Shown here in pieces: positions 1 to 64,000 of a stretch of DNA of 64,000 bases. Positions within the stretch are counted from its first letter, which is position 1. Every line of letters begins with the position of its first letter. The translations under genes and the position numbers were made by a program. Source of the DNA: Corynebacterium silvaticum (lineage in GTDB: Bacteria > Actinomycetota > Actinomycetes > Mycobacteriales > Mycobacteriaceae). The notes below the pieces were generated by a model. It did not search any database and was not told the origin of the DNA. It saw only the letters and a program-made list of their open reading frames with translations. Location: contig NZ_SDQO02000005.1 in the NCBI RefSeq assembly GCF_004382825.2, forward strand, positions 1-64,000. The letters are read 5' to 3'.

Positions 1-36
1 ATCCGCGGACGGGTTTTCCCTGTTCGTGGCTGACGA

Positions 37-1533
37 TTATGAGGCTGCGGTGGGGCAACGCGCCGGGTAACTGCTGATGAAGCAGGGTATAGAGGATACG
101 AGAGGCGTCGGCGTGGGAGATATGGGCTGTGGTGATGGCGGGGCCACGCTGCGGGAATTCTGATAAGCGTCGTCAGGCTCTAGTGTGAAGCCCTTGAGCA
201 AAACTATGAGCGCAAAACCTACAACAAGCATGGTTGTGGAGACTCGGGTGCGTCCTCCGACAGTCAGGATTCGGCGCCATGTTGTCATAGACGCATCGGA
301 TGAGGTGGCTGGAGCTTGTGCGTCTTTGTTGTGGGGGTCTTGATCGTTGGGATCGTGCTGCTCATTATTGGAAATGGCGGTGTCCATGAGTCCAGTTTCC
401 ACAATGGCGGGATCTTCTTTTGCGTGATCGCCGCGGTCAGGAGATTGGGCGTCGGGAAGCTCTGTGGTGCGTGGATCTTCTGCGGGCGTGATAAGGGAAG
501 TACCTGGGAAAACCTTGGTGGTTTCGGTGTTTCCTGTGCTATTCAAGGGCTGGGAGAGCTCGCCTGTGGAGCTAGTCGACGCAACCGTCTTCGAGGCATC
601 CGCGTTGGTGATTATTGCTGGACGGAAGAGTGAATCGGCAATATCTGAAGGCGAGGATGTCTCAAGTGTGTCAGCTCGGGAACCCGTCAAAGTAGGCGCT
701 GTGCCGTACTCTTGCCAGAATTCATCAATGATGGAGGTGCGAATCGCGCGTTCCACAAGCCACTGGGATCCTGGGTTGACCTGGCACACAAAGCGCATGT
801 CCACTGTCCAAGGCTGGCCGACCGTGCTGGGTTGATGTACGGCGACGGAAGGGTGCACGCTGAGCTCGCCGAGGATTTCTGGGGCAATGTCGCTGCGGCG
901 TAAGGCCCGTCGGGTGGCGCGTGTTGAACGTTCTATGGCTTCTTCAATGGAAGCCGACCCGAGCAGCGGAATGGGCATCGTAACCACTGCGCTTGACCAA
1001 TAATTTGAATTATTGATGGATACTCCGGCTTTGGAGTTGGGGATGATGACGGTTTCCTCTGCGAGTGTTCTGATCCTCGTCGCACGCATTGTGATCTGGA
1101 TGACCGTGCCTTCAATTTTGGTGGCTCCGCCTTCAAATCGAACCCAGTCGCCCACGCCGTAGTGCTTCTCGCTCAAGATAAAGAAGCCTGCAAGGAAGTC
1201 GGCGATGATTGATTGTGCGCCTAAACCGATGGCCGCGGAGGCTGCGGTCGCGGGGATTGCAGCGCCGGCGAGTGTGAAGCCGATTTGTTGTAAAACAAAC
1301 ACGAAAATCACAAAGTATGCGATCATCTGCGCGATGTAGATCATCACACCGGCGAAAGCGAGATGCGCCTTTGACTCGTCCTCGTGCTCATCTATGACTT
1401 TCTTTTCCACGATGCGCATGGCTAAGCGCCCAAGGCGGGGTACCAGGAAAGCAAGGAAAGCCAAGATGAGGAGGTCAAGACCTGTGTCAATGAACCAGTC
1501 CCACGTTTGGTGCAAGAGGAATTGAGTTCGCAT
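37..1533 (-). CDS. mscCG: MscS-family mechanosensitive channel (MscCG-like, glutamate efflux)
   Basis: 498-residue inner-membrane protein. Three hydrophobic segments lie in the first about 120 residues, followed by the Gly/Ala-rich pore helix (residues about 95-115, with GLGAQSIIADFLAGFFILSE) and the MscS beta domain (DWVRFEGG, then the IPNSKAG motif). After about residue 290 there is a long acidic, low-complexity cytoplasmic linker and an extra C-terminal membrane segment (near TTMLVVGFALIVLL). The extra segment is characteristic of C. glutamicum MscCG, the channel that releases glutamate and protects against hypo-osmotic shock. It lies divergent to ilvBNC, as in C. glutamicum. The last 40 residues are Pro/Ser-rich, and an overlapping frame there is also open (see findings). 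Confidence 0.9.
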   Translation of the reverse strand: MRTQFLLHQTWDWFIDTGLDLLILAFLAFLVPRLGRLAMRIVEKKVIDEHEDESKAHLAFAGVMIYIAQMIAYFVIFVFVLQQIGFTLAGAAIPATAASAAIGLGAQSIIADFLAGFFILSEKHYGVGDWVRFEGGATKIEGTVIQITMRATRIRTLAEETVIIPNSKAGVSINNSNYWSSAVVTMPIPLLGSASIEEAIERSTRATRRALRRSDIAPEILGELSVHPSVAVHQPSTVGQPWTVDMRFVCQVNPGSQWLVERAIRTSIIDEFWQEYGTAPTLTGSRADTLETSSPSDIADSLFRPAIITNADASKTVASTSSTGELSQPLNSTGNTETTKVFPGTSLITPAEDPRTTELPDAQSPDRGDHAKEDPAIVETGLMDTAISNNEQHDPNDQDPHNKDAQAPATSSDASMTTWRRILTVGGRTRVSTTMLVVGFALIVLLKGFTLEPDDAYQNSRSVAPPSPQPISPTPTPLVSSIPCFISSYPARCPTAAS

Positions 1534-1675
1534 GATTACCGAGGATAGCGGTGTTAGCCATCTCGGTGGGTGTGCTTGTTCTTATCCACGGATGGGGAAG
1601 TGACCTGCACCATATGGGGGTAAGTTGAAGAAAAAGAGCCGACATTCCACTCTGTGGCGTGTAGGATCCCATCCT
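1534..1675. promoter_or_regulatory. Divergent promoter region mscCG / ilv leader
   Basis: Non-coding gap between the channel gene and the ilv leader peptide. A plausible -10 hexamer TAGGAT sits at 1662-1667, eight bases before the leader peptide ATG, so the ilv transcript could start at or very near that ATG. No clear -35 or operator palindrome is visible. Confidence 0.4.
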
Positions 1676-1723
1676 ATGAACATTATTCGACTTGTAGTGC
1701 TATCCGAGCGGCGCCTGCCGTAA
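1676..1723 (+). CDS. ilvBNC leader peptide (attenuation)
   Basis: A 15-codon open frame reads MNIIRLVVLSERRLP and stops with TAA. It contains Ile-Ile, Val-Val and three Leu codons, the amino acids made by the downstream operon. It closely resembles the C. glutamicum ilvBNC leader peptide (MTIIRLVVVTARRLP as I remember it). Stalling at the Ile/Val/Leu codons would prevent the downstream terminator at 1745-1787 from forming. The gene is too short for ordinary ORF calling. Confidence 0.85.
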   Translation: MNIIRLVVLSERRLP

Positions 1724-1744
1724 CGGCCACCAAGTCGTAACGTA

Positions 1745-1787
1745 AGCGCCCTCGCCAGCATCACAAGTGCTGATCGGGGGCTTTTTT
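1745..1787 (+). terminator. ilvBNC attenuator terminator
   Basis: A hairpin pairs GCCCTCGCCAGCA with TGCTGATCGGGGGC around a TCACAAG loop, with small internal imperfections, and is followed by TTTTTT. It lies 22 bases after the leader peptide stop and about 175 bases before ilvB, the expected place for a transcription attenuator. Confidence 0.8.
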
Positions 1788-1961
1788 CGTAGCGGACCAC
1801 CATCATCCGCTTAATGTTCAACTAGTGAATATGCAGATCATCTAAACCGAAACCCAGTGGTTTAGCAGAGCTGTGTATTGGTATTCGACCTAGACCAGGT
1901 AACCAAACCTTTGTCTAGATTCGGACAACAACATCCGTGAACAATCAAGGAGCTAGAAGTC

Positions 1962-3893
1962 GTGGCAGCCTCCACAAAGATCACAAAGACCACATCTTCG
2001 GTCCCGCCTTCTCCCGCTGCGATGGCTAAGCGGTCCCAGGTACAACGACCTGAGCGAATGACGGGCGCAGAAGCGATCGTGCGATCGCTTGAAGCACTAG
2101 GCACAGACATAGTCTTCGGCCTACCTGGTGGAGCAGTTCTTCCTCTTTATGATGCGTTGTACTCCGCTCAGAAGCTAAGGCACGTTTTGGTCCGGCATGA
2201 ACAGGGGGCTGGACATGCTGCAACGGGATACGCTCAGGCAACCGGCAGGGTAGGGGTGTGCATCGCTACCTCTGGTCCGGGAGCGACCAACCTGGTCACA
2301 CCTATTGCTGATGCCAACTTAGATTCGGTGCCTCTCGTGGCTATTACCGGACAGGTGGGACGCTCACTTCTTGGCACCGACGCTTTCCAAGAAGCAGACA
2401 TCCGCGGTATCACCATGCCAGTGACCAAACACAACGTGATGGTCACGGATGTGAATAAGATTCCGCAGGCGTTAGCGGAAGCTTTCTACCTTGCGCAAAC
2501 AGGACGCCCGGGGCCAGTGCTTGTCGACGTTCCCAAGGATATTCAGCAAGCGGAAGTGGACTTTATCTGGCCTCCTAAAATTGATCTTCCAGGCTATAAA
2601 CCCGTTACAGTGCCACACAATCGCCCGATCGAACAGGCCGTAAAGCTGATATCCTCTGCGCGGCGACCTGTCCTCTACATCGGTGGCGGAGTTATTAAAG
2701 CCAATGCTGCAGAAGCTTTGCGTGCCTTCGCCGAATACACCCAGATCCCGGTGGTCACCACCCTTATGGCCCTTGGATCTTTCCCCAGCTCGCATGATCT
2801 GCACATGGGGATGCCTGGAATGCATGGAACTGTTCCGGCAGTGGGAGCGATGCAAATGAGTGATCTTTTGATCGCTATTGGGGCGCGATTTGACGACCGG
2901 GTCACCGGGGCGTTGAGCTCTTTTGCGCCGGGCGCACAAGTGATTCATGCAGATATCGACCCTGCCGAAATCGGAAAAATTCGCTCTGTTGATGTCCCGA
3001 TAGTTGGCGATGCTAAAGAAGTTCTGGAAGCGCTTCTTAACGTCTATAAAGCTTCTCGTGCGGATTTACCCCGCAGTGCTCGTTGGCTGAAATATTTAGC
3101 AGGCTTGAAGGAACACTTCCCTCGTGGTTGGGAAAAGAGCGAGACCGGTTTGATTGAGCCGCAGCGAGTGATCAGGGAGCTTTCTAAGGAAGTCGGACCA
3201 GACGCTATATATACGGCAGGCGTAGGCCAGCATCAGATGTGGTCGGCGCAATTCCTGGACTTTGAAAAACCCCGTACCTGGCTTAACTCCGGTGGGTTGG
3301 GCACGATGGGTTATGCCATACCTGCTGCGCTAGGCGCTAAAGCCGGAGCACCCGATACCGAGGTGTGGGCTATCGACGGCGACGGCTGCTTCCAGATGAC
3401 TAATCAAGAGCTTGCTACGGCTGCTGTGGAGGGCATGCTGATCAAAGTAGCTTTGATTAACAATGGAAACTTGGGGATGGTGCGTCAGTGGCAGACGCTG
3501 TTTTATGACGGAAACTACTCCAACACTAAACTGCGTGAAAAAGACCACTACATGCCTGATTTTGTTGGGCTCGCAGAAGCGCTTGGCTGCGCTGCTTTCC
3601 GTGTTACGCGTGCGGAGGATATCGTTCCGACGATCCGCAAGGCGCGGGCAATTAACGATCGTCCTGTGGTCATTGATTTTATCGTGGGTGAGGATGCCCA
3701 AGTGTGGCCCATGGTTGCTGCAGGTCATTCAAATTCGGACATTCAGTACGCCAAGGGACTCCGCCCCTTCTTTGACGGGGAAGAATCTGCCGCAGAATCC
3801 CCCGATGAGATTGATGATTTGATTGAAGAGGCAACGCTGTTGTCTCTGGAGAAGCAGGCGAAGAGAAATCTTGCTCCGCGGGAACAGATCTAG
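1962..3893 (+). CDS. ilvB: Acetolactate (acetohydroxyacid) synthase large subunit
   Basis: 643-residue ThDP-dependent catalytic subunit for the first common step of Ile/Val/Leu synthesis (two pyruvate, or pyruvate plus 2-ketobutyrate). The N-terminal Pyr domain carries [15 protein letters not shown] and the conserved [14 protein letters not shown] (catalytic Glu). A central FAD-binding domain follows, then the PP domain with the [15 protein letters not shown]...[12 protein letters not shown] ThDP/Mg motif. Start is GTG at 1962, preceded by AAGGAG at 1948. It is the first gene of ilvBNC, downstream of the attenuator, with 9 bases between its stop codon and the ilvN ATG. Confidence 0.97.
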
Positions 3894-3902
3894 GAGATAG
3901 TG

Positions 3903-4421
3903 ATGGCTAATAAGGATATTTCTCGTCATATCTTGAGCGTTTTGGTTCAAGATACTGACGGCATTACGTCTCGTGTTGTGGCGATGTTTACTCGCCGCAG
4001 CTTCAGCATCGTGTCATTTGTCTCAGGAAAGACTGAGGAACCGGGCGTTAATCGCTTTACCATTGTTGTGGACGCAGACGAAGTCAACATTGAGCAGATT
4101 ACCAAGCAGCTCAATAAGTTAATTCCTGTACTTAAGGTGGTTCGGCTAGAAAAAGAAACCACTATTGCTAGGGCCTTGATGCTGGTTAAAGTGTCTGCGG
4201 ATGCGTCGAATCGGCCGCAGGTAGTTGACGCAGCAAATATCTTCCGCGCTCGAGTCGTGGATGTCGCACCTGACTCGGTAGTCATTGAGGCAACAGGCAA
4301 CAAAGGAAAACTTAACGCGCTTTTGGACGTGCTCGAACCTTTTGGTGTATTGGAATTGATTTCATCCGGGCAAATCGCCCTGCATCGTGGATCAAAAACA
4401 ATGGCACCGGGTAACCGATAG
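3903..4421 (+). CDS. ilvN: Acetolactate synthase small (regulatory) subunit
   Basis: 172-residue regulatory subunit with an N-terminal ACT domain (HILSVLVQDTDGITSRV, residues about 8-80) and the C-terminal ALS_ss_C domain (KVSADASNRPQVVDAANIFRA). It binds valine/leucine/isoleucine for feedback control of IlvB. I use ATG 3903 rather than the adjacent GTG 3900 because the C. glutamicum protein begins MAN. AGGAGA (3892-3897) lies just upstream. Confidence 0.96.
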   Translation: MANKDISRHILSVLVQDTDGITSRVVAMFTRRSFSIVSFVSGKTEEPGVNRFTIVVDADEVNIEQITKQLNKLIPVLKVVRLEKETTIARALMLVKVSADASNRPQVVDAANIFRARVVDVAPDSVVIEATGNKGKLNALLDVLEPFGVLELISSGQIALHRGSKTMAPGNR

Positions 4422-5573
<1,152 letters not shown>

Positions 5574-5592
5574 CCATACATACATAGGCGAG

Positions 5593-5635
5593 TGCCGCGG
5601 CTGATATGGAAATAGCCGCGGCATTCCCTTTTTAT
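5593..5635 (+). terminator. ilvC terminator
   Basis: TGCCGCGGCT (5593-5602) pairs perfectly with AGCCGCGGCA (5614-5623), followed by a T-rich tail (TTCCCTTTTT). Confidence 0.85.
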
Positions 5636-5654
5636 GGTGCTATGCGCGTCTTAA

Positions 5655-6384
5655 TTAAAAGCGAAAGACATTTTTGAGTAGGTGCCACACGCCGCCACCG
5701 ATAAGTGAGAGAATTCCCGCAATACCGCCGAGCCAAGTAAAGACTTTGCCCAGTGTGCTTCCGCCGTCAGTACCTTTAACGACGACGGTAAGAGGCAGTT
5801 ATTTTTCCATAAACTCTTTTGTGCTTGGGTCTTTCATTTGAAAACTTGTGACGAAGGTGCCAGGGGTATTGGCTGCTGTATAGGAGTATTCGTAGGTTAT
5901 TTGAGAACCGAGTTCTCCAAAGCCACCTTTATTAACTATCGATTCGATCGTGCGCGAGTCTTTTTTATTAAACGTCCTGTTGGGGAGTTGATCTAAAGCT
6001 GTTACAGAGGGCTCTGTAGCTCCTGTATCTTTAGTTACAACGGTTTTCTTTCCTGTGCTGGGATTAAAGGAATCAATTAGGTGAGAGGTGCTCCATAAAA
6101 TCAGTGAAGCCATTGTTGCCGTTATTGGATACTTTTAGTTCGAGCTTGACGTTAATGGTGTCGCCTGGATTAACGGTGACTGTTTTATTGCTTTCGACTT
6201 GGGGTGTTTCTTGAGGGGCCGCGACAGTGATGCTGCGGGTGAAGGTCCTGCCTCCTTCTAAGGTGGTACTCGTACTGATTGTTGTGGTCGCATTTTCCTG
6301 CTGTTGGGCCTGGGCTACTGGAGAGGCTGTCGTGAGTAGCGCAATAGTGAGGACCGGCGCTAGAACACGTTTTATACTCAGCAT
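5655..6384 (-). pseudogene. Broken secreted/membrane-anchored protein (frameshift plus in-frame stop)
   Basis: Three collinear pieces form one gene. Piece 1 starts at ATG 6384 (RBS AAGGA) with a signal peptide ending SPVAQAQQ and runs to a stop at 6073. A one-base shift around 6075-6110 joins it to the frame carrying SHLIDSFNPSTGKK, which runs to a TAA at 5799-5801. Beyond that TAA the same frame continues for 47 codons (LPLTVVVKGTDGG, then a hydrophobic segment WLGGIAGILSLIGGGVW and a basic end) to TAA 5655-5657. Intact, it would be about 240 residues: secreted, with a C-terminal membrane anchor. I do not recognise the function; corynebacterial surface proteins of this design exist. Confidence 0.7.
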
Positions 6385-6557
6385 TTATTTTTCCTTAAAT
6401 TAAATATGAGAACATATCAACAATTAAGGTATATCACAGTCTCAATTGAGCAAAATGACAGACGCGTGATTTTCGTTTCAGGGGCTTTGTATGTTCGGTG
6501 ACGTTTTGCTATTTTCAATAATTCCATTTAATGGAAATTAAGTGTAATGTCGCTTGC

Positions 6558-7523
6558 ATGGATACGGGACAAGGCTCATCACACGCGGTTAGCCCACAGG
6601 GCAAAGCTCATCATGTGCACGATCATGATCACGAGCATTCTCATGGACATGTCCCATCGAGTATGAGGGCACTTCTGGCCGTTGTTGCCGTTACTAGTGT
6701 GTTTTTCTTGGTGGAGCTAGTGGGTGGTCTATGGACTGGGTCTTTGGCTTTGCTTTCCGACGCAATGCATATGCTTTCTGACTCCACGGGTTTGATAGTT
6801 GCTCTTGCCGCCATGCTCGTAGCTCGGCGTCCTGCTTCCGTAAAAGCCACCTTTGGCAATAAAAGGGTTGAGGTTATAGCTGCGTTTTTTAATGCTGTAG
6901 CAGTTTCCGTGATCTCCGTGTGGATCGTGGTGGAGGCTATTCAGCGGTTGGGTCAGAAAACTGAGATTGATGCGCCGCTTACTCTGGCGATCGGAGTGGT
7001 TGGTTTGCTGGCCAATATCGTGGGAGCAGTCCTTCTACACGGGCATAAAGATGAGAGCATCAACGTCAAGGGGGCCTACCTGCACATTGTGCTAGATATG
7101 GTGGGTTCTCTTGCCGTGATTGTGTCGGCAACCATTATCTATCTCACGTCGTGGCTGTGGGTGGATACGGTGGCTTCGCTCGCCATTGCGGCGCTCATTT
7201 TGCCAAGGTCGTTGGATTTGGCATGGAGCGCGCTTGGTGTACTGCTGGAACGAACTCCTGCTGGCTATGATCTTGATTCCATTGAGAAAGGCCTGCTGGG
7301 TATTCGCGGGGTCGTGGAGGTACATGACCTTCATGTATGGACGATAGATGGGCATGAGGCGATGGCAACGTGCCACCTTGTTGTCGATGAGCATATTGAT
7401 GAAGGTTGTGCCCCTCTCGACGCGGCGCAGGACTACCTTAAGAGCGTGGGAGTCGCACACGCCACGATTCAGATTGAAGAACAGGGACACGATGCTCACG
7501 AGGATTATTGCCGTCGTTTCTGA
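6558..7523 (+). CDS. Cation diffusion facilitator (CDF) zinc/cobalt-type exporter
   Basis: 321 residues from ATG 6558, which lies seven bases after TAATGT (6545-6550) and so fits a leaderless transcript. The frame is also open to ATG 6531. The N-terminus is a His-rich loop (HHVHDHDHEHSHGH). Six predicted membrane helices follow, with the CDF metal sites SLALLSDAMHMLSDS (helix II) and HIVLDMVGS (helix V). The C-terminal cytoplasmic domain contains VEVHDLHVWTIDGHEAMATCHLVV. It exports divalent metal by proton antiport; zinc is the best guess, but specificity cannot be read with certainty. Confidence 0.92.
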   Translation: MDTGQGSSHAVSPQGKAHHVHDHDHEHSHGHVPSSMRALLAVVAVTSVFFLVELVGGLWTGSLALLSDAMHMLSDSTGLIVALAAMLVARRPASVKATFGNKRVEVIAAFFNAVAVSVISVWIVVEAIQRLGQKTEIDAPLTLAIGVVGLLANIVGAVLLHGHKDESINVKGAYLHIVLDMVGSLAVIVSATIIYLTSWLWVDTVASLAIAALILPRSLDLAWSALGVLLERTPAGYDLDSIEKGLLGIRGVVEVHDLHVWTIDGHEAMATCHLVVDEHIDEGCAPLDAAQDYLKSVGVAHATIQIEEQGHDAHEDYCRRF

Positions 7524-7644
7524 TTGATATGAACCGCACAACGAGGGCGTGGGTAGAGGCTTAAAGTGACGATGCACAGGAAGCGTTGCGCATCATATGT
7601 TTCGGAGTCTGCACCTACGAGCCGTGATGACTAGAATCATGCCC

Positions 7645-9459
7645 ATGGGTTTTTCTACGCCAAGCTATGATCTTGCAGACTTGTTTAACCGCATCGATCG
7701 CGGTGACCTGCAACTACCGGATTTTCAACGTTCGTATTGCTGGGACGTGGATCGGATTCGTTCGTTACTCGTTACCGTATTGCGAGGCTATCCGGTCGGC
7801 GCGCTGATGGCGTTAGATACCCGAAACGAGCCCATGCGGTTTAGGCCGCGGCCCCTTCAGGGGGCACCGGAGCATCATGTATCACCGGGGCTTTTGCTTC
7901 TCGACGGACAACAGCGCCTCACCTCCCTGTATCAGTGCTTGCGCGGCGAGGGGCTCGTGGAGTCGGTTGATTTCCGCAGTAAGAATGTTCGTCGTCGCTT
8001 TTATGTGGACGTAGAAAAAGCTGTTTCTTCGGAGGTTATGCCGGATGAGGCCGTAATTTCTGTGGATGAGTCGGGTGTGGTTCGCTCCCATTTTGCGGAG
8101 ACTCCAGAAGGCGGCATCACTTCACGTGAGGCGGCGCTGGCTCATGGCTGTATTCCAGTGTCAGCTTTGTTGTCGGATGAGGCTACAGACATGCTCTTTG
8201 ACATGGCTGCTGGGGCGGATGCTCAGGCGCGCGATAACGTTCGCCGCTTTAACAATAAGGTGGTCAAGCCTCTTGCTGGCTATTCGATTCCGATGGTGCG
8301 TCTTGACCGGGCAACCGCCCAGGGTGGCATAGGTTCTATCTTTGCTCAGGCGAATTCTTCTGGCATGCAGATGGATGTCTTTGAGCTTCTTACCTCATTG
8401 TTTGCTGCGCAGGATCCAGATTTTGACCTGCTAAGGGATTGGGAGAAAACCGACGAGGTGCTCAGGAAGTACCCGGCTTTGGATGGGATAGGAAAGACGG
8501 AGTTTCTCACTGCTGTGGCGCTGTATGTCTCTGCACGCAACGGCAGGGCGAGCGGGCATAGGGAATCGATCCTGAAATTGAGCGTGGCGGACTACGCTCC
8601 GGCAGCCAAAAAGATGCGTGCGGCGTTTCATGAGTCGGCTCATTACATGAGCGAGCGGTGCATTTTGTCCACCTCGCAGGTGCCTTACACCCCGCAGTTG
8701 ATTCCCCTTGCTGTGATTATTGCGCTGCTTGCGGAGGAGCCTGGCCTGCTGTCCAAACAGGAAGCGTGGAACCGTCTTAACCGGTGGTTCTGGTGTGGGG
8801 TCTTTGGGGAACTGTATGGTTCGCCAGCGCTTACTGTCCGCATGGGAACGGATGTGGACGAGGTCACCTCTTGGATCCGGGCGGCTGAGGCTGGCAAGGA
8901 TAATGAGGTAGAGACTCCAAAATCTATCCGTAATGCTCGGTTTGTGGAATCGAGATTGCTCAGCGCTGGCCCCGAGTCTGGTCTTTATAAAGGAATCTAT
9001 GCCTTATTAATGGGACGAGGCGCGCGGGATTGGCGTACCGGACAAGCCTTTGATCGGCATAATGCGGCGACCTTGGGAGTGCACTTCCGTCCGGTTTTCC
9101 CGGAGGTATGGTGCGATGACAATGACGTAGATCGAGTACTGGCTGACAGCGTGTTAAATTACACGCCGATGGGACGTCGCACGTACGTGATGATAGAAGG
9201 TTCTTCTCCTGCTCGTTATCTGGCGAGGATCCAATCCAAGTCGTTGATGGATGATCAGGAATTTGATGAGGTGCTAGCCACACACATGATGGACCCACAT
9301 CTTGTGTTGAGTGCGAATGCCAACGAGTTTTTCCGAGACCGGCGCCAACGCCTGATCGCTATGATCGAAGAGGCTATCGGTGGCTCTGCGGTGATGGATG
9401 TTGATGAGGCGAACTTGGGTGGCGGCGAAGAAGGTCCTGATGCCTTCCGCCCGCAGTAA
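7645..9459 (+). CDS. DUF262-domain protein, GmrSD-like (possible type IV restriction nuclease)
   Basis: 604 residues from ATG 7645, seven bases after TAGAAT (7632-7637), a leaderless arrangement; longer starts to 7597 are open. The N-terminus is a clear DUF262/ParB-Srx fold: LPDFQRSYCWDVDRIRSLL, RGYPVGALM and LLLDGQQRLTSLYQCL. This domain in GmrS binds NTP and recognises modified DNA. The C-terminal third (about 480-560) contains HFRPVFPEVW followed by DSVLNYTPMGRRTY, which resembles the HxxFP...N...N pattern of the DUF1524 HNH domain of GmrD, though divergent. It stands alone with no methylase or other defence gene beside it. Role in defence is inference. Confidence 0.7.
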   Translation: MGFSTPSYDLADLFNRIDRGDLQLPDFQRSYCWDVDRIRSLLVTVLRGYPVGALMALDTRNEPMRFRPRPLQGAPEHHVSPGLLLLDGQQRLTSLYQCLRGEGLVESVDFRSKNVRRRFYVDVEKAVSSEVMPDEAVISVDESGVVRSHFAETPEGGITSREAALAHGCIPVSALLSDEATDMLFDMAAGADAQARDNVRRFNNKVVKPLAGYSIPMVRLDRATAQGGIGSIFAQANSSGMQMDVFELLTSLFAAQDPDFDLLRDWEKTDEVLRKYPALDGIGKTEFLTAVALYVSARNGRASGHRESILKLSVADYAPAAKKMRAAFHESAHYMSERCILSTSQVPYTPQLIPLAVIIALLAEEPGLLSKQEAWNRLNRWFWCGVFGELYGSPALTVRMGTDVDEVTSWIRAAEAGKDNEVETPKSIRNARFVESRLLSAGPESGLYKGIYALLMGRGARDWRTGQAFDRHNAATLGVHFRPVFPEVWCDDNDVDRVLADSVLNYTPMGRRTYVMIEGSSPARYLARIQSKSLMDDQEFDEVLATHMMDPHLVLSANANEFFRDRRQRLIAMIEEAIGGSAVMDVDEANLGGGEEGPDAFRPQ

Positions 9460-9521
9460 AAAGTGCCTTATCGGCAAGATACAGGGATACAGCTGGCGGG
9501 GCTATAGATTCGGGTCCTACG

Positions 9522-11075
9522 TTGACGGCGTATGAGAATCCATTGCGTGGTTTTTCGCAGAAAGGGCTGGCAGCGCGCGGCTGTCTCGTCCTTATTGTGG
9601 CCATGCTTCTTGTCTCGTGTTCAACGTCTACGCGGCGGGCAGAACAAAGCAAGAATGCGCTCGTCAATTCGGTGCTGGAAGAAGCTCGGGTGCGCAATCT
9701 CAACCGTCACGTGGCATCGAGTTTTACGCCCGAACCACAGGTGATCGGCACTCCCTATGATTCGGGTGCGGCGGCCTCGCGATTGCTTTTCGACGCCTCC
9801 GATACGGTTGTCGTCTCCGATTCCGTGATGGCGTCTCAACTGCGTGCGTCCTCAATCGCGGTGGTCGCCCATGCGCCAATGCTGACCATGACTGATCAAT
9901 CGCGCGCGGAAGTCATCGCGGAGATCGGCCGGTTGGGTGCCCGATACGTGTTGGCTGTAGGCGATGTGCCGTTGAGCTCTGTGGACGGGAGCCGTCGGGT
10001 AATCAAAGACGATGGTTCTTTTGATGCATTGGGTCGCCTGACCTCGTTAAGGTTTACACCGAGGAAAATTTCGGAGAGGGAAGTACTTGAAAAAGTAGCA
10101 ACGCTCAACCCCGCGGATATTGCGCTTTTGACTTTGGAAGACTCTCCGCAGCCTCCGTCAGGTCAGAGTCAAGAGAAGATTATGGCGTTTCCCCTGCAAT
10201 CAAAAAGGGACGCGGAGGCGGCACCTATCGTGATTGCTAGTCCGGAATCTGGCATTGCTGCCGTTGCTACTGCACGGTCCTATGGCGCCACGATTAGGGT
10301 GATGCCCGTAGCTGATCCTAGGTATAGCGAAGAGACGATGTCGATGGTCGCAGGCCTTTCTGATGAAGCACTCATTGCTCTAGGCTCGCAGTTTGGCACG
10401 GCGGAAAACTTGGCCAAGGTTATTCGTTTCGGGGAGAAGACACGAGTATGGCCTCACAACGGCCGTGGACTTGTTTTTTCTCACCAACCAATCAGTGCGA
10501 CGTGGGCTGTGGACAAACGCTCAGATAATGCAAGCGATACCCAAGCTTTTTATCTTTCAGAAACACATGGTTCCTTTGACAACCAGGACATTCGTTCTGC
10601 CAAGGAATGGGCTCAGGGGTTAGAAGAACAAGGAAAACGCGGATTTTTGGTTATTGATCCGGCGGTTACTGGTGGCGTCGCAAGGCTTGCTGCGCTCAAG
10701 GACATACTTATGTTTCCTTCAATGGGTGTGGCCGTGAGAGCAGAACGCCATGATGGTTCGGTTACAGATGCTGCGGCTTGGCTCGATCGATTTGTGCGCG
10801 AGCATGGCCTGCCACAAAAGGTATTGGTGGTGATGAGCCAATCACCAACATCGCTTCCGGAGCTGCATTATCCAACGCTTGCTCCGGTGGCTGGGACCTG
10901 GTTGAGCTGTGCCTCGGGTGAACGGGCGGGGGAGATCGGGCAGAGCTTGGATCGCCTTCCTCAAGGGTGGCTCGGAGCGGTGCTCAAGGATCCTGAATGC
11001 GGGGAGGAGTCTGCACTTCCTGAGATAACCGAGCTTGTACATTCCCCCCGACTTGGGCTAATAATTTCGCGCTAG
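9522..11075 (+). CDS. Lipoprotein with CWB2-like sequence
   Basis: 517 residues from TTG 9522 (TTG 9543 is an alternative). An N-terminal signal with lipobox LLVSC (Cys about residue 33) indicates a lipid-anchored exported protein. Residues about 90-155 (DTVVVSDSVM...APMLTMTD...IAEIGRLGARYVLAVGDVPL) follow the pattern of cell wall-binding repeat 2 (VV-AS...AP-LLT...EL-RLG...V-VGG). A similar AAPIVIASPESGIAAVATARSYGATIRVM block recurs later. The C-terminal half (WAQGLEEQGKRGFLVIDP, RERHGLPQKVLVVM-like) is unassigned. No catalytic motif is visible. It lies between the DUF262 gene and serA on the same strand, with its own gap to each. Confidence 0.65.
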   Translation: MTAYENPLRGFSQKGLAARGCLVLIVAMLLVSCSTSTRRAEQSKNALVNSVLEEARVRNLNRHVASSFTPEPQVIGTPYDSGAAASRLLFDASDTVVVSDSVMASQLRASSIAVVAHAPMLTMTDQSRAEVIAEIGRLGARYVLAVGDVPLSSVDGSRRVIKDDGSFDALGRLTSLRFTPRKISEREVLEKVATLNPADIALLTLEDSPQPPSGQSQEKIMAFPLQSKRDAEAAPIVIASPESGIAAVATARSYGATIRVMPVADPRYSEETMSMVAGLSDEALIALGSQFGTAENLAKVIRFGEKTRVWPHNGRGLVFSHQPISATWAVDKRSDNASDTQAFYLSETHGSFDNQDIRSAKEWAQGLEEQGKRGFLVIDPAVTGGVARLAALKDILMFPSMGVAVRAERHDGSVTDAAAWLDRFVREHGLPQKVLVVMSQSPTSLPELHYPTLAPVAGTWLSCASGERAGEIGQSLDRLPQGWLGAVLKDPECGEESALPEITELVHSPRLGLIISR

Positions 11076-11229
11076 GCGAGCGTCATATCGGAAAACTGTC
11101 GACCAGTAGGTTCCGATGGGGCTCCTCATCTACACTGTGGAGGTCACACGCCAGCGAACCGGCGTGGGCCCGGGTATTGTGGCGCGGTCGTGTCAGAATA
11201 TCCGGACATTACGGATCGAGGAGAATACC

Positions 11230-12825
11230 GTGAGCCAGAATGGCCGACCTGTCGTTCTAATTGCAGATAAACTTGCGCAGTCCACCGTCGATGCTCTGGG
11301 TAACTCGGTTGAAGTCCGGTGGGTCGATGGACCCAAGAGGGAAGAACTCCTTGCAGCGGTTACCGATGCAGATGCCCTGCTAGTGCGCTCTGCAACCACT
11401 GTGGATAAAGAAGTATTTGATGCGGCGTCGAAACTCAAGATCGTCGGCCGTGCGGGTGTAGGACTAGACAACGTAGACATTGCCGCCGCTACTGAACGCG
11501 GAGTCATGGTTGTTAATGCCCCCACCTCAAACATTCACTCTGCGTGCGAGCACGCAATTTCCCTCCTACTCTCTACCGCCCGGCAGATACCTGCTGCGGA
11601 TGCGTCGCTTCGCGGACAAGAGTGGAAGCGTTCCTCGTTTACGGGCGTGGAAATTTATGGAAAAACCATAGGAATTGTTGGATTCGGCCACATCGGTCAG
11701 CTTTTCGCTCACCGACTCGCAGCCTTTGAAACCACGGTTATCGCCTATGACCCTTATGCAAACCCCGCCCGCGCTGCTCAGCTTGGTGTGGAATTGGTTG
11801 AGATGGAAGAGCTGATGGGACGTTCAGATTTTGTCACCATCCACCTCCCCAAGACCGCAGAAACCCAAGGGATGTTTGACGCGGAACTGCTGGCTAAAGC
11901 CAAGCCGGGGCAAATCATCATTAATGCGGCGCGCGGCGGCCTGGTCAATGAGCAGGCGCTTGCCGACGCCATCATCTCCGGGCACATCCGTGGCGCAGGA
12001 TTCGACGTGTTTGCTACCGAGCCATGCACCGACTCGCCGTTATTTGCGCTGCCGCAGGTTGTGGTCACTCCGCATCTGGGCGCATCAACCGTGGAGGCCC
12101 AAGATCGCGCAGGAACAGACGTGGCTGAATCCGTGCTTAAAGCACTGGCTGGCGAGTTTGTCCCGGACGCAGTGAACGTGTCCGGTGGCCGAGTCGGCGA
12201 GGAAGTCGCGCTATGGCTAGACCTGGCTAGGAAACTAGGGCTGGTTGCCGGCAAACTGCTAGATAAAGCTGCGGTTGCCCTGGAAGTTGAGGCTCGCGGT
12301 GAGCTTTCCACGGAAGACATTGACGCTCTGGGGCTCTCCGCCCTGCGCGGTTTGTTCTCCGCAGTGGTAGAAGAGCCTGTCACGTTTGTGAACGCCCCGA
12401 GAATTGCTGAAGAGCGAGGCGTAAAACTCGACGTCACCACGGCAAGCGAATCCCTTACACATCGCTCTGTTCTTGAGGTCCGCGCTATTGGGGCAGACGG
12501 TGAAGCCGTATCCGTGATCGGTGCTCTCACAGGTCTTGAGCACGTGGAGAAGATCGTGCGAATCAACAAGCGAGGTCTGGACCTGCGCGCGCACGGCTTC
12601 AACGTCTTCTTCCAATACACCGACACCCCTGGTGCTTTGGGTAAGGTCGGAACCGCTTTCGGTGCAGCGGGCTTTAATATCGACGCCGCTGCATTGTCTC
12701 AAAACTCTGAAGGAAAGGGCGCAACTCTTGTGCTGCGCATAGACAAGCCCGCCCCCGAGTCGCTGGTGGACACAATTGCGCAGTCAATTGAGGCAGAATC
12801 CTTTGCCGTAGATTTTGACGCCTAA
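11230..12825 (+). CDS. serA: D-3-phosphoglycerate dehydrogenase
   Basis: 531 residues from GTG 11230 (SQNGRPVVLIADK, preceded by GAGGAG); the frame is open to 11116, but the upstream codons are not conserved. First step of serine synthesis: 3-phosphoglycerate to phosphohydroxypyruvate with NAD. Substrate/nucleotide domains show GRAGVGLDNVDIAAA, the Rossmann GIVGFGHIGQLFA, and the catalytic region INAARGGLVNEQAL...PHLGAST. A long-form SerA, it has the intervening ASB domain and a C-terminal ACT domain (NVFFQYTDTPGALGKVG), consistent with serine feedback. Confidence 0.97.
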   Translation: MSQNGRPVVLIADKLAQSTVDALGNSVEVRWVDGPKREELLAAVTDADALLVRSATTVDKEVFDAASKLKIVGRAGVGLDNVDIAAATERGVMVVNAPTSNIHSACEHAISLLLSTARQIPAADASLRGQEWKRSSFTGVEIYGKTIGIVGFGHIGQLFAHRLAAFETTVIAYDPYANPARAAQLGVELVEMEELMGRSDFVTIHLPKTAETQGMFDAELLAKAKPGQIIINAARGGLVNEQALADAIISGHIRGAGFDVFATEPCTDSPLFALPQVVVTPHLGASTVEAQDRAGTDVAESVLKALAGEFVPDAVNVSGGRVGEEVALWLDLARKLGLVAGKLLDKAAVALEVEARGELSTEDIDALGLSALRGLFSAVVEEPVTFVNAPRIAEERGVKLDVTTASESLTHRSVLEVRAIGADGEAVSVIGALTGLEHVEKIVRINKRGLDLRAHGFNVFFQYTDTPGALGKVGTAFGAAGFNIDAAALSQNSEGKGATLVLRIDKPAPESLVDTIAQSIEAESFAVDFDA

Positions 12826-12861
12826 TCGCATTCTGCGATCCCCGCTATAGCCTCACCATAT

Positions 12862-12914
12862 CCCCGCTTATTGCCTGAAACTGCCTTTGTACAGCGCAAT
12901 AAGCGGGGTATCTC
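12862..12914 (+). terminator. serA terminator
   Basis: CCCCGCTTATTGC (12862-12874) pairs perfectly over 13 bp with GCAATAAGCGGGG (12896-12908), followed by a moderately T-rich tail. Confidence 0.75.
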
Positions 12915-13047
12915 TTTTATTGGACGCGGGACCCCAAGAACAGGGGGATGGTACGCCGCTTTGGTTAGTAGGAGGTTAGCGGCATCATCAATAGGTTTGA
13001 TACACTGCCAGAAATATTTCACAGTGTGAGAAAAGGGGTTCCGCAAA

Positions 13048-14067
13048 ATGAAATTAGCGGTTATCGGTGGCGACGGAATCGGTCCCGAAGTTACAGCAGA
13101 AGCACTCAAAGTTCTTCATGCGGTGCGCGATGACATCCACGTAACCAATTTTGACCTAGGGGCGCGTCGATACCTGCGCACTGGAGAACTCCTCACCCAA
13201 GCAGACCTCGATGAACTACGCGAACACGACGCAATCCTGCTGGGCGCAATTGGCGCGCCGGGAGAAGTTGCGCCAGGAATTTTGGAACGCGGTCTTTTGC
13301 TCGCCATGCGGTTTGAGCTGGATCATCATGTCCATGTGCGCCCCTCAAAGCTATACCCTACGTCTACGTCTCCGCTGGCTAACCCCGGCGACATTGATTT
13401 TGTCGTAGTGAGAGAGGGGACCGAAGGCCTGTATTGCGGAAATGGTGGAGTGCTGCGAAAAGGAACGAGCCATGAGGTTGCTTCCGAGGTCTCGCAGAAC
13501 ACCCGCTATGGCGTAGAAAGAGTGGTCCGTGATGCATTCCGGAGGGCTCAGGAGCGCAGGAAACACCTGACATTGGTGCACAAGACTAACGTCTTGGTTC
13601 ATGCAGGTGATCTATGGCAGCGCACGGTAGATGAGGTTTCTCGAGAATTCCCAGAGGTACAGGTCGATTACAACCACATTGATGCCGCCACGATTTATAT
13701 GGTTACCGACCCATCGCGTTATGACGTCATTGTGACGGACAACTTGTTTGGAGACATCCTCACCGATCTCGCGGGCGCAGTGACCGGCGGAATTGGTCTT
13801 GCGGCTTCCGCAAACATTGATGCAAGCGGCGCTAATCCGTCGATGTTTGAGCCTGTTCATGGCTCAGCCCCGGATATCACCGGCCAAGGTATTGCAGATC
13901 CTACGGCAGCGATCCTTTCTGCGGGAATGCTCTTGCGCCACCTGGGAGACGAGGAAAACGCCTGCCGGATCGATGCTGCAGTTGCTGTGGACGTTTCTGC
14001 GCGCGCTGGCACAAAAATTGTGACCTCAGAAGTGGGTGATCGCATCGCGGCGGCGCTGCGCGGGTAG
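13048..14067 (+). CDS. leuB: 3-isopropylmalate dehydrogenase
   Basis: 339 residues, normal for actinobacterial LeuB. Oxidative decarboxylation of 3-isopropylmalate in leucine synthesis. Motifs: [14 protein letters not shown] at the N-terminus, [38 protein letters not shown] (Mg/substrate Asp residues) and [17 protein letters not shown] (NAD binding). ATG 13048 is preceded by AAAAGGGG. The leuC/leuD partners lie 22 kb away in the same window. Confidence 0.96.
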
Positions 14068-14155
14068 AAGAGGCTCAGGGGGTGAGTAGGAAGGAAGCCC
14101 CTGAACAAGAAGACGGCTGGGTGTAAAAAGACTCATTAAGGACTCATTTTCGTGA

Positions 14156-14171
14156 CGTGAGCTAACTCACG
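14156..14171. promoter_or_regulatory. Candidate GlxR (cAMP-CRP family) operator
   Basis: CGTGAGCTAACTCACG is a palindrome that agrees with the corynebacterial GlxR consensus TGTGANNTANNTCACA at every specified position except the outermost pair. It lies just upstream of a -10-like TATGAT (14175-14180) whose start point would coincide with ATG 14188. A regulator bound here would sit in the -35/-10 spacer and would be expected to repress. Confidence 0.6.
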
Positions 14172-14187
14172 ATATATGATTCGCTTC

Positions 14188-16056
14188 ATGACCGTCGAAC
14201 TAGACGAGGTGCAACATTTCCTTGCAGAAAATGCGCCTTACGCCCAGCTTCCTGCGGAATCGCGTGCGCTGCTTACACGCTCTGCCGAGATACGCTACTG
14301 CAAACGTGGCTCGGTTATCTTACGCTGCGGAGAACCCAATGATTTGTGTTGGGTGATCCGCAGCGGTGCAGTGGACATAACCGATGAAAACGGAGTGCTC
14401 CTGGATAGGAGAGAGGCCGGACGCTCTTTTGGCTACTCCACGATTCTCGGAGAGAACCGGAATCGTTATTCGATGATCGCAGTGGAAGACTCCCTCCTGA
14501 TCACTATTACTCGTGCGGATTTCCTCGCTGTCGCTGAGAAGGATGCTAGTTTCACGCGTTTCTTTTCCAGCCAGTCAACTCGGATGCGTGCAGCGGCTGA
14601 ACAGGTGCGCAACAATGACGGCTCTCAATCGCTGCGGGCGCGGCTGGGGGATTTTATGACCACCCAGCCCGCCACGTTGCATCCGACGGAATCTATTCAG
14701 TCTGCGGCTCGTGCGATGCGGGATAAAAATGTGTCTTCCCTGGTTATTGCTACTGATGAGGACATCTGCGGAATCGTGACTGACCGCGACCTGCGCAGTA
14801 AAGTCGTCGCGGATGATGTGGACGTAAATATGCCGGTGTAGGGGATAATGACCCTGAACCCCATAACGGCGGCCACTACAACGCCAGCGTTTGAGGCGAT
14901 GATGATTATGGCGGAACACGGCATCCATCATCTCCCTGTGTGTGATACAAACACAGCCTCATAAGCCGCTTGTGGGAATCGTCAGTTCTCCCGACATCAT
15001 GCGGCTGTTGCGCAATGATCCCATTTACATCACCGCGGATATTTCCAGGCGCAGCTCTGCGGAAGAACTCGCAGAGGTCTTCGCTCGTAGCAAGGACGTA
15101 GCAGCACGTTTTGTGGAGCGTTCAGCGCGCCCGGAGGAAGTATCGGCTCTGCTCTCTCACTCGGCGGATGCAGTGGCGCGTCGATTGCTGAGCCTTGCAG
15201 AAGAAGAACTTGGGCCGCCTCCCGTTCCTTATGCGTTTGTTGTGGTGGGTTTCCAAGGCCGCAAAGAATTGGGTTTTGCCTCAGATCAAGATAACGCCCT
15301 TATTCTGTCCAATGCGTTCAATCCGGAAGAACACGGTGAGTATTTCACGGTGCTCGCTAACCGGGTGTGTCAAGGCCTAGCCCTCGCCGGTCAGGTGCTT
15401 TGCCCTGGAGACATGATGGCATTTAACCCACAGTGGCGACTCACCGAAAGCGAGTGGATATCTACCTTTACCTCGTGGATTACTGCACCTGAGCCAGAGG
15501 CTCTCATGTTTGCGCAGACCTTCTTTGACATGAGGCTCGTGCATGGCGATGAGTCCTTGTACTCCAACGTCCGGGCCAGCTCCCTGGATCAGGCGCGTTC
15601 TGTGAGGCGTTTCCATGCCCACCTTGCAACGGTTGCTTCACGACGAGAACCGCCATTAGGTTTTTTCCGTGGCTTTGTGGTGGAACGCGGCGGTGACTAT
15701 GCCCATACCCTGGACATCAAAAAGGGAGGGATTCACGCGATTGTTCAGATGGCACGTTTGTATGCGTTGACGTGTGGGACAGATGCGTTGGACACTCGTC
15801 AGAGGCTGAATGCTGCGGCGGGTCTTGGGGCTGTGTCTGAAAAGGCGCACATGACCTGTTGGATGCTTTTGACGTGCTTAACACCATTACGTTTGATCAT
15901 CAGGCAACGGATCTCCGCGTGGGCAATGCACCAAGCTATCACGTGGACCCGGAGCAGCTAGGAAAGATGGATCGTGAGCATGTGCGCGATGCCTTCCACA
16001 TCATCAAGGGGATGCAGCAGGCGTTGAGCACTAAATATCCCACCCGGAGCATGTGA
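14188..16056 (+). pseudogene. Broken cNMP-binding / CBS / DUF294 nucleotidyltransferase protein
   Basis: Collinear fragments in three frames make up one about 620-residue signalling protein. Fragment 1 (ATG 14188, leaderless; frame open from 14176) has a cyclic-nucleotide-binding domain (RGSVILRCGEPNDLCWVIRSG) and a CBS pair. It is interrupted by an in-frame TAG at 14839-14841, and the frame continues through HGIHHLPVCDTN to a TAA at 14962. A one-base shift (14942-14961) enters the DUF294 domain (GFQGRKELGFASDQDNALI, with the D-x-D of nucleotidyltransferases). A third lesion near 15850 shifts into DAFDVLNTITFDHQ...KYPTRSM, ending at 16056. C. glutamicum has an intact homologue at this place. 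Confidence 0.85.
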
Positions 16057-16667
16057 TGTGGTGGGGGAGTAACGCCATCCGCAAAGCCCAGGGGCCGTTG
16101 GCGCAGGTCTATCAGGAGCTTCCGGAGAAAAACGATCACACCCGGCTCTTGGCAGTAGACATGGAAACGACTGCGCTCCTTCCTACGGAGGGACGAATCC
16201 TTTCCATCGGTTGGGTGCCCATCGATGATGGAAAAATACAACTCGCAGGTGCTGGACATGTGTTGATTAGGCCGGAAAATTTAGACAGGGATTCTGTGGG
16301 CAAGTCCGCGGCTCTCCACAACATTACGGACGCGATGTTGGAGGAAGGGGTGAGCGAACAGAGCGCGGTGGGTATGCTTCTCGACGCCCTCCGTGGGCGC
16401 GTACTCCTTGCCCACTTTGCCCCCATAGAAGTGCGCTTTGGGGATGCTGCTTGCCGTCGGCACTTCGGAGCGCCGCTGCGGGTACCATACGTGGACACCA
16501 TGGAGTTAGAGCGTAGACATATGGAACGCATGGGCACGTATCCTCGGGGAGAAGACTTAAGGCTTGCGCGAGTACGCAATAGATATGGATTACCCCATTA
16601 CCGCAGCCACAATGCGCTGACAGACGCGTTAGCGTGCGCGGAGCTTTATCTGGCGCTGAACGGATAA
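16056..16667 (+). CDS. DnaQ-like DEDDh 3'-5' exonuclease
   Basis: 203 residues from ATG 16056 (GTG 16053 possible); ATG overlaps the TGA of the preceding pseudogene, so the two were translationally coupled. ExoI motif AVDMETTAL supplies the D-x-E pair; ExoII is LLAHFAPIEVRF, with Glu where many members have Asp; ExoIII is HNALTDALACAEL. C. glutamicum calls the positional homologue dnaQ2. Likely a standalone proofreading or repair exonuclease rather than the replicative epsilon subunit. Fragment 1 of the upstream partner is broken, so translation may be reduced. Confidence 0.85.
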   Translation: MWWGSNAIRKAQGPLAQVYQELPEKNDHTRLLAVDMETTALLPTEGRILSIGWVPIDDGKIQLAGAGHVLIRPENLDRDSVGKSAALHNITDAMLEEGVSEQSAVGMLLDALRGRVLLAHFAPIEVRFGDAACRRHFGAPLRVPYVDTMELERRHMERMGTYPRGEDLRLARVRNRYGLPHYRSHNALTDALACAELYLALNG

Positions 16668-16729
16668 CGTCTCTATAAAATAATAAAATTTTTGTGAGTA
16701 TAACTACCGGGGACACGTAAAGTGGAATC

Positions 16730-17068
16730 ATGAAGACCTACCTTTATCGCGCGTGCCTCGTCTTGTGTTATGTCTATCTGCTGTTCATGATTGGACATAA
16801 TTTTTACTATGGTGAGAATCTTCTTATCACGTGGATAGGTGTGGTTGGGGGCATACTGTTTATTGCGGGGTCCGTCCTCAAAATTATTTCAGATAAAAAA
16901 CTGAAACGGACAACGGGCGGGGAGCTGAGGGAGTTTTCTGAGGCGCAACTTGATGAGCTTCGGGCGTTAAAAGCTACTGGCCAGACGGTTAAGGCTGTGA
17001 AAAAGGCGCGGATCTGGTACCCAGGCTTAGGCCTGCTTGAGGCGAAAAATTTGGTTGACAGTATGTAA
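16730..17068 (+). CDS. Small membrane protein with ribosomal L7/L12 C-terminal-like tail
   Basis: 112 residues. Two hydrophobic helices (about 5-25 and 32-52) are followed by a soluble tail. The last about 30 residues (LKATGQTVKAVKKAR, then PGLGLLEAKNLVDSM) match the L7/L12 C-terminal signature (IK-VR---GLGLKEAK-LV). The same motif occurs in some uncharacterised actinobacterial membrane proteins. Function unknown. ATG 16730 has only a weak upstream purine stretch. Confidence 0.7.
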   Translation: MKTYLYRACLVLCYVYLLFMIGHNFYYGENLLITWIGVVGGILFIAGSVLKIISDKKLKRTTGGELREFSEAQLDELRALKATGQTVKAVKKARIWYPGLGLLEAKNLVDSM

Positions 17069-17176
17069 AAGTGCGTGCCGCCAGCTTATGACGCTCGTCG
17101 GGAGTCAGCACCTCACGCGCTACCCCAGAAAAACCGTGGTGGTGGGAAAATCGACTAAGTGAGTACTATCTTTGCT

Positions 17177-17974
17177 ATGCGTTTTGGACGAATAGCTACC
17201 CCAGATGGCATGTGCTTCTGCGTTGTCGAGGGCGACGGTGCAGAAACTGTGTGCAAAGAAATTGAAGGCACTCCGTTTACCGAGCCGAAAAAGAAGGGTC
17301 GGGAGTGGAAACTAGAAAACGTGCGGGTGTTGGCCCCTATGCTTCCGTCCAAGATCGTGGCTATTGGTCGCAATTATGCGGATCACGTTAAAGAGGTTTT
17401 CCAAAAGAGCGCAGAGCATCTTCCTCCTACGCTGTTCCTCAAGCCGCCGACCGCCGTCATTGGTCCGGGTGTGCCCATTAAGATTCCGGAGTTTGCCACC
17501 AAGGTGGAGTTTGAGGGCGAGCTCGCTATGGTGATCGGCAAGCCTTGCAAAAATGTTAAGAAGGAAGACTGGAAGTCTGTCGTTCTTGGGTTCACCATCA
17601 TTAACGATGTTTCTTCCCGCGATCTCCAATTTGCAGACGGCCAGTGGGCACGCGCTAAAGGAATCGACACTTTTGCGCCGCTTGGGCCGTGGATTGAAAC
17701 AGACCTAGATTCTATTGACACCACCAATCTTCCGATCAAAGCTCACCTCACACATGATGGAGTGACGGAAACTAAGCAGGATTCCAACTCTGATCAGATG
17801 ATTATGAACCTGGGTGAGATCATAGAGTTCATCACGGCTTCTTTCACTCTTCTACCAGGTGATGTGATCTGCACCGGATCGCCAGCAGGTACTGCGGAGA
17901 TGGTCCCAGGCGACTTTATCGAGGTAGAAATCCCAGGACTGGGAAGCCTTGGCAACCCTGTAGAGCGGGCATAA
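17177..17974 (+). CDS. odx: FAH-family protein, oxaloacetate decarboxylase
   Basis: 265 residues from ATG 17177; GTG 17159 is in frame, but MRFGRIATPDGMCF is the conserved start and TACTAT (17164-17169) lies seven bases before it (leaderless). FAH fold: VAIGRNYADHVKEVF, FLKPPTAVIGPG, KVEFEGELAMVIGK (metal-binding E-x-E...), NDVSSRDLQFADGQWARAKG and CTGSPAGTAEM. Very close to the C. glutamicum protein at the same place (cg1458), shown to be a metal-dependent oxaloacetate decarboxylase. It would link the TCA cycle to pyruvate. The broader FAH annotation (fumarylpyruvate hydrolase-like) is the alternative. Confidence 0.88.
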   Translation: MRFGRIATPDGMCFCVVEGDGAETVCKEIEGTPFTEPKKKGREWKLENVRVLAPMLPSKIVAIGRNYADHVKEVFQKSAEHLPPTLFLKPPTAVIGPGVPIKIPEFATKVEFEGELAMVIGKPCKNVKKEDWKSVVLGFTIINDVSSRDLQFADGQWARAKGIDTFAPLGPWIETDLDSIDTTNLPIKAHLTHDGVTETKQDSNSDQMIMNLGEIIEFITASFTLLPGDVICTGSPAGTAEMVPGDFIEVEIPGLGSLGNPVERA

Positions 17975-17994
17975 CAGGAAGCCTCGTTGTAAAA

Positions 17995-18031
17995 AAGCTA
18001 CTGCACGGCACTCGCCAGTGCGGTAGCTTTT
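17995..18031 (+). terminator. odx terminator
   Basis: AGCTACTGCAC pairs with GTGCGGTAGCT around GGCACTCGCCA, then TTTT. The 3' arm ends only about five bases before the next ATG (18036). Confidence 0.75.
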
Positions 18032-18035
18032 GCAT

Positions 18036-18695
18036 ATGACTACTGAACACCACCATTCACATCACGATGCCCCTCCTAAGCATCCAGAGGATGATATTTA
18101 TACAGATTCAGCAGGACCGGTGTGGTCGGGTAACCCTAATAGCTCATTAGTGGCGGTGATTCAGGAGCTGGATCTGAACTCCGCAGCTTCTCAGAGCCTT
18201 GATGTTGGCTGTGGCGAGGGCGCGGATGTTGTGTGGTTGGCAGAGCATGGCTGGAAAGCCGTGGGGGTGGACCCGTCGGAGATTGCTATTTCTCGTGCCG
18301 TAGCTGCGGCAACGGAACGCGGGATCGCTGCGGATTTTGAGGTGGCAAAGCTACCCGATATTTCTGACACTGCACAGGCGTTGCAGGAGCGCTACGGCTT
18401 AGTTACCGGCTTCTATATTCCTGTGAAGGGGGATGAGGGGCTTGCAGCGATTACCAGCTTGGTGGCCCCAGGCGGCTACCTTGTTCTCGTGCACCACGAT
18501 CTTGAAGAGATGATCGCTACGGGGCACCAGAGCCCCGACGTGCTAAAGGACTATCTCTTCCCCTCACGCATCGCAGAAATGCTGCCAGCGTCGCAGTGGA
18601 CAATCGTGATCAACGAGTCCCGTGAGCGTCATGTGGCTACCGGACTTGGTCATGGGCATACCCTTGATAACGTGCTCGTCGCACGCCTTAAGTAG
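18036..18695 (+). CDS. Class I SAM-dependent methyltransferase (TehB-like)
   Basis: 219 residues from ATG 18036 (TTG 18030 also in frame). A His-rich start (EHHHSHHD) is followed by motif I LDVGCGEGADVVWLAEHGWKAVGVDPS and motif post I; the late motif is LVAPGGYLVLVHHD. Substrate unknown. No Shine-Dalgarno is available because the odx terminator stem occupies that space. Translation is probably from a leaderless or very short transcript. Confidence 0.8.
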   Translation: MTTEHHHSHHDAPPKHPEDDIYTDSAGPVWSGNPNSSLVAVIQELDLNSAASQSLDVGCGEGADVVWLAEHGWKAVGVDPSEIAISRAVAAATERGIAADFEVAKLPDISDTAQALQERYGLVTGFYIPVKGDEGLAAITSLVAPGGYLVLVHHDLEEMIATGHQSPDVLKDYLFPSRIAEMLPASQWTIVINESRERHVATGLGHGHTLDNVLVARLK

Positions 18696-18710
18696 GACTC
18701 TTAATCAGAG

Positions 18711-19829
18711 CTAGAGTCCGAGTGCTCGCATGATGGTGCGCAGCTTTGCGGAGGTCTCTTCGACCTCTGCATCTGCGTCGGAATCTGCGATGATGCCGCC
18801 GCCGGCCCACGCCCGTGCGGCGGTTCCGCTTCCGTTGACCTCCGCGCACCGGATGGCGACCATGTATTCACCGTCGCCGGCTGCGTCGGACCATCCCACG
18901 GCTCCGGAATAAAAGCGGCGGTCGCCCTCAGCAATTCCGATAATTTCTTCGGCTGCGTCTGTCGGCGTGCCGCAGATAGCAGGAGTAGGATGCACGACCA
19001 ACGCGAGCTCTAGTGCGGTCATCGCAGGGTCTTTGAGCGTGCCCACGACGGGGGTAGCTAGGTGCCACATCTCGTTAGTCCGCGTGAGCTCTGGGTACTG
19101 GGGGATGTCAAGGGAAGAACACAAAGGCGCGAGCAGTGTGCGCAGGTGATCAACAACGTAGGAATGTTCGGCGAGATCTTTCGGGGAACGGCGTAGTTCT
19201 TCCCCCGCGCGGGCGTCGAGAAGCTTATCTGCGCTGCGGGGAGCCGAACCGGCTAATGGGTATGCGGAAATCGTTGACCCCTGTTTTTTAATCAGTACTT
19301 CCGGGGAAGACCCCACAAGCATTGCGCCCACAAAGTCTTCGCCAGCAGGAGAGAGGTCTGCGATGAATCCATCGCGATTCTGGGAGAGATCGATCAAACG
19401 TGCAGCTATCAGGCGTGGATCCACGGGGGGATCAAAACGCATATCCACTGCTCGTGCCAAGACGACTTTTTCTAACGTGCTTGCTTTGAGCGTCTCAATC
19501 GCTGCGATGACGCGATCCCGGTGCTCGTCTAATTCGGGTACCAGAGCATCGAGATGGGCGTGCAAAACGCTGCCCTCACCGTGGCGATAATACGCATGCG
19601 GCTCTAGTGGCCCTTCTTCCCGGATAACCGTTTCCGGCACAGTCAGCGCGCACGCGTGATCGCGGCGAAAGGGTAGGGCACCCACCACAAGATCTGCGGT
19701 GCCGTTGTGTAGCGCTTCTATGGCTTCCCAGGGGTCGGAGAAGGTTTTCTGAGCACCTTGGGTTCGGATGGAACCATGGGCACGTGACAACAAAAAGTCG
19801 GGCGCAGTTGAGGGGCGGTGGGCACACAT
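18711..19829 (-). CDS. menF: Isochorismate synthase
   Basis: 372-residue chorismate-binding enzyme (MenF/EntC/DhbC group) converting chorismate to isochorismate for menaquinone or a siderophore. Signature regions: LEKVVLARAVD, LVGSSPEVLIKKQGSTISAYPLAGSAPR, EHSYVVDHLR, VVHPTPAICGTPTDAA, FYSGAVGW and ARAWAGGGIIADSDAD. Gene symbol could equally be entC: no other men or ent genes are in view. Start ATG 19829 is eight bases after TAGACT on this strand, suggesting a leaderless message. Confidence 0.88.
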   Translation of the reverse strand: MCAHRPSTAPDFLLSRAHGSIRTQGAQKTFSDPWEAIEALHNGTADLVVGALPFRRDHACALTVPETVIREEGPLEPHAYYRHGEGSVLHAHLDALVPELDEHRDRVIAAIETLKASTLEKVVLARAVDMRFDPPVDPRLIAARLIDLSQNRDGFIADLSPAGEDFVGAMLVGSSPEVLIKKQGSTISAYPLAGSAPRSADKLLDARAGEELRRSPKDLAEHSYVVDHLRTLLAPLCSSLDIPQYPELTRTNEMWHLATPVVGTLKDPAMTALELALVVHPTPAICGTPTDAAEEIIGIAEGDRRFYSGAVGWSDAAGDGEYMVAIRCAEVNGSGTAARAWAGGGIIADSDADAEVEETSAKLRTIMRALGL

Positions 19830-19867
19830 GACAAACCAGTCTAGTGCACTGGTCTACGATGAAAGAC
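19830..19867. promoter_or_regulatory. Overlapping divergent promoters menF / gltX
   Basis: Only 38 bases separate the two starts. TAGACT on the minus strand (19838-19843) serves menF and TACGAT on the plus strand (19855-19860) serves gltX, each 7-8 bases before an ATG. ACCAGT (19835-19840) and ACTGGT (19848-19853) form an inverted repeat in the middle. Confidence 0.5.
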
Positions 19868-21346
19868 ATGTCTGAAGTACGCGTACGTTTTTGCCCATCA
19901 CCCACAGGAACTCCACACGTGGGTATGGTGCGCACAGCCTTGTTCAACTGGGCACAGGCCCGTCACACCGGCGGCAAGCTTGTATTCCGCATCGAAGACA
20001 CAGATGCAGCCCGTGATTCTGAAGAGTCTTATCAAGCAATCATTGACTCCCTGACGTGGCTTGGGATGGATTGGGATGAAGGCGTAGTGGTCGGTGGACC
20101 ACACGAGCCATACCGCCAGAGCCAGCGCATGGATATTTATGCTGAGGTGCTGGAAAAGCTTAAAGCCGCAGGTTTTGTGTATCCCGCGTATTCCACAGCC
20201 GCGGAGGTAGAAGAACGTCATCGCGCCAAGGGTGAGGACCCCAAGCTTGGCTACGATAACTACGACCGCACCCTCACCGAAGAACAAATCGCCGCTTTTG
20301 AGGCCGAGGGCCGCCAGCCGGTCTGGCGCTTGCGCATGCCAGATCAGGACTGGAAGTGGAATGACCTGGTGCGCGGCGAGATCGAGTTTAAAGCCGCTAC
20401 CCAGCCCGACTACGTAGTGGCCCGCTCCAATGGGGCACCGCTCTACACGCTGGTCAACCCGGTTGACGATGCCCTCATGGGCATCACGCACGTTCTTCGC
20501 GGCGAGGATCTGCTTCCCTCAACCCCTAGGCAGTTGGCGCTGTATGAGGCGCTGAAGGCAATCGGAGTGGCGGAGAAGACTCCTGAGTTTGGACATCTTC
20601 CCTTTGTGATGGGTGAGGGCAACAAGAAGCTATCCAAGCGCGATCCGCAGTCGAACCTGTTCAACCACCGAGATGCCGGCATCATCCCTGAAGGCATGAT
20701 GAACTACCTCGCGCTGCTTGGTTGGTCGCTGTCGTCGGAGAAGGACATTTTCTCTGTAGACGAGCTCGTTGCCAACTTTGATGTGAAGAACGTTTTGGCT
20801 AACCCAGCTCGTTTTGATCAGAAGAAGCTTGAGGCCATTAACGCCGACCACATCCGACTGCTGGCCCCAGAAGACTTCAAACAGCGCCTGCGCGACTACC
20901 TCACGGAGTACACGGATTTCTCTGCCGGTTACCCAGAGGAGAAGTTTGCTATCGCCGCCGACTTGGTGCAGACCCGCATCAAGATGCTTGGCGACGCCTA
21001 TGCGCTTCTGAAATTCCTCGATACCGCGGATGAAGACCTCGTACTTGATGAGAAATCCGCAAAGAAGAATCTCAAAGAGACCGCTGTGCAGCCACTGGAA
21101 GCTGGCATTGCGGCTCTGGAAGCCCTTGACGAGTGGACCACTCCTGGTATCGAGGCCGCGTTGCAGAAGGCTCTCATCGAGGATCTAGAGCTCAAACCAC
21201 GCGTTGCCTATGGTGCATTGCGCGTGGGAGTCTCCGGTCAGGCTATCTCGCCGCCACTGTTCGAGTCGATGGAGCTTTTGGGACGTGAGTCCACGCTTAA
21301 CCGCTTGCGTGCTGTTCTGAAGGTGACGCCTTACTCGGCCCAGTAG
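19868..21346 (+). CDS. gltX: Glutamyl-tRNA synthetase
   Basis: 492 residues from ATG 19868 ([13 protein letters not shown], as in C. glutamicum; the frame is open to 19844). Class I synthetase: HIGH-type motif [25 protein letters not shown], and KMSKS-type KKLSKRD near residue 255. C-terminal anticodon-binding domain is complete. In actinobacteria without GlnRS it also charges tRNA-Gln with Glu for the amidotransferase. Fittingly, tRNA-Gln and tRNA-Glu genes follow 1.5 kb downstream. Confidence 0.97.
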
Positions 21347-21401
21347 GGCAGTAGCTCGGTGGGCGTAGTGCCCAGTAGGTTCGATGGAACTTAGAACGAG
21401 A

Positions 21402-21468
21402 AAACCCCCGAACCGACAATTATGCAGGCAGGTTAAGCTGCTGTTTTAGTTGTTGGTTCGGGGGTTTG
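21402..21468 (+). terminator. gltX terminator
   Basis: AACCCCCGAACCGACAA pairs over 17 positions (one G-T) with TTGTTGGTTCGGGGGTT; the loop is about 30 bases. The tail is only weakly T-rich. Confidence 0.7.
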
Positions 21469-21614
21469 CATCCTCATAAAAGTTGATGCATAACCATGGT
21501 CTATAGGGAACAGGGTGGACTTATAAGATTGGCCTTGCGATTTATGGTGAATGAGACGCGCCGTAAATGAATGTACCGTTGAAAATGCCGATAAAGCAGT
21601 TAAAGTAAATCTTT
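21469..21614. other. Short intergenic region upstream of the esterase
   Basis: AT-rich, no gene seen. It contains TGCATAACCAT (21487-21497), an 11-base match to the arm of the inverted repeat at 25543-25612. That could be chance. Confidence 0.3.
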
Positions 21615-22748
21615 GTGATATTTGGATTCGGCGAGAAAGCCTCGCACACCGAAGGTTATAGGCCGCGCCATGCACGGCCCACGGCCCAAAGGCGCGCGTG
21701 GAGGGCTCTGACGCGGGATCGTCGCGTGACGATAGCAGTCGCCTCAGCCGCCCTTATCGGCTGTCTTGCTGTGCCGGTGTCTTTGATTAGTGATGTTGAA
21801 GCGAACCCTACGTTGGTGAGCAAAAGTGTGGTGAGGCAAACTCCCGCCATTCCACAGGCTAACGATGCTCCTGCTCAGAGTGCTGCTGCACCCTACGGCG
21901 GTGCGGCGGAAACAGTGCCTGTCTTTTCCGGCCCTTATCCTTTTGACTCCACGTATAACCCGCACCCGTCCGTTCTACCGGGGCAGATGCGCAATATAGA
22001 GATCACAGCCGCTAATGGCGTTCGCCGTAGGTATCTCTTACACGTGGGGAAAAACTACAGGCCGGAGCGGCCGGCACCCTCTCCAGTCTTGTTTGCGTTT
22101 GCGGGATGGCGGGTAGACCCTGAGCACTTTGCTCGTGAATCCAAATTCTCCGAAGGAGACGCAGGAAACGATGCGTTAGTAGTGTTCCCCGCTGGGAGTG
22201 AAAACTCTTGGGAAGGCGCTCCCTATTCCGTTGCCGCTCCTGGGGAAGACATAGCGTTTGTTAAACAGATCCTTGAAGCCATCGACCGCGATTATCTTAT
22301 CGACCGCACCCGCGTGTATGCCGCGGGTATGTCTAACGGCGGGGGAATGGCTGCGATCCTCGGGTGCCATGCTCCTGATGTCTTTGCCGGAATAGTGAGC
22401 GTCTCATCCGCGTACTATCTTCCGGTTACCGCAGGATGTAAGGGGAAGCCGGTGCCTACGCTGGATATACATGGCACGGTTGACCATGTGGTGGCTTATG
22501 AAGGTGGACATCGCCATGGCGTCCCGTATCACTCCGTTCCGCACTACCTTGCCACTGTCTCGCAACGCAATGGCTGCCTGCCGGAAAAGCCGACGCAGCT
22601 CAAGGTCGGGGATGTGGAGATCGAAATATTTAACGGATGCGCTGCCGAGACCGAACACATGCGGGTGCTGGGTCAAGGCCACGTATGGAACCAGGCCCCC
22701 AATGCTTCTACCGCTGCATGGAACTTTTTGAGCCGGCAGCATTTATAA
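21615..22748 (+). CDS. Exported esterase, LpqC / PHB-depolymerase family
   Basis: 377 residues from GTG 21615. A basic N-terminus (RRAWRALTRDRR) is followed by a membrane/signal segment VTIAVASAALIGCLAVPVSLI (residues about 37-57), then a low-complexity linker. The alpha/beta hydrolase domain begins about residue 130: nucleophile elbow GMSNGGGMAAI, acid region LDIHGTVDHVV and histidine GQGHVWN form a plausible Ser-Asp-His triad. The family hydrolyses aryl or polyester substrates; the real substrate here is unknown. Start codon is uncertain because no clear RBS is visible. Confidence 0.8.
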   Translation: MIFGFGEKASHTEGYRPRHARPTAQRRAWRALTRDRRVTIAVASAALIGCLAVPVSLISDVEANPTLVSKSVVRQTPAIPQANDAPAQSAAAPYGGAAETVPVFSGPYPFDSTYNPHPSVLPGQMRNIEITAANGVRRRYLLHVGKNYRPERPAPSPVLFAFAGWRVDPEHFARESKFSEGDAGNDALVVFPAGSENSWEGAPYSVAAPGEDIAFVKQILEAIDRDYLIDRTRVYAAGMSNGGGMAAILGCHAPDVFAGIVSVSSAYYLPVTAGCKGKPVPTLDIHGTVDHVVAYEGGHRHGVPYHSVPHYLATVSQRNGCLPEKPTQLKVGDVEIEIFNGCAAETEHMRVLGQGHVWNQAPNASTAAWNFLSRQHL

Positions 22749-22850
22749 AAAGGGCTATGACCACCAGATTTGTGCACTTCTAGTGGTTGTGGTTATATTA
22801 GTTCCCGTTGCACAGTAAGGTGTTGGGAAGCAAACCGAGCTGTTAAGCGA

Positions 22851-22922
22851 TGGCCTATGGTGTAATTGGCAACACTACGGTTTCTGGTACCGTCATTCTA
22901 GGTTCGAGTCCTGGTAGGCCAG
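22851..22922 (+). tRNA. tRNA-Gln (CTG)
   Basis: 72-nt cloverleaf: acceptor TGGCCTA/TAGGCCA, anticodon stem ACGGT/ACCGT with loop TTCTGGT giving anticodon CTG, T-arm with GGTTCGAGTCC. CCA is not encoded. Confidence 0.93.
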
Positions 22923-22955
22923 CAGCGAGAAATCGCTTCTGATAGAAAGTTCTAT

Positions 22956-23028
22956 GCCCCGTTCGTCTAGCGGCCTAGGACGCCGGCCTCTCACGCCGGT
23001 AACACGGGTTCAAATCCCGTACGGGGTA
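22956..23028 (+). tRNA. tRNA-Glu (CTC), copy 1
   Basis: 73-nt cloverleaf beginning GCCCCGTTCGTCTAG, anticodon stem/loop with CTCTCAC giving CTC, T-arm GGGTTCAAATCCC. Identical to the copy at 25402 through the discriminator base. The 3' end reads ACAA, so CCA is not encoded in this copy. Confidence 0.95.
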
Positions 23029-23035
23029 CAAAATG

Positions 23036-23069
23036 ACCACCCAAAGCATTGAGCTTTAGGTGGTTTTTT
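23036..23069 (+). terminator. Terminator of tRNA-Gln/Glu unit
   Basis: ACCACCCAAAGC pairs with GCTTTAGGTGGT (one mismatch) around ATTGA, followed by TTTTTT. Confidence 0.85.
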
Positions 23070-23282
23070 CATGTTTTAGCCACCTATTAGGTGGGGCGTG
23101 ACAGATTTTGCATGGTTGCGGGCGTTTTTTTGGGGAATTTTCGGGTAAGTCTTCAAACAATCCAGGCTAAAGGTATATATTTGCTTAACGTAAAGGAGTT
23201 TTTTCCTATCCGTTCACTTTATGTGGGCACATTCCAAGTGGTTTGAGATTGATGTGAAGATGCAGGGAGGAATAGGTCGCTT

Positions 23283-24692
23283 ATGGGTGGTGGGATAAAG
23301 CGTTATCTTGGCCTGGTGGCAGTTGCATGCGCTGGCAGCACTATTGTGGGAATACCGGTAGCGGGGGCGCAACCGGCGCAGTGTCCGAGGATAGAGATCG
23401 CGGTAACTGGGGGATCGGGAAACTCAAGCCCCTTGGATGACCCCCAAGACATCCTCAGCTTCGGCGGAACAAACTTTGCCAAGCACGTTGCCCGTCTGCA
23501 TTCGGATGTGCGCGTGTGGCAAACCCCGTATTACTCCTCAATCGGTGTTGTCGGTGGCGGAAGCAAAACCGGATTCGATCGCTTTTTAACTTACGGCGAC
23601 TCCTACCGGGGTGGCGTGGACACATTGCATAAGCACGTTGAAGAAGTCGCTGCCGCTTGCCCAGGAACGTCCTTTATCTTGGCCGGATACTCCCAGGGCG
23701 CGGATATCGCCGGGGCGATCACTGAGCGCATTTCTCGCGGTGAGATTAAAGGCGTGACTGCGGAAAAACTTCTCGCCTCATACCTCCTAGCGGATCCCGG
23801 TCGGTCGCGCATAACAGCTAATAGCGCTACCATGACCACCGGTTACTCCGGCAGAGTGACGGAAAATGGGGCGATCATGGTTGACACGAACTATGGTCTC
23901 CCAGACCCTGGCTCGGTGGGTATCGCTAGCCCACGCCCTGCTGGTGCCTTTAGTAACCTGCCCGGAAAAGTTCGTTCCGTGTGCAGCTCGGGCGACCCGG
24001 TGTGCAGCGTGATCCCCAATGGTGCACTGGCTGCGGTAGCTCAATGGGCTATCAAAGAGGGCAAAGAGATTAACTACGACCGTCCTAGCGTTTCTTTGGG
24101 TTCGATGTTCAAAGACGGTAGCTTTGTCATCTCCGTGGGGCCTTACCTTGGCCAGATCCTCTCTGGATTCTATTACGGGGAGCCACAACCAGTCCGCGAC
24201 GGCTTCTACGCGGCATCGCGCAACACGTGGCTTAACGACGCCCAGCGCAATGCCTTGGAAATCGTAGCCGAGGAAACCTCAAGTGTGATGCGTTACCTGG
24301 ATAGCACGAAGATCTTCGGCATTACCCAAGAACATCTGACTGGCAACATGGCCATGGATCGCCTCATCAATATTGTCAGCTCGCTGCACAGCAAAATTGG
24401 GCTTGCAGAAACCTCCCTGGCGCTTGGTGTGACTTCCAGGCACGTCTCTTATACCGGCGATAGCAGCACACCTACCACCATCCAGGGGCAGCGGGTAGAT
24501 GACTGGATCCAAACCGATATGTCCAAAGTGGTAGCGGCGCATCTGGGCGGGCCAGCGTTGCCGGAAATTCCTCAGACTGCGCGCATGGGGCTTCTCCAGA
24601 AAGTGGGAGCGCCAATCTGGTGGCTGACCAAAAAGATTTTTGGAGAGCGCAGCAAGATGACGCGTGACATATGGGAGTATTTTGACCTCTGA
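23283..24692 (+). CDS. Secreted cutinase-like serine esterase
   Basis: 469 residues. Signal peptide ends near GIPVAGAQPAQC. Cutinase-family alpha/beta hydrolase: AVTGGSGNSSP near the N-terminus, nucleophile elbow ILAGYSQGADIAG (Ser about residue 140), and CSSGDPVCSV, the conserved region carrying the catalytic Asp between cysteines. The C-terminal about 200 residues are a corynebacterial extension without a recognised motif. RBS GGGAGG (23265-23270) precedes ATG 23283. Related mycobacterial and corynebacterial enzymes act on lipids. The gene sits between two identical tRNA-Glu copies, which makes later insertion or duplication plausible. Confidence 0.85.
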   Translation: MGGGIKRYLGLVAVACAGSTIVGIPVAGAQPAQCPRIEIAVTGGSGNSSPLDDPQDILSFGGTNFAKHVARLHSDVRVWQTPYYSSIGVVGGGSKTGFDRFLTYGDSYRGGVDTLHKHVEEVAAACPGTSFILAGYSQGADIAGAITERISRGEIKGVTAEKLLASYLLADPGRSRITANSATMTTGYSGRVTENGAIMVDTNYGLPDPGSVGIASPRPAGAFSNLPGKVRSVCSSGDPVCSVIPNGALAAVAQWAIKEGKEINYDRPSVSLGSMFKDGSFVISVGPYLGQILSGFYYGEPQPVRDGFYAASRNTWLNDAQRNALEIVAEETSSVMRYLDSTKIFGITQEHLTGNMAMDRLINIVSSLHSKIGLAETSLALGVTSRHVSYTGDSSTPTTIQGQRVDDWIQTDMSKVVAAHLGGPALPEIPQTARMGLLQKVGAPIWWLTKKIFGERSKMTRDIWEYFDL

Positions 24693-24698
24693 TAAAGG

Positions 24699-24738
24699 GC
24701 GCTGTCCCCGTAATGTTGATCGAGGACAGTGCTTATAA
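24699..24738 (+). terminator. Terminator of cutinase gene
   Basis: GCGCTGTCC (24699-24707) pairs with GGACAGTGC (24724-24732, one G-T) followed by TTATAAAAT. Confidence 0.6.
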
Positions 24739-24792
24739 AATCCTATTGAGCTGGGCATTTGAGGAAATTAAGCAAAAGTGCTTCACAATGAG

Positions 24793-25274
24793 GTGTGACC
24801 CGCCTAGACTGTGAGGTGTCAGACCGATTAGGTCACAACTTTAAGGGTGAAGATCCTAGAGGAAATAAAAAGACGCTGCTAGGAATCTAAAGCCTCCTTA
24901 GGGACTGGCCTTTATGGTCGACAGCTCACGCTAGTCGAGCCAGCAAAGGAGGTTGCGTGGCAGCAAGTGAATCAGCAGAACATTCCGGTTACCGCGTCGG
25001 CAGCTCTTTCAACGCCGGCAGTGCCCTAATCCGGACTTCTAAGCGCCAGGGATGCGTGAAGCCGGAGCTACTAAGAACTACTGGAGCGGTAACGTCCCTT
25101 AGTTTCAAGAGGTATTAGCCAATCCCGACATACTTCCCCTTCAGGGTTACGCGGACGAAGCGGCGAGATGCCGGCTTACGAAACTTTCGCATTACATGTC
25201 GATGAGATTCGAGCGTTCCTCAAGATTGATAAGGAAGAGCCCCTAGGGCTGAAACGATTAATCTACTCAAGAAG
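24793..25274 (+). ncRNA. Candidate large structured RNA (type not identified)
   Basis: No convincing protein is encoded, but many nested complementary segments are present. 24852-24859 pairs with 24879-24887. 24893-24899 (CCTCCTT) pairs with 24946-24952 and encloses 24905-24909/24939-24943 and 24918-24922/24934-24938. 24988-24995 (GTTACCGC) pairs perfectly with 25086-25093 and encloses 24996-25001/25014-25019 and 25033-25039/25058-25063. The stretch starts GTGTGACC, which resembles a group II intron 5' end, but I find no domain V or reverse transcriptase. A remnant of an RNA-bearing mobile element is the other option. Boundaries are approximate; plus strand is assumed. Confidence 0.45.
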
Positions 25275-25276
25275 GG

Positions 25277-25306
25277 TCCCCACCGTCTTTCCAGGCGGTG
25301 GGGATT
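25277..25306 (+). terminator. Hairpin ending the structured region
   Basis: TCCCCACCG (25277-25285) and CGGTGGGGA (25296-25304) pair perfectly around TCTTTCCAGG. The tail is weakly T-rich. It looks like a terminator, but the same shape (CCCC...GGGG following a remnant ending) is also seen at right ends of IS200/IS605-type elements. Confidence 0.5.
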
Positions 25307-25401
25307 GTGATTTCTGGCCATCTACGTGCCGATTTGCTAGTTCATGGCAGTTGCACTTAATATCTTATGAGTCCGCAGCGAAAGCTTGCGATGAACGACT
25401 T

Positions 25402-25474
25402 GCCCCGTTCGTCTAGCGGCCTAGGACGCCGGCCTCTCACGCCGGTAACACGGGTTCAAATCCCGTACGGGGTA
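25402..25474 (+). tRNA. tRNA-Glu (CTC), copy 2
   Basis: Identical over 73 nt to the copy at 22956. Here CCA follows the discriminator base, so the 3' end is genome-encoded in this copy only. Confidence 0.95.
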
Positions 25475-25481
25475 CCACTTA

Positions 25482-25514
25482 CCGCCCAAAGCTCAGTGCT
25501 TTGGGTGGTTTTTG
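25482..25514 (+). terminator. Terminator of tRNA-Glu copy 2
   Basis: CCGCCCAAAGC pairs with GCTTTGGGTGG (G-T allowed) around TCAGT, followed by TTTTTG. Similar to the terminator after copy 1, showing that the tRNA plus terminator unit was duplicated or shared. Confidence 0.85.
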
Positions 25515-25907
25515 TTGTGCTGGGGCGCAATGGAGTACACGTGCCTGCATAACCATAGACATTGGCGGTATTTTCTGTGGTTTTAGTGCTCTTTGTCTAT
25601 GGTTATGCAGGCTATGGGATCTGAGAACCGCAAAGCCAGTAGCAGGGAAAACTGATTATTGGTAAAAGCGGTCGGGGAATTATTGAACGAGATATTCAGA
25701 TAATTTTCGAGAAAAAGTCTCCATGAGGTTTTTCTAGCCAGCGAGTATTCCACTAGTTTTTCGTGGACGCATGGATACCTTGGGCATCGATGATGAATGG
25801 TAGCCCTTGCATCTTTGAGCATAAGAAAGGCTAGTTGGTCACTACTGAGAAACACGACGCGATGGAAAACCGCATCAACTAGTGATTCGAGTTCACCAAC
25901 AAATGTT
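25515..25907. repeat. Intergenic region with 19-bp inverted repeat (25543-25612)
   Basis: Arms 25543-25561 (GCCTGCATAACCATAGACA) and 25594-25612 are perfectly complementary over 19 bases with a 32-base T-rich spacer. The rest (25613-25907) is AT-rich; an 90-codon minus-strand frame there has no recognisable motif or credible RBS and I do not call it a gene. Confidence 0.7.
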
Positions 25908-27232
25908 TTAAGTCACCCGGACATCATATCGGTTGATATGGGAACGGGAGTAGAGTACCCAGATTCCAGAAGATAATAAGCCGAGGACAGCCCAGGTCAT
26001 GACTGTAGTAGGGCTAGCTGCGAACTGTGACGTCAGCAGCCACGCTGTTGCTGCACCGAGAAGCTCAACTCCCCAGCTGATCGCTCGGACTGCGGCAGTT
26101 GTTCGCCCTATCTGTTCAGATTTAACGGCGACCTGCTTGATGGACTCGCACAGAGACATATTCACCACAACGCAGAATGACCACACAGCCGATGCGATGA
26201 CCAAAAGCGTAATAGAACCGAAGTTTTGCACACCGATTCTTGCCACTACAGCCGCTGCTAACCCGGGGATCCCGAAGGTTGCTATCAATAAGGTATAGGT
26301 CGACAAACGCGAGCTGATTCGAGACACAAATAACCCTGCGATGACGCCACCGATACCGCCACCCGTGAAGACGATCCCCAAGATGAAAGGAGACAACCGT
26401 AGCGTTGAAACTAGGTGGAACAGGTAAAGAGCGAAGAACATACTGGTGAAAAGTTGAAGTGAGTGGCACTCACGGTGGTAGCGCGGACCACCGGAGTTTT
26501 CCATACCAAGGTGATTCCCGAGGTTACCGCTTCTCGGAATGTAGAGTAGGTGCTGGCATTGGTTCGCTGATTTTTGGGTTGTTTAGGTCTGTGGGTGCTT
26601 GTCGGGGTGGTGAATGCGATGCAAAGCGCTGACGCGAGATAAGAGAACGCGTTAACGGTGATCGCGAGCGGTGCTGTCACTACTGAGACGAGCGCGCCGG
26701 CAAGGCTAGGGCCACCGACTTCACCGGTGGATTGTGTCGCCTGCATGTACCCATTGGCCCGCACTAGAAGCGGTGTGGGAACCAAGTCGCGGATATAGCC
26801 AGACATGGTGCTATCGAAAAGGACTCCCAGTTCAGCAGTGAAGAACACGACTAGCAGGACTAATTCCAGTGACTCGTATCCTACGAGGAACGCGGCTGGT
26901 ATCACCATGATCACCGCAGCCCTAGTTATATTGAGGCTTATTAGCAGGCGACGGCGGTTTGGCAAATCGGCAACGCTCCCGCCGAGGAAACCGAACAAAA
27001 TAACCGCGAGTGACTCGGCCATGCTGATGAGCGTCACTTGGGAGGCACTGGCTTCCAGTGCAGCAATCACCATGATTGGTACAGCAATGGCGGTGATTTG
27101 CATTCCTGTTGAAGACAAAGTCTCGCCCGCCCATAGTCGGGCGAAGCCAGACGGAAGTTTGTTCTTGCCCGCCGAATGTTGTGATCTGGCTTCAGTAGTC
27201 ATTAAGTAGAGATCACCACGTTTACTAGTCAT
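25908..27232 (-). pseudogene. Frameshifted MFS transporter (exporter type)
   Basis: The N-terminal two thirds (start 27232 or ATG 27202; RLWAGETLSSTGMQITAIAVP, then GSVADLPNRRRLL, the MFS motif A region) run to a stop at 26411. The C-terminal part (LFTSMFFALYLFHLV, six further helices, ending RYDVRVT) is in another frame and ends at 25908. The overlap places a single-base loss at about 26449-26453 in a short T run (minus strand). Whole, it is a 12-helix EntS/macrolide-efflux-like protein of about 430 residues. A sequencing indel cannot be excluded. Confidence 0.85.
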
Positions 27233-27526
27233 AGCATATGCGTGAACGACGATATGAGGAGGACTGAACGATGAACGTTAATCTACCGCAAGCGTCGATG
27301 TTCGTAGAGTTTTAGATATTTGCAGGGGGTAGCGCAAACACCCGTCATGACACACCCCCGATGCGAACCCCAAACATGCCAAGAGAACAGCAAAAAGTAG
27401 GAAAAATCACCATACTTTGTAAACATTCAATTGTTTATTAGAGCGTTAAGACGTTATTACGAATCTAGATTCATGATTGGCGCGTAATGCTCGACAATAT
27501 TTGGCCATAACCAAGGAGACCTCACC
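27233..27526. promoter_or_regulatory. Divergent gap between MFS pseudogene and PIG-L operon
   Basis: AT-rich. It contains a 14-codon frame (27271-27315, MNVNLPQASMFVEF) preceded by a strong GAGGAGGA Shine-Dalgarno nine bases upstream, which may be a leader or remnant gene. The operon start at 27527 has AAGGAGA (27511-27517). Confidence 0.4.
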
Positions 27527-28267
27527 ATGGCAACCACTCCAGCTGGCAAACGGATCATGCTGCTAGGCGTATACGGAATGGAAGCTGTGGAAGTGGGAGG
27601 TGCGCTTCTTAAAAACGCGAATAGGGGCGGCCAGTCGAGCGCCGCAATTATGTTGTGCGGTGAGGAGATGCGCCCAGGGGTCACCGCGGCGTGCGAAAAA
27701 CTTAAAATTTCGGTTGAGTATCTTGGCTTTGTACTGGGCGAAATACAAAATGACGTGGCCCATAATGCTGAGATCGTTAAGGCGATACGAGCAGCGGCTC
27801 CTGAGGTGTTGATTACGCAGGATCCCGAGCACTCCGTCGAGGATTTTGATCCGGATCGTCGTGAAGCAATGAACTTGATTTTGGACTCGATTGCGCTGTC
27901 AGCTCGCCAATGGCGGATCGAACTCGGTGATCCCGTGGCGCTGCCTGAGGTCTATTTTATGAGTCCTGATTCACCCAGCACCATCGTGTCCATTTCAGAT
28001 GTGTGGGAGGAAAAACAGGGAGCGCTCGACCTTTTAGAATCGCAGCTGGAATTCTCTGCGCAGCACTATGATCACTACCACGGTTCGGAAACCATGGAAA
28101 AAATTGTTCCTGGCTGGGCCACGATGGATAACCTTGAGCGGGGCAAGAAATCCCTGCGCGAGTTCAATAGTGCCCTTTACTTGAACAACGGTTCTTTGGG
28201 TCATGGTCACTTTGCGTTTGCCGAGGCATATCGCAAGGTAGGCATGTTCCACGTCGATCACCTATAG
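27527..28267 (+). CDS. PIG-L (LmbE) family protein lacking the N-terminal zinc motif
   Basis: 246 residues. The Rossmann-like LmbE fold shows IMLLGVYGMEAVEVGGALL where deacetylases have AHPDD, and ITQDPEHSVEDFDPDRREAMNLIL where they have the second metal/His motif; the fold end has FHVDHL. The first zinc ligand motif is missing, so ordinary N-deacetylase activity is doubtful. It starts the peptide-type ABC operon and is probably co-transcribed; related corynebacterial clusters pair a PIG-L protein with this transporter class. The role may be in uptake or processing of the transported compound (inference). Confidence 0.75.
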   Translation: MATTPAGKRIMLLGVYGMEAVEVGGALLKNANRGGQSSAAIMLCGEEMRPGVTAACEKLKISVEYLGFVLGEIQNDVAHNAEIVKAIRAAAPEVLITQDPEHSVEDFDPDRREAMNLILDSIALSARQWRIELGDPVALPEVYFMSPDSPSTIVSISDVWEEKQGALDLLESQLEFSAQHYDHYHGSETMEKIVPGWATMDNLERGKKSLREFNSALYLNNGSLGHGHFAFAEAYRKVGMFHVDHL

Positions 28268-28331
28268 CGCATGCAGATCGCCCAGTCCCTGCGCCCACAC
28301 CGCCATTCGCGAGCCTGAAAAGCCACCGTCG

Positions 28332-29294
28332 ATGCATCGAAATCGAAGCGCATACTTCTACGCACTCGTGTTTATCGCGTTGCTCATCGTGAATTTTGCC
28401 CTGCCCCGGTTCATGCCCGGCTCTCCGCTCAAGCACGTCGCGGGTGATGCCGTGGGCGAATTAACCGCAGCAGACCGGATGAACCTGCTATCGGCATACG
28501 GGCTGGATAAACCGTTGTGGCAACAGTTTTTCCTCTACATCCGCGATTTTTTCACGCTCAATTGGGGAACGTCTTTTGCCAAAAAAGAGTCCATAACCGC
28601 GATCCTGTTACGTGCGGCACCGTGGACACTGCTTCTAGCCAGCGCAAACTTGCTTCTCTCCACCTTCATCGGTGCGCGGCTGGAACGTCGTTCCGCGCTC
28701 AAGAGAGGCGAGGGGAAAGACCGTCGCTATGTTGTCGGGGCAGCTTTGATGAGCTCGATTCCTATTTTCTGGGTATGTATTGTGCTGCTTTCGCTGTTTG
28801 CTGCTAAGTGGCGCCTGTTCCCGCTAGGAGGGGCAGTAGACCTGTGGCACAAACACTCGGGAATCGCATGGGTCGTGGATGTTGCCCACCACCTAACCCT
28901 CCCACTCCTAGCGATGGTGTTTGGCACGATTGCCACGTACTTCATTGCAATGCGCCAGGGAACATTGCGCGTTATCAACAACAGCTATGTTGAACTTGCG
29001 CGGTTACGCAATATCAGCGAGGACCGCGTGCGTCGGTGGTATATCACGCGCAATGTTTTAACCCAGGTATTTACTATCTTCATGATCGACGTGGGCTATC
29101 TCTTTTCCGGCTCTCTTGTTGTGGAGTCGGTCTTCTCTTATCCCGGTCTCGGCCAGGTTATGACTGAGGCAGTGTTCAACCGGGACTATCCGCTCATACA
29201 GTCGAGTTTTCTTGCAATCTCGCTTTTGGTGTTGGCCAGCAGCTACCTATCGGATCGTTTGTACTACCGAGTCAACATCGGGGCGGAGGTATAA
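28332..29294 (+). CDS. Peptide/nickel-type ABC permease, first subunit (DppB-like)
   Basis: 320-residue membrane protein with the N-terminal helix, FMPGSPL and later MNLLSAYGLDKPLWQQFFLYIRDFF of the OppB/DppB family, and five further helices. The coupling EAA-loop region is ELARLRNISEDRVRRWYITRN. Complete by length. Second gene of the operon; pairs with the permease at 29297, two bases after its stop. Confidence 0.9.
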   Translation: MHRNRSAYFYALVFIALLIVNFALPRFMPGSPLKHVAGDAVGELTAADRMNLLSAYGLDKPLWQQFFLYIRDFFTLNWGTSFAKKESITAILLRAAPWTLLLASANLLLSTFIGARLERRSALKRGEGKDRRYVVGAALMSSIPIFWVCIVLLSLFAAKWRLFPLGGAVDLWHKHSGIAWVVDVAHHLTLPLLAMVFGTIATYFIAMRQGTLRVINNSYVELARLRNISEDRVRRWYITRNVLTQVFTIFMIDVGYLFSGSLVVESVFSYPGLGQVMTEAVFNRDYPLIQSSFLAISLLVLASSYLSDRLYYRVNIGAEV

Positions 29295-29296
29295 CC

Positions 29297-30117
29297 ATGA
29301 AATTTCTCAGATCTTGGTGGCCCCTCGTTATTATTGCGATTCTTGTAATCGTTGCGATCTTCGCGCCAGCCCTTGCGCCTTATGACCCCTCCGCGCAGCA
29401 AGGCCGCCCTTTTAGCGCACCGAGTGCCAAGCACTGGCTCGGCTTGAACCACCTGGGAGAAGACATCCTGTCGGAGTTGATTATGGGAACCCGGCACTCA
29501 CTAGCCATTGCGACTGTGGCTAGTTTGATCACGCTCACGACCGCTTTTGTAGGAGGGGCGATTGCGGGTCTTCGCGGAGGCGCTACTGATTTTGCGATCA
29601 TGCGAGTAGCTGAGTTCTTCATGGCTGTCCCTGCGCTTCCGGCGATACTGCTCCTTGCCGCGATCATGCAGGGAGGTTTTTGGTCGATGGTCTTTGCCCT
29701 CACAGTCATGAGCTGGCCTTATCTTCTCCGTCTTGTGCGCGGTGAAGTCGTTGACATTAAACGACGCGGATACATCCGAACAATCCGCGCGATGGGGGCA
29801 TCTGACCTCTATATTTTGCGAGTTCACGTTCTACAAGAACTCGCACCCATGCTCGTCTATCGCTATGTCTTGAGGTTTAAGTCGACTATTTTGACAGAAT
29901 CCACGCTCGCTTTTCTGGGAATCGGTGCCCTCACCACCACATCGTGGGGAACAATCCTGCACCACGCCCAAGCCCGACACGCTTTCGCCACTGGTACCTG
30001 GGTTTATTGGGCACTCCCTGCGGTCATGTGCATCATCGCGGTGAGTTTTCACTCATGATGTTGGCCTACAAGATTGAAGAACGCTCAGATGCGAGGTTGT
30101 CTTATGCTATTGCTTGA
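29297..30117 (+). pseudogene. Peptide-type ABC permease, second subunit (DppC-like), C-terminal frameshift
   Basis: The frame from ATG 29297 (KFLRSWWPLVIIAILVIVAIFAPALAPYDPS; GLNHLGEDILSELIMGTRHSL) stops early at 30058 after AVSFHS. One base inserted about 30048-30050 would continue the frame as ALMMLAYKIEERSDARLSYAIA to TGA 30115-30117, overlapping the next ATG (30104) as expected for a coupled operon. EAA loop: IRTIRAMGASDLYILRVHVL. As it stands, about 20 residues of the last membrane segment and tail are lost. It may be nonfunctional. Confidence 0.8.
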
Positions 30118-30754
30118 TGTCAGTAGCCTCTCAGTCACGTATCCGGGAGCGGTAAAACCGGTGGTCAAAGACTTTGACCTCAAGGTAAGAGAAGGCGAGT
30201 TCGTGGGCCTTATGGGAAGCTCCGGAAGCGGAAAAGCAACGATCATTCGCTCAATTTTTGGCAATCTCCCAGCCGGAACGAGCGTCGAGGGGACAATCCT
30301 GTTTTCTGGCACGCCGATGGGAGCGCATCGGTGGTGGCGTGATATTTCGCTTGTTCCTCAGTCTTCAATGTCATCGTTGAATCCGTCGTTTCGCATCGGA
30401 ACCACCATTGAAGAAACCTGCAAAGCAAACAACGTAGATTTTTCGCACCGACGTATTTGCGAGCTTCTCGACGTCGTCGAGCTTGCCCCAAACGTTGCGG
30501 AACAGTTTCCTCACGAACTTTCAGGAGGGATGCGGCAACGCGTCTGCATCGCACTCGCCCTGGCCTGCAACCCCCGGATGGTCGTGCTTGATGAGGCAAC
30601 GACAGGTCTCGACGTGCTGGTGGAAGCACATATCGTGGCTCCCCTGGACAGGCTGAGAAAACATCTGGGATTATCAGCGATCCTCGTTTCTCACGATCCG
30701 CGGATTATGAGTGCTTTGGTGGATTCTGTTGTCTCCCTTGAGGAGGGCCAATGA
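30104..30754 (+). CDS. Peptide-type ABC ATPase (DppD-like) with altered Walker A
   Basis: 216 residues from ATG 30104. Walker A reads GSSGSGKAT: the Ser/Thr after the Lys that binds Mg is Ala. Q-loop LVPQSSMSSL, signature LSGGMRQRV, Walker B MVVLDEATTGLD and H-loop LVSHD are intact. The family usually has K-S/T-T, so this half-site is expected to bind or hydrolyse ATP poorly. It is also short for OppD/DppD (about 320), lacking the C-terminal oligopeptide extension. Overlaps the next ATPase by ATGA. Confidence 0.88.
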   Translation: MLLLDVSSLSVTYPGAVKPVVKDFDLKVREGEFVGLMGSSGSGKATIIRSIFGNLPAGTSVEGTILFSGTPMGAHRWWRDISLVPQSSMSSLNPSFRIGTTIEETCKANNVDFSHRRICELLDVVELAPNVAEQFPHELSGGMRQRVCIALALACNPRMVVLDEATTGLDVLVEAHIVAPLDRLRKHLGLSAILVSHDPRIMSALVDSVVSLEEGQ

Positions 30755-31479
30755 GTACCTGTCCCATCCGTATTGAGCGGATTACCAAGCGCTATGGAAA
30801 GACGATCGGTGTTTCGGACGTGTCTCTCGATTTCCCCACGGGCCATGTTGCGTGCATCGTGGGTGAAAGCGGAAGTGGCAAAACAACTCTGATCAACGTC
30901 TTGTTGGGCCTGATAAAGCCCACCGCAGGGCGCGTCTTTCCTGCACAACAGGCTGCGCTTGTTCTGCAGGACTCTTATACGTCTTTAAGCCCTCTGCTCA
31001 CCATAGAGCAGAGCATGGCGGAACCGTTCAAGCTTGCGAAAAAACGCATCGACGCTCGCCGTATCGACTCGGTTTTTTCTCGCCTAGGCCTGGATTTTTC
31101 AGCTTTAGCGCAGCGTCGGCCCCACGAGTTATCAGGAGGACAACTACAACGGATCAACATCGCACGCGCCGTTCTTATGCAACCAGATCTCATCGTGATG
31201 GACGAGCCAACATCGATGGTGGACCCCATAAACACCCAAAGAATCGGCGAAATAATTGCGGAGATGAAGCACGACGCTGCGGTTGTGGTGGTCACGCATG
31301 ACCTTGCCTTTGCACAAGGGATAGCAGATTCAACCGTTGTGATGCGTCAGGGGAAGATGATCGAACACATCACGGACAACAACGATTTAACAACTAGTCA
31401 ACTACCGTACGTTCGGGAGATGGATTGTGCGGCGAATGATCTTGCCGCCTATGTGCGTCACCTCAATATGTCCAGGTAG
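30751..31479 (+). CDS. Peptide-type ABC ATPase, second subunit (DppF-like)
   Basis: 242 residues. Walker A GESGSGKTT is normal. Signature LSGGQLQRINIARA, Walker B LIVMDEPTSMVD, H-loop VVTHD. The Mg site is intact, unlike its partner. ATGA overlap with the upstream gene indicates coupled translation. Confidence 0.92.
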   Translation: MSTCPIRIERITKRYGKTIGVSDVSLDFPTGHVACIVGESGSGKTTLINVLLGLIKPTAGRVFPAQQAALVLQDSYTSLSPLLTIEQSMAEPFKLAKKRIDARRIDSVFSRLGLDFSALAQRRPHELSGGQLQRINIARAVLMQPDLIVMDEPTSMVDPINTQRIGEIIAEMKHDAAVVVVTHDLAFAQGIADSTVVMRQGKMIEHITDNNDLTTSQLPYVREMDCAANDLAAYVRHLNMSR

Positions 31480-31503
31480 TGGGCATTTTTGAAAGGAAAA
31501 TTT

Positions 31504-33115
31504 ATGCGGAGAGTCTTCTCCCTTCTATGTGCGGCAGTGATGGCTTTGAGCTTCGCCGCTTTGTACTACTCAAGGGGCTTCACCCTCGACCAACACAGCG
31601 TCGGGGCATAAGGTCGCAAGCGCGGTGATCCCTATTCACCGAGATGAAAACTCGCTTAATCCCTACAGCTATGTCACGGGAAACCCCGGGCTTACCGCCC
31701 TGCGTCTAGTGTATGACGCGCTCTTTAGCGTGGATAAGGATGCACAAGTTCAGCCGCACCTAGCAAAGTCATATGAAGTCAATGGTGACTACACCAAGTA
31801 CACCATCGAGGTCCGCGATAAAGTGCGCTGGCATGACGGGAAGAAACTAACGCCTGAAGACGTAGCCGTAGCATTCACCTTCAACTATGCCAAAGGCAGC
31901 GACAGAGCTCGCTGGAAGAACATTGCGAACCGGATTTCCTCCATGGATGTCGACGGAAACCACGTGACCTTCACCCTGGCCGACTCAAATCCTTACTTTG
32001 TTGAGGAAGTACTGACGGATATGCCGATCATTGCCAAGCATGTCTTTGAAGACAAAAAGGCTAATGAAGTCACCGAACATGTGGGCACTGGCATCTACTC
32101 ACTGACCGAATACGTCCCAGGGCAGAAGTACGTGCTTACCGCTAATGACGAATTCTTCCTAGGGAAACCCGCAATCGGCACGCTGAATATGCCGATCATC
32201 ACCGATTCCGCCGCCATCCACCAGGGTCTAAAATCGGGAGAATATTTGACAGCATTCTCCGCCCTAGCGCCAGAGCTCGCCGAAACTTTTGAGAAAGAGA
32301 AAAGCCTCAAAGTAACCAGCGGGCCAGGGTTTGGAAATGACATGATCTACATGAATACAAGCGTGGGGCCTTTTAAAGACGTGGAATTCCGCCAGACCAT
32401 CAGCCTTGCCATAGACGAGGACGCGCTCATCGAGCGGGTCTATCTGGGGCATGCCGACCATCCCACCGCGGGCTTTTACTCACCACATTCGCCGTGGGCA
32501 GATACGTCGCTCAAATATGAGTTTGATACCGCCAAGGCAGAAAAAATGCTCGACAAACTTGGATATAAGCGTGAGGGCGATTTCCGCACAAACAAAGACG
32601 GCAAGCCCTTTAACATCGAGCTTCTTTCTTCAGAATCTGCCTTGCGGCTCGCCGCAGCACAAACCATTGCGCAGCAACTGGCAAAAATTGGTCTCGATGT
32701 CCGCGTAAAATCCATGGACTCAGACACCCTTGACGAGCATGTATGGCCTGGCTTTGACGTCTCCCAAGAGCCTAACTACCAAATGACGATCTTTGGGTGG
32801 TCGGGGCCAACGCAATTGAGAGCATCGACGATCGTCCAGATGGGTGCATCAGACCCAACGCTGGGAGACTTTAACCTTGGCAAGTATAAGAATCCCACGT
32901 TTGACCAACGTGCTGATGCTTACGTGAAGTCCGGGTCAAAAGAAGAAAAGGAAAGCCTGGTCAAGGAACTAGAGAAGATATACGCAGAGACCATCATTGC
33001 GCGGCCTTATGCTTACGGACAACTGATTACCGTGCATAATACCACTATTTATGATGGCTTTGTCTTCCAAAAAGGTGAAGGCATTATCAACGTTTCCTCG
33101 TTCTTAGAGAAGTAA
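31504..33115 (+). pseudogene. Peptide-binding lipoprotein of ABC system, frameshifted in signal peptide
   Basis: ATG 31504 opens a signal peptide (MRRVFSLLCAAVMALSFAA), but the frame then reads through to a stop. One extra T in TTT at 31560-31562 is responsible. Removing it gives the lipobox cysteine followed by TTQGASPSTNTASG and the rest of a complete SBP_bac_5 protein (VIPIHRDENSLNPYSYV, DALFSVDKDAQVQPHLAKSYEV, up to FLEK at 33115). The mature part is open from GTG 31625, but as written it has no export signal, so no functional binding protein is expected unless the indel is a sequencing error. Confidence 0.85.
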
Positions 33116-33143
33116 TCACACCCCTGATAGGCCTAAGAATCAG

Positions 33144-33183
33144 AGAAAGCCGGTGCTCCTTAACAAGAGCATCGGCTTTCTTG
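33144..33183 (+). terminator. Terminator of ABC operon
   Basis: GAAAGCCGGTGCTC pairs with GAGCATCGGCTTTC (one G-T) around CTTAACAA, then TT. Short tail. Confidence 0.65.
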
Positions 33184-33221
33184 CTCAAACCGCGTGATAT
33201 TGAGGGGCCGGTAGGAAGAAA

Positions 33222-33300
33222 TTGTCGTTTTTGAGAACGCTAGAATTTGCCTCCTGGGTTTTTCAGCGCTTGTAGCTGCTAGCGTTCTCAAAAACGACAA
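33222..33300. repeat. Inverted-repeat element, copy 1 (inverted relative to copies 2 and 3)
   Basis: 79 bp; 21-bp perfect terminal inverted repeats based on TGTCGTTTTTGAGAACGC (33222-33242 and 33280-33300) around about 37 bases. Read on the minus strand, the interior contains AAAAACCCAGGAGGC, similar to the interiors of the copies at 55168 and 58364. It lies between the convergent ABC operon and bioB and could fold as a bidirectional hairpin. Confidence 0.85.
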
Positions 33301-33310
33301 AGTGAGGGCG

Positions 33311-34318
33311 CTATCCGTTCACAGTACGATTGTCATGATCCAGCGCCACATCAAACCCCAGCTTCTTGACCAGCGCCAAGTCGCTGGCAATGGTAGAGCC
33401 AGTGGTGGTGGTGAGCATGTCTCCGCTGATGGCTGAGTTGGCGCCGGAGGTAAAGCAGGCTTCGCCGTGATCGCCAAGTAATTCGCGTCCGCCGGCGAGC
33501 CGGATTGCGGCGTCAGGGCAGAGGAACCGGAAGATTGCTACTGCGCGGCGTACTTCTTCTGGTGTCACGGGAACCATCCCTTGGAGCGGGGTTCCTTCGA
33601 TGGCTACCAGGACGTTGACGGGTATGGATTTTACGCCGAGTTCTCGGGCAGAGATGACCATATCGATGCGGTCTTCAAAGGTCTCGCCTAAGCCTAGAAT
33701 GCCGCCGGAGCAGAGACTCATCCCGGCGCGCTTGGCGGCTTCTAGCGTCTCTATTTTGTCTTCAAAGGTGTGGGATGTGCAGATGTTGGGGAAGTTGTTG
33801 CGTGATGTTTCTAGGTTGCAGTGAACGCGGCTTACACCTGCGTTATGCAGCAAGGTGAATTGTTCTTCGGTGAGAAGTCCTGCGGAAATGTAGACTTCGA
33901 TGCCTATTTCTGTGCGGATTCGACGCACGCCTTCGCAGATATGCTCTACTTCATCGCGTCGTAATTTCCGACCTGATGTGACGATGGAGAAGCGGAGTAC
34001 TCCCTTTTCTTTGTTTTCTTTGGCCTGTGCAAGCAGCTCGTCGACGGTGATGAGCGGGTATTTGTCTATTTCAATGTTGGGAAAGCGGATGCTTTGGGCG
34101 CAGAAGGTGCAATTTTCTGGGCATCGTCCGCTTTTGGCGTTGATGATGGAACACATGTCAAAGCCGTTGCCGCAGAAGTGTTGGCGGATGTCATCGGCGG
34201 CTTGGGCGAGCTCATCGAGGGGTGCGTCGAGAAGCGCGAGGGTGGTGTCGCGGTCGATGATTTCACCTGCGAGTACGCGTTCTTTTAAGTTTTGAACATC
34301 GTTCAATGTGGTGGTCAT
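33311..34318 (-). CDS. bioB: Biotin synthase
   Basis: 335-residue radical-SAM enzyme that inserts sulphur into dethiobiotin. The 4Fe-4S motif C-x3-C-x2-C is in GRCPENCTFCAQS, followed by VTSGRKLRRDEVEHI and the GxxE-like GGILGLGETFEDRIDM. The 2Fe-2S ligand region (VHCNLETSRNNFP; RLAGGRE) is present. Length is normal. Other biotin genes are not in the window. Confidence 0.96.
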   Translation of the reverse strand: MTTTLNDVQNLKERVLAGEIIDRDTTLALLDAPLDELAQAADDIRQHFCGNGFDMCSIINAKSGRCPENCTFCAQSIRFPNIEIDKYPLITVDELLAQAKENKEKGVLRFSIVTSGRKLRRDEVEHICEGVRRIRTEIGIEVYISAGLLTEEQFTLLHNAGVSRVHCNLETSRNNFPNICTSHTFEDKIETLEAAKRAGMSLCSGGILGLGETFEDRIDMVISARELGVKSIPVNVLVAIEGTPLQGMVPVTPEEVRRAVAIFRFLCPDAAIRLAGGRELLGDHGEACFTSGANSAISGDMLTTTTGSTIASDLALVKKLGFDVALDHDNRTVNG

Positions 34319-34413
34319 GAATGTGATTTAACCACTGTTGGCTGCGCTTGGTAGGGCAAATTGATTGTGGCATATAGCGCTTTGGGTGCCCTTGCTACCG
34401 TTAGGATGGAAGC

Positions 34414-34989
34414 ATGACACACGCACAATTAGCCCTTTCCCCGCGCCTCATCAATGCGATAAACGTCGCGGCGATGGCCCACAGGAATCAGTACCGCAAA
34501 GGAACTGCTATTCCGTACGTTTCTCATGTTTTCGCGGTGATGAATATCGCCAGCGCCATGACGGACGATGAGGACATCCTTATAGCTTGCTTGCTTCACG
34601 ACGTCCTCGAAGATGCGCCGGACGAGTTCTCGGAAGGACAGATCGAGGAGACTTTTGGCCCACGAGTCTTGGAAATTGTGGGGGAGGTGACCAAGGATGA
34701 GTCGCTGTCTTCCTGGCAGGAGCGTAGCGACGCCTACCTGCAGCATCTTCGCTCCGCTTCCGAGGCGGCTCTATGCGTATGTGCTGCGGATAAGTCTCAT
34801 AACCTTGCCTCCATACTGCACGATTATGATGCGTTAGGGGATGTGCTGTGGGAGCGCTTTAATGCAGGGAAAGAACGTCAGCAATGGTGGTATGCAAGTG
34901 TGTATGGTGTGCTTGCTGATCGCTTAGGGGAAGATAATCCTGTGCTGCGGCAGATGGGGATTATGGTGGAAAAGCTCGGAGCTTTATAG
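34414..34989 (+). CDS. HD-domain hydrolase, MESH1/SpoT-type
   Basis: 191 residues from ATG 34414, six bases after TAGGAT (34402-34407; likely leaderless). HD motif: PYVSHVFAVMNIA, CLLHDVLEDAPDEFSEGQIEETFG (HD and ED metal ligands) and KSHNLASIL. It matches the stand-alone (p)ppGpp hydrolase-like HD domain (MESH1/small alarmone hydrolase); no synthetase domain. Substrate assignment is inference. Its stop overlaps the end of ltbR by six bases. Confidence 0.75.
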   Translation: MTHAQLALSPRLINAINVAAMAHRNQYRKGTAIPYVSHVFAVMNIASAMTDDEDILIACLLHDVLEDAPDEFSEGQIEETFGPRVLEIVGEVTKDESLSSWQERSDAYLQHLRSASEAALCVCAADKSHNLASILHDYDALGDVLWERFNAGKERQQWWYASVYGVLADRLGEDNPVLRQMGIMVEKLGAL

Positions 34990-35709
34990 AGATTCTGATA
35001 GTCGTTGGGCCGCGAGAACAAGGTCGCGCGCCCAGAGCGTTGATGGTGCGGGGCGTAGTCGCTCGGTGGGGCCGGAAATGGATAGCGCCGCGATAAACAG
35101 GCCTTCGCTATCAAAGACTGGGGCGGAGATGCTGGCCAGGCCAACTTCGCGTTCGCTAATCGACTCGGCCCAGCCGTTGCTGCGGGCTTCTTCGAGGTCT
35201 TCTGCGGTAAATTGCGCTCCCGCGTCTAGCATGGCCTCGCGTAGTGTGGGGGAGGAATAAGCGAGGAAGACTTTCGCTGCGGAACCCGCGGTCAGGGGGA
35301 GTCGTGTTCCTACCGGGACGGTGTTTTGGAGTCCGATAGCGGGTTCTTGCGCAGCAATGCACACGCGGGTTGCTCCAGCGAGTTGGTAGAGCTGTACCGA
35401 TTCGCCTGTGACGTTCATGAGGTGCGCCATGATGGGGGCGGCGACGTCGATAAGCTTGGTGGAGCTTCCTGCCCCAAGGGAAGTGAGCACGGCGCCGATT
35501 GTCCATTTTCCGTCGGAAGTGCGCGTGAGGATATTGTGCGTTTCCAGTGCTGTGGCTAAACGGTGAGCGGTGGCTCGGGGTAGATCGGTGGCCTCGCATA
35601 GCTCTGTTAGAGAGAGGGGGCGCTCCGCAACGGTCAGCATTATGGTTACTGCGCGGTCGAGAACCTTAATGCCGCTTGTGGCGGCTGGATCTATGTTAAT
35701 CTTTCCCAT
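34984..35709 (-). CDS. ltbR: IclR-family regulator of leucine genes
   Basis: 241 residues: N-terminal winged helix (VLDRAVTIMLTVAERPLSLTELCEATDLPRATAHRLATALE) and C-terminal IclR effector domain (SVQLYQLAGATRVCIAAQEP, LPLTAGSAAKVFLAYSS). Divergent from leuCD, exactly where C. glutamicum encodes LtbR, which represses leuB, leuCD and trp genes. Confidence 0.9.
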   Translation of the reverse strand: MGKINIDPAATSGIKVLDRAVTIMLTVAERPLSLTELCEATDLPRATAHRLATALETHNILTRTSDGKWTIGAVLTSLGAGSSTKLIDVAAPIMAHLMNVTGESVQLYQLAGATRVCIAAQEPAIGLQNTVPVGTRLPLTAGSAAKVFLAYSSPTLREAMLDAGAQFTAEDLEEARSNGWAESISEREVGLASISAPVFDSEGLFIAALSISGPTERLRPAPSTLWARDLVLAAQRLSESL

Positions 35710-35786
35710 GACACGATACTAGCATTCCATTTCATGGGATTCATCCTTGAGTATGGAATTGATTATGTAAAGAGGTGATTCGATCC
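35710..35786. promoter_or_regulatory. ltbR-leuC divergent promoter / candidate LtbR operator
   Basis: ATTCCAT (35724-35730) and ATGGAAT (35753-35759) form a spaced perfect inverted repeat, with a further ATGGGAT between them. This is the only clear dyad in the 77-bp divergent gap. The assignment to LtbR is inference from position. Confidence 0.45.
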
Positions 35787-37235
35787 ATGACCAGCCCCGT
35801 GGTATCGAAAGAAGAGAAGTTAACCCTTGCAGAAAAAGTGTGGCGTGACCATGTCATCTCGCGCGGCGAGGGCGACCAACCTGATCTTATCTTCATTGAC
35901 CTGCAACTCCTACACGAGGTCACCTCACCCCAAGCTTTTGACGGCCTACGCATGGCTGGGCGCACAATGCGGCATCCTGAGCTGCACCTTGCCACCGAGG
36001 ACCACAACGTTCCCACGGAAGGCATTGCGGCAGGGTCATTGCTAGAAATCAATGACCTGGTTTCTCGCACACAGGTGGAAACACTGCGTAAGAATTGTGC
36101 GGAATTCGGTGTTCGTCTTCATGCCATGGGGGACGCGCAGCAGGGCATCGTCCACCAGGTGGGGCCTCAGCTGGGGGCGACTCAACCCGGAATGACTATT
36201 GTCTGCGGCGATTCCCACACCTCCACTCACGGCGCTTTTGGTGCTATGGCCTTTGGCATTGGCACTTCAGAGGTGGAGCACGTGATGGCCACCCAAACGC
36301 TTTCCCTCAAACCCTTTAAAACCATGGCGATCAACGTCTCTGGGGAATTGCAGCCTGGGGTTTCTGCCAAGGACCTCATCTTGGCGATCATCGCCAAGAT
36401 TGGGACGGGCGGGGGACAAGGCCACGTTATTGAATATCGCGGTGAGGCCATCGAGAAACTGTCCATGGAAGCACGCATGACAATGTGCAATATGTCCATT
36501 GAGGCCGGCGCGCGCGCAGGCATGATCGCACCCGACCAGATCACTTTTGACTACATCAAAGGTCGAGAGCTTGCCCCACAAGGACAGGACTGGGATCAGG
36601 CGGTGGAGTATTGGAAGACGTTGCCTACAGACGAGGGTGCTGTTTTTGACACCGTGGTGGACATCGACGGCTCGGCAATCACCCCCTTTATCACCTGGGG
36701 AACAAACCCAGGTCAGGGGCTTCCGCTCAGTGAAAACGTCCCGTCGCCTGAAGACTTTGCTGGCGATAGCGAGAAAGCCGCCGCGCACAAAGCGCTGGAT
36801 TATATGGGGCTGACCCCAGGGACACCGTTAAGAGATATTGCGATCGACACAGTATTTCTTGGTTCCTGCACCAATGCGCGTATGGAAGACCTGCGCACAG
36901 CCGCAGAAATTCTTGCTGGTCGCACCATCGCGGATTCGGTACGGATGCTCGTGGTTCCTTCCTCAACCATGATTAAGCAACAGGCAGAAGCAGAAGGACT
37001 AGACAAGATCTTTATCGCTGCCGGTGCTGAGTGGCGCTCAGCAGGGTGCTCCATGTGCCTAGGCATGAACCCGGATCAACTGGCGCCTGGCGAACGCTCT
37101 GCCTCTACTTCTAACCGGAACTTCGAGGGCCGCCAAGGTCCTAAGGGAAGAACGCATCTAGTATCACCAGCAGTCGCAGCAGCAACAGCTATTAAAGGGA
37201 CATTGGCTAGCCCAGCGGACTTGGACGAGGAGTGA
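35787..37235 (+). CDS. leuC: 3-isopropylmalate dehydratase large subunit
   Basis: 482 residues from ATG 35787 ([22 protein letters not shown]), after AGAGG (35771-35775). The frame also opens at GTG 35775. Aconitase family: [14 protein letters not shown], cysteine ligands in LGSCTNAR and [11 protein letters not shown] (4Fe-4S), ending [14 protein letters not shown]. Isomerises 2- to 3-isopropylmalate with LeuD. Confidence 0.96.
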
Positions 37236-37241
37236 ACAATT

Positions 37242-37832
37242 ATGGATAAATTCACAACCCATACGGGCATTGGAATCCCACTGACCCGCTCGAATGTGGA
37301 CACCGACCAGATTATCCCGGCAGTCTACTTAAAACGGGTCACACGCACGGGCTTTGACGACGGCCTCTTTAACAATTGGCGCACCAATGATCCCAACTTT
37401 GTGCTCAACCAGCCTTCCTATTCCAGGGGCTCAGTGCTCGTCGCTGGGCCAGACTTTGGCACAGGCTCCTCCCGCGAACATGCGGTATGGGCACTGATGG
37501 ACTATGGATTCCGGGTGGTGCTGTCTTCTCGATTCGCGGATATTTTCCGGGGGAACGCAGGGAAATCTGGGCTCTTAGCTGCAAAAATGGAGCAGTCCGA
37601 TATTGAGCTTCTGTGGAAGCAGCTAGAGCAACAGCCGGGTCTAGAGGTGACAGTGAACCTAGAAACCCGAACTGTGGAATGCGATGGTTCCATTTACACC
37701 TTCGATGTAGACGACTACACGCGGTGGCGTTTGCTCGAAGGCCTCGATGACATTGGGCTTACGCTTAGGCAGGAGTCAGAGATCGCTCGCTACGAGCAGT
37801 CCCGACCATCGTTTAAGCCCGTCACCCAGTAG
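37242..37832 (+). CDS. leuD: 3-isopropylmalate dehydratase small subunit
   Basis: 196 residues; swivel domain with [15 protein letters not shown] and [13 protein letters not shown]...[15 protein letters not shown]. Six bases after leuC, preceded by GAGGAG: co-transcribed and co-translated with leuC. Confidence 0.96.
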
Positions 37833-37840
37833 GAGCTGCG

Positions 37841-38842
37841 CTATTTTGCCGGAAGCGGGCTGGCAAAATAATCGGCTCCCGTTAGCTCGCTGTTGGTAAA
37901 GGATAGAACCCAGACACTGGCTTTCTTTGCCGGTATTTCTTCCAAGGGGAGTCTGCCAGAGGCCGATAGCCAGGCGATCATGTCAGGGATGACCATGCCT
38001 TGTGCGACGACCACGGACACACCGCCTTGATCGATAATCCGAGAAAACGCTGCTTGGGAATCGGTCATGGCGGATAGCCAGCCTTCGTCGCCAAGCTTTG
38101 CGTCTACGGAAACCTCAAGGTCTAGGGTCTTAGCTAACGGGACAGCGGTCTGCTGGCACCTGTCTGGTAGGGCAGAATAAATGGCGGTGGGGCGAAACGC
38201 CTCCAACAAAGGGGCGAGCAATTGCGCCTGTCTGCGTCCCTTTTTGTCCAAGGGGCGCAGATTATCGTTGCCTGCCCAGTTGCTGCGTCGAAAAGCTCGT
38301 GCATGCCGGACATACAGGATGCGGGTAGTCGCTGGAACCTCAAAGCGCTTGCGGGCTTTATCCATGATGTTTTTGTCCACGTCGTAGCTGAGAAGCTCGC
38401 GGGCCTGGTGAAAATCGAGCCAGCGGATCTCGTCCACCTCGTTATTAGGGGTAAAGGTTCCGTCTAGAACTTCGGCAGTCCAGTAGTAGACCACTTTGGT
38501 GCGGTCGCCGACGGGGTACGTGACCTTGCCTAGAAGCTTTCCTAGCCTCACGCGGAATCCAGTTTCTTCGACAATCTCGCGAGCGGCCGTAACAGGCAAA
38601 GATTCACCTGGATCGACTTTGCCCTTGGCCAGCGACCAGTCATCATAATGCGGTCGGTGAATCACTGCGTATTGGATGGAATCAGGATCTGTATGGTCGC
38701 CACGCCACAAGACCGCTCCTGCCGCAAGCGTAGAGCGTTTATATTCCTGCGCAGGTTCAGCCACGATGCTTTGGAATCTTCCCGTGATAGCAAGTGAAGA
38801 TTGCAGGTCCTTAGTCGCTTCGGTGTGACTGGTTTTATGCAT
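37841..38842 (-). CDS. mutT1: Nudix hydrolase fused to histidine phosphatase (MutT1-like)
   Basis: 333 residues. N-terminal Nudix domain with box GKVDPGESLPVTAAREIVEETGF; C-terminal RHG histidine phosphatase domain starting LYVRHARA. The two-domain arrangement is that of mycobacterial MutT1, which sanitises 8-oxo-GTP and acts on diadenosine polyphosphates in steps. It ends 8 bases from the convergent leuD. Confidence 0.88.
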   Translation of the reverse strand: MHKTSHTEATKDLQSSLAITGRFQSIVAEPAQEYKRSTLAAGAVLWRGDHTDPDSIQYAVIHRPHYDDWSLAKGKVDPGESLPVTAAREIVEETGFRVRLGKLLGKVTYPVGDRTKVVYYWTAEVLDGTFTPNNEVDEIRWLDFHQARELLSYDVDKNIMDKARKRFEVPATTRILYVRHARAFRRSNWAGNDNLRPLDKKGRRQAQLLAPLLEAFRPTAIYSALPDRCQQTAVPLAKTLDLEVSVDAKLGDEGWLSAMTDSQAAFSRIIDQGGVSVVVAQGMVIPDMIAWLSASGRLPLEEIPAKKASVWVLSFTNSELTGADYFASPLPAK

Positions 38843-39212
38843 CGCTGTAGCTTTCTTTAGTCTGTGGCGGTCTGTGGCGAATGATGACGGTGGTGGCGGG
38901 AGTGGGGATAATATCTAGCCTAGTTACTTGACCAACATCTTCGGGTGGGTGTGCATAGCTCGTCGGATGGTGTTAGCGTGGGCTGCTCATGAGCACAAAC
39001 ACTACACCGCGGCTACGCAGACATAGGGAATAACTGTTGCTCATGAGTCCTGTTATTGCTCGGCGCATGTGGCAGGGACGAGGCGCAACAGAGAGCCTAA
39101 CGCCAACAAAGTTGCTATATCCATGTACATTGACGTGAGTGAAGTAAAACAGAGCGCACGCATCGTGGCGGAAGCTCTGAAGTGTCCAATAGTGCAACCA
39201 GAGGAGTATGCG
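38843..39212. other. mutT1-gpsA intergenic region
   Basis: 370 bases with no supportable gene. TGCTCATGAG occurs twice (38984 and 39037 areas). The gpsA frame is open back to 39069, but the extra codons lack a family match, and no promoter is clear. Confidence 0.4.
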
Positions 39213-40208
39213 GTGAAAGTTGCGGTAATGGGAGCCGGATCGTGGGGAACAACCCTGGCTAAGGTCTTTGCAGATGCCGGGTGTGATGTTCGCCTATGGG
39301 CACGACGCTCTGAGGTCGCAGCTGAGATCAACCAGCAGCACACCAACAACCGATACCTTTCTGACATAGTCCTTCCGGAAGCCTTGCGTGCCACGGATAA
39401 CCCTGCGCAGGCGCTTGAAGATTCTGACATTGTGGTGCTGGGAGTGCCTAGCCAAACCTTAAGAGATAATTTGTCCGAGTGGGCCGCTGCGATTCCACAG
39501 ACCGCGATCCTTGTGAGCCTGGCTAAAGGCATAGAAAAAGATACTTTCGAGCGGATGAGCCAAGTAATCGCTGAAGTCGCTGGGACTCCGGATACTCAGA
39601 TTGCCGTTCTCTCCGGGCCAAACCTAGCCCGCGAGATCGCTGAGGAACAACCAGCCGCAACAGTAATCGCGTGTACCGACGAGGCGAACGCACAAAAAGT
39701 TCAAGCTGCGCTCTCCGCCTCGTACTTCCGCCCGTATACCAATACAGACGTTATTGGTTGTGAAATCGGTGGAGCCTGCAAAAACGTTATTGCATTAGCG
39801 TGCGGCATGGCCGCTGGCAGAGGACTCGGCGAAAACACAGTGGCCACCGTGATCACTCGCGGCTTGGCGGAGATTACCCGATTGGGTACCGCAATGGGCG
39901 CTGATCCGCGTACGTTCGCCGGACTTGCCGGATTAGGTGACCTGGTGGCTACGTGTTCCTCACCTCTGTCGCGTAACCGTACTTTTGGTGCGCGACTAGG
40001 AGAAGGAAAGACGTTAGAGGACGCAAAAGCCGCCACCAACGGGCAGGTGGCAGAAGGCGTTATCTCTTCAATGTCTATCTCCCGTCTAGCAGAAATCCAT
40101 GAAGTAGATATGCCTATTACTCGGGCTGTCTACGGTGTGTGCCATATGGGCGCAAGTGTTCATGACATGGTTGCGGCGTTGATGGGGCGTACAAAGAAAT
40201 CCGAGTAG
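39213..40208 (+). CDS. gpsA: Glycerol-3-phosphate dehydrogenase [NAD(P)+]
   Basis: 331 residues from GTG 39213, six bases after GAGGAG. The frame opens at 39069, but [19 protein letters not shown] is the family start. NAD fold [22 protein letters not shown], and the catalytic Lys in [14 protein letters not shown]. Makes sn-glycerol 3-phosphate for phospholipids. ddl follows 17 bases downstream. Confidence 0.95.
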
Positions 40209-40225
40209 TACACAAGGTAAAGTTT

Positions 40226-41314
40226 GTGGTTGTGACTCAGAATCCTTCCGAAAATCCCCGTGTCAGGGTTGCCGTAGTTTATGGCGGCCAAAGCTCAGAA
40301 CATTCCGTTTCCTGCGTTTCTGCCGGGGCGATTATGTCTCACCTCGATCCAGAAAAATACGAGGTCTTTCCCGTAGGAATCACCCGTGATGGCGTGTGGA
40401 CCGTGGGGGAGACCGACGCCACAAAGCTGCGGACTGTGGACCGCGTTATGCCAGAGGTGGAGTTTGTTCGTGAAGTAAAGCTTTCCGTGAACCCTCGTTC
40501 TGCCGGTGAGTTCCGGTATGAGGACGGAACGCTGTACGCACATGCCGATGTGATTTTCCCGGCTCTGCATGGGCGATTCGGTGAGGATGGAACCATTCAA
40601 GGAATGTTCGAGCTTTCTGGTATTCCTTATGTGGGCACCGGAGTATTGAGTTCTGCCTGCGGCATGGACAAGGAGTACACCAAGAAACTTCTTGCTGCGG
40701 AAGGTCTGCCCGTGGGCAAAGAAGTGATCCTTCGTGGGGACGAAACCCTCACAGATGCCGATAAACACATGCTCGGTCTCCCTGTTTTTGTGAAGCCCGC
40801 ACGAGGCGGATCATCCATCGGGATTTCCCGCGTAGCCGAGTGGGACGACTTCGATGCTGCCCTCGCACTAGCCCGAGAGCATGACACCAAAGTGATCGTG
40901 GAAGCGGAGATTAAAGGCGTAGAAGTAGAGTGCGGCGTGCTTGAGCGTGCCGACGGCTCCCTGATCGCTTCAGTGCCCGCACAGCTAGAAGACGTTGATG
41001 AAGGCGAAGAAGGCTTCTATGGTTTTGATACCAAATACCTAGACAACGTAGTCACAGCCACCATCCCAGTGCCCTTTGATGAGGCAACAACCAAGCTCAT
41101 CCAATCGCTGTCGCTAGAAGCCTTCCAAGCACTTAACTGCCGAGGCCTTTCTCGCGTGGACTTTTTTATCACCGCCCAGGGGCCAGTCCTCAATGAGGTG
41201 AACACGATGCCGGGCTTTACCCCGATTTCCATGTATCCGCAGGTGTTTGAAGCCACCGGGATAGGGTACGCAGAGCTGCTCTCTCACCTGATCGATCAGG
41301 CGCTGGCTCAATAA
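40226..41314 (+). CDS. ddl: D-alanine--D-alanine ligase
   Basis: 362 residues from GTG 40226 (GTG 40232 possible). ATP-grasp ligase: VAVVYGGQSSEHSVS, LHGRFGEDGTIQGMFEL, MDKEYTKKLLAAEGLP, VKPARGGSSIGISRV, and RVDFFITAQGPVLNEVNTMPGFTPISMYP (metal and peptide site). Peptidoglycan precursor synthesis. Confidence 0.96.
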   Translation: MVVTQNPSENPRVRVAVVYGGQSSEHSVSCVSAGAIMSHLDPEKYEVFPVGITRDGVWTVGETDATKLRTVDRVMPEVEFVREVKLSVNPRSAGEFRYEDGTLYAHADVIFPALHGRFGEDGTIQGMFELSGIPYVGTGVLSSACGMDKEYTKKLLAAEGLPVGKEVILRGDETLTDADKHMLGLPVFVKPARGGSSIGISRVAEWDDFDAALALAREHDTKVIVEAEIKGVEVECGVLERADGSLIASVPAQLEDVDEGEEGFYGFDTKYLDNVVTATIPVPFDEATTKLIQSLSLEAFQALNCRGLSRVDFFITAQGPVLNEVNTMPGFTPISMYPQVFEATGIGYAELLSHLIDQALAQ

Positions 41315-41334
41315 AAACCAAAGCACTAACCCTT

Positions 41335-41381
41335 AAGCAAAGAGGTAGGCACCACAGGATTTGGTGCCTACCTCTTTGCTT
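41335..41381. terminator. Bidirectional terminator ddl / DUF3515 gene
   Basis: Perfect 20-bp arms (41335-41354 and 41362-41381; core AGAGGTAGGCACCA) around a 7-base loop, with A-rich and T-rich ends on both sides, between convergent genes. Confidence 0.9.
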
Positions 41382-41390
41382 TGGGACTGC

Positions 41391-42359
41391 CTAGCGTGTG
41401 ACAGAGGACTCCGCCGTGTGTTTTTCTATGGCTTTGGTCAACTTCACGAGTGCTGCATTGCCAGAGTTCTGCGGCACGCTAACTGCCACAATCACGTCAC
41501 GACCGAGTGCATACCAGGTTGACGCTGTGGTTCCATTACCTAAGGTCGTATCCTCAAACCATGCAACGGAATCTATCTGTTGGATGCGCGCCCCAGCCTC
41601 ATAGGCCGATGGGAAAGCAACACCACAGCGCACCATAACAGGCTCGTATCCTGATGCACTCCACGCTGCTGAGCCAGCTGGAAGTCCTTGCACATCACGA
41701 CGAGAATACTGCGGGGAATCCCCAAAATGTTCCGGCAGATCTGACATCAACTCGGTACAACGACCCGAGTGAGCGTTTGTGCGAGGATCCGCATCTTGCT
41801 GCAACGATTGAAGAGGAAGCGGGTTGGGCTGTGCCGTTTCCTTGCGTAAAGAAGCAACTGCCGTGGACAGCTCTGGGATGGGCGATGCCGCTTTTCCAAG
41901 CCCCGCATCATCAGCCGTCAGGGCTACTACCGGAAAACGGTCTACCGCATACCACGTGCGAAACGTCGATCCAGGCGTGGTATCCCTGACTTCTAGCCAC
42001 GATGTTTCGTCGATAAGCGAAAGTTCCGAAAGCTGCGTGTACTGCAACGGAAGATTAACTCCGCATCGCAAAGTCACTCGATGCGTGGAGTCTGACTGCC
42101 AAGCTGCCGCACCAGCAGGTGCAGGATCGGCAAGCTCAGCACGCTTGTGCCCGAGAACCTTATGCGGAAGCGCACCAATAAGAGATGTGCACTCGGGACT
42201 TTCAGCCTCAGGGGAATTTGCAGAAGTCATTGCTACCGGACGGTGGGCTACCCGATCGTAAACCAGCTTCGCTCCTCCAAGCACCCCCACGACCAATACA
42301 ATGGCTAATGCCAACGCGAGTGCGATGGGCCCTCGTTTGAAAGAAGCTTCATTCTGCAT
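41391..42359 (-). CDS. Membrane-anchored protein with two DUF3515 repeats
   Basis: 322 residues. One N-terminal membrane helix (IALALALAIVLVVGVLGGA) places the rest outside. Two tandem DUF3515-like units follow: CTSLIGALPHKVLG...PAGAAAWQSDS...RCGVNLP...SWLEV...TWYAVDRFPVVAL and CTELMSDLPEHFG...PAGSAAWSASG...RCGVAFP...AWFED...TWYALGRDVIVAV. DUF3515 genes lie next to ddl/thiL in actinobacteria; the function is unknown. The doubled domain is unusual (see findings). Confidence 0.8.
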   Translation of the reverse strand: MQNEASFKRGPIALALALAIVLVVGVLGGAKLVYDRVAHRPVAMTSANSPEAESPECTSLIGALPHKVLGHKRAELADPAPAGAAAWQSDSTHRVTLRCGVNLPLQYTQLSELSLIDETSWLEVRDTTPGSTFRTWYAVDRFPVVALTADDAGLGKAASPIPELSTAVASLRKETAQPNPLPLQSLQQDADPRTNAHSGRCTELMSDLPEHFGDSPQYSRRDVQGLPAGSAAWSASGYEPVMVRCGVAFPSAYEAGARIQQIDSVAWFEDTTLGNGTTASTWYALGRDVIVAVSVPQNSGNAALVKLTKAIEKHTAESSVTR

Positions 42360-42475
42360 AAAGAATAATCATAGTTTCTGCGATGAACAAGATCGGGTCG
42401 CACCGCCGATTGCATCGTGTACTGCTGCACACTGTAAAAATAAGGTCATAAAATACGCGACGGAGGAGAACACTA

Positions 42476-43456
42476 GTGAAAGAACATCTGAATCCGACGC
42501 TTGCCGAGGTAGGAGAGCGCGCCGCGATCAAGGTGATCATCGCGCATGCACCCAGCTCCCGAAACGGCGACGATGCCGCAGTACTCGGACATGCTTCCGC
42601 GAATTCCCGTGCAGTGGTCACCACAGACATGCTGGTCCAAGACCGACACTTCCGCCTCGACTGGTCCACCCCCGCAGAGATAGGCTGCAAAGCAATCACC
42701 CAAAACTTTGCTGATATCGAGGCAATGGGAGCGCGCCCCGTGGCAGCCCTCCTAGCGATCTCAGCGCCGGCCTACACCAGACTTAATTTTGTTTCTGAGC
42801 TCGCCAGGGGCATTTCCTCCCGAGTAAAAGACTATTCCGCAGAACTCGTCGGCGGAGACATCACAGACGGCGAAGCTATCGTGATCGCAGTAACCGCCGT
42901 GGGGCAACTAGGCGGTTCACTCCCAGAGCTTTCCCTCGACCGCGCACGACCAGGACACACAATCATCGCCTCGGGAGGAATCGGCGAATCCGCTGCTGGA
43001 TACGCGCTCCTTCAACGCTTTGGACGCACGGACATCCCAGAAAAATTTCTACCACTGGTAACCGCACACTGCGCGACCATCGTTCCAGAAGGCCGCGGCT
43101 TTGTAGCACGCTCAGCAGGAGTAAGCTCCCTAACCGATAACTCGGATGGCCTCATCGTCGACTTAAGAACCATGGCCAAAAAATCCGGCGTATCCATGGA
43201 TCTAGACCCAGAAGCCATCGCTCCAACACCATTGATGCTGGAAGCCGCAGAGCTTCTCGACGCCGACCCCTGGCAATGGGTCCTTGGAGGGGGCGAAGAC
43301 CACACACTCATGGGTACCACTGCCGGCGCACCTCCCACAGGATTCCGGGCCATCGGAACCGTAGGAAAACGACTCTTCCACGTAGGCCACGACCATGGAC
43401 AAGTACTCGTCGGCGGGAAATCACCCGCTTATGACGACGGCTGGGTCAGCTTTTAA
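42476..43456 (+). CDS. thiL: Thiamine-monophosphate kinase
   Basis: 326 residues from GTG 42476 (upstream GGAGGAGA). AIR-synthase-like fold: GDDAAVL, VTTDMLVQDRHFRLDW, KAITQNFADIEAMGA (Asp cluster for Mg), GGDITDGEAIVI, GLIVDLRTMAKKSG and GGGEDHTLMG. Last step of thiamine pyrophosphate synthesis. Confidence 0.95.
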   Translation: MKEHLNPTLAEVGERAAIKVIIAHAPSSRNGDDAAVLGHASANSRAVVTTDMLVQDRHFRLDWSTPAEIGCKAITQNFADIEAMGARPVAALLAISAPAYTRLNFVSELARGISSRVKDYSAELVGGDITDGEAIVIAVTAVGQLGGSLPELSLDRARPGHTIIASGGIGESAAGYALLQRFGRTDIPEKFLPLVTAHCATIVPEGRGFVARSAGVSSLTDNSDGLIVDLRTMAKKSGVSMDLDPEAIAPTPLMLEAAELLDADPWQWVLGGGEDHTLMGTTAGAPPTGFRAIGTVGKRLFHVGHDHGQVLVGGKSPAYDDGWVSF

Positions 43457-43508
43457 CTATCACTGAACAACCGCAGTAGAGCACAGCACATAGATACGAG
43501 GAACACGA

Positions 43509-44228
43509 ATGACCGATACTGCATCGAACAATGGTGCCCCGCACAATTCTGCATCCCAAAAACAGCACCAACCCCTACCAGTCCACCCATCGTGGCTAGA
43601 GCCGTTGACCCCTGTAGAAGAACAGATCCACACGATGGGAGACTTTCTCCGGGAAGAAATAAAAGCAGGTAGGGGATACTTACCCGCAGGCGCAGACGTA
43701 CTGCGCGCGTTTAGCTATCCCTTTGATGAGGTCAAAGTTCTCATCGTCGGACAAGACCCCTATCCCACCCCAGGTCATGCGATGGGATTGTCCTTTTCCA
43801 CCCAACCAGGCGTGCGCCCACTGCCTAGGAGCCTTAGCAATATCTTCAAAGAACTATCGCAAGACCTAGGTATCCCCGCACCCCACGACGGCGATCTGAC
43901 CCCTTGGTCGCGTCAAGGAGTCGCACTCTTTAACCGGGTACTTAGCGTCCAACCAGGTAAAGCCGGCTCCCACCGCGGACGCGGCTGGGAAGAAGTCACT
44001 GAGGTAGCCATCAGAGCCCTCGCTGCACGCAACACCCCCTTAGTCGCTATCCTATGGGGACGAGACGCACAAGCAACCAAAGCATTCCTAGGGAACACAC
44101 CTTGCATTATGTCCCCACACCCATCACCGCTATCCGCATCGAGAGGATTCTTTGGTTCTCGCCCCTTTAGCAGGACAAACAGCTTGCTTCAAGACCTCGG
44201 AGTCTCCGGCATCGATTGGCGATTGTAA
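43509..44228 (+). CDS. ung: Uracil-DNA glycosylase
   Basis: 239 residues. Motif [17 protein letters not shown] (catalytic Asp), [19 protein letters not shown]-like region, and motif [23 protein letters not shown] 43509 follows GAGGAACACGA. The stop (44228) comes before the start of the DAK gene at 44240; the spacing suggests an operon. Confidence 0.97.
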
Positions 44229-44239
44229 ACTTTTCTACC

Positions 44240-45955
44240 ATGCCCGACATCACGTTTCTTAGCGGACGCAGCCTCCTACACTGGGCGGAATGCGCAACAG
44301 ATGAGCTCGTCGCGCGCCGGGCGGAGATCAACAGCCTGAATGTGTTTCCGGTACCAGACGCAGATACCGGCTCAAATATGGCGCATACCATGCACGCTGC
44401 AGTAGAGGCGGTCCACCAGTTGATCGCCAGCACCGGGGGAGAAACCCCGCACGATGAGCCCCGAGAACTGAGCGCTTCCGACGTTGCCACAGCGTTGGCC
44501 TCCGGTGCTGTACGTGGGGCACGGGGAAACTCGGGTGTTGTCTTAAGCCAAGTACTACGCGGCATCGCGCAGGCAGCAAACTCGGGTGTCATTGATGCTT
44601 CCTGTATCCAAAAATCACTTCTCAACGCACTCGATTTTGTGGCTGCAGCGATTACTGACCCCGTTGAAGGCACCGTGATCACTGTGCTGCGCGCTGCCGC
44701 ATTTTCTGCTCGAACCTGCGACACCGACAATCTCTATGAGGTCGTCACAGTGGCTGCGGACGCAGCGCGAGTAGCCTTGCACAACACCCCCTCACAGCTC
44801 GCAGTGTTAAGAGAAGCAGGTGTTGTCGACGCCGGAGGCCAAGGACTCGTAATCCTCCTGGATGCTCTTGTCGATGCCGTGCTTACAGATCCAATGAATG
44901 CGGCTCATCAAGGGCAACGCTCTCAAGGAGAAACCGCAGGCCACGGTTCTCATCACTCAGCGGAACTTTCGCATAGACCACACTCCCACAGCTTCTCCCA
45001 GCACGGGCATGAGGCTTTCCTAGAAGTAATGTTCTACATCGAGGACGTTGACCTAGATGCACTACGAGGCGAGCTCCTCGCATTAGGAGACAGCCTCGTG
45101 ATCGCGGGCATTGGCGAAAAAGCTGGAACAATTCATATCCACACATTTGATGCAGGACGAGTCATCGAACAGGCATATGCCATGGGAAAGGTCAGCGACC
45201 TTCGGATTGAGGTACTACCGTCCCTCGGCGGCACCGACCACCCAACCCGAATAGTGCTAGCACTTGCCCCGGAAGGAACACTGGCCGAGCTCTACAACGC
45301 AGCTGGTGCACTTGTGGTAGTCCGAAAAGGCAAACAGTTTGCCATCGTCGGCTCGACCGACCTTGGCCAGGAACCCACCCCGCTGACAGACGGGGTGGCG
45401 ATAGTCAACGAGCTCATTTCTCGTTCGCATGAAAGCGGAGCGACCGAAGTGATTTTGCTCCCCAACGGCATGCTCACCAGGGGAGAGATGGCGTCGGTGG
45501 AACGCTCGACGCGGTCGTTTAAACAATCAATCACCATCCTGCCCACAGGTAGCCTCGTCCGTGGGCTAGCAGCACTATCAATGCACGATTCCAGCCAAGC
45601 ACTCGCTGTAGATACCTATGCCATGACTGAAGCCATCACTGGCATGCGTACGGCCAAGATCCGCCCCACCTCAAAAGCTGCCCTCACCGCTGCCGGCGCC
45701 TGCGCCAAAGGTGACTACGTTGCCACAATCGGTTCTGAGACGATTGCAGTAGACGAAGACATCTACGCGTGCACCCAACAAGCCGTGCGCAAAATGCTAG
45801 ACGGCGGCGGAGAACGCGTCACGATCATAGCGTTAGAATCACTTGGGCTTAACCAATCCGAGGTAGCCGCAATGATGCCTCCCAACTCGGAACTTGACCT
45901 CACCATCTACCTAGCTGACCACGTAGACAGCCTCGTGGAAATCGGAGTGGAGTAA
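44240..45955 (+). CDS. DAK1/DegV-like kinase, FakA (YloV) family
   Basis: 571 residues from ATG 44240 (PDITFLSGRSLLHWAE; the frame opens at 44216). N-terminal DhaL domain: NVFPVPDADTGSNMAHTM (Mg-binding Asp residues) and GARGNSGVVLSQ. C-terminal ATP-less fatty-acid-binding-partner domain (LYNAAGALVVVRKGKQFAIVGSTD...). A His/Ser-rich insertion (about 225-265; GSHHSAELSHRPHSHS) separates the domains. FakA phosphorylates a fatty acid held by FakB (DegV); FakB is not in the window. recG follows after 3 bases. Confidence 0.85.
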   Translation: MPDITFLSGRSLLHWAECATDELVARRAEINSLNVFPVPDADTGSNMAHTMHAAVEAVHQLIASTGGETPHDEPRELSASDVATALASGAVRGARGNSGVVLSQVLRGIAQAANSGVIDASCIQKSLLNALDFVAAAITDPVEGTVITVLRAAAFSARTCDTDNLYEVVTVAADAARVALHNTPSQLAVLREAGVVDAGGQGLVILLDALVDAVLTDPMNAAHQGQRSQGETAGHGSHHSAELSHRPHSHSFSQHGHEAFLEVMFYIEDVDLDALRGELLALGDSLVIAGIGEKAGTIHIHTFDAGRVIEQAYAMGKVSDLRIEVLPSLGGTDHPTRIVLALAPEGTLAELYNAAGALVVVRKGKQFAIVGSTDLGQEPTPLTDGVAIVNELISRSHESGATEVILLPNGMLTRGEMASVERSTRSFKQSITILPTGSLVRGLAALSMHDSSQALAVDTYAMTEAITGMRTAKIRPTSKAALTAAGACAKGDYVATIGSETIAVDEDIYACTQQAVRKMLDGGGERVTIIALESLGLNQSEVAAMMPPNSELDLTIYLADHVDSLVEIGVE

Positions 45956-45958
45956 CCC

Positions 45959-48073
45959 ATGCTGGGCTGGCACGACACGCGACCACTCACGCAACTCTTG
46001 CCTGAAAAAGAAGCCAAGGCCTTTGCCAAACACTTTGGATATCGCTGCGCTGAAGACCTCCTCATGCACCTACCCAGAGCCTATGCCGCCCACGGGTCAG
46101 GACTAAGCGCAGGCCATGCCCAAGAAGGCGACATCATCACGTGTATAGGGGAAATCGTTTCGGCCACCGAGCGAAGAGACCGCAACGGAAACCTCATCTA
46201 CACCATCGGAATCTCCGACGGCACAGCCACCATCAGCGCAACGTTTTTCCGCGCTAACTGGATCTCCAAAGTCCTCACCACAGGCGCACGCGGCATGTTC
46301 ACTGGGAAACTCAAATTTTTCCGCGATAAAGCACAGCTACAGCACCCAGACTTTTTTCTCTTCCCCGATCCCGGCGCAAAAACCCGCGGTTCAGGCGGCC
46401 TACAAGCACTATCCACTACAGGAGAGTTTGACGACGTCACCCACATCATCAACTCGCTCACATACATACCGGTATATCCAGCCAAAAAAGCAATGCCCAC
46501 GTGGCGGATACTAGGAGCAATACACGAGGTATTAGGTAAAACTCCTCCTATCGTGGACCCGCTAGGAGACTTCACGCCAGATGACATGCCTACGCTCGAC
46601 CAAGCACTACGGGGTGTGCATGAGACAGACTGCGAGGGAGCCGAACCCTACCTCAACAGACTGAAATACGACGAAGCACTCAGCATCGCTTTAGTGATGG
46701 CGCTGCGACGCGCGGACATGAAACGTCGTCAAGCCTTCCCCATGCCCGCCTCCCACACCGGCCTTCGCGCCAAGCTACTCAAAGCCATGCCTTTTACACT
46801 CACAGAAGGCCAACAACAGGTAGCGCAAGAAATCGCAGAAGACCTAGGGAAGAACACGCCCATGTCGCGCCTGCTGCAAGGGGAAGTCGGATCCGGAAAG
46901 ACCATCGTCTCGCTCATCGCGATGCTCCAGGCCGTCGATGCCCACAAACAATGCGCCCTTCTCGCCCCGACCGAAGTCCTTGCAACCCAACACGCACACA
47001 GCATCCGAGCCACGCTCGCCGCCGCAGACATCCAACTCACCGTCGTACTACTCACTGGATCACTACCCACAGCTGAACGCAAAAAAGCACTCCTAGACAT
47101 CATGTCCGGCGATGCCGACATCATCATCGGAACCCACGCCCTTATCCAAGACACTGTCAACTTCTACGACCTCGGTCTTTGCGTCGTCGACGAACAACAC
47201 AGATTTGGAGTGGAACAGCGCGACTACTTAAGAGCCAAAGGAAACACAGAACTCACACCACACCTCCTCGTCATGACGGCCACGCCCATCCCAAGGACAA
47301 TCGCCATGACCGCATTTGGCGACCTCAGCGTCTCCACACTCCGCCAACTCCCCGGCGGACGCAGACCAATCAAGACCTTTGTCGTCAGCTCCGACAACCC
47401 CACCTGGGGCGAGCGCATGTGGAAACGCATTAGAGAAGAAGTAGAACGAGGCCAACAAATCTACGTGGTATGCCCTCGGGTGAAAAACCATGGCGGAGTA
47501 GAAGAAACCACCACAGCCCTACAACACGGAATCTTCAACGACCTACGAGTAGAAATGCTCCACGGAAGCATGCACCCCGAAGACAAAGAAACCATAATGG
47601 CAGCCTTTGCCGCAGGAACGATTGACATCCTCGTAGCCACGACCGTCATAGAAGTCGGCATAGACGTACCCAACGCCACCGTCATGCTTATCCGAGAAGC
47701 CGAAAACTTCGGAGTCTCCCAACTCCACCAATTACGCGGACGCGTCGGACGAGGCGGCAAAGAATCAATCTGCTTCCTCCACACCACCGCAGAACCCGAT
47801 ACCCCTGCACGCGAACGCATCCACAAAGTTTCCGCCACCACAGACGGCTTTACCCTCGCAGAAATAGACCTCGAATACCGGCAAGAAGGAGACATCCTAG
47901 GCGCACAACAATCAGGAGCCTCCCACAAACGCATCAGCTTTATCAAAGACAAAGAACTGATCCAACGCGCCAACCACGACGCCGCCGCCATAGTCCAACA
48001 CAACCCAGAAGCAGCCCGATCCATGGTGAGCGACATCGACGACCGCTCGCAAGACTATCTGGATAAAACATAA
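45959..48073 (+). CDS. recG: ATP-dependent DNA helicase RecG
   Basis: 704 residues. N-terminal wedge/OB domain (GDIITCIGEIVSATERRD), helicase motif I LLQGEVGSGKTIVSL, motif Ia LLAPTEVLATQHA, DExH as VVDEQHRFGVEQR, motif III VMTATPIPRT, motif VI QLRGRVGRGG. Reverses stalled forks and processes branch points. Starts 3 bases after the DAK gene. Confidence 0.97.
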   Translation: MLGWHDTRPLTQLLPEKEAKAFAKHFGYRCAEDLLMHLPRAYAAHGSGLSAGHAQEGDIITCIGEIVSATERRDRNGNLIYTIGISDGTATISATFFRANWISKVLTTGARGMFTGKLKFFRDKAQLQHPDFFLFPDPGAKTRGSGGLQALSTTGEFDDVTHIINSLTYIPVYPAKKAMPTWRILGAIHEVLGKTPPIVDPLGDFTPDDMPTLDQALRGVHETDCEGAEPYLNRLKYDEALSIALVMALRRADMKRRQAFPMPASHTGLRAKLLKAMPFTLTEGQQQVAQEIAEDLGKNTPMSRLLQGEVGSGKTIVSLIAMLQAVDAHKQCALLAPTEVLATQHAHSIRATLAAADIQLTVVLLTGSLPTAERKKALLDIMSGDADIIIGTHALIQDTVNFYDLGLCVVDEQHRFGVEQRDYLRAKGNTELTPHLLVMTATPIPRTIAMTAFGDLSVSTLRQLPGGRRPIKTFVVSSDNPTWGERMWKRIREEVERGQQIYVVCPRVKNHGGVEETTTALQHGIFNDLRVEMLHGSMHPEDKETIMAAFAAGTIDILVATTVIEVGIDVPNATVMLIREAENFGVSQLHQLRGRVGRGGKESICFLHTTAEPDTPARERIHKVSATTDGFTLAEIDLEYRQEGDILGAQQSGASHKRISFIKDKELIQRANHDAAAIVQHNPEAARSMVSDIDDRSQDYLDKT

Positions 48074-48151
48074 ACAGATCACCGCACTACCAGAGCCGTC
48101 CCACCCACCTAAGCTCAAAAGGCTCACAAACCGTACGCTATGGTTAAAAGC

Positions 48152-48364
48152 ATGAAAATCTGTGCCCCATTCGCCGGCATAGTCCACTACAAAGTAGGAC
48201 TCGGCGATACCGTCGATACCGGTCAAGAGCTCGCATCAGTTGAAGCTATCAAGCTTGAGGCCCCCATCATCGCGCCGGGGCCAGGGATCGTAGCAACTTT
48301 GGCTAAAGACAACTTTGACGATGTCATGGGCGGGGACGTGCTACTGACCGTGGAGGAAGCATAG
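48152..48364 (+). CDS. Small biotinyl/lipoyl-domain protein (BCCP-like)
   Basis: 70 residues from ATG 48152 (ATG 48140 in frame). A single biotin/lipoyl domain: APFAGIVHYKVGLGDTVDTGQ, then VEAIKLEAPI with the Lys in the biotinylation turn (usually EAMKM), and GDVLLTVEE. Probably a carrier for a carboxylase encoded elsewhere, but the flanking residues differ from the consensus. The stop abuts rsmD. Confidence 0.8.
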   Translation: MKICAPFAGIVHYKVGLGDTVDTGQELASVEAIKLEAPIIAPGPGIVATLAKDNFDDVMGGDVLLTVEEA

Positions 48365-48943
48365 ATGACTCGAATTATTTCTGGCGAAGCCCGAGGCCGC
48401 ACAATTAAGGTGCCTGAGCAAGGAACACGGCCTACATCGGATCGCGCTCGCGAAGGACTTTTTTCTTCTCTTCAGGTGCGCTTTGGCTTTGTCGGCGCGA
48501 AGGTGCTGGATCTTTTTGCCGGATCCGGGGCGCTAGGTCTTGAGGCTGCAAGCCGGGGTGCGGATGAAGTAGTACTGGTAGAAAACAACTCCAAGGCCGT
48601 GCAGATTATTCGCCACAATATACAGGTTGTTGGACATCCTAACGTTACGGTTGCGGAAATGAAGGCCTCCACGTATGTGGCGAGCGCCCCCAAAGAATAC
48701 TTTGACATGGTGCTCGCCGACCCTCCTTATGATCTACCTGATTCAGACATTGAGGAGATGCTTGTGGCCCTGATTCCTACGCTTGTCGACGGCGCAGCGG
48801 TCGTCGTAGAGCGCCATCGTGAGTCGCCGGAGACAGCATGGCCTGCATGCTTTGTTCCCACCACGCAGAAGCTAAAAAAGCGGACTTTTGGAATCGCGCG
48901 CATGGACATGGCCGTATTTCACCAAGAACTTGTTTCAGACTGA
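48365..48943 (+). CDS. rsmD: 16S rRNA (guanine966-N2)-methyltransferase
   Basis: 192 residues. RIISGEARGRTIKVPEQGTRPTSDRAREGLFSSL is the RsmD N-terminus; SAM motif I VLDLFAGSGALGLEAASRGADEVVLVENN, catalytic motif DMVLADPPYDLPD (DPPY). Immediately after the BCCP-like gene and followed by coaD, a common actinobacterial pair. Confidence 0.96.
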   Translation: MTRIISGEARGRTIKVPEQGTRPTSDRAREGLFSSLQVRFGFVGAKVLDLFAGSGALGLEAASRGADEVVLVENNSKAVQIIRHNIQVVGHPNVTVAEMKASTYVASAPKEYFDMVLADPPYDLPDSDIEEMLVALIPTLVDGAAVVVERHRESPETAWPACFVPTTQKLKKRTFGIARMDMAVFHQELVSD

Positions 48944-48989
48944 CTTACTACAGCACTGTGCACGCTACGTTTACTAATAAGGATGCTTG

Positions 48990-49478
48990 ATGGCCATACA
49001 CGCTGTTTGCCCCGGTTCTTTTGACCCAGTAACAAAAGGTCATATTGACATTATTGGCCGTGCTGCCGAAATGTATGACCACGTGACTGTCTTAGTTACC
49101 GCGAATCCGAATAAGCCCTCCGGCATGTTCAACGTTGAAGAACGCAAAGATCTGATTCGGGCGGCAGTACTAGAGGTCGGGGGACTGGACAATGTCTCTG
49201 TGGATCATTGGGGCGGACTTTTAGTCGATTACACAAACACCCATAATGTGAGCGTTCTGGTGAAAGGACTACGCACGGCCCTTGACTATGAGTATGAGCT
49301 TCCGATGGCACAGATGAATAGGAAGCTGTCCGGGATTGATACGGCATTCCTGATGACTGATCCGGCTTATGGTTATATCTCCTCGACTTTGTGTAAAGAG
49401 GTTGTTAAATACGGCGGAAATGTTGATGACATGCTCCCGGCTGCAGTTTCTGCGGCAATGAAACAAAAACTCGGCTAG
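48990..49478 (+). CDS. coaD: Phosphopantetheine adenylyltransferase
   Basis: 162 residues from ATG 48990 (TTG 48987 ignored). AVCPGSFDPVTKGHIDIIGRAAEMYD (nucleotidyltransferase HxGH, here GH-I), NPNKPSGMF, VLVKGLRTALDYEYELPMAQMNR and ISSTLCKEV. Fourth step of CoA synthesis; coaE at the window end is the fifth. Confidence 0.96.
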   Translation: MAIHAVCPGSFDPVTKGHIDIIGRAAEMYDHVTVLVTANPNKPSGMFNVEERKDLIRAAVLEVGGLDNVSVDHWGGLLVDYTNTHNVSVLVKGLRTALDYEYELPMAQMNRKLSGIDTAFLMTDPAYGYISSTLCKEVVKYGGNVDDMLPAAVSAAMKQKLG

Positions 49479-49577
49479 CGGTGTAAACGGCCTCCTAAAA
49501 GTGGGGGACGCGTCAACATTTGTGTGTGGTTCTGGTAATTTGAGTCACACTCAAATCTTTTGGATGCTAGGAGCGGT

Positions 49578-50321
49578 ATGGGTCTCGCGCTGTTGGTTTT
49601 TGCGATCGTAGCTATCGGATCGTTATTACAGCGAGTATCAGGCATGGGGCTGGGGCTAGTTGCTGGTTCGATTCTGAACATCGTGATGGGGCCGATAGAA
49701 GGAATACTGGTGGTTAACCTCCTAGCCGCTATCAACGCAACTATGACCACTGTGATCGTGCGCAAGAGCGTCGATTGGAAAAAGTTTTGGCTCATTGCTC
49801 CGGTACTCGTGCTTGGTGCGATTCCTGGCGCATGGCTCATTACGGTTGTATCGGGGCCAACGCTGCAGGTTGTGGTGGGAACTCTGCTCCTCAGTGCACT
49901 TGCCATAGTGACCTTTGGGGTTCAGCGTATTCCCCACGCTCAAGGAAGAGCGCCCGCTGTTATCGCAGGTATCATCGCTGGTTTTATGAATACCCTTGCT
50001 GGCATCGCAGGGCCGGCTATTACTGTTTACGCGCAGGTGGCTAGGTGGCCGCAAGTACCTTTTGCGGCGACGCTGCAACCAATCTTCATAGTCTCAGGCC
50101 TGGTTTCGTTGACAGTAAAAGTAGCGTCAGGGGCGGGAACGGTGGCATCGGTGACTCCCTGGGTATGGATCTTTGGGATACTCGGCATGATCGCTGGAAT
50201 TTTTATTGGTGCGAGAGCCTCCCAAAAGATTCCTCGTTCTACGGCAAGAAAGATTTCTCTGAGCGTGGCAACGCTAGGAGGCGTTATGGTTCTGCTCCGA
50301 GTCTTGGTAGGGCTCTTCTGA
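49578..50321 (+). CDS. TSUP (TauE/SafE) family membrane protein
   Basis: 247 residues from ATG 49578 (AGGAG 49569-49573). Seven to eight predicted helices; the two-repeat pattern GSILNIVMGPIEGILVVNLLAA...KFWLIAPVLVLGAIPGAWL and AGIIAGFMNTLAGIAGPAITVYAQ, characteristic of TSUP. Exports or imports sulfite, sulfonates or organic anions; substrate not predictable. Confidence 0.85.
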   Translation: MGLALLVFAIVAIGSLLQRVSGMGLGLVAGSILNIVMGPIEGILVVNLLAAINATMTTVIVRKSVDWKKFWLIAPVLVLGAIPGAWLITVVSGPTLQVVVGTLLLSALAIVTFGVQRIPHAQGRAPAVIAGIIAGFMNTLAGIAGPAITVYAQVARWPQVPFAATLQPIFIVSGLVSLTVKVASGAGTVASVTPWVWIFGILGMIAGIFIGARASQKIPRSTARKISLSVATLGGVMVLLRVLVGLF

Positions 50322-50345
50322 CCTTAAGACACATATATTTGACTC

Positions 50346-51171
50346 ATGCGTGTTTCCTACGTTGATGTTTTCTCCACCGGACCTTTAAGCGGTAACCCTG
50401 TGGCTGTAGTCCACGATGCCGACCAATTGTCGCAACACCAGATGCAGCGCTTTGCGGCATGGACAAATTTATCGGAAACTACTTTTCTCCTTGAGCTAAC
50501 AACTCCCAACGCAGACTATAGAGTCAGAATTTTTAGCCCCACCAAGGAATTTCCCTTTGCCGGACACCCCACCTTGGGTTCTGCGGCCGCGTGGCTTGCC
50601 GCAGGCGGAGTGATGCAGGGAGCACACATTGTCCAGGAATGCTCCGTGGGCTTAGTCCCGATACAGATCAATAAAGACGTGTTGTCTTTTCAAGCGCCTG
50701 CCCTGTTGGATACGTCGCCGCTTTCTCCGGAACAGATCCAACGCATTCCGCAGGCCTTGGGTGTAGTCCTTGATGACATCGTAAAAATTCAGCGAATTGA
50801 CAATGGAACAGGATGGATCGGCGTTCTGCTTAGTCCCGGAGTCGACATACGAGGTATTAATCCACACTATGCGCTGATGGGCGGGCTCAAGCTTGGAGTG
50901 GTCAGCCTCCTGGACCCCAGCGACGGTGATGCCATGGAAGTACGCGCCTTCAACCCAAACATAGGGGAGGACCCGGTTACAGGGAGCCTGAATGCGGGGT
51001 TAGCTCAATGGCTTATCGGTGAGGAGATAGTCCCTTCCTCCTACTCAGCGCGTCAGGGGGCCGTACTAGGGCGGGTCGGAAAATCTTTGTCTCGCAGCGT
51101 GCCGACGCCCTGTGGGTAGGAGGGTAGGAGGACAATGCGCGCTTGCTATCAGCGGAACCGTGAACATGTAG
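50346..51171 (+). pseudogene. PhzF-family isomerase with broken C-terminus
   Basis: ATG 50346 is six bases after TATATT (leaderless). The protein is normal (VDVFSTGPLSGNPVAVV, FAGHPTLGSAAAWLA, NIGEDPVTGSLNAGLA) until about residue 240. There a one-A contraction in GGAAAATC (51079-51084) makes the frame stop at 51119. Restoring A gives GKIFVSQRADALWVGG, and removing one unit of the tandem 8-mer GTAGGAGG (51116-51123, 51124-51131) then gives QCALAISGTVNM with TAG at 51169-51171, as in whole PhzF proteins. Two independent lesions. Confidence 0.8.
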
Positions 51172-51179
51172 CTACAACA

Positions 51180-51215
51180 ATGCCCGAGGCGCTGTGTTCT
51201 CAGAGCCTCGGGCAT
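51180..51215. terminator. Bidirectional terminator phzF / amino-acid ABC
   Basis: ATGCCCGAGGC (51180-51190) and GCCTCGGGCAT (51205-51215) pair perfectly over 11 bases between convergent genes. Confidence 0.85.
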
Positions 51216-51229
51216 AAAGTTAAAGAGTT

Positions 51230-52003
51230 TTAGAGCAAGCTGGAGAGGAACGTCTTGGTGCGTTCGTGCTGAGGATTATCAATAACCTGACGAGCATCAT
51301 CGATTTCAACGATCACACCACCATCCATGAAGGCGACGGTATCTGCGACTTCACGGGCAAAGCCCATCTCATGCGTGACCACCAACATGGTCATGCCACC
51401 TTCTGCAAGATCGCGCATCACTCTCAGAACTTCTCCTACCAACTCTGGGTCGAGGGCGGAGGTGGGCTCGTCGAAAAGCATAAGTTTGGGTTCCATGGCT
51501 ACCGCACGCGCGATGGCTACGCGCTGCTGCTGGCCGCCAGAAAGCTGAGCTGGGTAAGCGTCTGCCTTATGCTGCAAACCGACTTGCGCGAGTAGCTCCA
51601 TGGCTTTGGCGCGAGCCTCGGGCTCCGGCACACCTTTGACGTGAATAGGAGCCTCTATGATGTTTTCGATTGCGGTTCTGTGCGGGAACAAATTGAAGCC
51701 TTGGAACACCATGCCGATGTCGGCGCGTTGACGTGCGGCTTCTTTCTCGGAAATCTCGTAGAGGATTCCGTCGCGCTCTTTATAACCGATCAGCTCACCA
51801 TCCACATACAAACGACCAGCGTTGATCTTTTCCAGGTGGTTAACGCATCGCAAAAGCGTGGATTTACCCGACCCCGAGGGGCCAATGAGACAGGTCACAG
51901 ATCCCTGAGGAACTTCAAGATCGATGCCCTTGAGGACCTCAATCTGTCCGAAGTTCTTGCACAACTGCTGCGCACTAATCATGAGATTGTCAGTCATTAT
52001 CAA
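51230..52003 (-). CDS. Polar amino-acid ABC transporter ATPase
   Basis: 257-residue HisP/GlnQ-type ATPase: Walker [12 protein letters not shown], signature [14 protein letters not shown], Walker [14 protein letters not shown]-loop VVTHEMGFA. The stop is near the phzF terminator, and its start overlaps the permease stop by four bases. The corresponding C. glutamicum genes (cg1502-cg1504) encode the arginine importer ArgTUV; this would be ArgV. Confidence 0.93.
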
Positions 52004-52956
52004 GCGCCTTTCTGCGGGTTACGTGGGTGTCGGTGCTGCCGCATAGGAGGCTCGGCGACGATATTGACGTTTTTGGGGAGGGTGCCTTCTGCGTCGGCAA
52101 GCGCTGCAAGCTGGCGAGCAGTCAGCTCACGCGTTGCGCCTCGGTCGAAGTACTTTTCCAAGTAACTTTGCGCGACCATCAACAGCGAGGTAATAGCCAG
52201 ATACCACGTTGCGGCCACCAGAAGCAGGGGTACCGGATCGAACAGTGCTGCAGCGATGTCTGTGGCGCGGCCGTAAAGCTCAGCGGTGTAAGGGATTGCT
52301 ACGACCAAGGACGTGGTCTTGAGCAAAGAAATAAACTCGTTGCCCGTAGGAGGGACAATAATACGCATCGCTTGGGGCAGGACCGTACGACGAATGGTCA
52401 TCCACCAGCTCATACCCAAGGCTTTGGAAGCTTCAGTCTGTCCCTCGGGAACCGCCTGCAATCCAGAACGGATGATTTCTGCCATATATGCGGCCTCGTT
52501 GAGACCGAGTCCTAAAACCGCGAGTAGGAACATGTTGGAAAGGGCATTTTCCAAGGATATTTCTGTAAAGCCAAGGTTGACTGTTTGATACAGCGAACCG
52601 AGGAGCCCCCAGAAGACGAGCTGGACGTAAACCGGAGTTCCACGGAAAATCCACAGATAGAACCACGAGACAGTGCGCAGGACTGGATTAGGCGACATGC
52701 GCATGACGGCCACGGCACAGCCTAAGACAACGCCCAAGATCATGGACAAGACAGTGATGGCGAGAGTATGTCCTGCGGCTAAAGCGATACGAGTATCAAA
52801 GAGATACTGAACATACGTGTCCCAACCATACGCTTCATTGGTGGCCGCGCTGATGATAAACCAGAGGAACACTAGAAGAATAAGGATGGCGGCAACCCAG
52901 CGGCCGGGGTGACGCAGCGGCTTCGCTTGGATGGGTTTCGGTTGTGGGGAAGTCAT
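52000..52956 (-). CDS. Polar amino-acid ABC transporter permease
   Basis: 318 residues; HisM/GlnP-type permease domain with [13 protein letters not shown] and the EAA loop [35 protein letters not shown]-terminal hydrophilic extension and a long basic C-terminus ([12 protein letters not shown]-like tail ending RNPQKGA). Between binding protein and ATPase genes. Confidence 0.92.
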
Positions 52957-53001
52957 GTAGTTTCCTTATGTTTTTAGGGATAGCGGTTAATAGAGGGATG
53001 C

Positions 53002-53901
53002 TTATTGAGCGATGGGTACTTCGTTGATCATCGCTGAGGAAACAAGACCCTCATCAATTCCCCACATTTTGAGGATTCGTTGGTAGTCACCAGTTTTAAT
53101 GAGGTGCTGCAGCGCAGCGGCCAGTGCCGTACCAAGTTGAGATCCCTTAGGGACTGCAAAGCCATGGGGCGCGGCATCGCTGATGGAACCCACTGCTTCT
53201 AGCTTTCCTTCGGACCTGGAAATAGCCCATGCCAGCACCGGCGAATCTGCGACAAAAGCATCTGCACGGCCAAGAACAAGCGCGGTCGCGGCCTGATCAC
53301 TGGTCTCGTACGCCAGGACCTCGATAGGCTTTTTGCCCTGGGCTACGCAATCGTCGCTCATTGGCCTCACAATATCTGTGTCGGCGACCGTTGTGCGTTG
53401 CACTGCGATGGATAAGCCACAAGCGTTATTTGGGTCTACAGGTGAACCAACTTGTTGTCCCCACTGAACTCCCGCATAGAGGAAATCAACAAAGTCATAA
53501 TTTTTCCGCCGCTCCTCATTATCCGTAAAACCAGAGGCGCCCACATCGATGGTTCCGGCGCTGAGGGAGGGGAGAATGAGGGAAAAATCCTGCTCGATCG
53601 GCTGGTACTTAAGGCCCATGACCGATGAGGCAGCCCTCATAAGATCCATTTCCATCCCGATGATCTCATGCCGCGAATCCTTGAACTCAAAAGGCGCGAA
53701 TGGCGGGTTAGCGCTTGCTACCAGTGTGCCCTTTTCTGCAAGAGGTTGGGGGACTAGAGCAGTAATGTCGGGTACTGCGGGAGGTGAGACCTCTTCCCAG
53801 CCGTCGGGGTGACCTTGTTCTTCATTGGTCACACACGCGCTGAGTGAGACGGCAAGTGTAATTGCAGTACACAAAGCCAAGACACGGGTGAGGGATTTCA
53901 T
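53002..53901 (-). CDS. Amino-acid ABC transporter substrate-binding lipoprotein
   Basis: 299 residues; signal peptide with lipobox ...AVSLSAC, then PPFAPFEFKDSRHEIIGMEMDLMRA and DVGASGFTDNEERRKNYDFVDFLYAG (SBP_bac_3). First gene of the three-gene transporter; ArgT equivalent of C. glutamicum by position. Confidence 0.92.
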   Translation of the reverse strand: MKSLTRVLALCTAITLAVSLSACVTNEEQGHPDGWEEVSPPAVPDITALVPQPLAEKGTLVASANPPFAPFEFKDSRHEIIGMEMDLMRAASSVMGLKYQPIEQDFSLILPSLSAGTIDVGASGFTDNEERRKNYDFVDFLYAGVQWGQQVGSPVDPNNACGLSIAVQRTTVADTDIVRPMSDDCVAQGKKPIEVLAYETSDQAATALVLGRADAFVADSPVLAWAISRSEGKLEAVGSISDAAPHGFAVPKGSQLGTALAAALQHLIKTGDYQRILKMWGIDEGLVSSAMINEVPIAQ

Positions 53902-54056
53902 GGAGCAAATAATACCGCTTCCTACATATTATGTTAATCGACAGGCTAAAAGCCATGGAAAACGATGCAACCCCGCAATATCTTGCACGAGGGGAGCTAT
54001 CACATCCATGGCTTTGCTCAGCCGAACTCGGTGGAGTTTAAGGAGAAAACCTTAAG
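53902..54056. repeat. Intergenic inverted repeat between argT-like and DUF368 genes
   Basis: AAAGCCATGGA (53949-53959) and TCCATGGCTTT (54005-54015) are perfectly complementary, with a smaller imperfect dyad inside (GCAATATCTTGC). It may act as terminator or regulatory hairpin. Function not known. Confidence 0.5.
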
Positions 54057-54998
54057 CTAAGCGGTTTCTGATTCGGTGTTGGGCTTGGTGTTAAAACGAC
54101 GTTCTACCAGCATGATCGCTGCCACAATTCCGCCTCCAACAAGGATCAAAAGAATGGTCATGCCGATGTTTCCGAAAGGTGCCGCAGGGGAGCCGGAAAG
54201 ATCCTGCCAAGGCCACAATACACGTAGCGAACCAAGCATTAACCCCGCCATGGTAGCCAGTGTGATTGTTCGGTGAACAGTAATCAGGTAATCCAGAACC
54301 TTGATAAAGCACGCAATTCCGGTCAATGCGCCAAGCGCAAATATGGCCATGACCGTGAGGTTACGGTCGCTGACCGCTCCGATGACTGGAGCGTAGAGGC
54401 CCAAAGACAAGAGGATGAAAGAGCCAGAAATGCCGGGCAAAACCAGGGCGCATACTGCTATCGCAGCCGCGAAGAAGATCACGACTAACGACGGATCAGT
54501 TTTTTCCTCAGAAGTAAAACCTGTGCCGATAAACGTAAGGATCGCCGCGATAACGAAAGCCGCAATGATAGCCACGCGTTTTTGCGAGTAGTCTTTTCGG
54601 GAAATCATGAGCAATGGCACCGTAATAGAAACAGCCACCATGCCTAGGAAGAGAGCGCGAGCGGATTGCCCATGATTTTCCACGAAATTATGCATCACAG
54701 AAGAAAGCAAAAGAACCGTGGTCACCATGCCAAATCCTACGCATGCGAGGAAGAGCCATTCCACGCGTCGTGCTGCTTCCTTTAACCCGGATGGGTTAGT
54801 AAACATGGTGCGAACTAAATGGAGTAGGGCATGACCATTGTGGATAGCTCGTTCATAAATACCTACGACGAGTGCAACAGTGCCGCCGGAAACGCCGGGA
54901 ACCATCTCAGCAAGACCAATAAGTCCGCCTGCGATGACGTGCAAAATGGAACCGGAGAAGGATGAGGACCTGGTAGTCGCTTGGGGTGTGGCTGCCAT
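54057..54998 (-). CDS. DUF368 family (PopT-like undecaprenyl-phosphate translocase)
   Basis: 313 residues from ATG 54998 (AATPQATTRS; the frame is open to 55070, less likely). Multispan protein with the two characteristic motifs GLAEMVPGVSGGTVALVVGIYE and LPGISGSFILLSLGLY. DUF368 proteins have been shown to recycle the C55-P lipid carrier across the membrane in other bacteria. Role here by family. Confidence 0.85.
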   Translation of the reverse strand: MAATPQATTRSSSFSGSILHVIAGGLIGLAEMVPGVSGGTVALVVGIYERAIHNGHALLHLVRTMFTNPSGLKEAARRVEWLFLACVGFGMVTTVLLLSSVMHNFVENHGQSARALFLGMVAVSITVPLLMISRKDYSQKRVAIIAAFVIAAILTFIGTGFTSEEKTDPSLVVIFFAAAIAVCALVLPGISGSFILLSLGLYAPVIGAVSDRNLTVMAIFALGALTGIACFIKVLDYLITVHRTITLATMAGLMLGSLRVLWPWQDLSGSPAAPFGNIGMTILLILVGGGIVAAIMLVERRFNTKPNTESETA

Positions 54999-55350
54999 GA
55001 ACCGCTTTCTTCTAGGTGGCCGTTGCAAGAAAGCGGCCACTGTAGTTGTTAAAAATGTACAGCTTGACACCTTAGACGGTTTTTTAAAGAAAGTCCTGAT
55101 GGCTCACAAACCTACGCGGCATTGTGAAGAAGAAAAGCGGGGAGGAATTGGAGGAAAATTGGTAGGAATGTCGTTTTTGAGAACGCTAGCGAGTATGCCG
55201 TTAGTAAAATCCCAGGACAAGATTTCTAGCGTTCTCAAAAACGACATTTTGCTCCTAACGTCGAGGCAGCAGGTCACGACACGTGAAAACAAAAGTGCGC
55301 TTGAAGGCTGCCTTGCCAACAAACGGACTTTCAGCTGTTACATCCACCGA
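54999..55350. repeat. Intergenic region with inverted-repeat element, copy 2 (55168-55247)
   Basis: 80-bp element: 22-bp perfect terminal inverted repeats (55168-55189, 55226-55247; core TGTCGTTTTTGAGAACGC). The interior TAAAATCCCAGGACAAGATTT is like copy 3. No gene elsewhere in the gap. Confidence 0.85.
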
Positions 55351-58011
55351 CTAGTGGGCTGCTACTTCCCAGTTAGGGCCGCTACCTGCTGAGACCTCAA
55401 GAGGTACACGCAAAGAAATGGCCGCGTTCATTTCCTTTTCCACTATTTCACGCACCTGTTCCAACTCGTTTGGTGCAATTTCCACCACGAGTTCGTCGTG
55501 AACCTGCAGCAGCACACGAGAGGCAACCCCAGCCTTTTTCAGCTCATGGTCAACACGGATCATTGCGACCTTGATAATGTCTGCGGCTGTTCCCTGGATA
55601 GGGGCATTAAGTGCAGCGCGTTCTGCGTTTTCGCGAGCCACTCGGTTATCTGAACCAAGCTCAGGAAGGTACCGACGCCTACCGAACAACGTGGAGGTAA
55701 ATCCATCTTTTCGAGCCTGCTCCACCACGTTATCCAGATACTGTTTTACTCCACCAAAACGCTCAAAATAGCTCGTCATAATCTGCTTGGCTTCGCCAGC
55801 AGGAATATTTAGCTGCTGCCCGAGACCAAAGGCCGATAGCCCATAGACCAAGCCATAGCTCATCGCTTTTACTCGACGACGCAATTCTGGCGTCACCTGA
55901 TCCACCGGGACCTCGAAAACTCTAGAGCCTACGTAGTTATGGAGATCTTCGCCTTTACGATAGGCCTCAATAAGACCAGGATCCTCAGAAAGATGGGACA
56001 TCACACGCATTTCAATCTGGGAATAATCCGCGGTGAGGAGCGTTTCATACCCTTCGCCCACGACAAATGCCGATCGAATTTTCCTACCGTCTTGCGTACG
56101 AACCGGGATGTTTTGCAGATTGGGTTCTGTTGAGCTTAAACGCCCTGTAGAAGCAACGGTCTGATTAAAGGTCGTGTGGATACGGCCATCCGACCCGACT
56201 GCTTTAATGAGACCTTCTAGCGTTGTTTTCAGTTTCTGATTCTCACGGTGTGCAAGAAGATGATCGAGGAAGGGGTCCGGATGTTTAACAGCTAACGCCT
56301 CAATCTCTTTAGCAGCTGTGGAGTATCCCGTCTTTGTCTTTTTGGTTTTAGGCAAGCCCAGAGTCTCAAAAAGAACGACTTGGAGCTGTTTGGGGCTCGA
56401 AAGATTTAAGGATGGATCACCCGCGATATTCCGAGCGGCCTCTTCATGCTCTTGAACTCGCTCGATAAAAACTTTTAGCTGATCTTCTAGAGTTTCCACA
56501 TCAACTGCGATGCCAGCGGCTTCCATCCGCGCCAGGATCAACGTGAGCGGCAATTCAAGATCGCGGTATAGCTCGAAGGAATCAATAGCTTCTAACTGCT
56601 TGGTCAGCTCCTCGGAAAGCTCAAGAATTGCAATGACAGAATCGATGAGCTCTTCCGAGCCGGGAGCATCGAGAAGCGAAAGCTGCCCCTGAGATTCCTC
56701 TCCAGAGAGCTGACGCTGCAGATGGCGCTGATAAACGTCTTTCAAATCATAAGTGCGTTGACCCGGCCTAAGAAGATATGCGGCAATGGCTGTATCGTGG
56801 GCAATTCCGTTGAGATCAAACCCACGGCCGGAGAGCATATGGAAAGCCGCTTTTGCTTCGTGCAAATACTTGGGGCTTTCACTACTCAGCCACTGCGCCA
56901 GAGCCTTTTCATCTTTCGGGTCAATATCTGAAAGATCGATGGCGATTACGCGCCGTTGCTTATCTGCGATCGCTAAAGCTTCAGCATCTCCGGTCGCCGG
57001 GGTGCCTCGTCCACGCACATATATAGCAAGACCTTCGCCCTCACGTTGCGCTAGCCACTCGCTAAGAGCTGTCTGCTCCACGGTGACTTCAGCACGCTCT
57101 TCCGTGATTGCTGTGCTTGCATCGGCCCCCACTGCTCCCATCACGCGTTCGCGCAGGTTGGTGCCAAATTCGAGCTCATCAAATTTTTCAGCCACGCCTG
57201 CTACCTGCGCCGGTTTGAGACCCAGTTCGTCGGGGGAATATGGCAACTCAAGATCTTTTACCATCTCCGTCAGCGTCCGGTTCATCCGAACCTGCTCTAA
57301 ACGCTCACGGAAGCTCGTGCCAGCTTTACCTTTGATGTCATCAGCGTGCTCCAGTAGCTGATCAAGGCTGCCGTACTCCACGATCCATTTGGTAGCTGTT
57401 TTGGGACCCACGCCGGGAATGTTGGGCAGGTTATCCGAAGGGTCTCCTCGCAATGCAGCAAAGTCTGGATATTGCGCAGGTGTGAGGCCATATTTTTCTT
57501 CCACCGCTTCAGGGGTAAAGCGATGGAGCACTGAGACCCCGCGCATCGGGTAAAGAACGGTTGTGGTCTCGTTGACAAGCTGGAAGGAATCACGGTCGCC
57601 TGTGACGATGAGAGTCTCAAATCCCAGTGGCTGCGCGGCGGTTGCCAGCGTAGCGATGACGTCGTCTGCCTCGTAGTTCTCTTTTCCCAGGGTGGTGATC
57701 CCCAAAGCTTCAAGAACCTCTTTAATGAGCTCGACCTGGCCTTTGAACTCTGGCGGCGTGGCTTCACGCTGAGCCTTATACTCAGGGAACATGTCTGTGC
57801 GGAAAGTCTTCCGGCCAATATCAAAAGCCACCGCCACGTGAGACGGCTTCTCCTCGTTCAAAAGAGAAGAGAGCATCGATAGGAATCCATAGACAGCGTT
57901 GGTCGCTTGCCCACCTGATGTGGAAAAGTTTTCGGCCGGCAGCGCATAAAACGCGCGGAACGCCATCGAGTGGCCGTCGATAAGCATTAAACGGTTGCTA
58001 GTTGAAGTCAC
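55351..58011 (-). CDS. polA: DNA polymerase I
   Basis: 886 residues from GTG 58011. 5'-nuclease domain (MLIDGHSMAFRAFYAL, GENYEADDVIATLA, LRGDPSDNLPNIPGVGPKTA), a degenerate proofreading domain (no clear DEDD residues), and the polymerase domain with motif A TADYSQIEMRVMSHLSEDPGLIEAYRKGEDLHN, motif B RRRVKAMSYGLVYGLSAFGL and motif C LLQVHDELV. Complete. Confidence 0.97.
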   Translation of the reverse strand: MTSTSNRLMLIDGHSMAFRAFYALPAENFSTSGGQATNAVYGFLSMLSSLLNEEKPSHVAVAFDIGRKTFRTDMFPEYKAQREATPPEFKGQVELIKEVLEALGITTLGKENYEADDVIATLATAAQPLGFETLIVTGDRDSFQLVNETTTVLYPMRGVSVLHRFTPEAVEEKYGLTPAQYPDFAALRGDPSDNLPNIPGVGPKTATKWIVEYGSLDQLLEHADDIKGKAGTSFRERLEQVRMNRTLTEMVKDLELPYSPDELGLKPAQVAGVAEKFDELEFGTNLRERVMGAVGADASTAITEERAEVTVEQTALSEWLAQREGEGLAIYVRGRGTPATGDAEALAIADKQRRVIAIDLSDIDPKDEKALAQWLSSESPKYLHEAKAAFHMLSGRGFDLNGIAHDTAIAAYLLRPGQRTYDLKDVYQRHLQRQLSGEESQGQLSLLDAPGSEELIDSVIAILELSEELTKQLEAIDSFELYRDLELPLTLILARMEAAGIAVDVETLEDQLKVFIERVQEHEEAARNIAGDPSLNLSSPKQLQVVLFETLGLPKTKKTKTGYSTAAKEIEALAVKHPDPFLDHLLAHRENQKLKTTLEGLIKAVGSDGRIHTTFNQTVASTGRLSSTEPNLQNIPVRTQDGRKIRSAFVVGEGYETLLTADYSQIEMRVMSHLSEDPGLIEAYRKGEDLHNYVGSRVFEVPVDQVTPELRRRVKAMSYGLVYGLSAFGLGQQLNIPAGEAKQIMTSYFERFGGVKQYLDNVVEQARKDGFTSTLFGRRRYLPELGSDNRVARENAERAALNAPIQGTAADIIKVAMIRVDHELKKAGVASRVLLQVHDELVVEIAPNELEQVREIVEKEMNAAISLRVPLEVSAGSGPNWEVAAH

Positions 58012-58151
58012 GTGGTTAGTCTAGTTATTTTTTGTCTCACTCACCTCCCCGCTTCCACTGGGGCCAAGCTTTGCGAGAAAATCCGAACTTTTCCCTATCT
58101 ACGAGCGGATTAGCCTTTTTACGCCCATGTCCGCTAATATTTTTTTGCAGC

Positions 58152-58228
58152 GCCCCTGTATCCCAATTGGCAGAGGAAACGGATTCAAAACCCGTGCAGT
58201 GTGAGTTCGAGTCTCACCAGGGGCACCA
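58152..58228 (+). tRNA. tRNA-Leu (CAA), short variable arm
   Basis: 77 nt with encoded CCA: acceptor GCCCCTG/CAGGGGC, D-arm CCCAATTGGCAGAGG, loop TTCAAAA giving anticodon CAA (codon UUG), T-arm GAGTTCGAGTCTC. The variable arm is only a few bases, unlike ordinary long-armed tRNA-Leu. I recall the same short form for tRNA-Leu(CAA) in other Actinobacteria. Confidence 0.85.
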
Positions 58229-58233
58229 TTTAT

Positions 58234-58275
58234 AAGCGCCATCTGCTAGCTTCATGCTGGTAGATGGCGCTTTTT
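58234..58275 (+). terminator. tRNA-Leu terminator
   Basis: AAGCGCCATCT pairs with AGATGGCGCTT over 11 bases around a 17-base loop, followed by TTTTTA. Confidence 0.85.
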
Positions 58276-58363
58276 ATGATGTTGTGTTTTGAGAGTTAAG
58301 GGGATGCGGACGTTTCCAGTCTCATTTGATGTGACCTGTCACCTTTGCGCTAGGAAGCCACAA

Positions 58364-58441
58364 TGTCGTTTTTGAGAACGCTAGCGGGTGTGGTGCCTGT
58401 AAAACTCCAGGACGGAATTTTTAGCGTTCTCAAAAACGACA
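58364..58441. repeat. Inverted-repeat element, copy 3
   Basis: 78 bp with 20-bp perfect terminal inverted repeats (58364-58383, 58422-58441; core TGTCGTTTTTGAGAACGC). The interior TAAAACTCCAGGACGGAATTT aligns with copy 2 in the same orientation. Confidence 0.85.
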
Positions 58442-58457
58442 AAGAAGGGGCCAAGTC

Positions 58458-59246
58458 CTAGGCTTTATGGGCCACGAATATGGCAGTGCCGGGGAAGATT
58501 TTTCCTCGAAGCGGTGACCATTGGCCCCAGGAACGGGTGAGATCGTGGGGCCATTCCGGTTCGATGATGTCCTGGAGAATAAAGCCCGCCTGGGTGAGTG
58601 CACGTACCCAATCGCCGATTGTTCTCTGGAACTCTACGTACGTAGGCCGACCTTCCTCGTCTTCTTCGACGTAACTGCGCTGAAAATACGGGATGGAAGC
58701 TATCAAGCCGGGTTGTCCTGGGTCGTCGGGGAAAACCCAGCGCATGGGGTGGTTGACGGAAAATACTAGACGACCGTCGTCGGTGAGGATGCGGGAGACA
58801 TCGAAAAGCGTTGCGGTGATGTCTGGGATAAAAGGAAAAGCACCAAACGCCGAAAACGCTATGTCAAAGGACGTGTCTTTGAATGGGAGCGATTGTGCAT
58901 CGGCGTTGACCAGTGGGAGTGGGGGAGCATCGTGATTTGCGTGCCGCAGCATTGCAAGTGAGAGGTCAAAGCCGGTGATAAAGCCAACGCCGTTGCGAGC
59001 GAGCCACTGTGAGCAGGGAGCAGAACCGCAGCCGATTTCTAATACCCGCTTATTGCGGACGTCTCCCAGCAGGTGAGCGTCTTCCTCAGCGAGCATTTCA
59101 GGACACCAATAAAAGCCGGATAGGTATTCCTGGTGTTCGTCGTGATACCGCTGCGCATCGCTGTCCCACCACGTTTGGCTTGCGTGGGCGGCCTCGTGGG
59201 TGGAAACGGTGATCGCATCTGGGGTGCAGGGGTCTAAACTGCTCAT
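58458..59246 (-). CDS. SAM-dependent methyltransferase (Methyltransf_11 type)
   Basis: 262 residues. Motif I VLEIGCGSAPCSQWLARNGVGFITGFDLS, LPFKDTSFDIAFSAFGAFPFI and later LTDDGRLVFSVNHPMRWVFP, typical of small-molecule methyltransferases. Substrate unknown. ATG 59246. Confidence 0.85.
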   Translation of the reverse strand: MSSLDPCTPDAITVSTHEAAHASQTWWDSDAQRYHDEHQEYLSGFYWCPEMLAEEDAHLLGDVRNKRVLEIGCGSAPCSQWLARNGVGFITGFDLSLAMLRHANHDAPPLPLVNADAQSLPFKDTSFDIAFSAFGAFPFIPDITATLFDVSRILTDDGRLVFSVNHPMRWVFPDDPGQPGLIASIPYFQRSYVEEDEEGRPTYVEFQRTIGDWVRALTQAGFILQDIIEPEWPHDLTRSWGQWSPLRGKIFPGTAIFVAHKA

Positions 59247-59302
59247 AGTCTTGAAGACTAACCCGTGCCGAGGATGGGGGAAGAAACACGGAGTGTCAAT
59301 CT

Positions 59303-59486
59303 TGATCTAGCAGGGAAAATGCACTATCCTTGAGCGAGCGTGTCTGTGCTTAAGCTATATGTTAGTCCCAAGTAGGAGGATGGCGTACGGCTCTAGCGGG
59401 ATCAAAATCGCAGCTCAAGTAGTGATTTTTTGAGAGATACGTTCCTGTCCATCAACTATTCCTACCTAATTCGGAGCACTTAACAT
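59303..59486 (+). promoter_or_regulatory. rpsA promoter and leader with short upstream ORF
   Basis: TTGATC (59303-59308), 17-base spacer, TATCCT (59326-59331): a near-consensus promoter giving a leader of about 150 bases. The leader has an AGGAGG (59374-59379) directly before ATG 59380, opening a 17-codon frame that stops at 59433. Whether it is translated is unknown. Confidence 0.6.
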
Positions 59487-60950
59487 ATGCCCACCAACAA
59501 CGTCCCTCAGGTAGCCATCAACGATATTGGCTCCGCTGAGGATTTCCTCGCAGCTGTCGACGCAACCATCAAGTACTTCAACGATGGTGACATCGTCGAG
59601 GGCACCGTGGTTAAGGTTGACCACGACGAGGTTTTGCTCGACATCGGATACAAGACTGAAGGTGTTATCCCTTCACGCGAGCTTTCCATCAAGCACGATG
59701 TCGACCCGGACGAGGTCGTCGAGGTCGGCGACCAGATCGACGCTCTTGTTCTTACCAAGGAAGACAAAGAAGGCCGTCTGATCCTGTCCAAGAAGCGCGC
59801 ACAGTACGAGCGTGCATGGGGCGCCATCGAGGAGCTCAAGGGGAAGGACGAGCCGGTTACCGGTACCGTCATCGAGGTTGTCAAGGGTGGTCTCATCCTG
59901 GACATCGGACTCCGTGGCTTCCTGCCTGCATCTCTCGTCGAGATGCGCCGTGTTCGCGATCTGGATCCATACATCGGACAGCAGATCGAAGCTAAGATCA
60001 TCGAGCTGGACAAGCAGCGCAACAACGTTGTTCTGTCTCGTCGTGCATGGCTCGAGCAGACCCAGTCTGAGGTCCGCTCTGAGTTCCTTCACCAGCTGCA
60101 GAAGGGTCAGGTCCGCAAGGGCGTTGTCTCCTCGATCGTCAACTTCGGTGCATTCGTCGACCTCGGCGGCGTGGACGGACTCGTTCACGTTTCCGAGCTC
60201 TCCTGGAAGCACATCGATCACCCATCTGAGGTCGTTGCTGTCGGCGATGAGGTTACCGTTGAGGTTCTCGACGTTGATCTCGATCGCGAGCGCGTCTCCC
60301 TGTCCCTGAAGGCTACTCAGGAAGACCCATGGCGCGTCTTCGCTCGCACTCACGCTGTGGGCCAGATCGTTCCGGGCAAGGTCACCAAGCTTGTTCCATT
60401 CGGTGCGTTCGTTCGCGTCGAAGAGGGCATCGAGGGCTTGGTCCACATCTCCGAGTTGGCACAGCGCCACGTCGAGGTTCCGGACCAGGTTGTCAACGTC
60501 GGCGACGAGGCTATGGTCAAGGTCATCGACATCGATCTCGAGCGTCGTCGTATCTCCCTCTCCCTCAAGCAGGCTGACGAGGATTACACCGAAGAGTTCG
60601 ACCCATCCAAGTACGGTATGGCTGACTCTTACGACGAGCAGGGCAACTACATCTTCCCCGAGGGCTTCGATCCGGAGACCAACGAGTGGATGGAAGGCTT
60701 CGACGAGCAGCGTCAGGCATGGGAGGCTCGCTACGCAGAGTCCGAGCGTCGCTTCCAGCTGCACACTGTTCAGATTGAGAAGAACCGCGTAGCTGCAGCT
60801 GCAGAGGAAGCAGCAGCTGGCGAGGAAGCTAACTACTCCTCTGAGACCGCTGAGGCAGCTCCGGCCGAAGCAGCTTCTGAGGCTGAGGGTGGCTCCCTGG
60901 CTTCTGAAGAGCAGCTTGCTGCTCTTCGCGAGAAGCTCGCTGGTAACTAA
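59487..60950 (+). CDS. rpsA: 30S ribosomal protein S1
   Basis: 487 residues. Four S1 RNA-binding domains (GDIVEGTVVKVDHDEVLLDIGYKTEGVIP; VKGGLILDIGLRGFLPASL; RKGVVSSIVNFGAFVDLGGVDGLVHVSELSWKH; PGKVTKLVPFGAFVRVEEGIEGLVHISELAQRH) and an Ala/Glu-rich C-terminal tail. Actinobacterial length. Codon usage is strongly biased, as for a highly expressed gene. Confidence 0.97.
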   Translation: MPTNNVPQVAINDIGSAEDFLAAVDATIKYFNDGDIVEGTVVKVDHDEVLLDIGYKTEGVIPSRELSIKHDVDPDEVVEVGDQIDALVLTKEDKEGRLILSKKRAQYERAWGAIEELKGKDEPVTGTVIEVVKGGLILDIGLRGFLPASLVEMRRVRDLDPYIGQQIEAKIIELDKQRNNVVLSRRAWLEQTQSEVRSEFLHQLQKGQVRKGVVSSIVNFGAFVDLGGVDGLVHVSELSWKHIDHPSEVVAVGDEVTVEVLDVDLDRERVSLSLKATQEDPWRVFARTHAVGQIVPGKVTKLVPFGAFVRVEEGIEGLVHISELAQRHVEVPDQVVNVGDEAMVKVIDIDLERRRISLSLKQADEDYTEEFDPSKYGMADSYDEQGNYIFPEGFDPETNEWMEGFDEQRQAWEARYAESERRFQLHTVQIEKNRVAAAAEEAAAGEEANYSSETAEAAPAEAASEAEGGSLASEEQLAALREKLAGN

Positions 60951-60970
60951 TCTTGAATTAGTACTTCAAT

Positions 60971-61012
60971 AAGAGAGCGCCTAAGGAATATTCCTTAGGC
61001 GCTCTCTTTATG
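60971..61012. terminator. rpsA terminator (38-bp perfect palindrome)
   Basis: 60971-60989 (AAGAGAGCGCCTAAGGAAT) and 60990-61008 are perfectly self-complementary, 19 bp each, no spacer; followed by TTTA. Strong terminator; also works in the reverse sense. Confidence 0.85.
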
Positions 61013-61765
61013 CCCTTAGGTCTTTGGCGCAATGTGGAATCACTTTTAGAGGGTGTGAATCCTCGTCGTAGGGCGCAATCTTCTATGAAGTGTTTGAGGA
61101 CTTTGCTGCGAGATTCATCCTCTGTGATTCTATGATCCGTGGGACGCCCGCGAGATAGGGGGGCAGGAACCCTAACGTGGTCCCTGAACCGCCGAGAACG
61201 CAAACGTCGATAAGTGCTCCAATCCGGATGGGAAAACATATTCTCGGCATAGCTTTAATGCGGATTATCAAGGAATATACGTTGACAGTGCGCTTATTCA
61301 CGAGGTGGCAATTCCACGCCCTTTCTTTAAAAGCTGTGCAATAAGGGGGTGTGGAAAGGGGGGCAGTCACATGTCTTCATTCTTTGCCATCGCAATGATG
61401 TTGCAGAGCTGACCTGCTGACTTTGCAGGAGAATGGCTAGTCAATCCCGGATAGAAAATTCTTCCGTCAATAAAATATGAGGTTAAAAATAATTAAGATA
61501 AGAGAGTGATTTATAACACGTTTGCGAGTGTGTGTTCCGAGACTTGCCATGCGTAACGCCTTTCGGACTGCAGAAAGTTAAAGAGGGGGCTGAGCGGGGG
61601 GAATGAAGGGAGATGGGAGTTTCTGAACTTGTTGTTTCTGTGTTGTATCCGGCCCGTTTTATTACTAGGATTGTGATTGTTTTCCGATTTTTGTTCCGAC
61701 TGTGACCATTTGAACAGGTGTCGACGTTGGGAACAGAACAAACACAACGTTTGAAAGGTAGGCTC
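61013..61765. other. rpsA-ptsG intergenic region, possible gene remnants
   Basis: About 750 bases without a convincing gene. The minus strand has overlapping frames (60958-61239; 61083-61370) with fragments such as GALIDVCVLGGSGTT but no motif, RBS or start, so they look like decayed sequence. AGTGATTTATAACACG (61505-61520) matches the GlxR pattern at most specified positions (GTGA..TA...CAC) and may control ptsG, which GlxR represses in C. glutamicum. Confidence 0.4.
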
Positions 61766-63778
61766 ATGGCGTCTACAAAGCAGACATCTGAGTTCATTTT
61801 GGACAAGGTTGGTGGCGTGGATAACGTGGCATCGCTCACGCACTGCGCTACGCGTCTTCGCTTCCAGCTTCATGATCAGTCCAAGGCAGACCAAACGGCT
61901 CTGGACTCTAATAGTGATGTTCTTGGTGTTGTCCCTCAGGGATCCACTGGACTTCAGGTAGTAATGGGCGGCGGTGTTGCTAACTACTACCAAGACATCG
62001 TTCGTTTGCCAGGTATGGCCTCTAAGGCTGCCGGTGATTCTGATGGTGGAAATGCTTCTACCAAGAAGCAATACGGTGGAGTGCGCGGCAAGTACTCATG
62101 GGTGGACTATTCCTTTGAGTTCCTCTCGGATACTTTCCGTCCCATTTTGTGGGCTCTGCTGGGTGCTTCACTGATTATCACCATGCTGGTGCTTGCCGAT
62201 ACCTTCGGGTGGCAAGATTTCCGTGCTCCCATTGATGAGCAACCCGCTGGTTATCAGCTGCTCCATGCAATGTGGCGCTCTGTCTTCTACTTCCTGCCTG
62301 TGATGATTGGCGCAACTGCGGCAAAGAAGCTTGGAGCTAACGAGTGGGTTGGTGCCGCTATTCCCGCGGCTATGCTTACTCCCGAGTTCTTGGCGATGGG
62401 CAAGGCTGGCGACACCGTTGAAATCTTTGGCATGCCGCTGGTGTTGGACGATTACTCCGGTCAGGTCTTCCCACCGTTGCTCGCTGCTATCGGTCTGTTC
62501 TTTGTGGAAAAGGGCTTGAAGAAGCTCATCCCGAGCGCTGTTCAGATGGTGTTCGTGCCGTTCTTCTCCCTGTTGATTATGATCTCTGCTACCGCGTTCC
62601 TGCTCGGTCCTTTCGGTATCGGAATCGGTAACCTCATCTCCAACTTCCTCTACGCGGTTAATGACTTCTCGCCATTCGTGCTAGCAATCATCATTCCGCT
62701 GCTGTACCCATTCCTGGTTCCGCTGGGTCTGCACTGGCCGCTTAACGCAATCATGGTCTCCAACCTTGCAACTCTGGGCTATGACTTCATCCAAGGTCCC
62801 ATGGGTACATGGAACTTTGCTTGCTTCGGTCTTGTTGCTGGCGTTCTGGTTCTCTCCATCAAGGAACGCAACGTACAGATGCGCCAGGTCTCGCTGGGTG
62901 GCGTGATGGCCGGTCTCTTGGGGGGTATCACTGAGCCTTCGCTTTACGGTGTGGTTCTGCGCTTTAAGAAGTGCTACCCACGCTTGCTCGCCGGTTGTTT
63001 TGTCGGTGGCGTTGTTGCCGGCATCTTTGACATCAAGGCTTCTGCCTTTGTCTTCACCTCGCTGCTCACGATCCCTGCGATGGATCCCATTGGTGGCTAC
63101 GCTATCGCCATCGCTGCAGCCTTCTTCACCTCGTTCTTCCTGGTTATCTTCTTCGATTACCGCGGTAAGGAAGAAAAGGCTGAAATTCTTGCAAACCTTG
63201 CTGCTAATCGTGCCGCTGAGAACAACGAGGTCACACCTGCGCCTGTGCCTGCTGCAGCTCCTGTTGCTGGTGGCGCAGCCGTTGCGACGGCAGTGGCAAC
63301 CAAGACGGCTCTGGAAGCCGGCGCTGTTACTTTGCTGAGCAGCCCACTTGAAGGTGAAGCTGTTGCATTGTTTGAGGTTCCGGACCCAATTTTCTCTGCA
63401 GAAAAGCTGGGTAAAGGTATTGCTATCGTTCCTTCTGGTGCGGATGTTGTTGCGCCTGAAGATGCGACGGTCCTGACTGTTCAAAAGTCCGGACATGCTG
63501 TCGGACTGCGCCTAGACAACGGTGTAGAGCTCTTGATCCACGTTGGTATTGATACCGTTCAGCTGGGTGGAGAAGGCTTCACCGTGCACGTGGAAAAGAA
63601 GCAGCATGTGTCCAAGGGGCAGAAGCTTATCAGCTTTGATAAGGACTTCATCACGTCCAAGGGCTACAACATGATCACCCCGGTCCTGGTAACAAACACC
63701 GTTAAGTTTGATGAGGTTAACAGTGCTCCAGCATCACACGTTGACTTTGACACCACGGTCATTACCACAAAGGCTTAA
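61766..63778 (+). CDS. ptsG: PTS glucose permease EIIBCA
   Basis: 670 residues from ATG 61766 (ASTKQTSEFILDK; AAAGG upstream; the frame opens at 61718). Domain order EIIB (LTHCATRLRF, phosphoryl Cys), EIIC with about ten helices, EIIA (GIAIVPSGADVVAPEDATV...GVELLIHVGIDTVQLGGEGF, phospho-His). Nearly identical layout to C. glutamicum PtsG. Confidence 0.97.
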   Translation: MASTKQTSEFILDKVGGVDNVASLTHCATRLRFQLHDQSKADQTALDSNSDVLGVVPQGSTGLQVVMGGGVANYYQDIVRLPGMASKAAGDSDGGNASTKKQYGGVRGKYSWVDYSFEFLSDTFRPILWALLGASLIITMLVLADTFGWQDFRAPIDEQPAGYQLLHAMWRSVFYFLPVMIGATAAKKLGANEWVGAAIPAAMLTPEFLAMGKAGDTVEIFGMPLVLDDYSGQVFPPLLAAIGLFFVEKGLKKLIPSAVQMVFVPFFSLLIMISATAFLLGPFGIGIGNLISNFLYAVNDFSPFVLAIIIPLLYPFLVPLGLHWPLNAIMVSNLATLGYDFIQGPMGTWNFACFGLVAGVLVLSIKERNVQMRQVSLGGVMAGLLGGITEPSLYGVVLRFKKCYPRLLAGCFVGGVVAGIFDIKASAFVFTSLLTIPAMDPIGGYAIAIAAAFFTSFFLVIFFDYRGKEEKAEILANLAANRAAENNEVTPAPVPAAAPVAGGAAVATAVATKTALEAGAVTLLSSPLEGEAVALFEVPDPIFSAEKLGKGIAIVPSGADVVAPEDATVLTVQKSGHAVGLRLDNGVELLIHVGIDTVQLGGEGFTVHVEKKQHVSKGQKLISFDKDFITSKGYNMITPVLVTNTVKFDEVNSAPASHVDFDTTVITTKA

Positions 63779-63810
63779 TTAGACGGTTCCTTGTGAGCAA
63801 GGAAGTCTCG

Positions 63811-63845
63811 CCGCCCCTTTACACAACGTGAAGGGGCGGTTTTCT
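63811..63845 (+). terminator. ptsG terminator
   Basis: CCGCCCCTT (63811-63819) pairs with AAGGGGCGG (63831-63839) around an 11-base loop, then TTTTC. Confidence 0.85.
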
Positions 63846-63880
63846 TATGTAGTACAAGGCGGCGGCGCTAGGCTTAATCC

Positions 63881-64000
63881 ATGATCATTGTTGGATTAAC
63901 TGGAGGAATCGGGAGCGGTAAGTCTACGGTGTCCAAGGCACTGGCATGCAAGGGCGCATGCATTATCGACGCCGATCAGATTGCCCGCGAGGCTGTGGAA
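63881..64000 (+). CDS. coaE: Dephospho-CoA kinase (N-terminal 40 residues, runs off window)
   Basis: ATG 63881 opens [21 protein letters not shown] (P-loop GGIGSGKST) and continues [13 protein letters not shown] without a stop to the window edge. Final step of CoA synthesis. Only the start is visible. Confidence 0.95.

What the first reader, a model, noticed from the sequence alone, without database searches (positions are those of the whole stretch)
24793..25306. Dense nested RNA stems between the two tRNA-Glu copies
At least seven complementary segments nest in multi-stem architecture (e.g. GTTACCGC/GCGGTAAC enclosing two smaller stems), with no protein. The start GTGTGACC resembles group II introns, and the end hairpin resembles IS200/IS605 right ends, but neither class is confirmed. 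May be an undescribed structured RNA or a mobile RNA element remnant.
Basis: partly seen in the sequence, partly recalled or inferred. Interest (0 to 1): 0.65.

Follow-up and report, generated by a model that had tools for sequence, protein, structure and literature searches.

The report
Corynebacterial RNA polymerase-binding RNA (CoRP)
The folded stretch between the tRNA genes is this bacterium's copy of CoRP, a recently described RNA that grips RNA polymerase in Corynebacterium, and comparison of many species suggests that it also carries a conserved ribosome-binding site whose role is untested.

Summary
In detail: 24793-25306 contains a real, conserved, nested RNA structure. It is not undescribed and not mobile. 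It is the local homologue of CoRP RNA (516 nt, C. glutamicum; PMC11077062, 2024), an abundant RNA that binds RNA polymerase core and sigma-A/B holoenzyme. Rfam 15 finds no family here. New: all 85 loci carry a Shine-Dalgarno-like motif (GGAG in 81) with ATG/GTG/TTG at nearly fixed spacing; 0 of 85 have an in-frame stop in the first 13 codons (48 and 54 of 85 in the other frames), yet the peptide is unconstrained (pN/pS about 1). Only 1 of 6 more distant relatives has this start at the matching place. The ORF overlaps the 5' arm of the closing stem, so ribosomes might open or close the domain; unproven. Polymerase binding in this species is inferred from homology.

The parts
22851..22923 (+). 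tRNA-Gln (CTG), first gene of the CoRP synteny block
   Evidence: ARAGORN
22956..23029 (+). tRNA-Glu (CTC), upstream copy
   Evidence: ARAGORN; Rfam RF00005
24782..24810 (+). probable sigma-A promoter TTCACA-17 nt-TAGACT
   Evidence: 9 of 12 consensus matches; 1 found, 0.5 expected by chance in the region; same hexamers in L002, TTCACA and TACACT in L003 (alignment)
24817..25306 (+). CoRP RNA homologue, inferred transcript (start inferred from the promoter, end from the terminator-like hairpin)
   Evidence: homology to the published C. glutamicum locus, CM hits at 24945-25069 and 25151-25190; ends are inference
24893..24899 (+). CCTCCTT, complementary to the Shine-Dalgarno; possible sequestering arm, seen in the window and its two closest relatives (L002, L003)
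   Evidence: MFE fold; alignments
24945..24951 (+). Shine-Dalgarno-like AAAGGAG
   Evidence: across 85 loci: G4 85, G5 85, A6 82, G7 84
24957..25118 (+). small ORF, GTG start, 53 codons plus TAG; no Pfam match; overlaps the 5' arm of the closing stem
   Evidence: Pfam
24988..24995 (+).
25017..25025 (+). GGC-AGT-GCC mini-hairpin
25030..25066 (+). conserved core hairpin TCCGG-CTTC-GCGC ... GCGT-GAAG-CCGGA
   Evidence: covariation; model R3 hit 25016-25069
25086..25093 (+). 3' arm of the closing stem (GCGGTAAC)
25151..25190 (+). second covarying hairpin GCGGACG-AAGC-GGC...GCC-GCTT-ACGAAACTTTCGC
   Evidence: model R2 hit E 2.2e-9 (the window was among R2's training rows); covariation
25275..25306 (+). 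intrinsic-terminator-like hairpin, 14 pairs, weak T tract
   Evidence: 2 terminator-like sites found, 0.8 expected by chance
25402..25477 (+). tRNA-Glu (CTC), downstream copy
   Evidence: ARAGORN

Best explanation
This is the CoRP RNA gene of a Corynebacterium: a stand-alone transcription unit (own promoter, about 490-nt RNA, terminator) between tRNA genes whose product folds into at least two conserved hairpin domains and binds RNA polymerase core and, to a lesser degree, sigma-A/B holoenzyme, presumably to tune free polymerase levels across growth phases as 6S and Ms1 RNAs do. Shown here: homology to the experimentally characterised C. glutamicum RNA, conserved place, conserved structure by covariation, a conserved translation-start motif inside it. 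Taken from the paper: polymerase binding and stationary-phase cleavage, in C. glutamicum only. Inferred: that the same binding happens in the window's species, the transcript ends, and what the RNA does to transcription.
For: [quoted passage not shown] its transcript was also seen in public C. diphtheriae and C. pseudotuberculosis data (PMC11077062 sections 27-28). Genome G212 (single contig of 3,309,401 bases) has model R1 at 1366339-1366463 and model R2 at 1366559-1366606, inside those coordinates. The window matches that locus in two colinear blocks, best 65% over 127 bp, E 2e-8 in a pairwise search. R1 gives the window 109.8 bits, E 2.9e-25 (the window was among R1's training rows, so this is not independent; one search is). 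tRNA-Glu downstream on the same strand in 75 of 85 loci, upstream in 47 of 85 within the fetched flanks. Covariation: core hairpin 8 of 12 pairs with double changes, 52 cells versus 17.3 in shuffles, 0 of 500; second hairpin 65 cells versus 19.4, 0 of 500; closing stem 41 of 41 better than the swap mean. The 6S model finds nothing in the own genome.
Against: No expression or binding data for this species were seen. Identity of G212 as C. glutamicum rests on coordinates; that 3,309,401 is the ATCC 13032 length is recalled. Outside the two blocks the window and C. glutamicum are poorly alignable. In the window a cutinase-like gene sits between the upstream tRNA-Glu and CoRP. R1, R2 and R3 found CoRP in only about 91 of 242 genus genomes, so either many species lack it or the models miss it. 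Weaker covariation measures: number of pairs with double changes reached by 8 of 500 and 40 of 500 shuffles, pair types by 56 of 500; the inner core stem pairs in only 71% of cells.
Confidence: 0.93

Rival explanations
1. Besides (or instead of) an RNAP-binding RNA it is a small mRNA: the ORF at 24957-25118 encodes a functional micropeptide.
For: SD-like motif plus ATG/GTG/TTG in 85 of 85 loci; an in-frame stop in the first 13 codons in 0 of 85, against 48 and 54 of 85 in the other frames; a 54-codon ORF in G209 (L160) has the length of a hypothetical protein that the CoRP paper says overlaps CoRP in C. diphtheriae (that G209 is C. diphtheriae is recalled from its length).
Against: pN/pS 0.98 over 24 disjoint same-length pairs, higher than in the two other frames (0.71, 0.82); lengths 13 to 54 codons; a 1-nt insertion shifts the frame in G043 (L003); indels in the first 14 codons are multiples of three in only 5 of 19 cases against 1 of 24 elsewhere in the core; no Pfam match for the window's peptide.
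Confidence: 0.05
2. Group II intron, HEARO/omega RNA or IS200/IS605 remnant.
For: Superficial: GTGTGACC, terminal hairpin.
Against: No Rfam match up to E 10; single copy; one match in each of 85 genomes, 78 of 85 with a tRNA-Glu on the same strand in the fetched flanks; no match in the plasmid collection.
Confidence: 0.01
3. Leader or processing region of the downstream tRNA-Glu (read-through transcript controlling tRNA-Glu supply).
For: A downstream tRNA-Glu on the same strand in 75 of 85 loci.
Against: Terminator-like hairpin before the tRNA in the window; the C. glutamicum RNA is a discrete 516-nt species by RACE and co-purifies with RNAP (PMC11077062); distance from the core to the tRNA varies from 191 to 1110 nt.
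Confidence: 0.02

Closest known systems
CoRP RNA (Corynebacterium glutamicum; PMC11077062, abstract and sections 27, 28, 33 read)
   Same: Colinear sequence blocks, hairpins, length class, place between tRNA-Gln/tRNA-Glu and tRNA-Glu, terminal hairpin.
   Different: In the window a cutinase-like gene lies between upstream tRNA-Glu and the RNA; the ORF is 53 codons with GTG start (30 codons, ATG in C. glutamicum); the second hairpin is 8 nt shorter; the SD can pair with an upstream CCTCCTT.
Ms1 RNA (mycobacteria, Streptomyces; PMC9130861 passages seen, PMC4191392 seen in the search listing only)
   Same: Abundant actinobacterial RNA that binds RNAP core (for CoRP this is shown in C. glutamicum only).
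   Different: About 300 nt (PMC11077062 section 28), beside a HAD hydrolase gene; not found in Corynebacterium by synteny (PMC9130861); model R1 found nothing outside the genus in the order sample.
6S RNA (RF00013)
   Same: Works by binding RNA polymerase (holoenzyme).
   Different: About 200 nt; RF00013 finds nothing in the own genome though it rings in 5 of 14 control genomes.

Membership tests
CoRP RNA | Sequence homology to the C. glutamicum CoRP locus | tested here: met
   blastn 65% over 127 bp, E 2e-8, plus a second short colinear block (E 0.39 on its own)
[quoted passage not shown]
   with an inserted cutinase-like gene
CoRP RNA | Conserved secondary structure shared with relatives | tested here: met
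CoRP RNA | Restricted to Corynebacterium | tested here: met
   85 of 242 genus genomes; in the order sample of 397 genomes, 85 genera, only the own genome (strict filters, R1 only)
CoRP RNA | About 500-nt transcript that binds RNAP core and sigma-A/B holoenzyme | not testable with these tools
   shown for C. glutamicum in PMC11077062 only
CoRP RNA | Cleavage in stationary phase (after G318 in C. glutamicum) | not testable with these tools
   PMC11077062 section 27; compared by eye only
Group II intron / HEARO / omega RNA | Covariance model match | tested here: not met
   (presence of these models in Rfam is recalled)
6S RNA (RF00013) | Covariance model match | tested here: not met
Ms1 RNA | Sequence or structural homology to mycobacterial Ms1 | tested here: inconclusive
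   R1 finds nothing in non-Corynebacterium genomes of the order sample; no direct comparison with an Ms1 sequence was made
IS200/IS605 right end | Mobile copies or a tnpA/tnpB association | tested here: not met
   single copy, conserved synteny; no transposase match among the 7 nearby proteins scanned against Pfam

The most novel reading that the evidence does not exclude
CoRP is a translation-gated polymerase trap: a conserved ribosome-binding site and short open frame, whose peptide does not matter, run through the 5' arm of the stem that closes the conserved domain, so ribosomes translating the leader keep the domain open, and a drop in translation initiation lets it fold and capture RNA polymerase, coupling transcription capacity to translation.
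Probability: 0.17. Interest if true: 0.8.

Novelty: new member of a known kind. Interest (0 to 1): 0.45.

Why it matters
CoRP is described by its authors as a new class of abundant polymerase-binding RNA beside 6S and Ms1, with binding experiments in one species. This work adds covariation-supported structural elements, three covariance models and a genus-wide distribution; Rfam 15 has no family that matches it. The conserved translation start without a conserved peptide is unexpected in an RNA treated as non-coding; if real, it makes a direct link between ribosome activity and polymerase sequestration testable by point mutations in a laboratory strain.

Tried and rejected
Group II intron, HEARO/omega RNA and riboswitch readings: no Rfam match at gathering or at E up to 10. 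Mobile element: single copy, no match in the plasmid collection. Ms1/6S: not found. RNAalifold on the first MAFFT alignment found only 3 pairs, I think because the 5' arm was misaligned; a structure that I named did much better.

Peptide-coding reading: tested and mostly rejected as to the product, kept as to the start and open frame. Indel test: one search was over-gapped (24 of 137 versus 60 of 322 multiples of three, no excess) and is set aside; the stricter gave 5 of 19 versus 1 of 24, not decisive.

Ascertainment of the Shine-Dalgarno: R1 contains it, so 85 of 85 is partly selected. R3, built without it (67 of 68 distinct hairpin rows), found the same 85 genomes, but its training rows came from R1 hits. 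The 7 genomes found by R2 alone are a freer test: G009 is a truncated 23-base match without tRNA nearby, taken as chance; of the other 6, only G098 has an SD and ATG that also align to R1. The loose scan also lists SD-like/start pairs in L172 to L175 at other places or spacings, which I did not count. So the start is not universal in relatives with the second hairpin.

Rows dropped: L117 from A3 (my cut truncated it; 36 of 37 distinct kept); L157 (the split G036 locus). Of 40 fetched tRNA-Glu intervals, the 21 without a core hit were searched with R1 unfiltered and gave three weak matches, two loci of which (G098, G206) proved to hold the second hairpin. A genome-contig scan with a degenerate motif gave only C. 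pacaense.

Full report
What is there. Between tRNA-Gln/tRNA-Glu (22851-23029) and a second tRNA-Glu (25402-25477) the window holds a cutinase-like gene (23283-24692; PF01083, E 4.6e-12) and then a stretch without a long ORF. That stretch has a promoter-like site at 24782-24810 and a terminator-like hairpin at 25275-25306 (neither count exceeds chance by much on its own), and folds more stably than 100 of 100 shuffles (z -2.87). Rfam 15 finds only the tRNAs in the window and nothing in the stretch at E up to 10.

Relatives. The DNA occurs once in the own genome. A DNA search of 201 genus genomes gave matches in 8, the own genome included: two others nearly full-length (97% and 92%) and five with short conserved patches. 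Each of the 8 genomes has at least one tRNA-Glu in the fetched stretch. This pointed to a conserved RNA gene rather than a mobile element.

Identification. A literature search led to PMC11077062 (abstract and sections 27, 28 and 33 read): in C. glutamicum an unannotated intergenic RNA, NC_003450.3:1366239-1366719, dominates the RNA co-purified with RNA polymerase and sigma-A/B; [quoted passage not shown] Genome G212 has tRNA-Glu pattern matches at 1365731, 1365979 and 1367601 and a single contig of 3,309,401 bases. The window matches its intergenic region at E 2e-8 over 127 bp, with a second short colinear block. The window element is therefore a CoRP homologue. 'CoRP RNA' with 'Corynebacterium' occurs in only that paper of the held library. 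Rfam 15 at gathering scores finds only tRNAs in 12 CoRP-bearing loci including C. glutamicum.

Distribution. A covariance model of the core (R1, 126 positions, built from 29 loci) matches 85 of 242 genus genomes, once each. In a sample of 397 genomes from 85 genera of the order only the own genome matched; that sample includes some other Corynebacterium genomes. A model of the second hairpin (R2) matches 48 of 242: 41 shared with R1 and 7 new, of which one (G009) looks like chance and six lie within about 0.5 kb of a tRNA-Glu on the same strand. A model without the Shine-Dalgarno (R3) finds the same 85 genomes as R1. So CoRP is detectable in about 91 of 242; the rest lack it or are too diverged. 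Downstream tRNA-Glu on the same strand: 75 of 85; upstream: 47; both: 44; neither within the fetched flanks: 7. Flanks were under 1 kb on each side for 55 of the 85 loci, so these are lower bounds.

Structure. Core hairpin on the 85-row alignment (80 distinct): 87.5% of cells paired, 8 of 12 pairs with changes on both sides (reached by 8 of 500 shuffles), 52 such cells against 17.3 (0 of 500), pair types 19 against 16.4 (56 of 500); sliding the partner by 1-3 columns drops pairing to 31.7-41.4%; the inner stem pairs in only 71.2% of cells. That alignment was fitted to the structure; the MAFFT alignment of 29 rows gives the same picture (18 cells against 6.9, 0 of 500). Second hairpin, MAFFT alignment of 36 rows: 92.9% paired, 65 double-change cells against 19.4 (0 of 500), 7 of 13 pairs with double changes (reached by 40 of 500), covariation score 0.439 against 0.200 (0 of 500); one of its pairs occurs as CG, UA, AU, GC and GU. 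A profile search found it in 40 of 85 core loci. Closing stem: in 41 of 41 cluster representatives the locus's own arms pair better than the mean of arms swapped between clusters, and 29 of 41 are within the best 10% of swaps; for one (L080) 45% of swaps do as well. The search window there is wide (up to about 45 and 56 nt), so exact pairs are not fixed for each species, and cluster representatives are not fully independent.

A conserved translation start. In all 85 R1 loci a Shine-Dalgarno-like motif (GGAG in 81 of 85) is followed by ATG (66), GTG (18) or TTG (1); the spacing is exactly the same in 82 and shifted by one base in 3. The GG is invariant and the start-codon TG nearly so, while the spacer varies, with 8 to 12 inferred changes at each of four spacer positions and 6 at the start-codon first letter, which is never C. 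An in-frame stop within the first 13 codons occurs in 0 of 85 loci (0 of 41 cluster representatives), against 48 and 54 of 85 (23 and 25 of 41) in the other two frames. Part of this contrast comes from the conserved letters GTAAGTGA, which put stops in the other frames. The peptide is not conserved: pN/pS 0.98 over 24 disjoint pairs of equal ORF length and 70-99.5% identity, length 13-54 codons, a frameshift between close relatives. Indels do not clearly respect the frame (5 of 19 against 1 of 24). Of six relatives found only by R2, one has the start at the matching place. The stop codon ends 1-13 nt before the GGC hairpin in 41 of 85 and lies farther downstream in the other 44. The CoRP paper itself says that partial translation in C. 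diphtheriae cannot be excluded; I saw no test of it in the search listings or the passages.

Mechanism. Best supported: an RNA that binds RNA polymerase, as its C. glutamicum homologue does. In this species that step is inferred. The bold extension is that ribosomes on the short ORF, which runs through the 5' arm of the closing stem (24988-24995 lies inside 24957-25118), hold the domain open. In the window and its two closest relatives the SD may also be masked by CCTCCTT at 24893-24899. This is consistent with the anatomy but untested, and the absence of the start in five of six distant relatives counts against it as a universal mechanism.

Verdict. The added value is the covariation-backed structure, the distribution and the conserved translation start.

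Noticed in passing
window 25908-26504 (-) and 26411-27232 (-): Two overlapping ORFs match the C-terminal (weakly, 21.4 bits, below the curated cut-off) and N-terminal parts of one MFS transporter profile (PF07690), so the gene looks frameshifted.
   Followed up: no
window 23283-24692 (+): Cutinase-like gene between upstream tRNA-Glu and CoRP. In its two closest relatives (L097, L098) too no upstream tRNA-Glu lies within 1.5 kb, whereas 25 of the 30 loci with 1.5 kb flanks (L080-L109) have one there.
   Followed up: partly
window 25543-25560 / 25595-25612: Perfect 18-bp inverted repeat with a 34-nt loop just after the tRNA-Glu (read by eye); two partial, weaker copies elsewhere in the own genome, perhaps a small repeated element.
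   Followed up: partly
G036:C1 205143-205223 and 202427-202483 (L157 holds the first): CoRP appears split by about 2.7 kb between the small ORF and the core hairpin.
   Followed up: no
L080, L081, L082, L084, L085: C. glutamicum (L081) and four relatives have a tandem duplication of the tRNA-Gln/tRNA-Glu pair before CoRP.
   Followed up: no
L171-L175: Relatives with the second hairpin but no significant core match or matching Shine-Dalgarno: CoRP may have been reduced or rebuilt in these lineages.
   Followed up: partly
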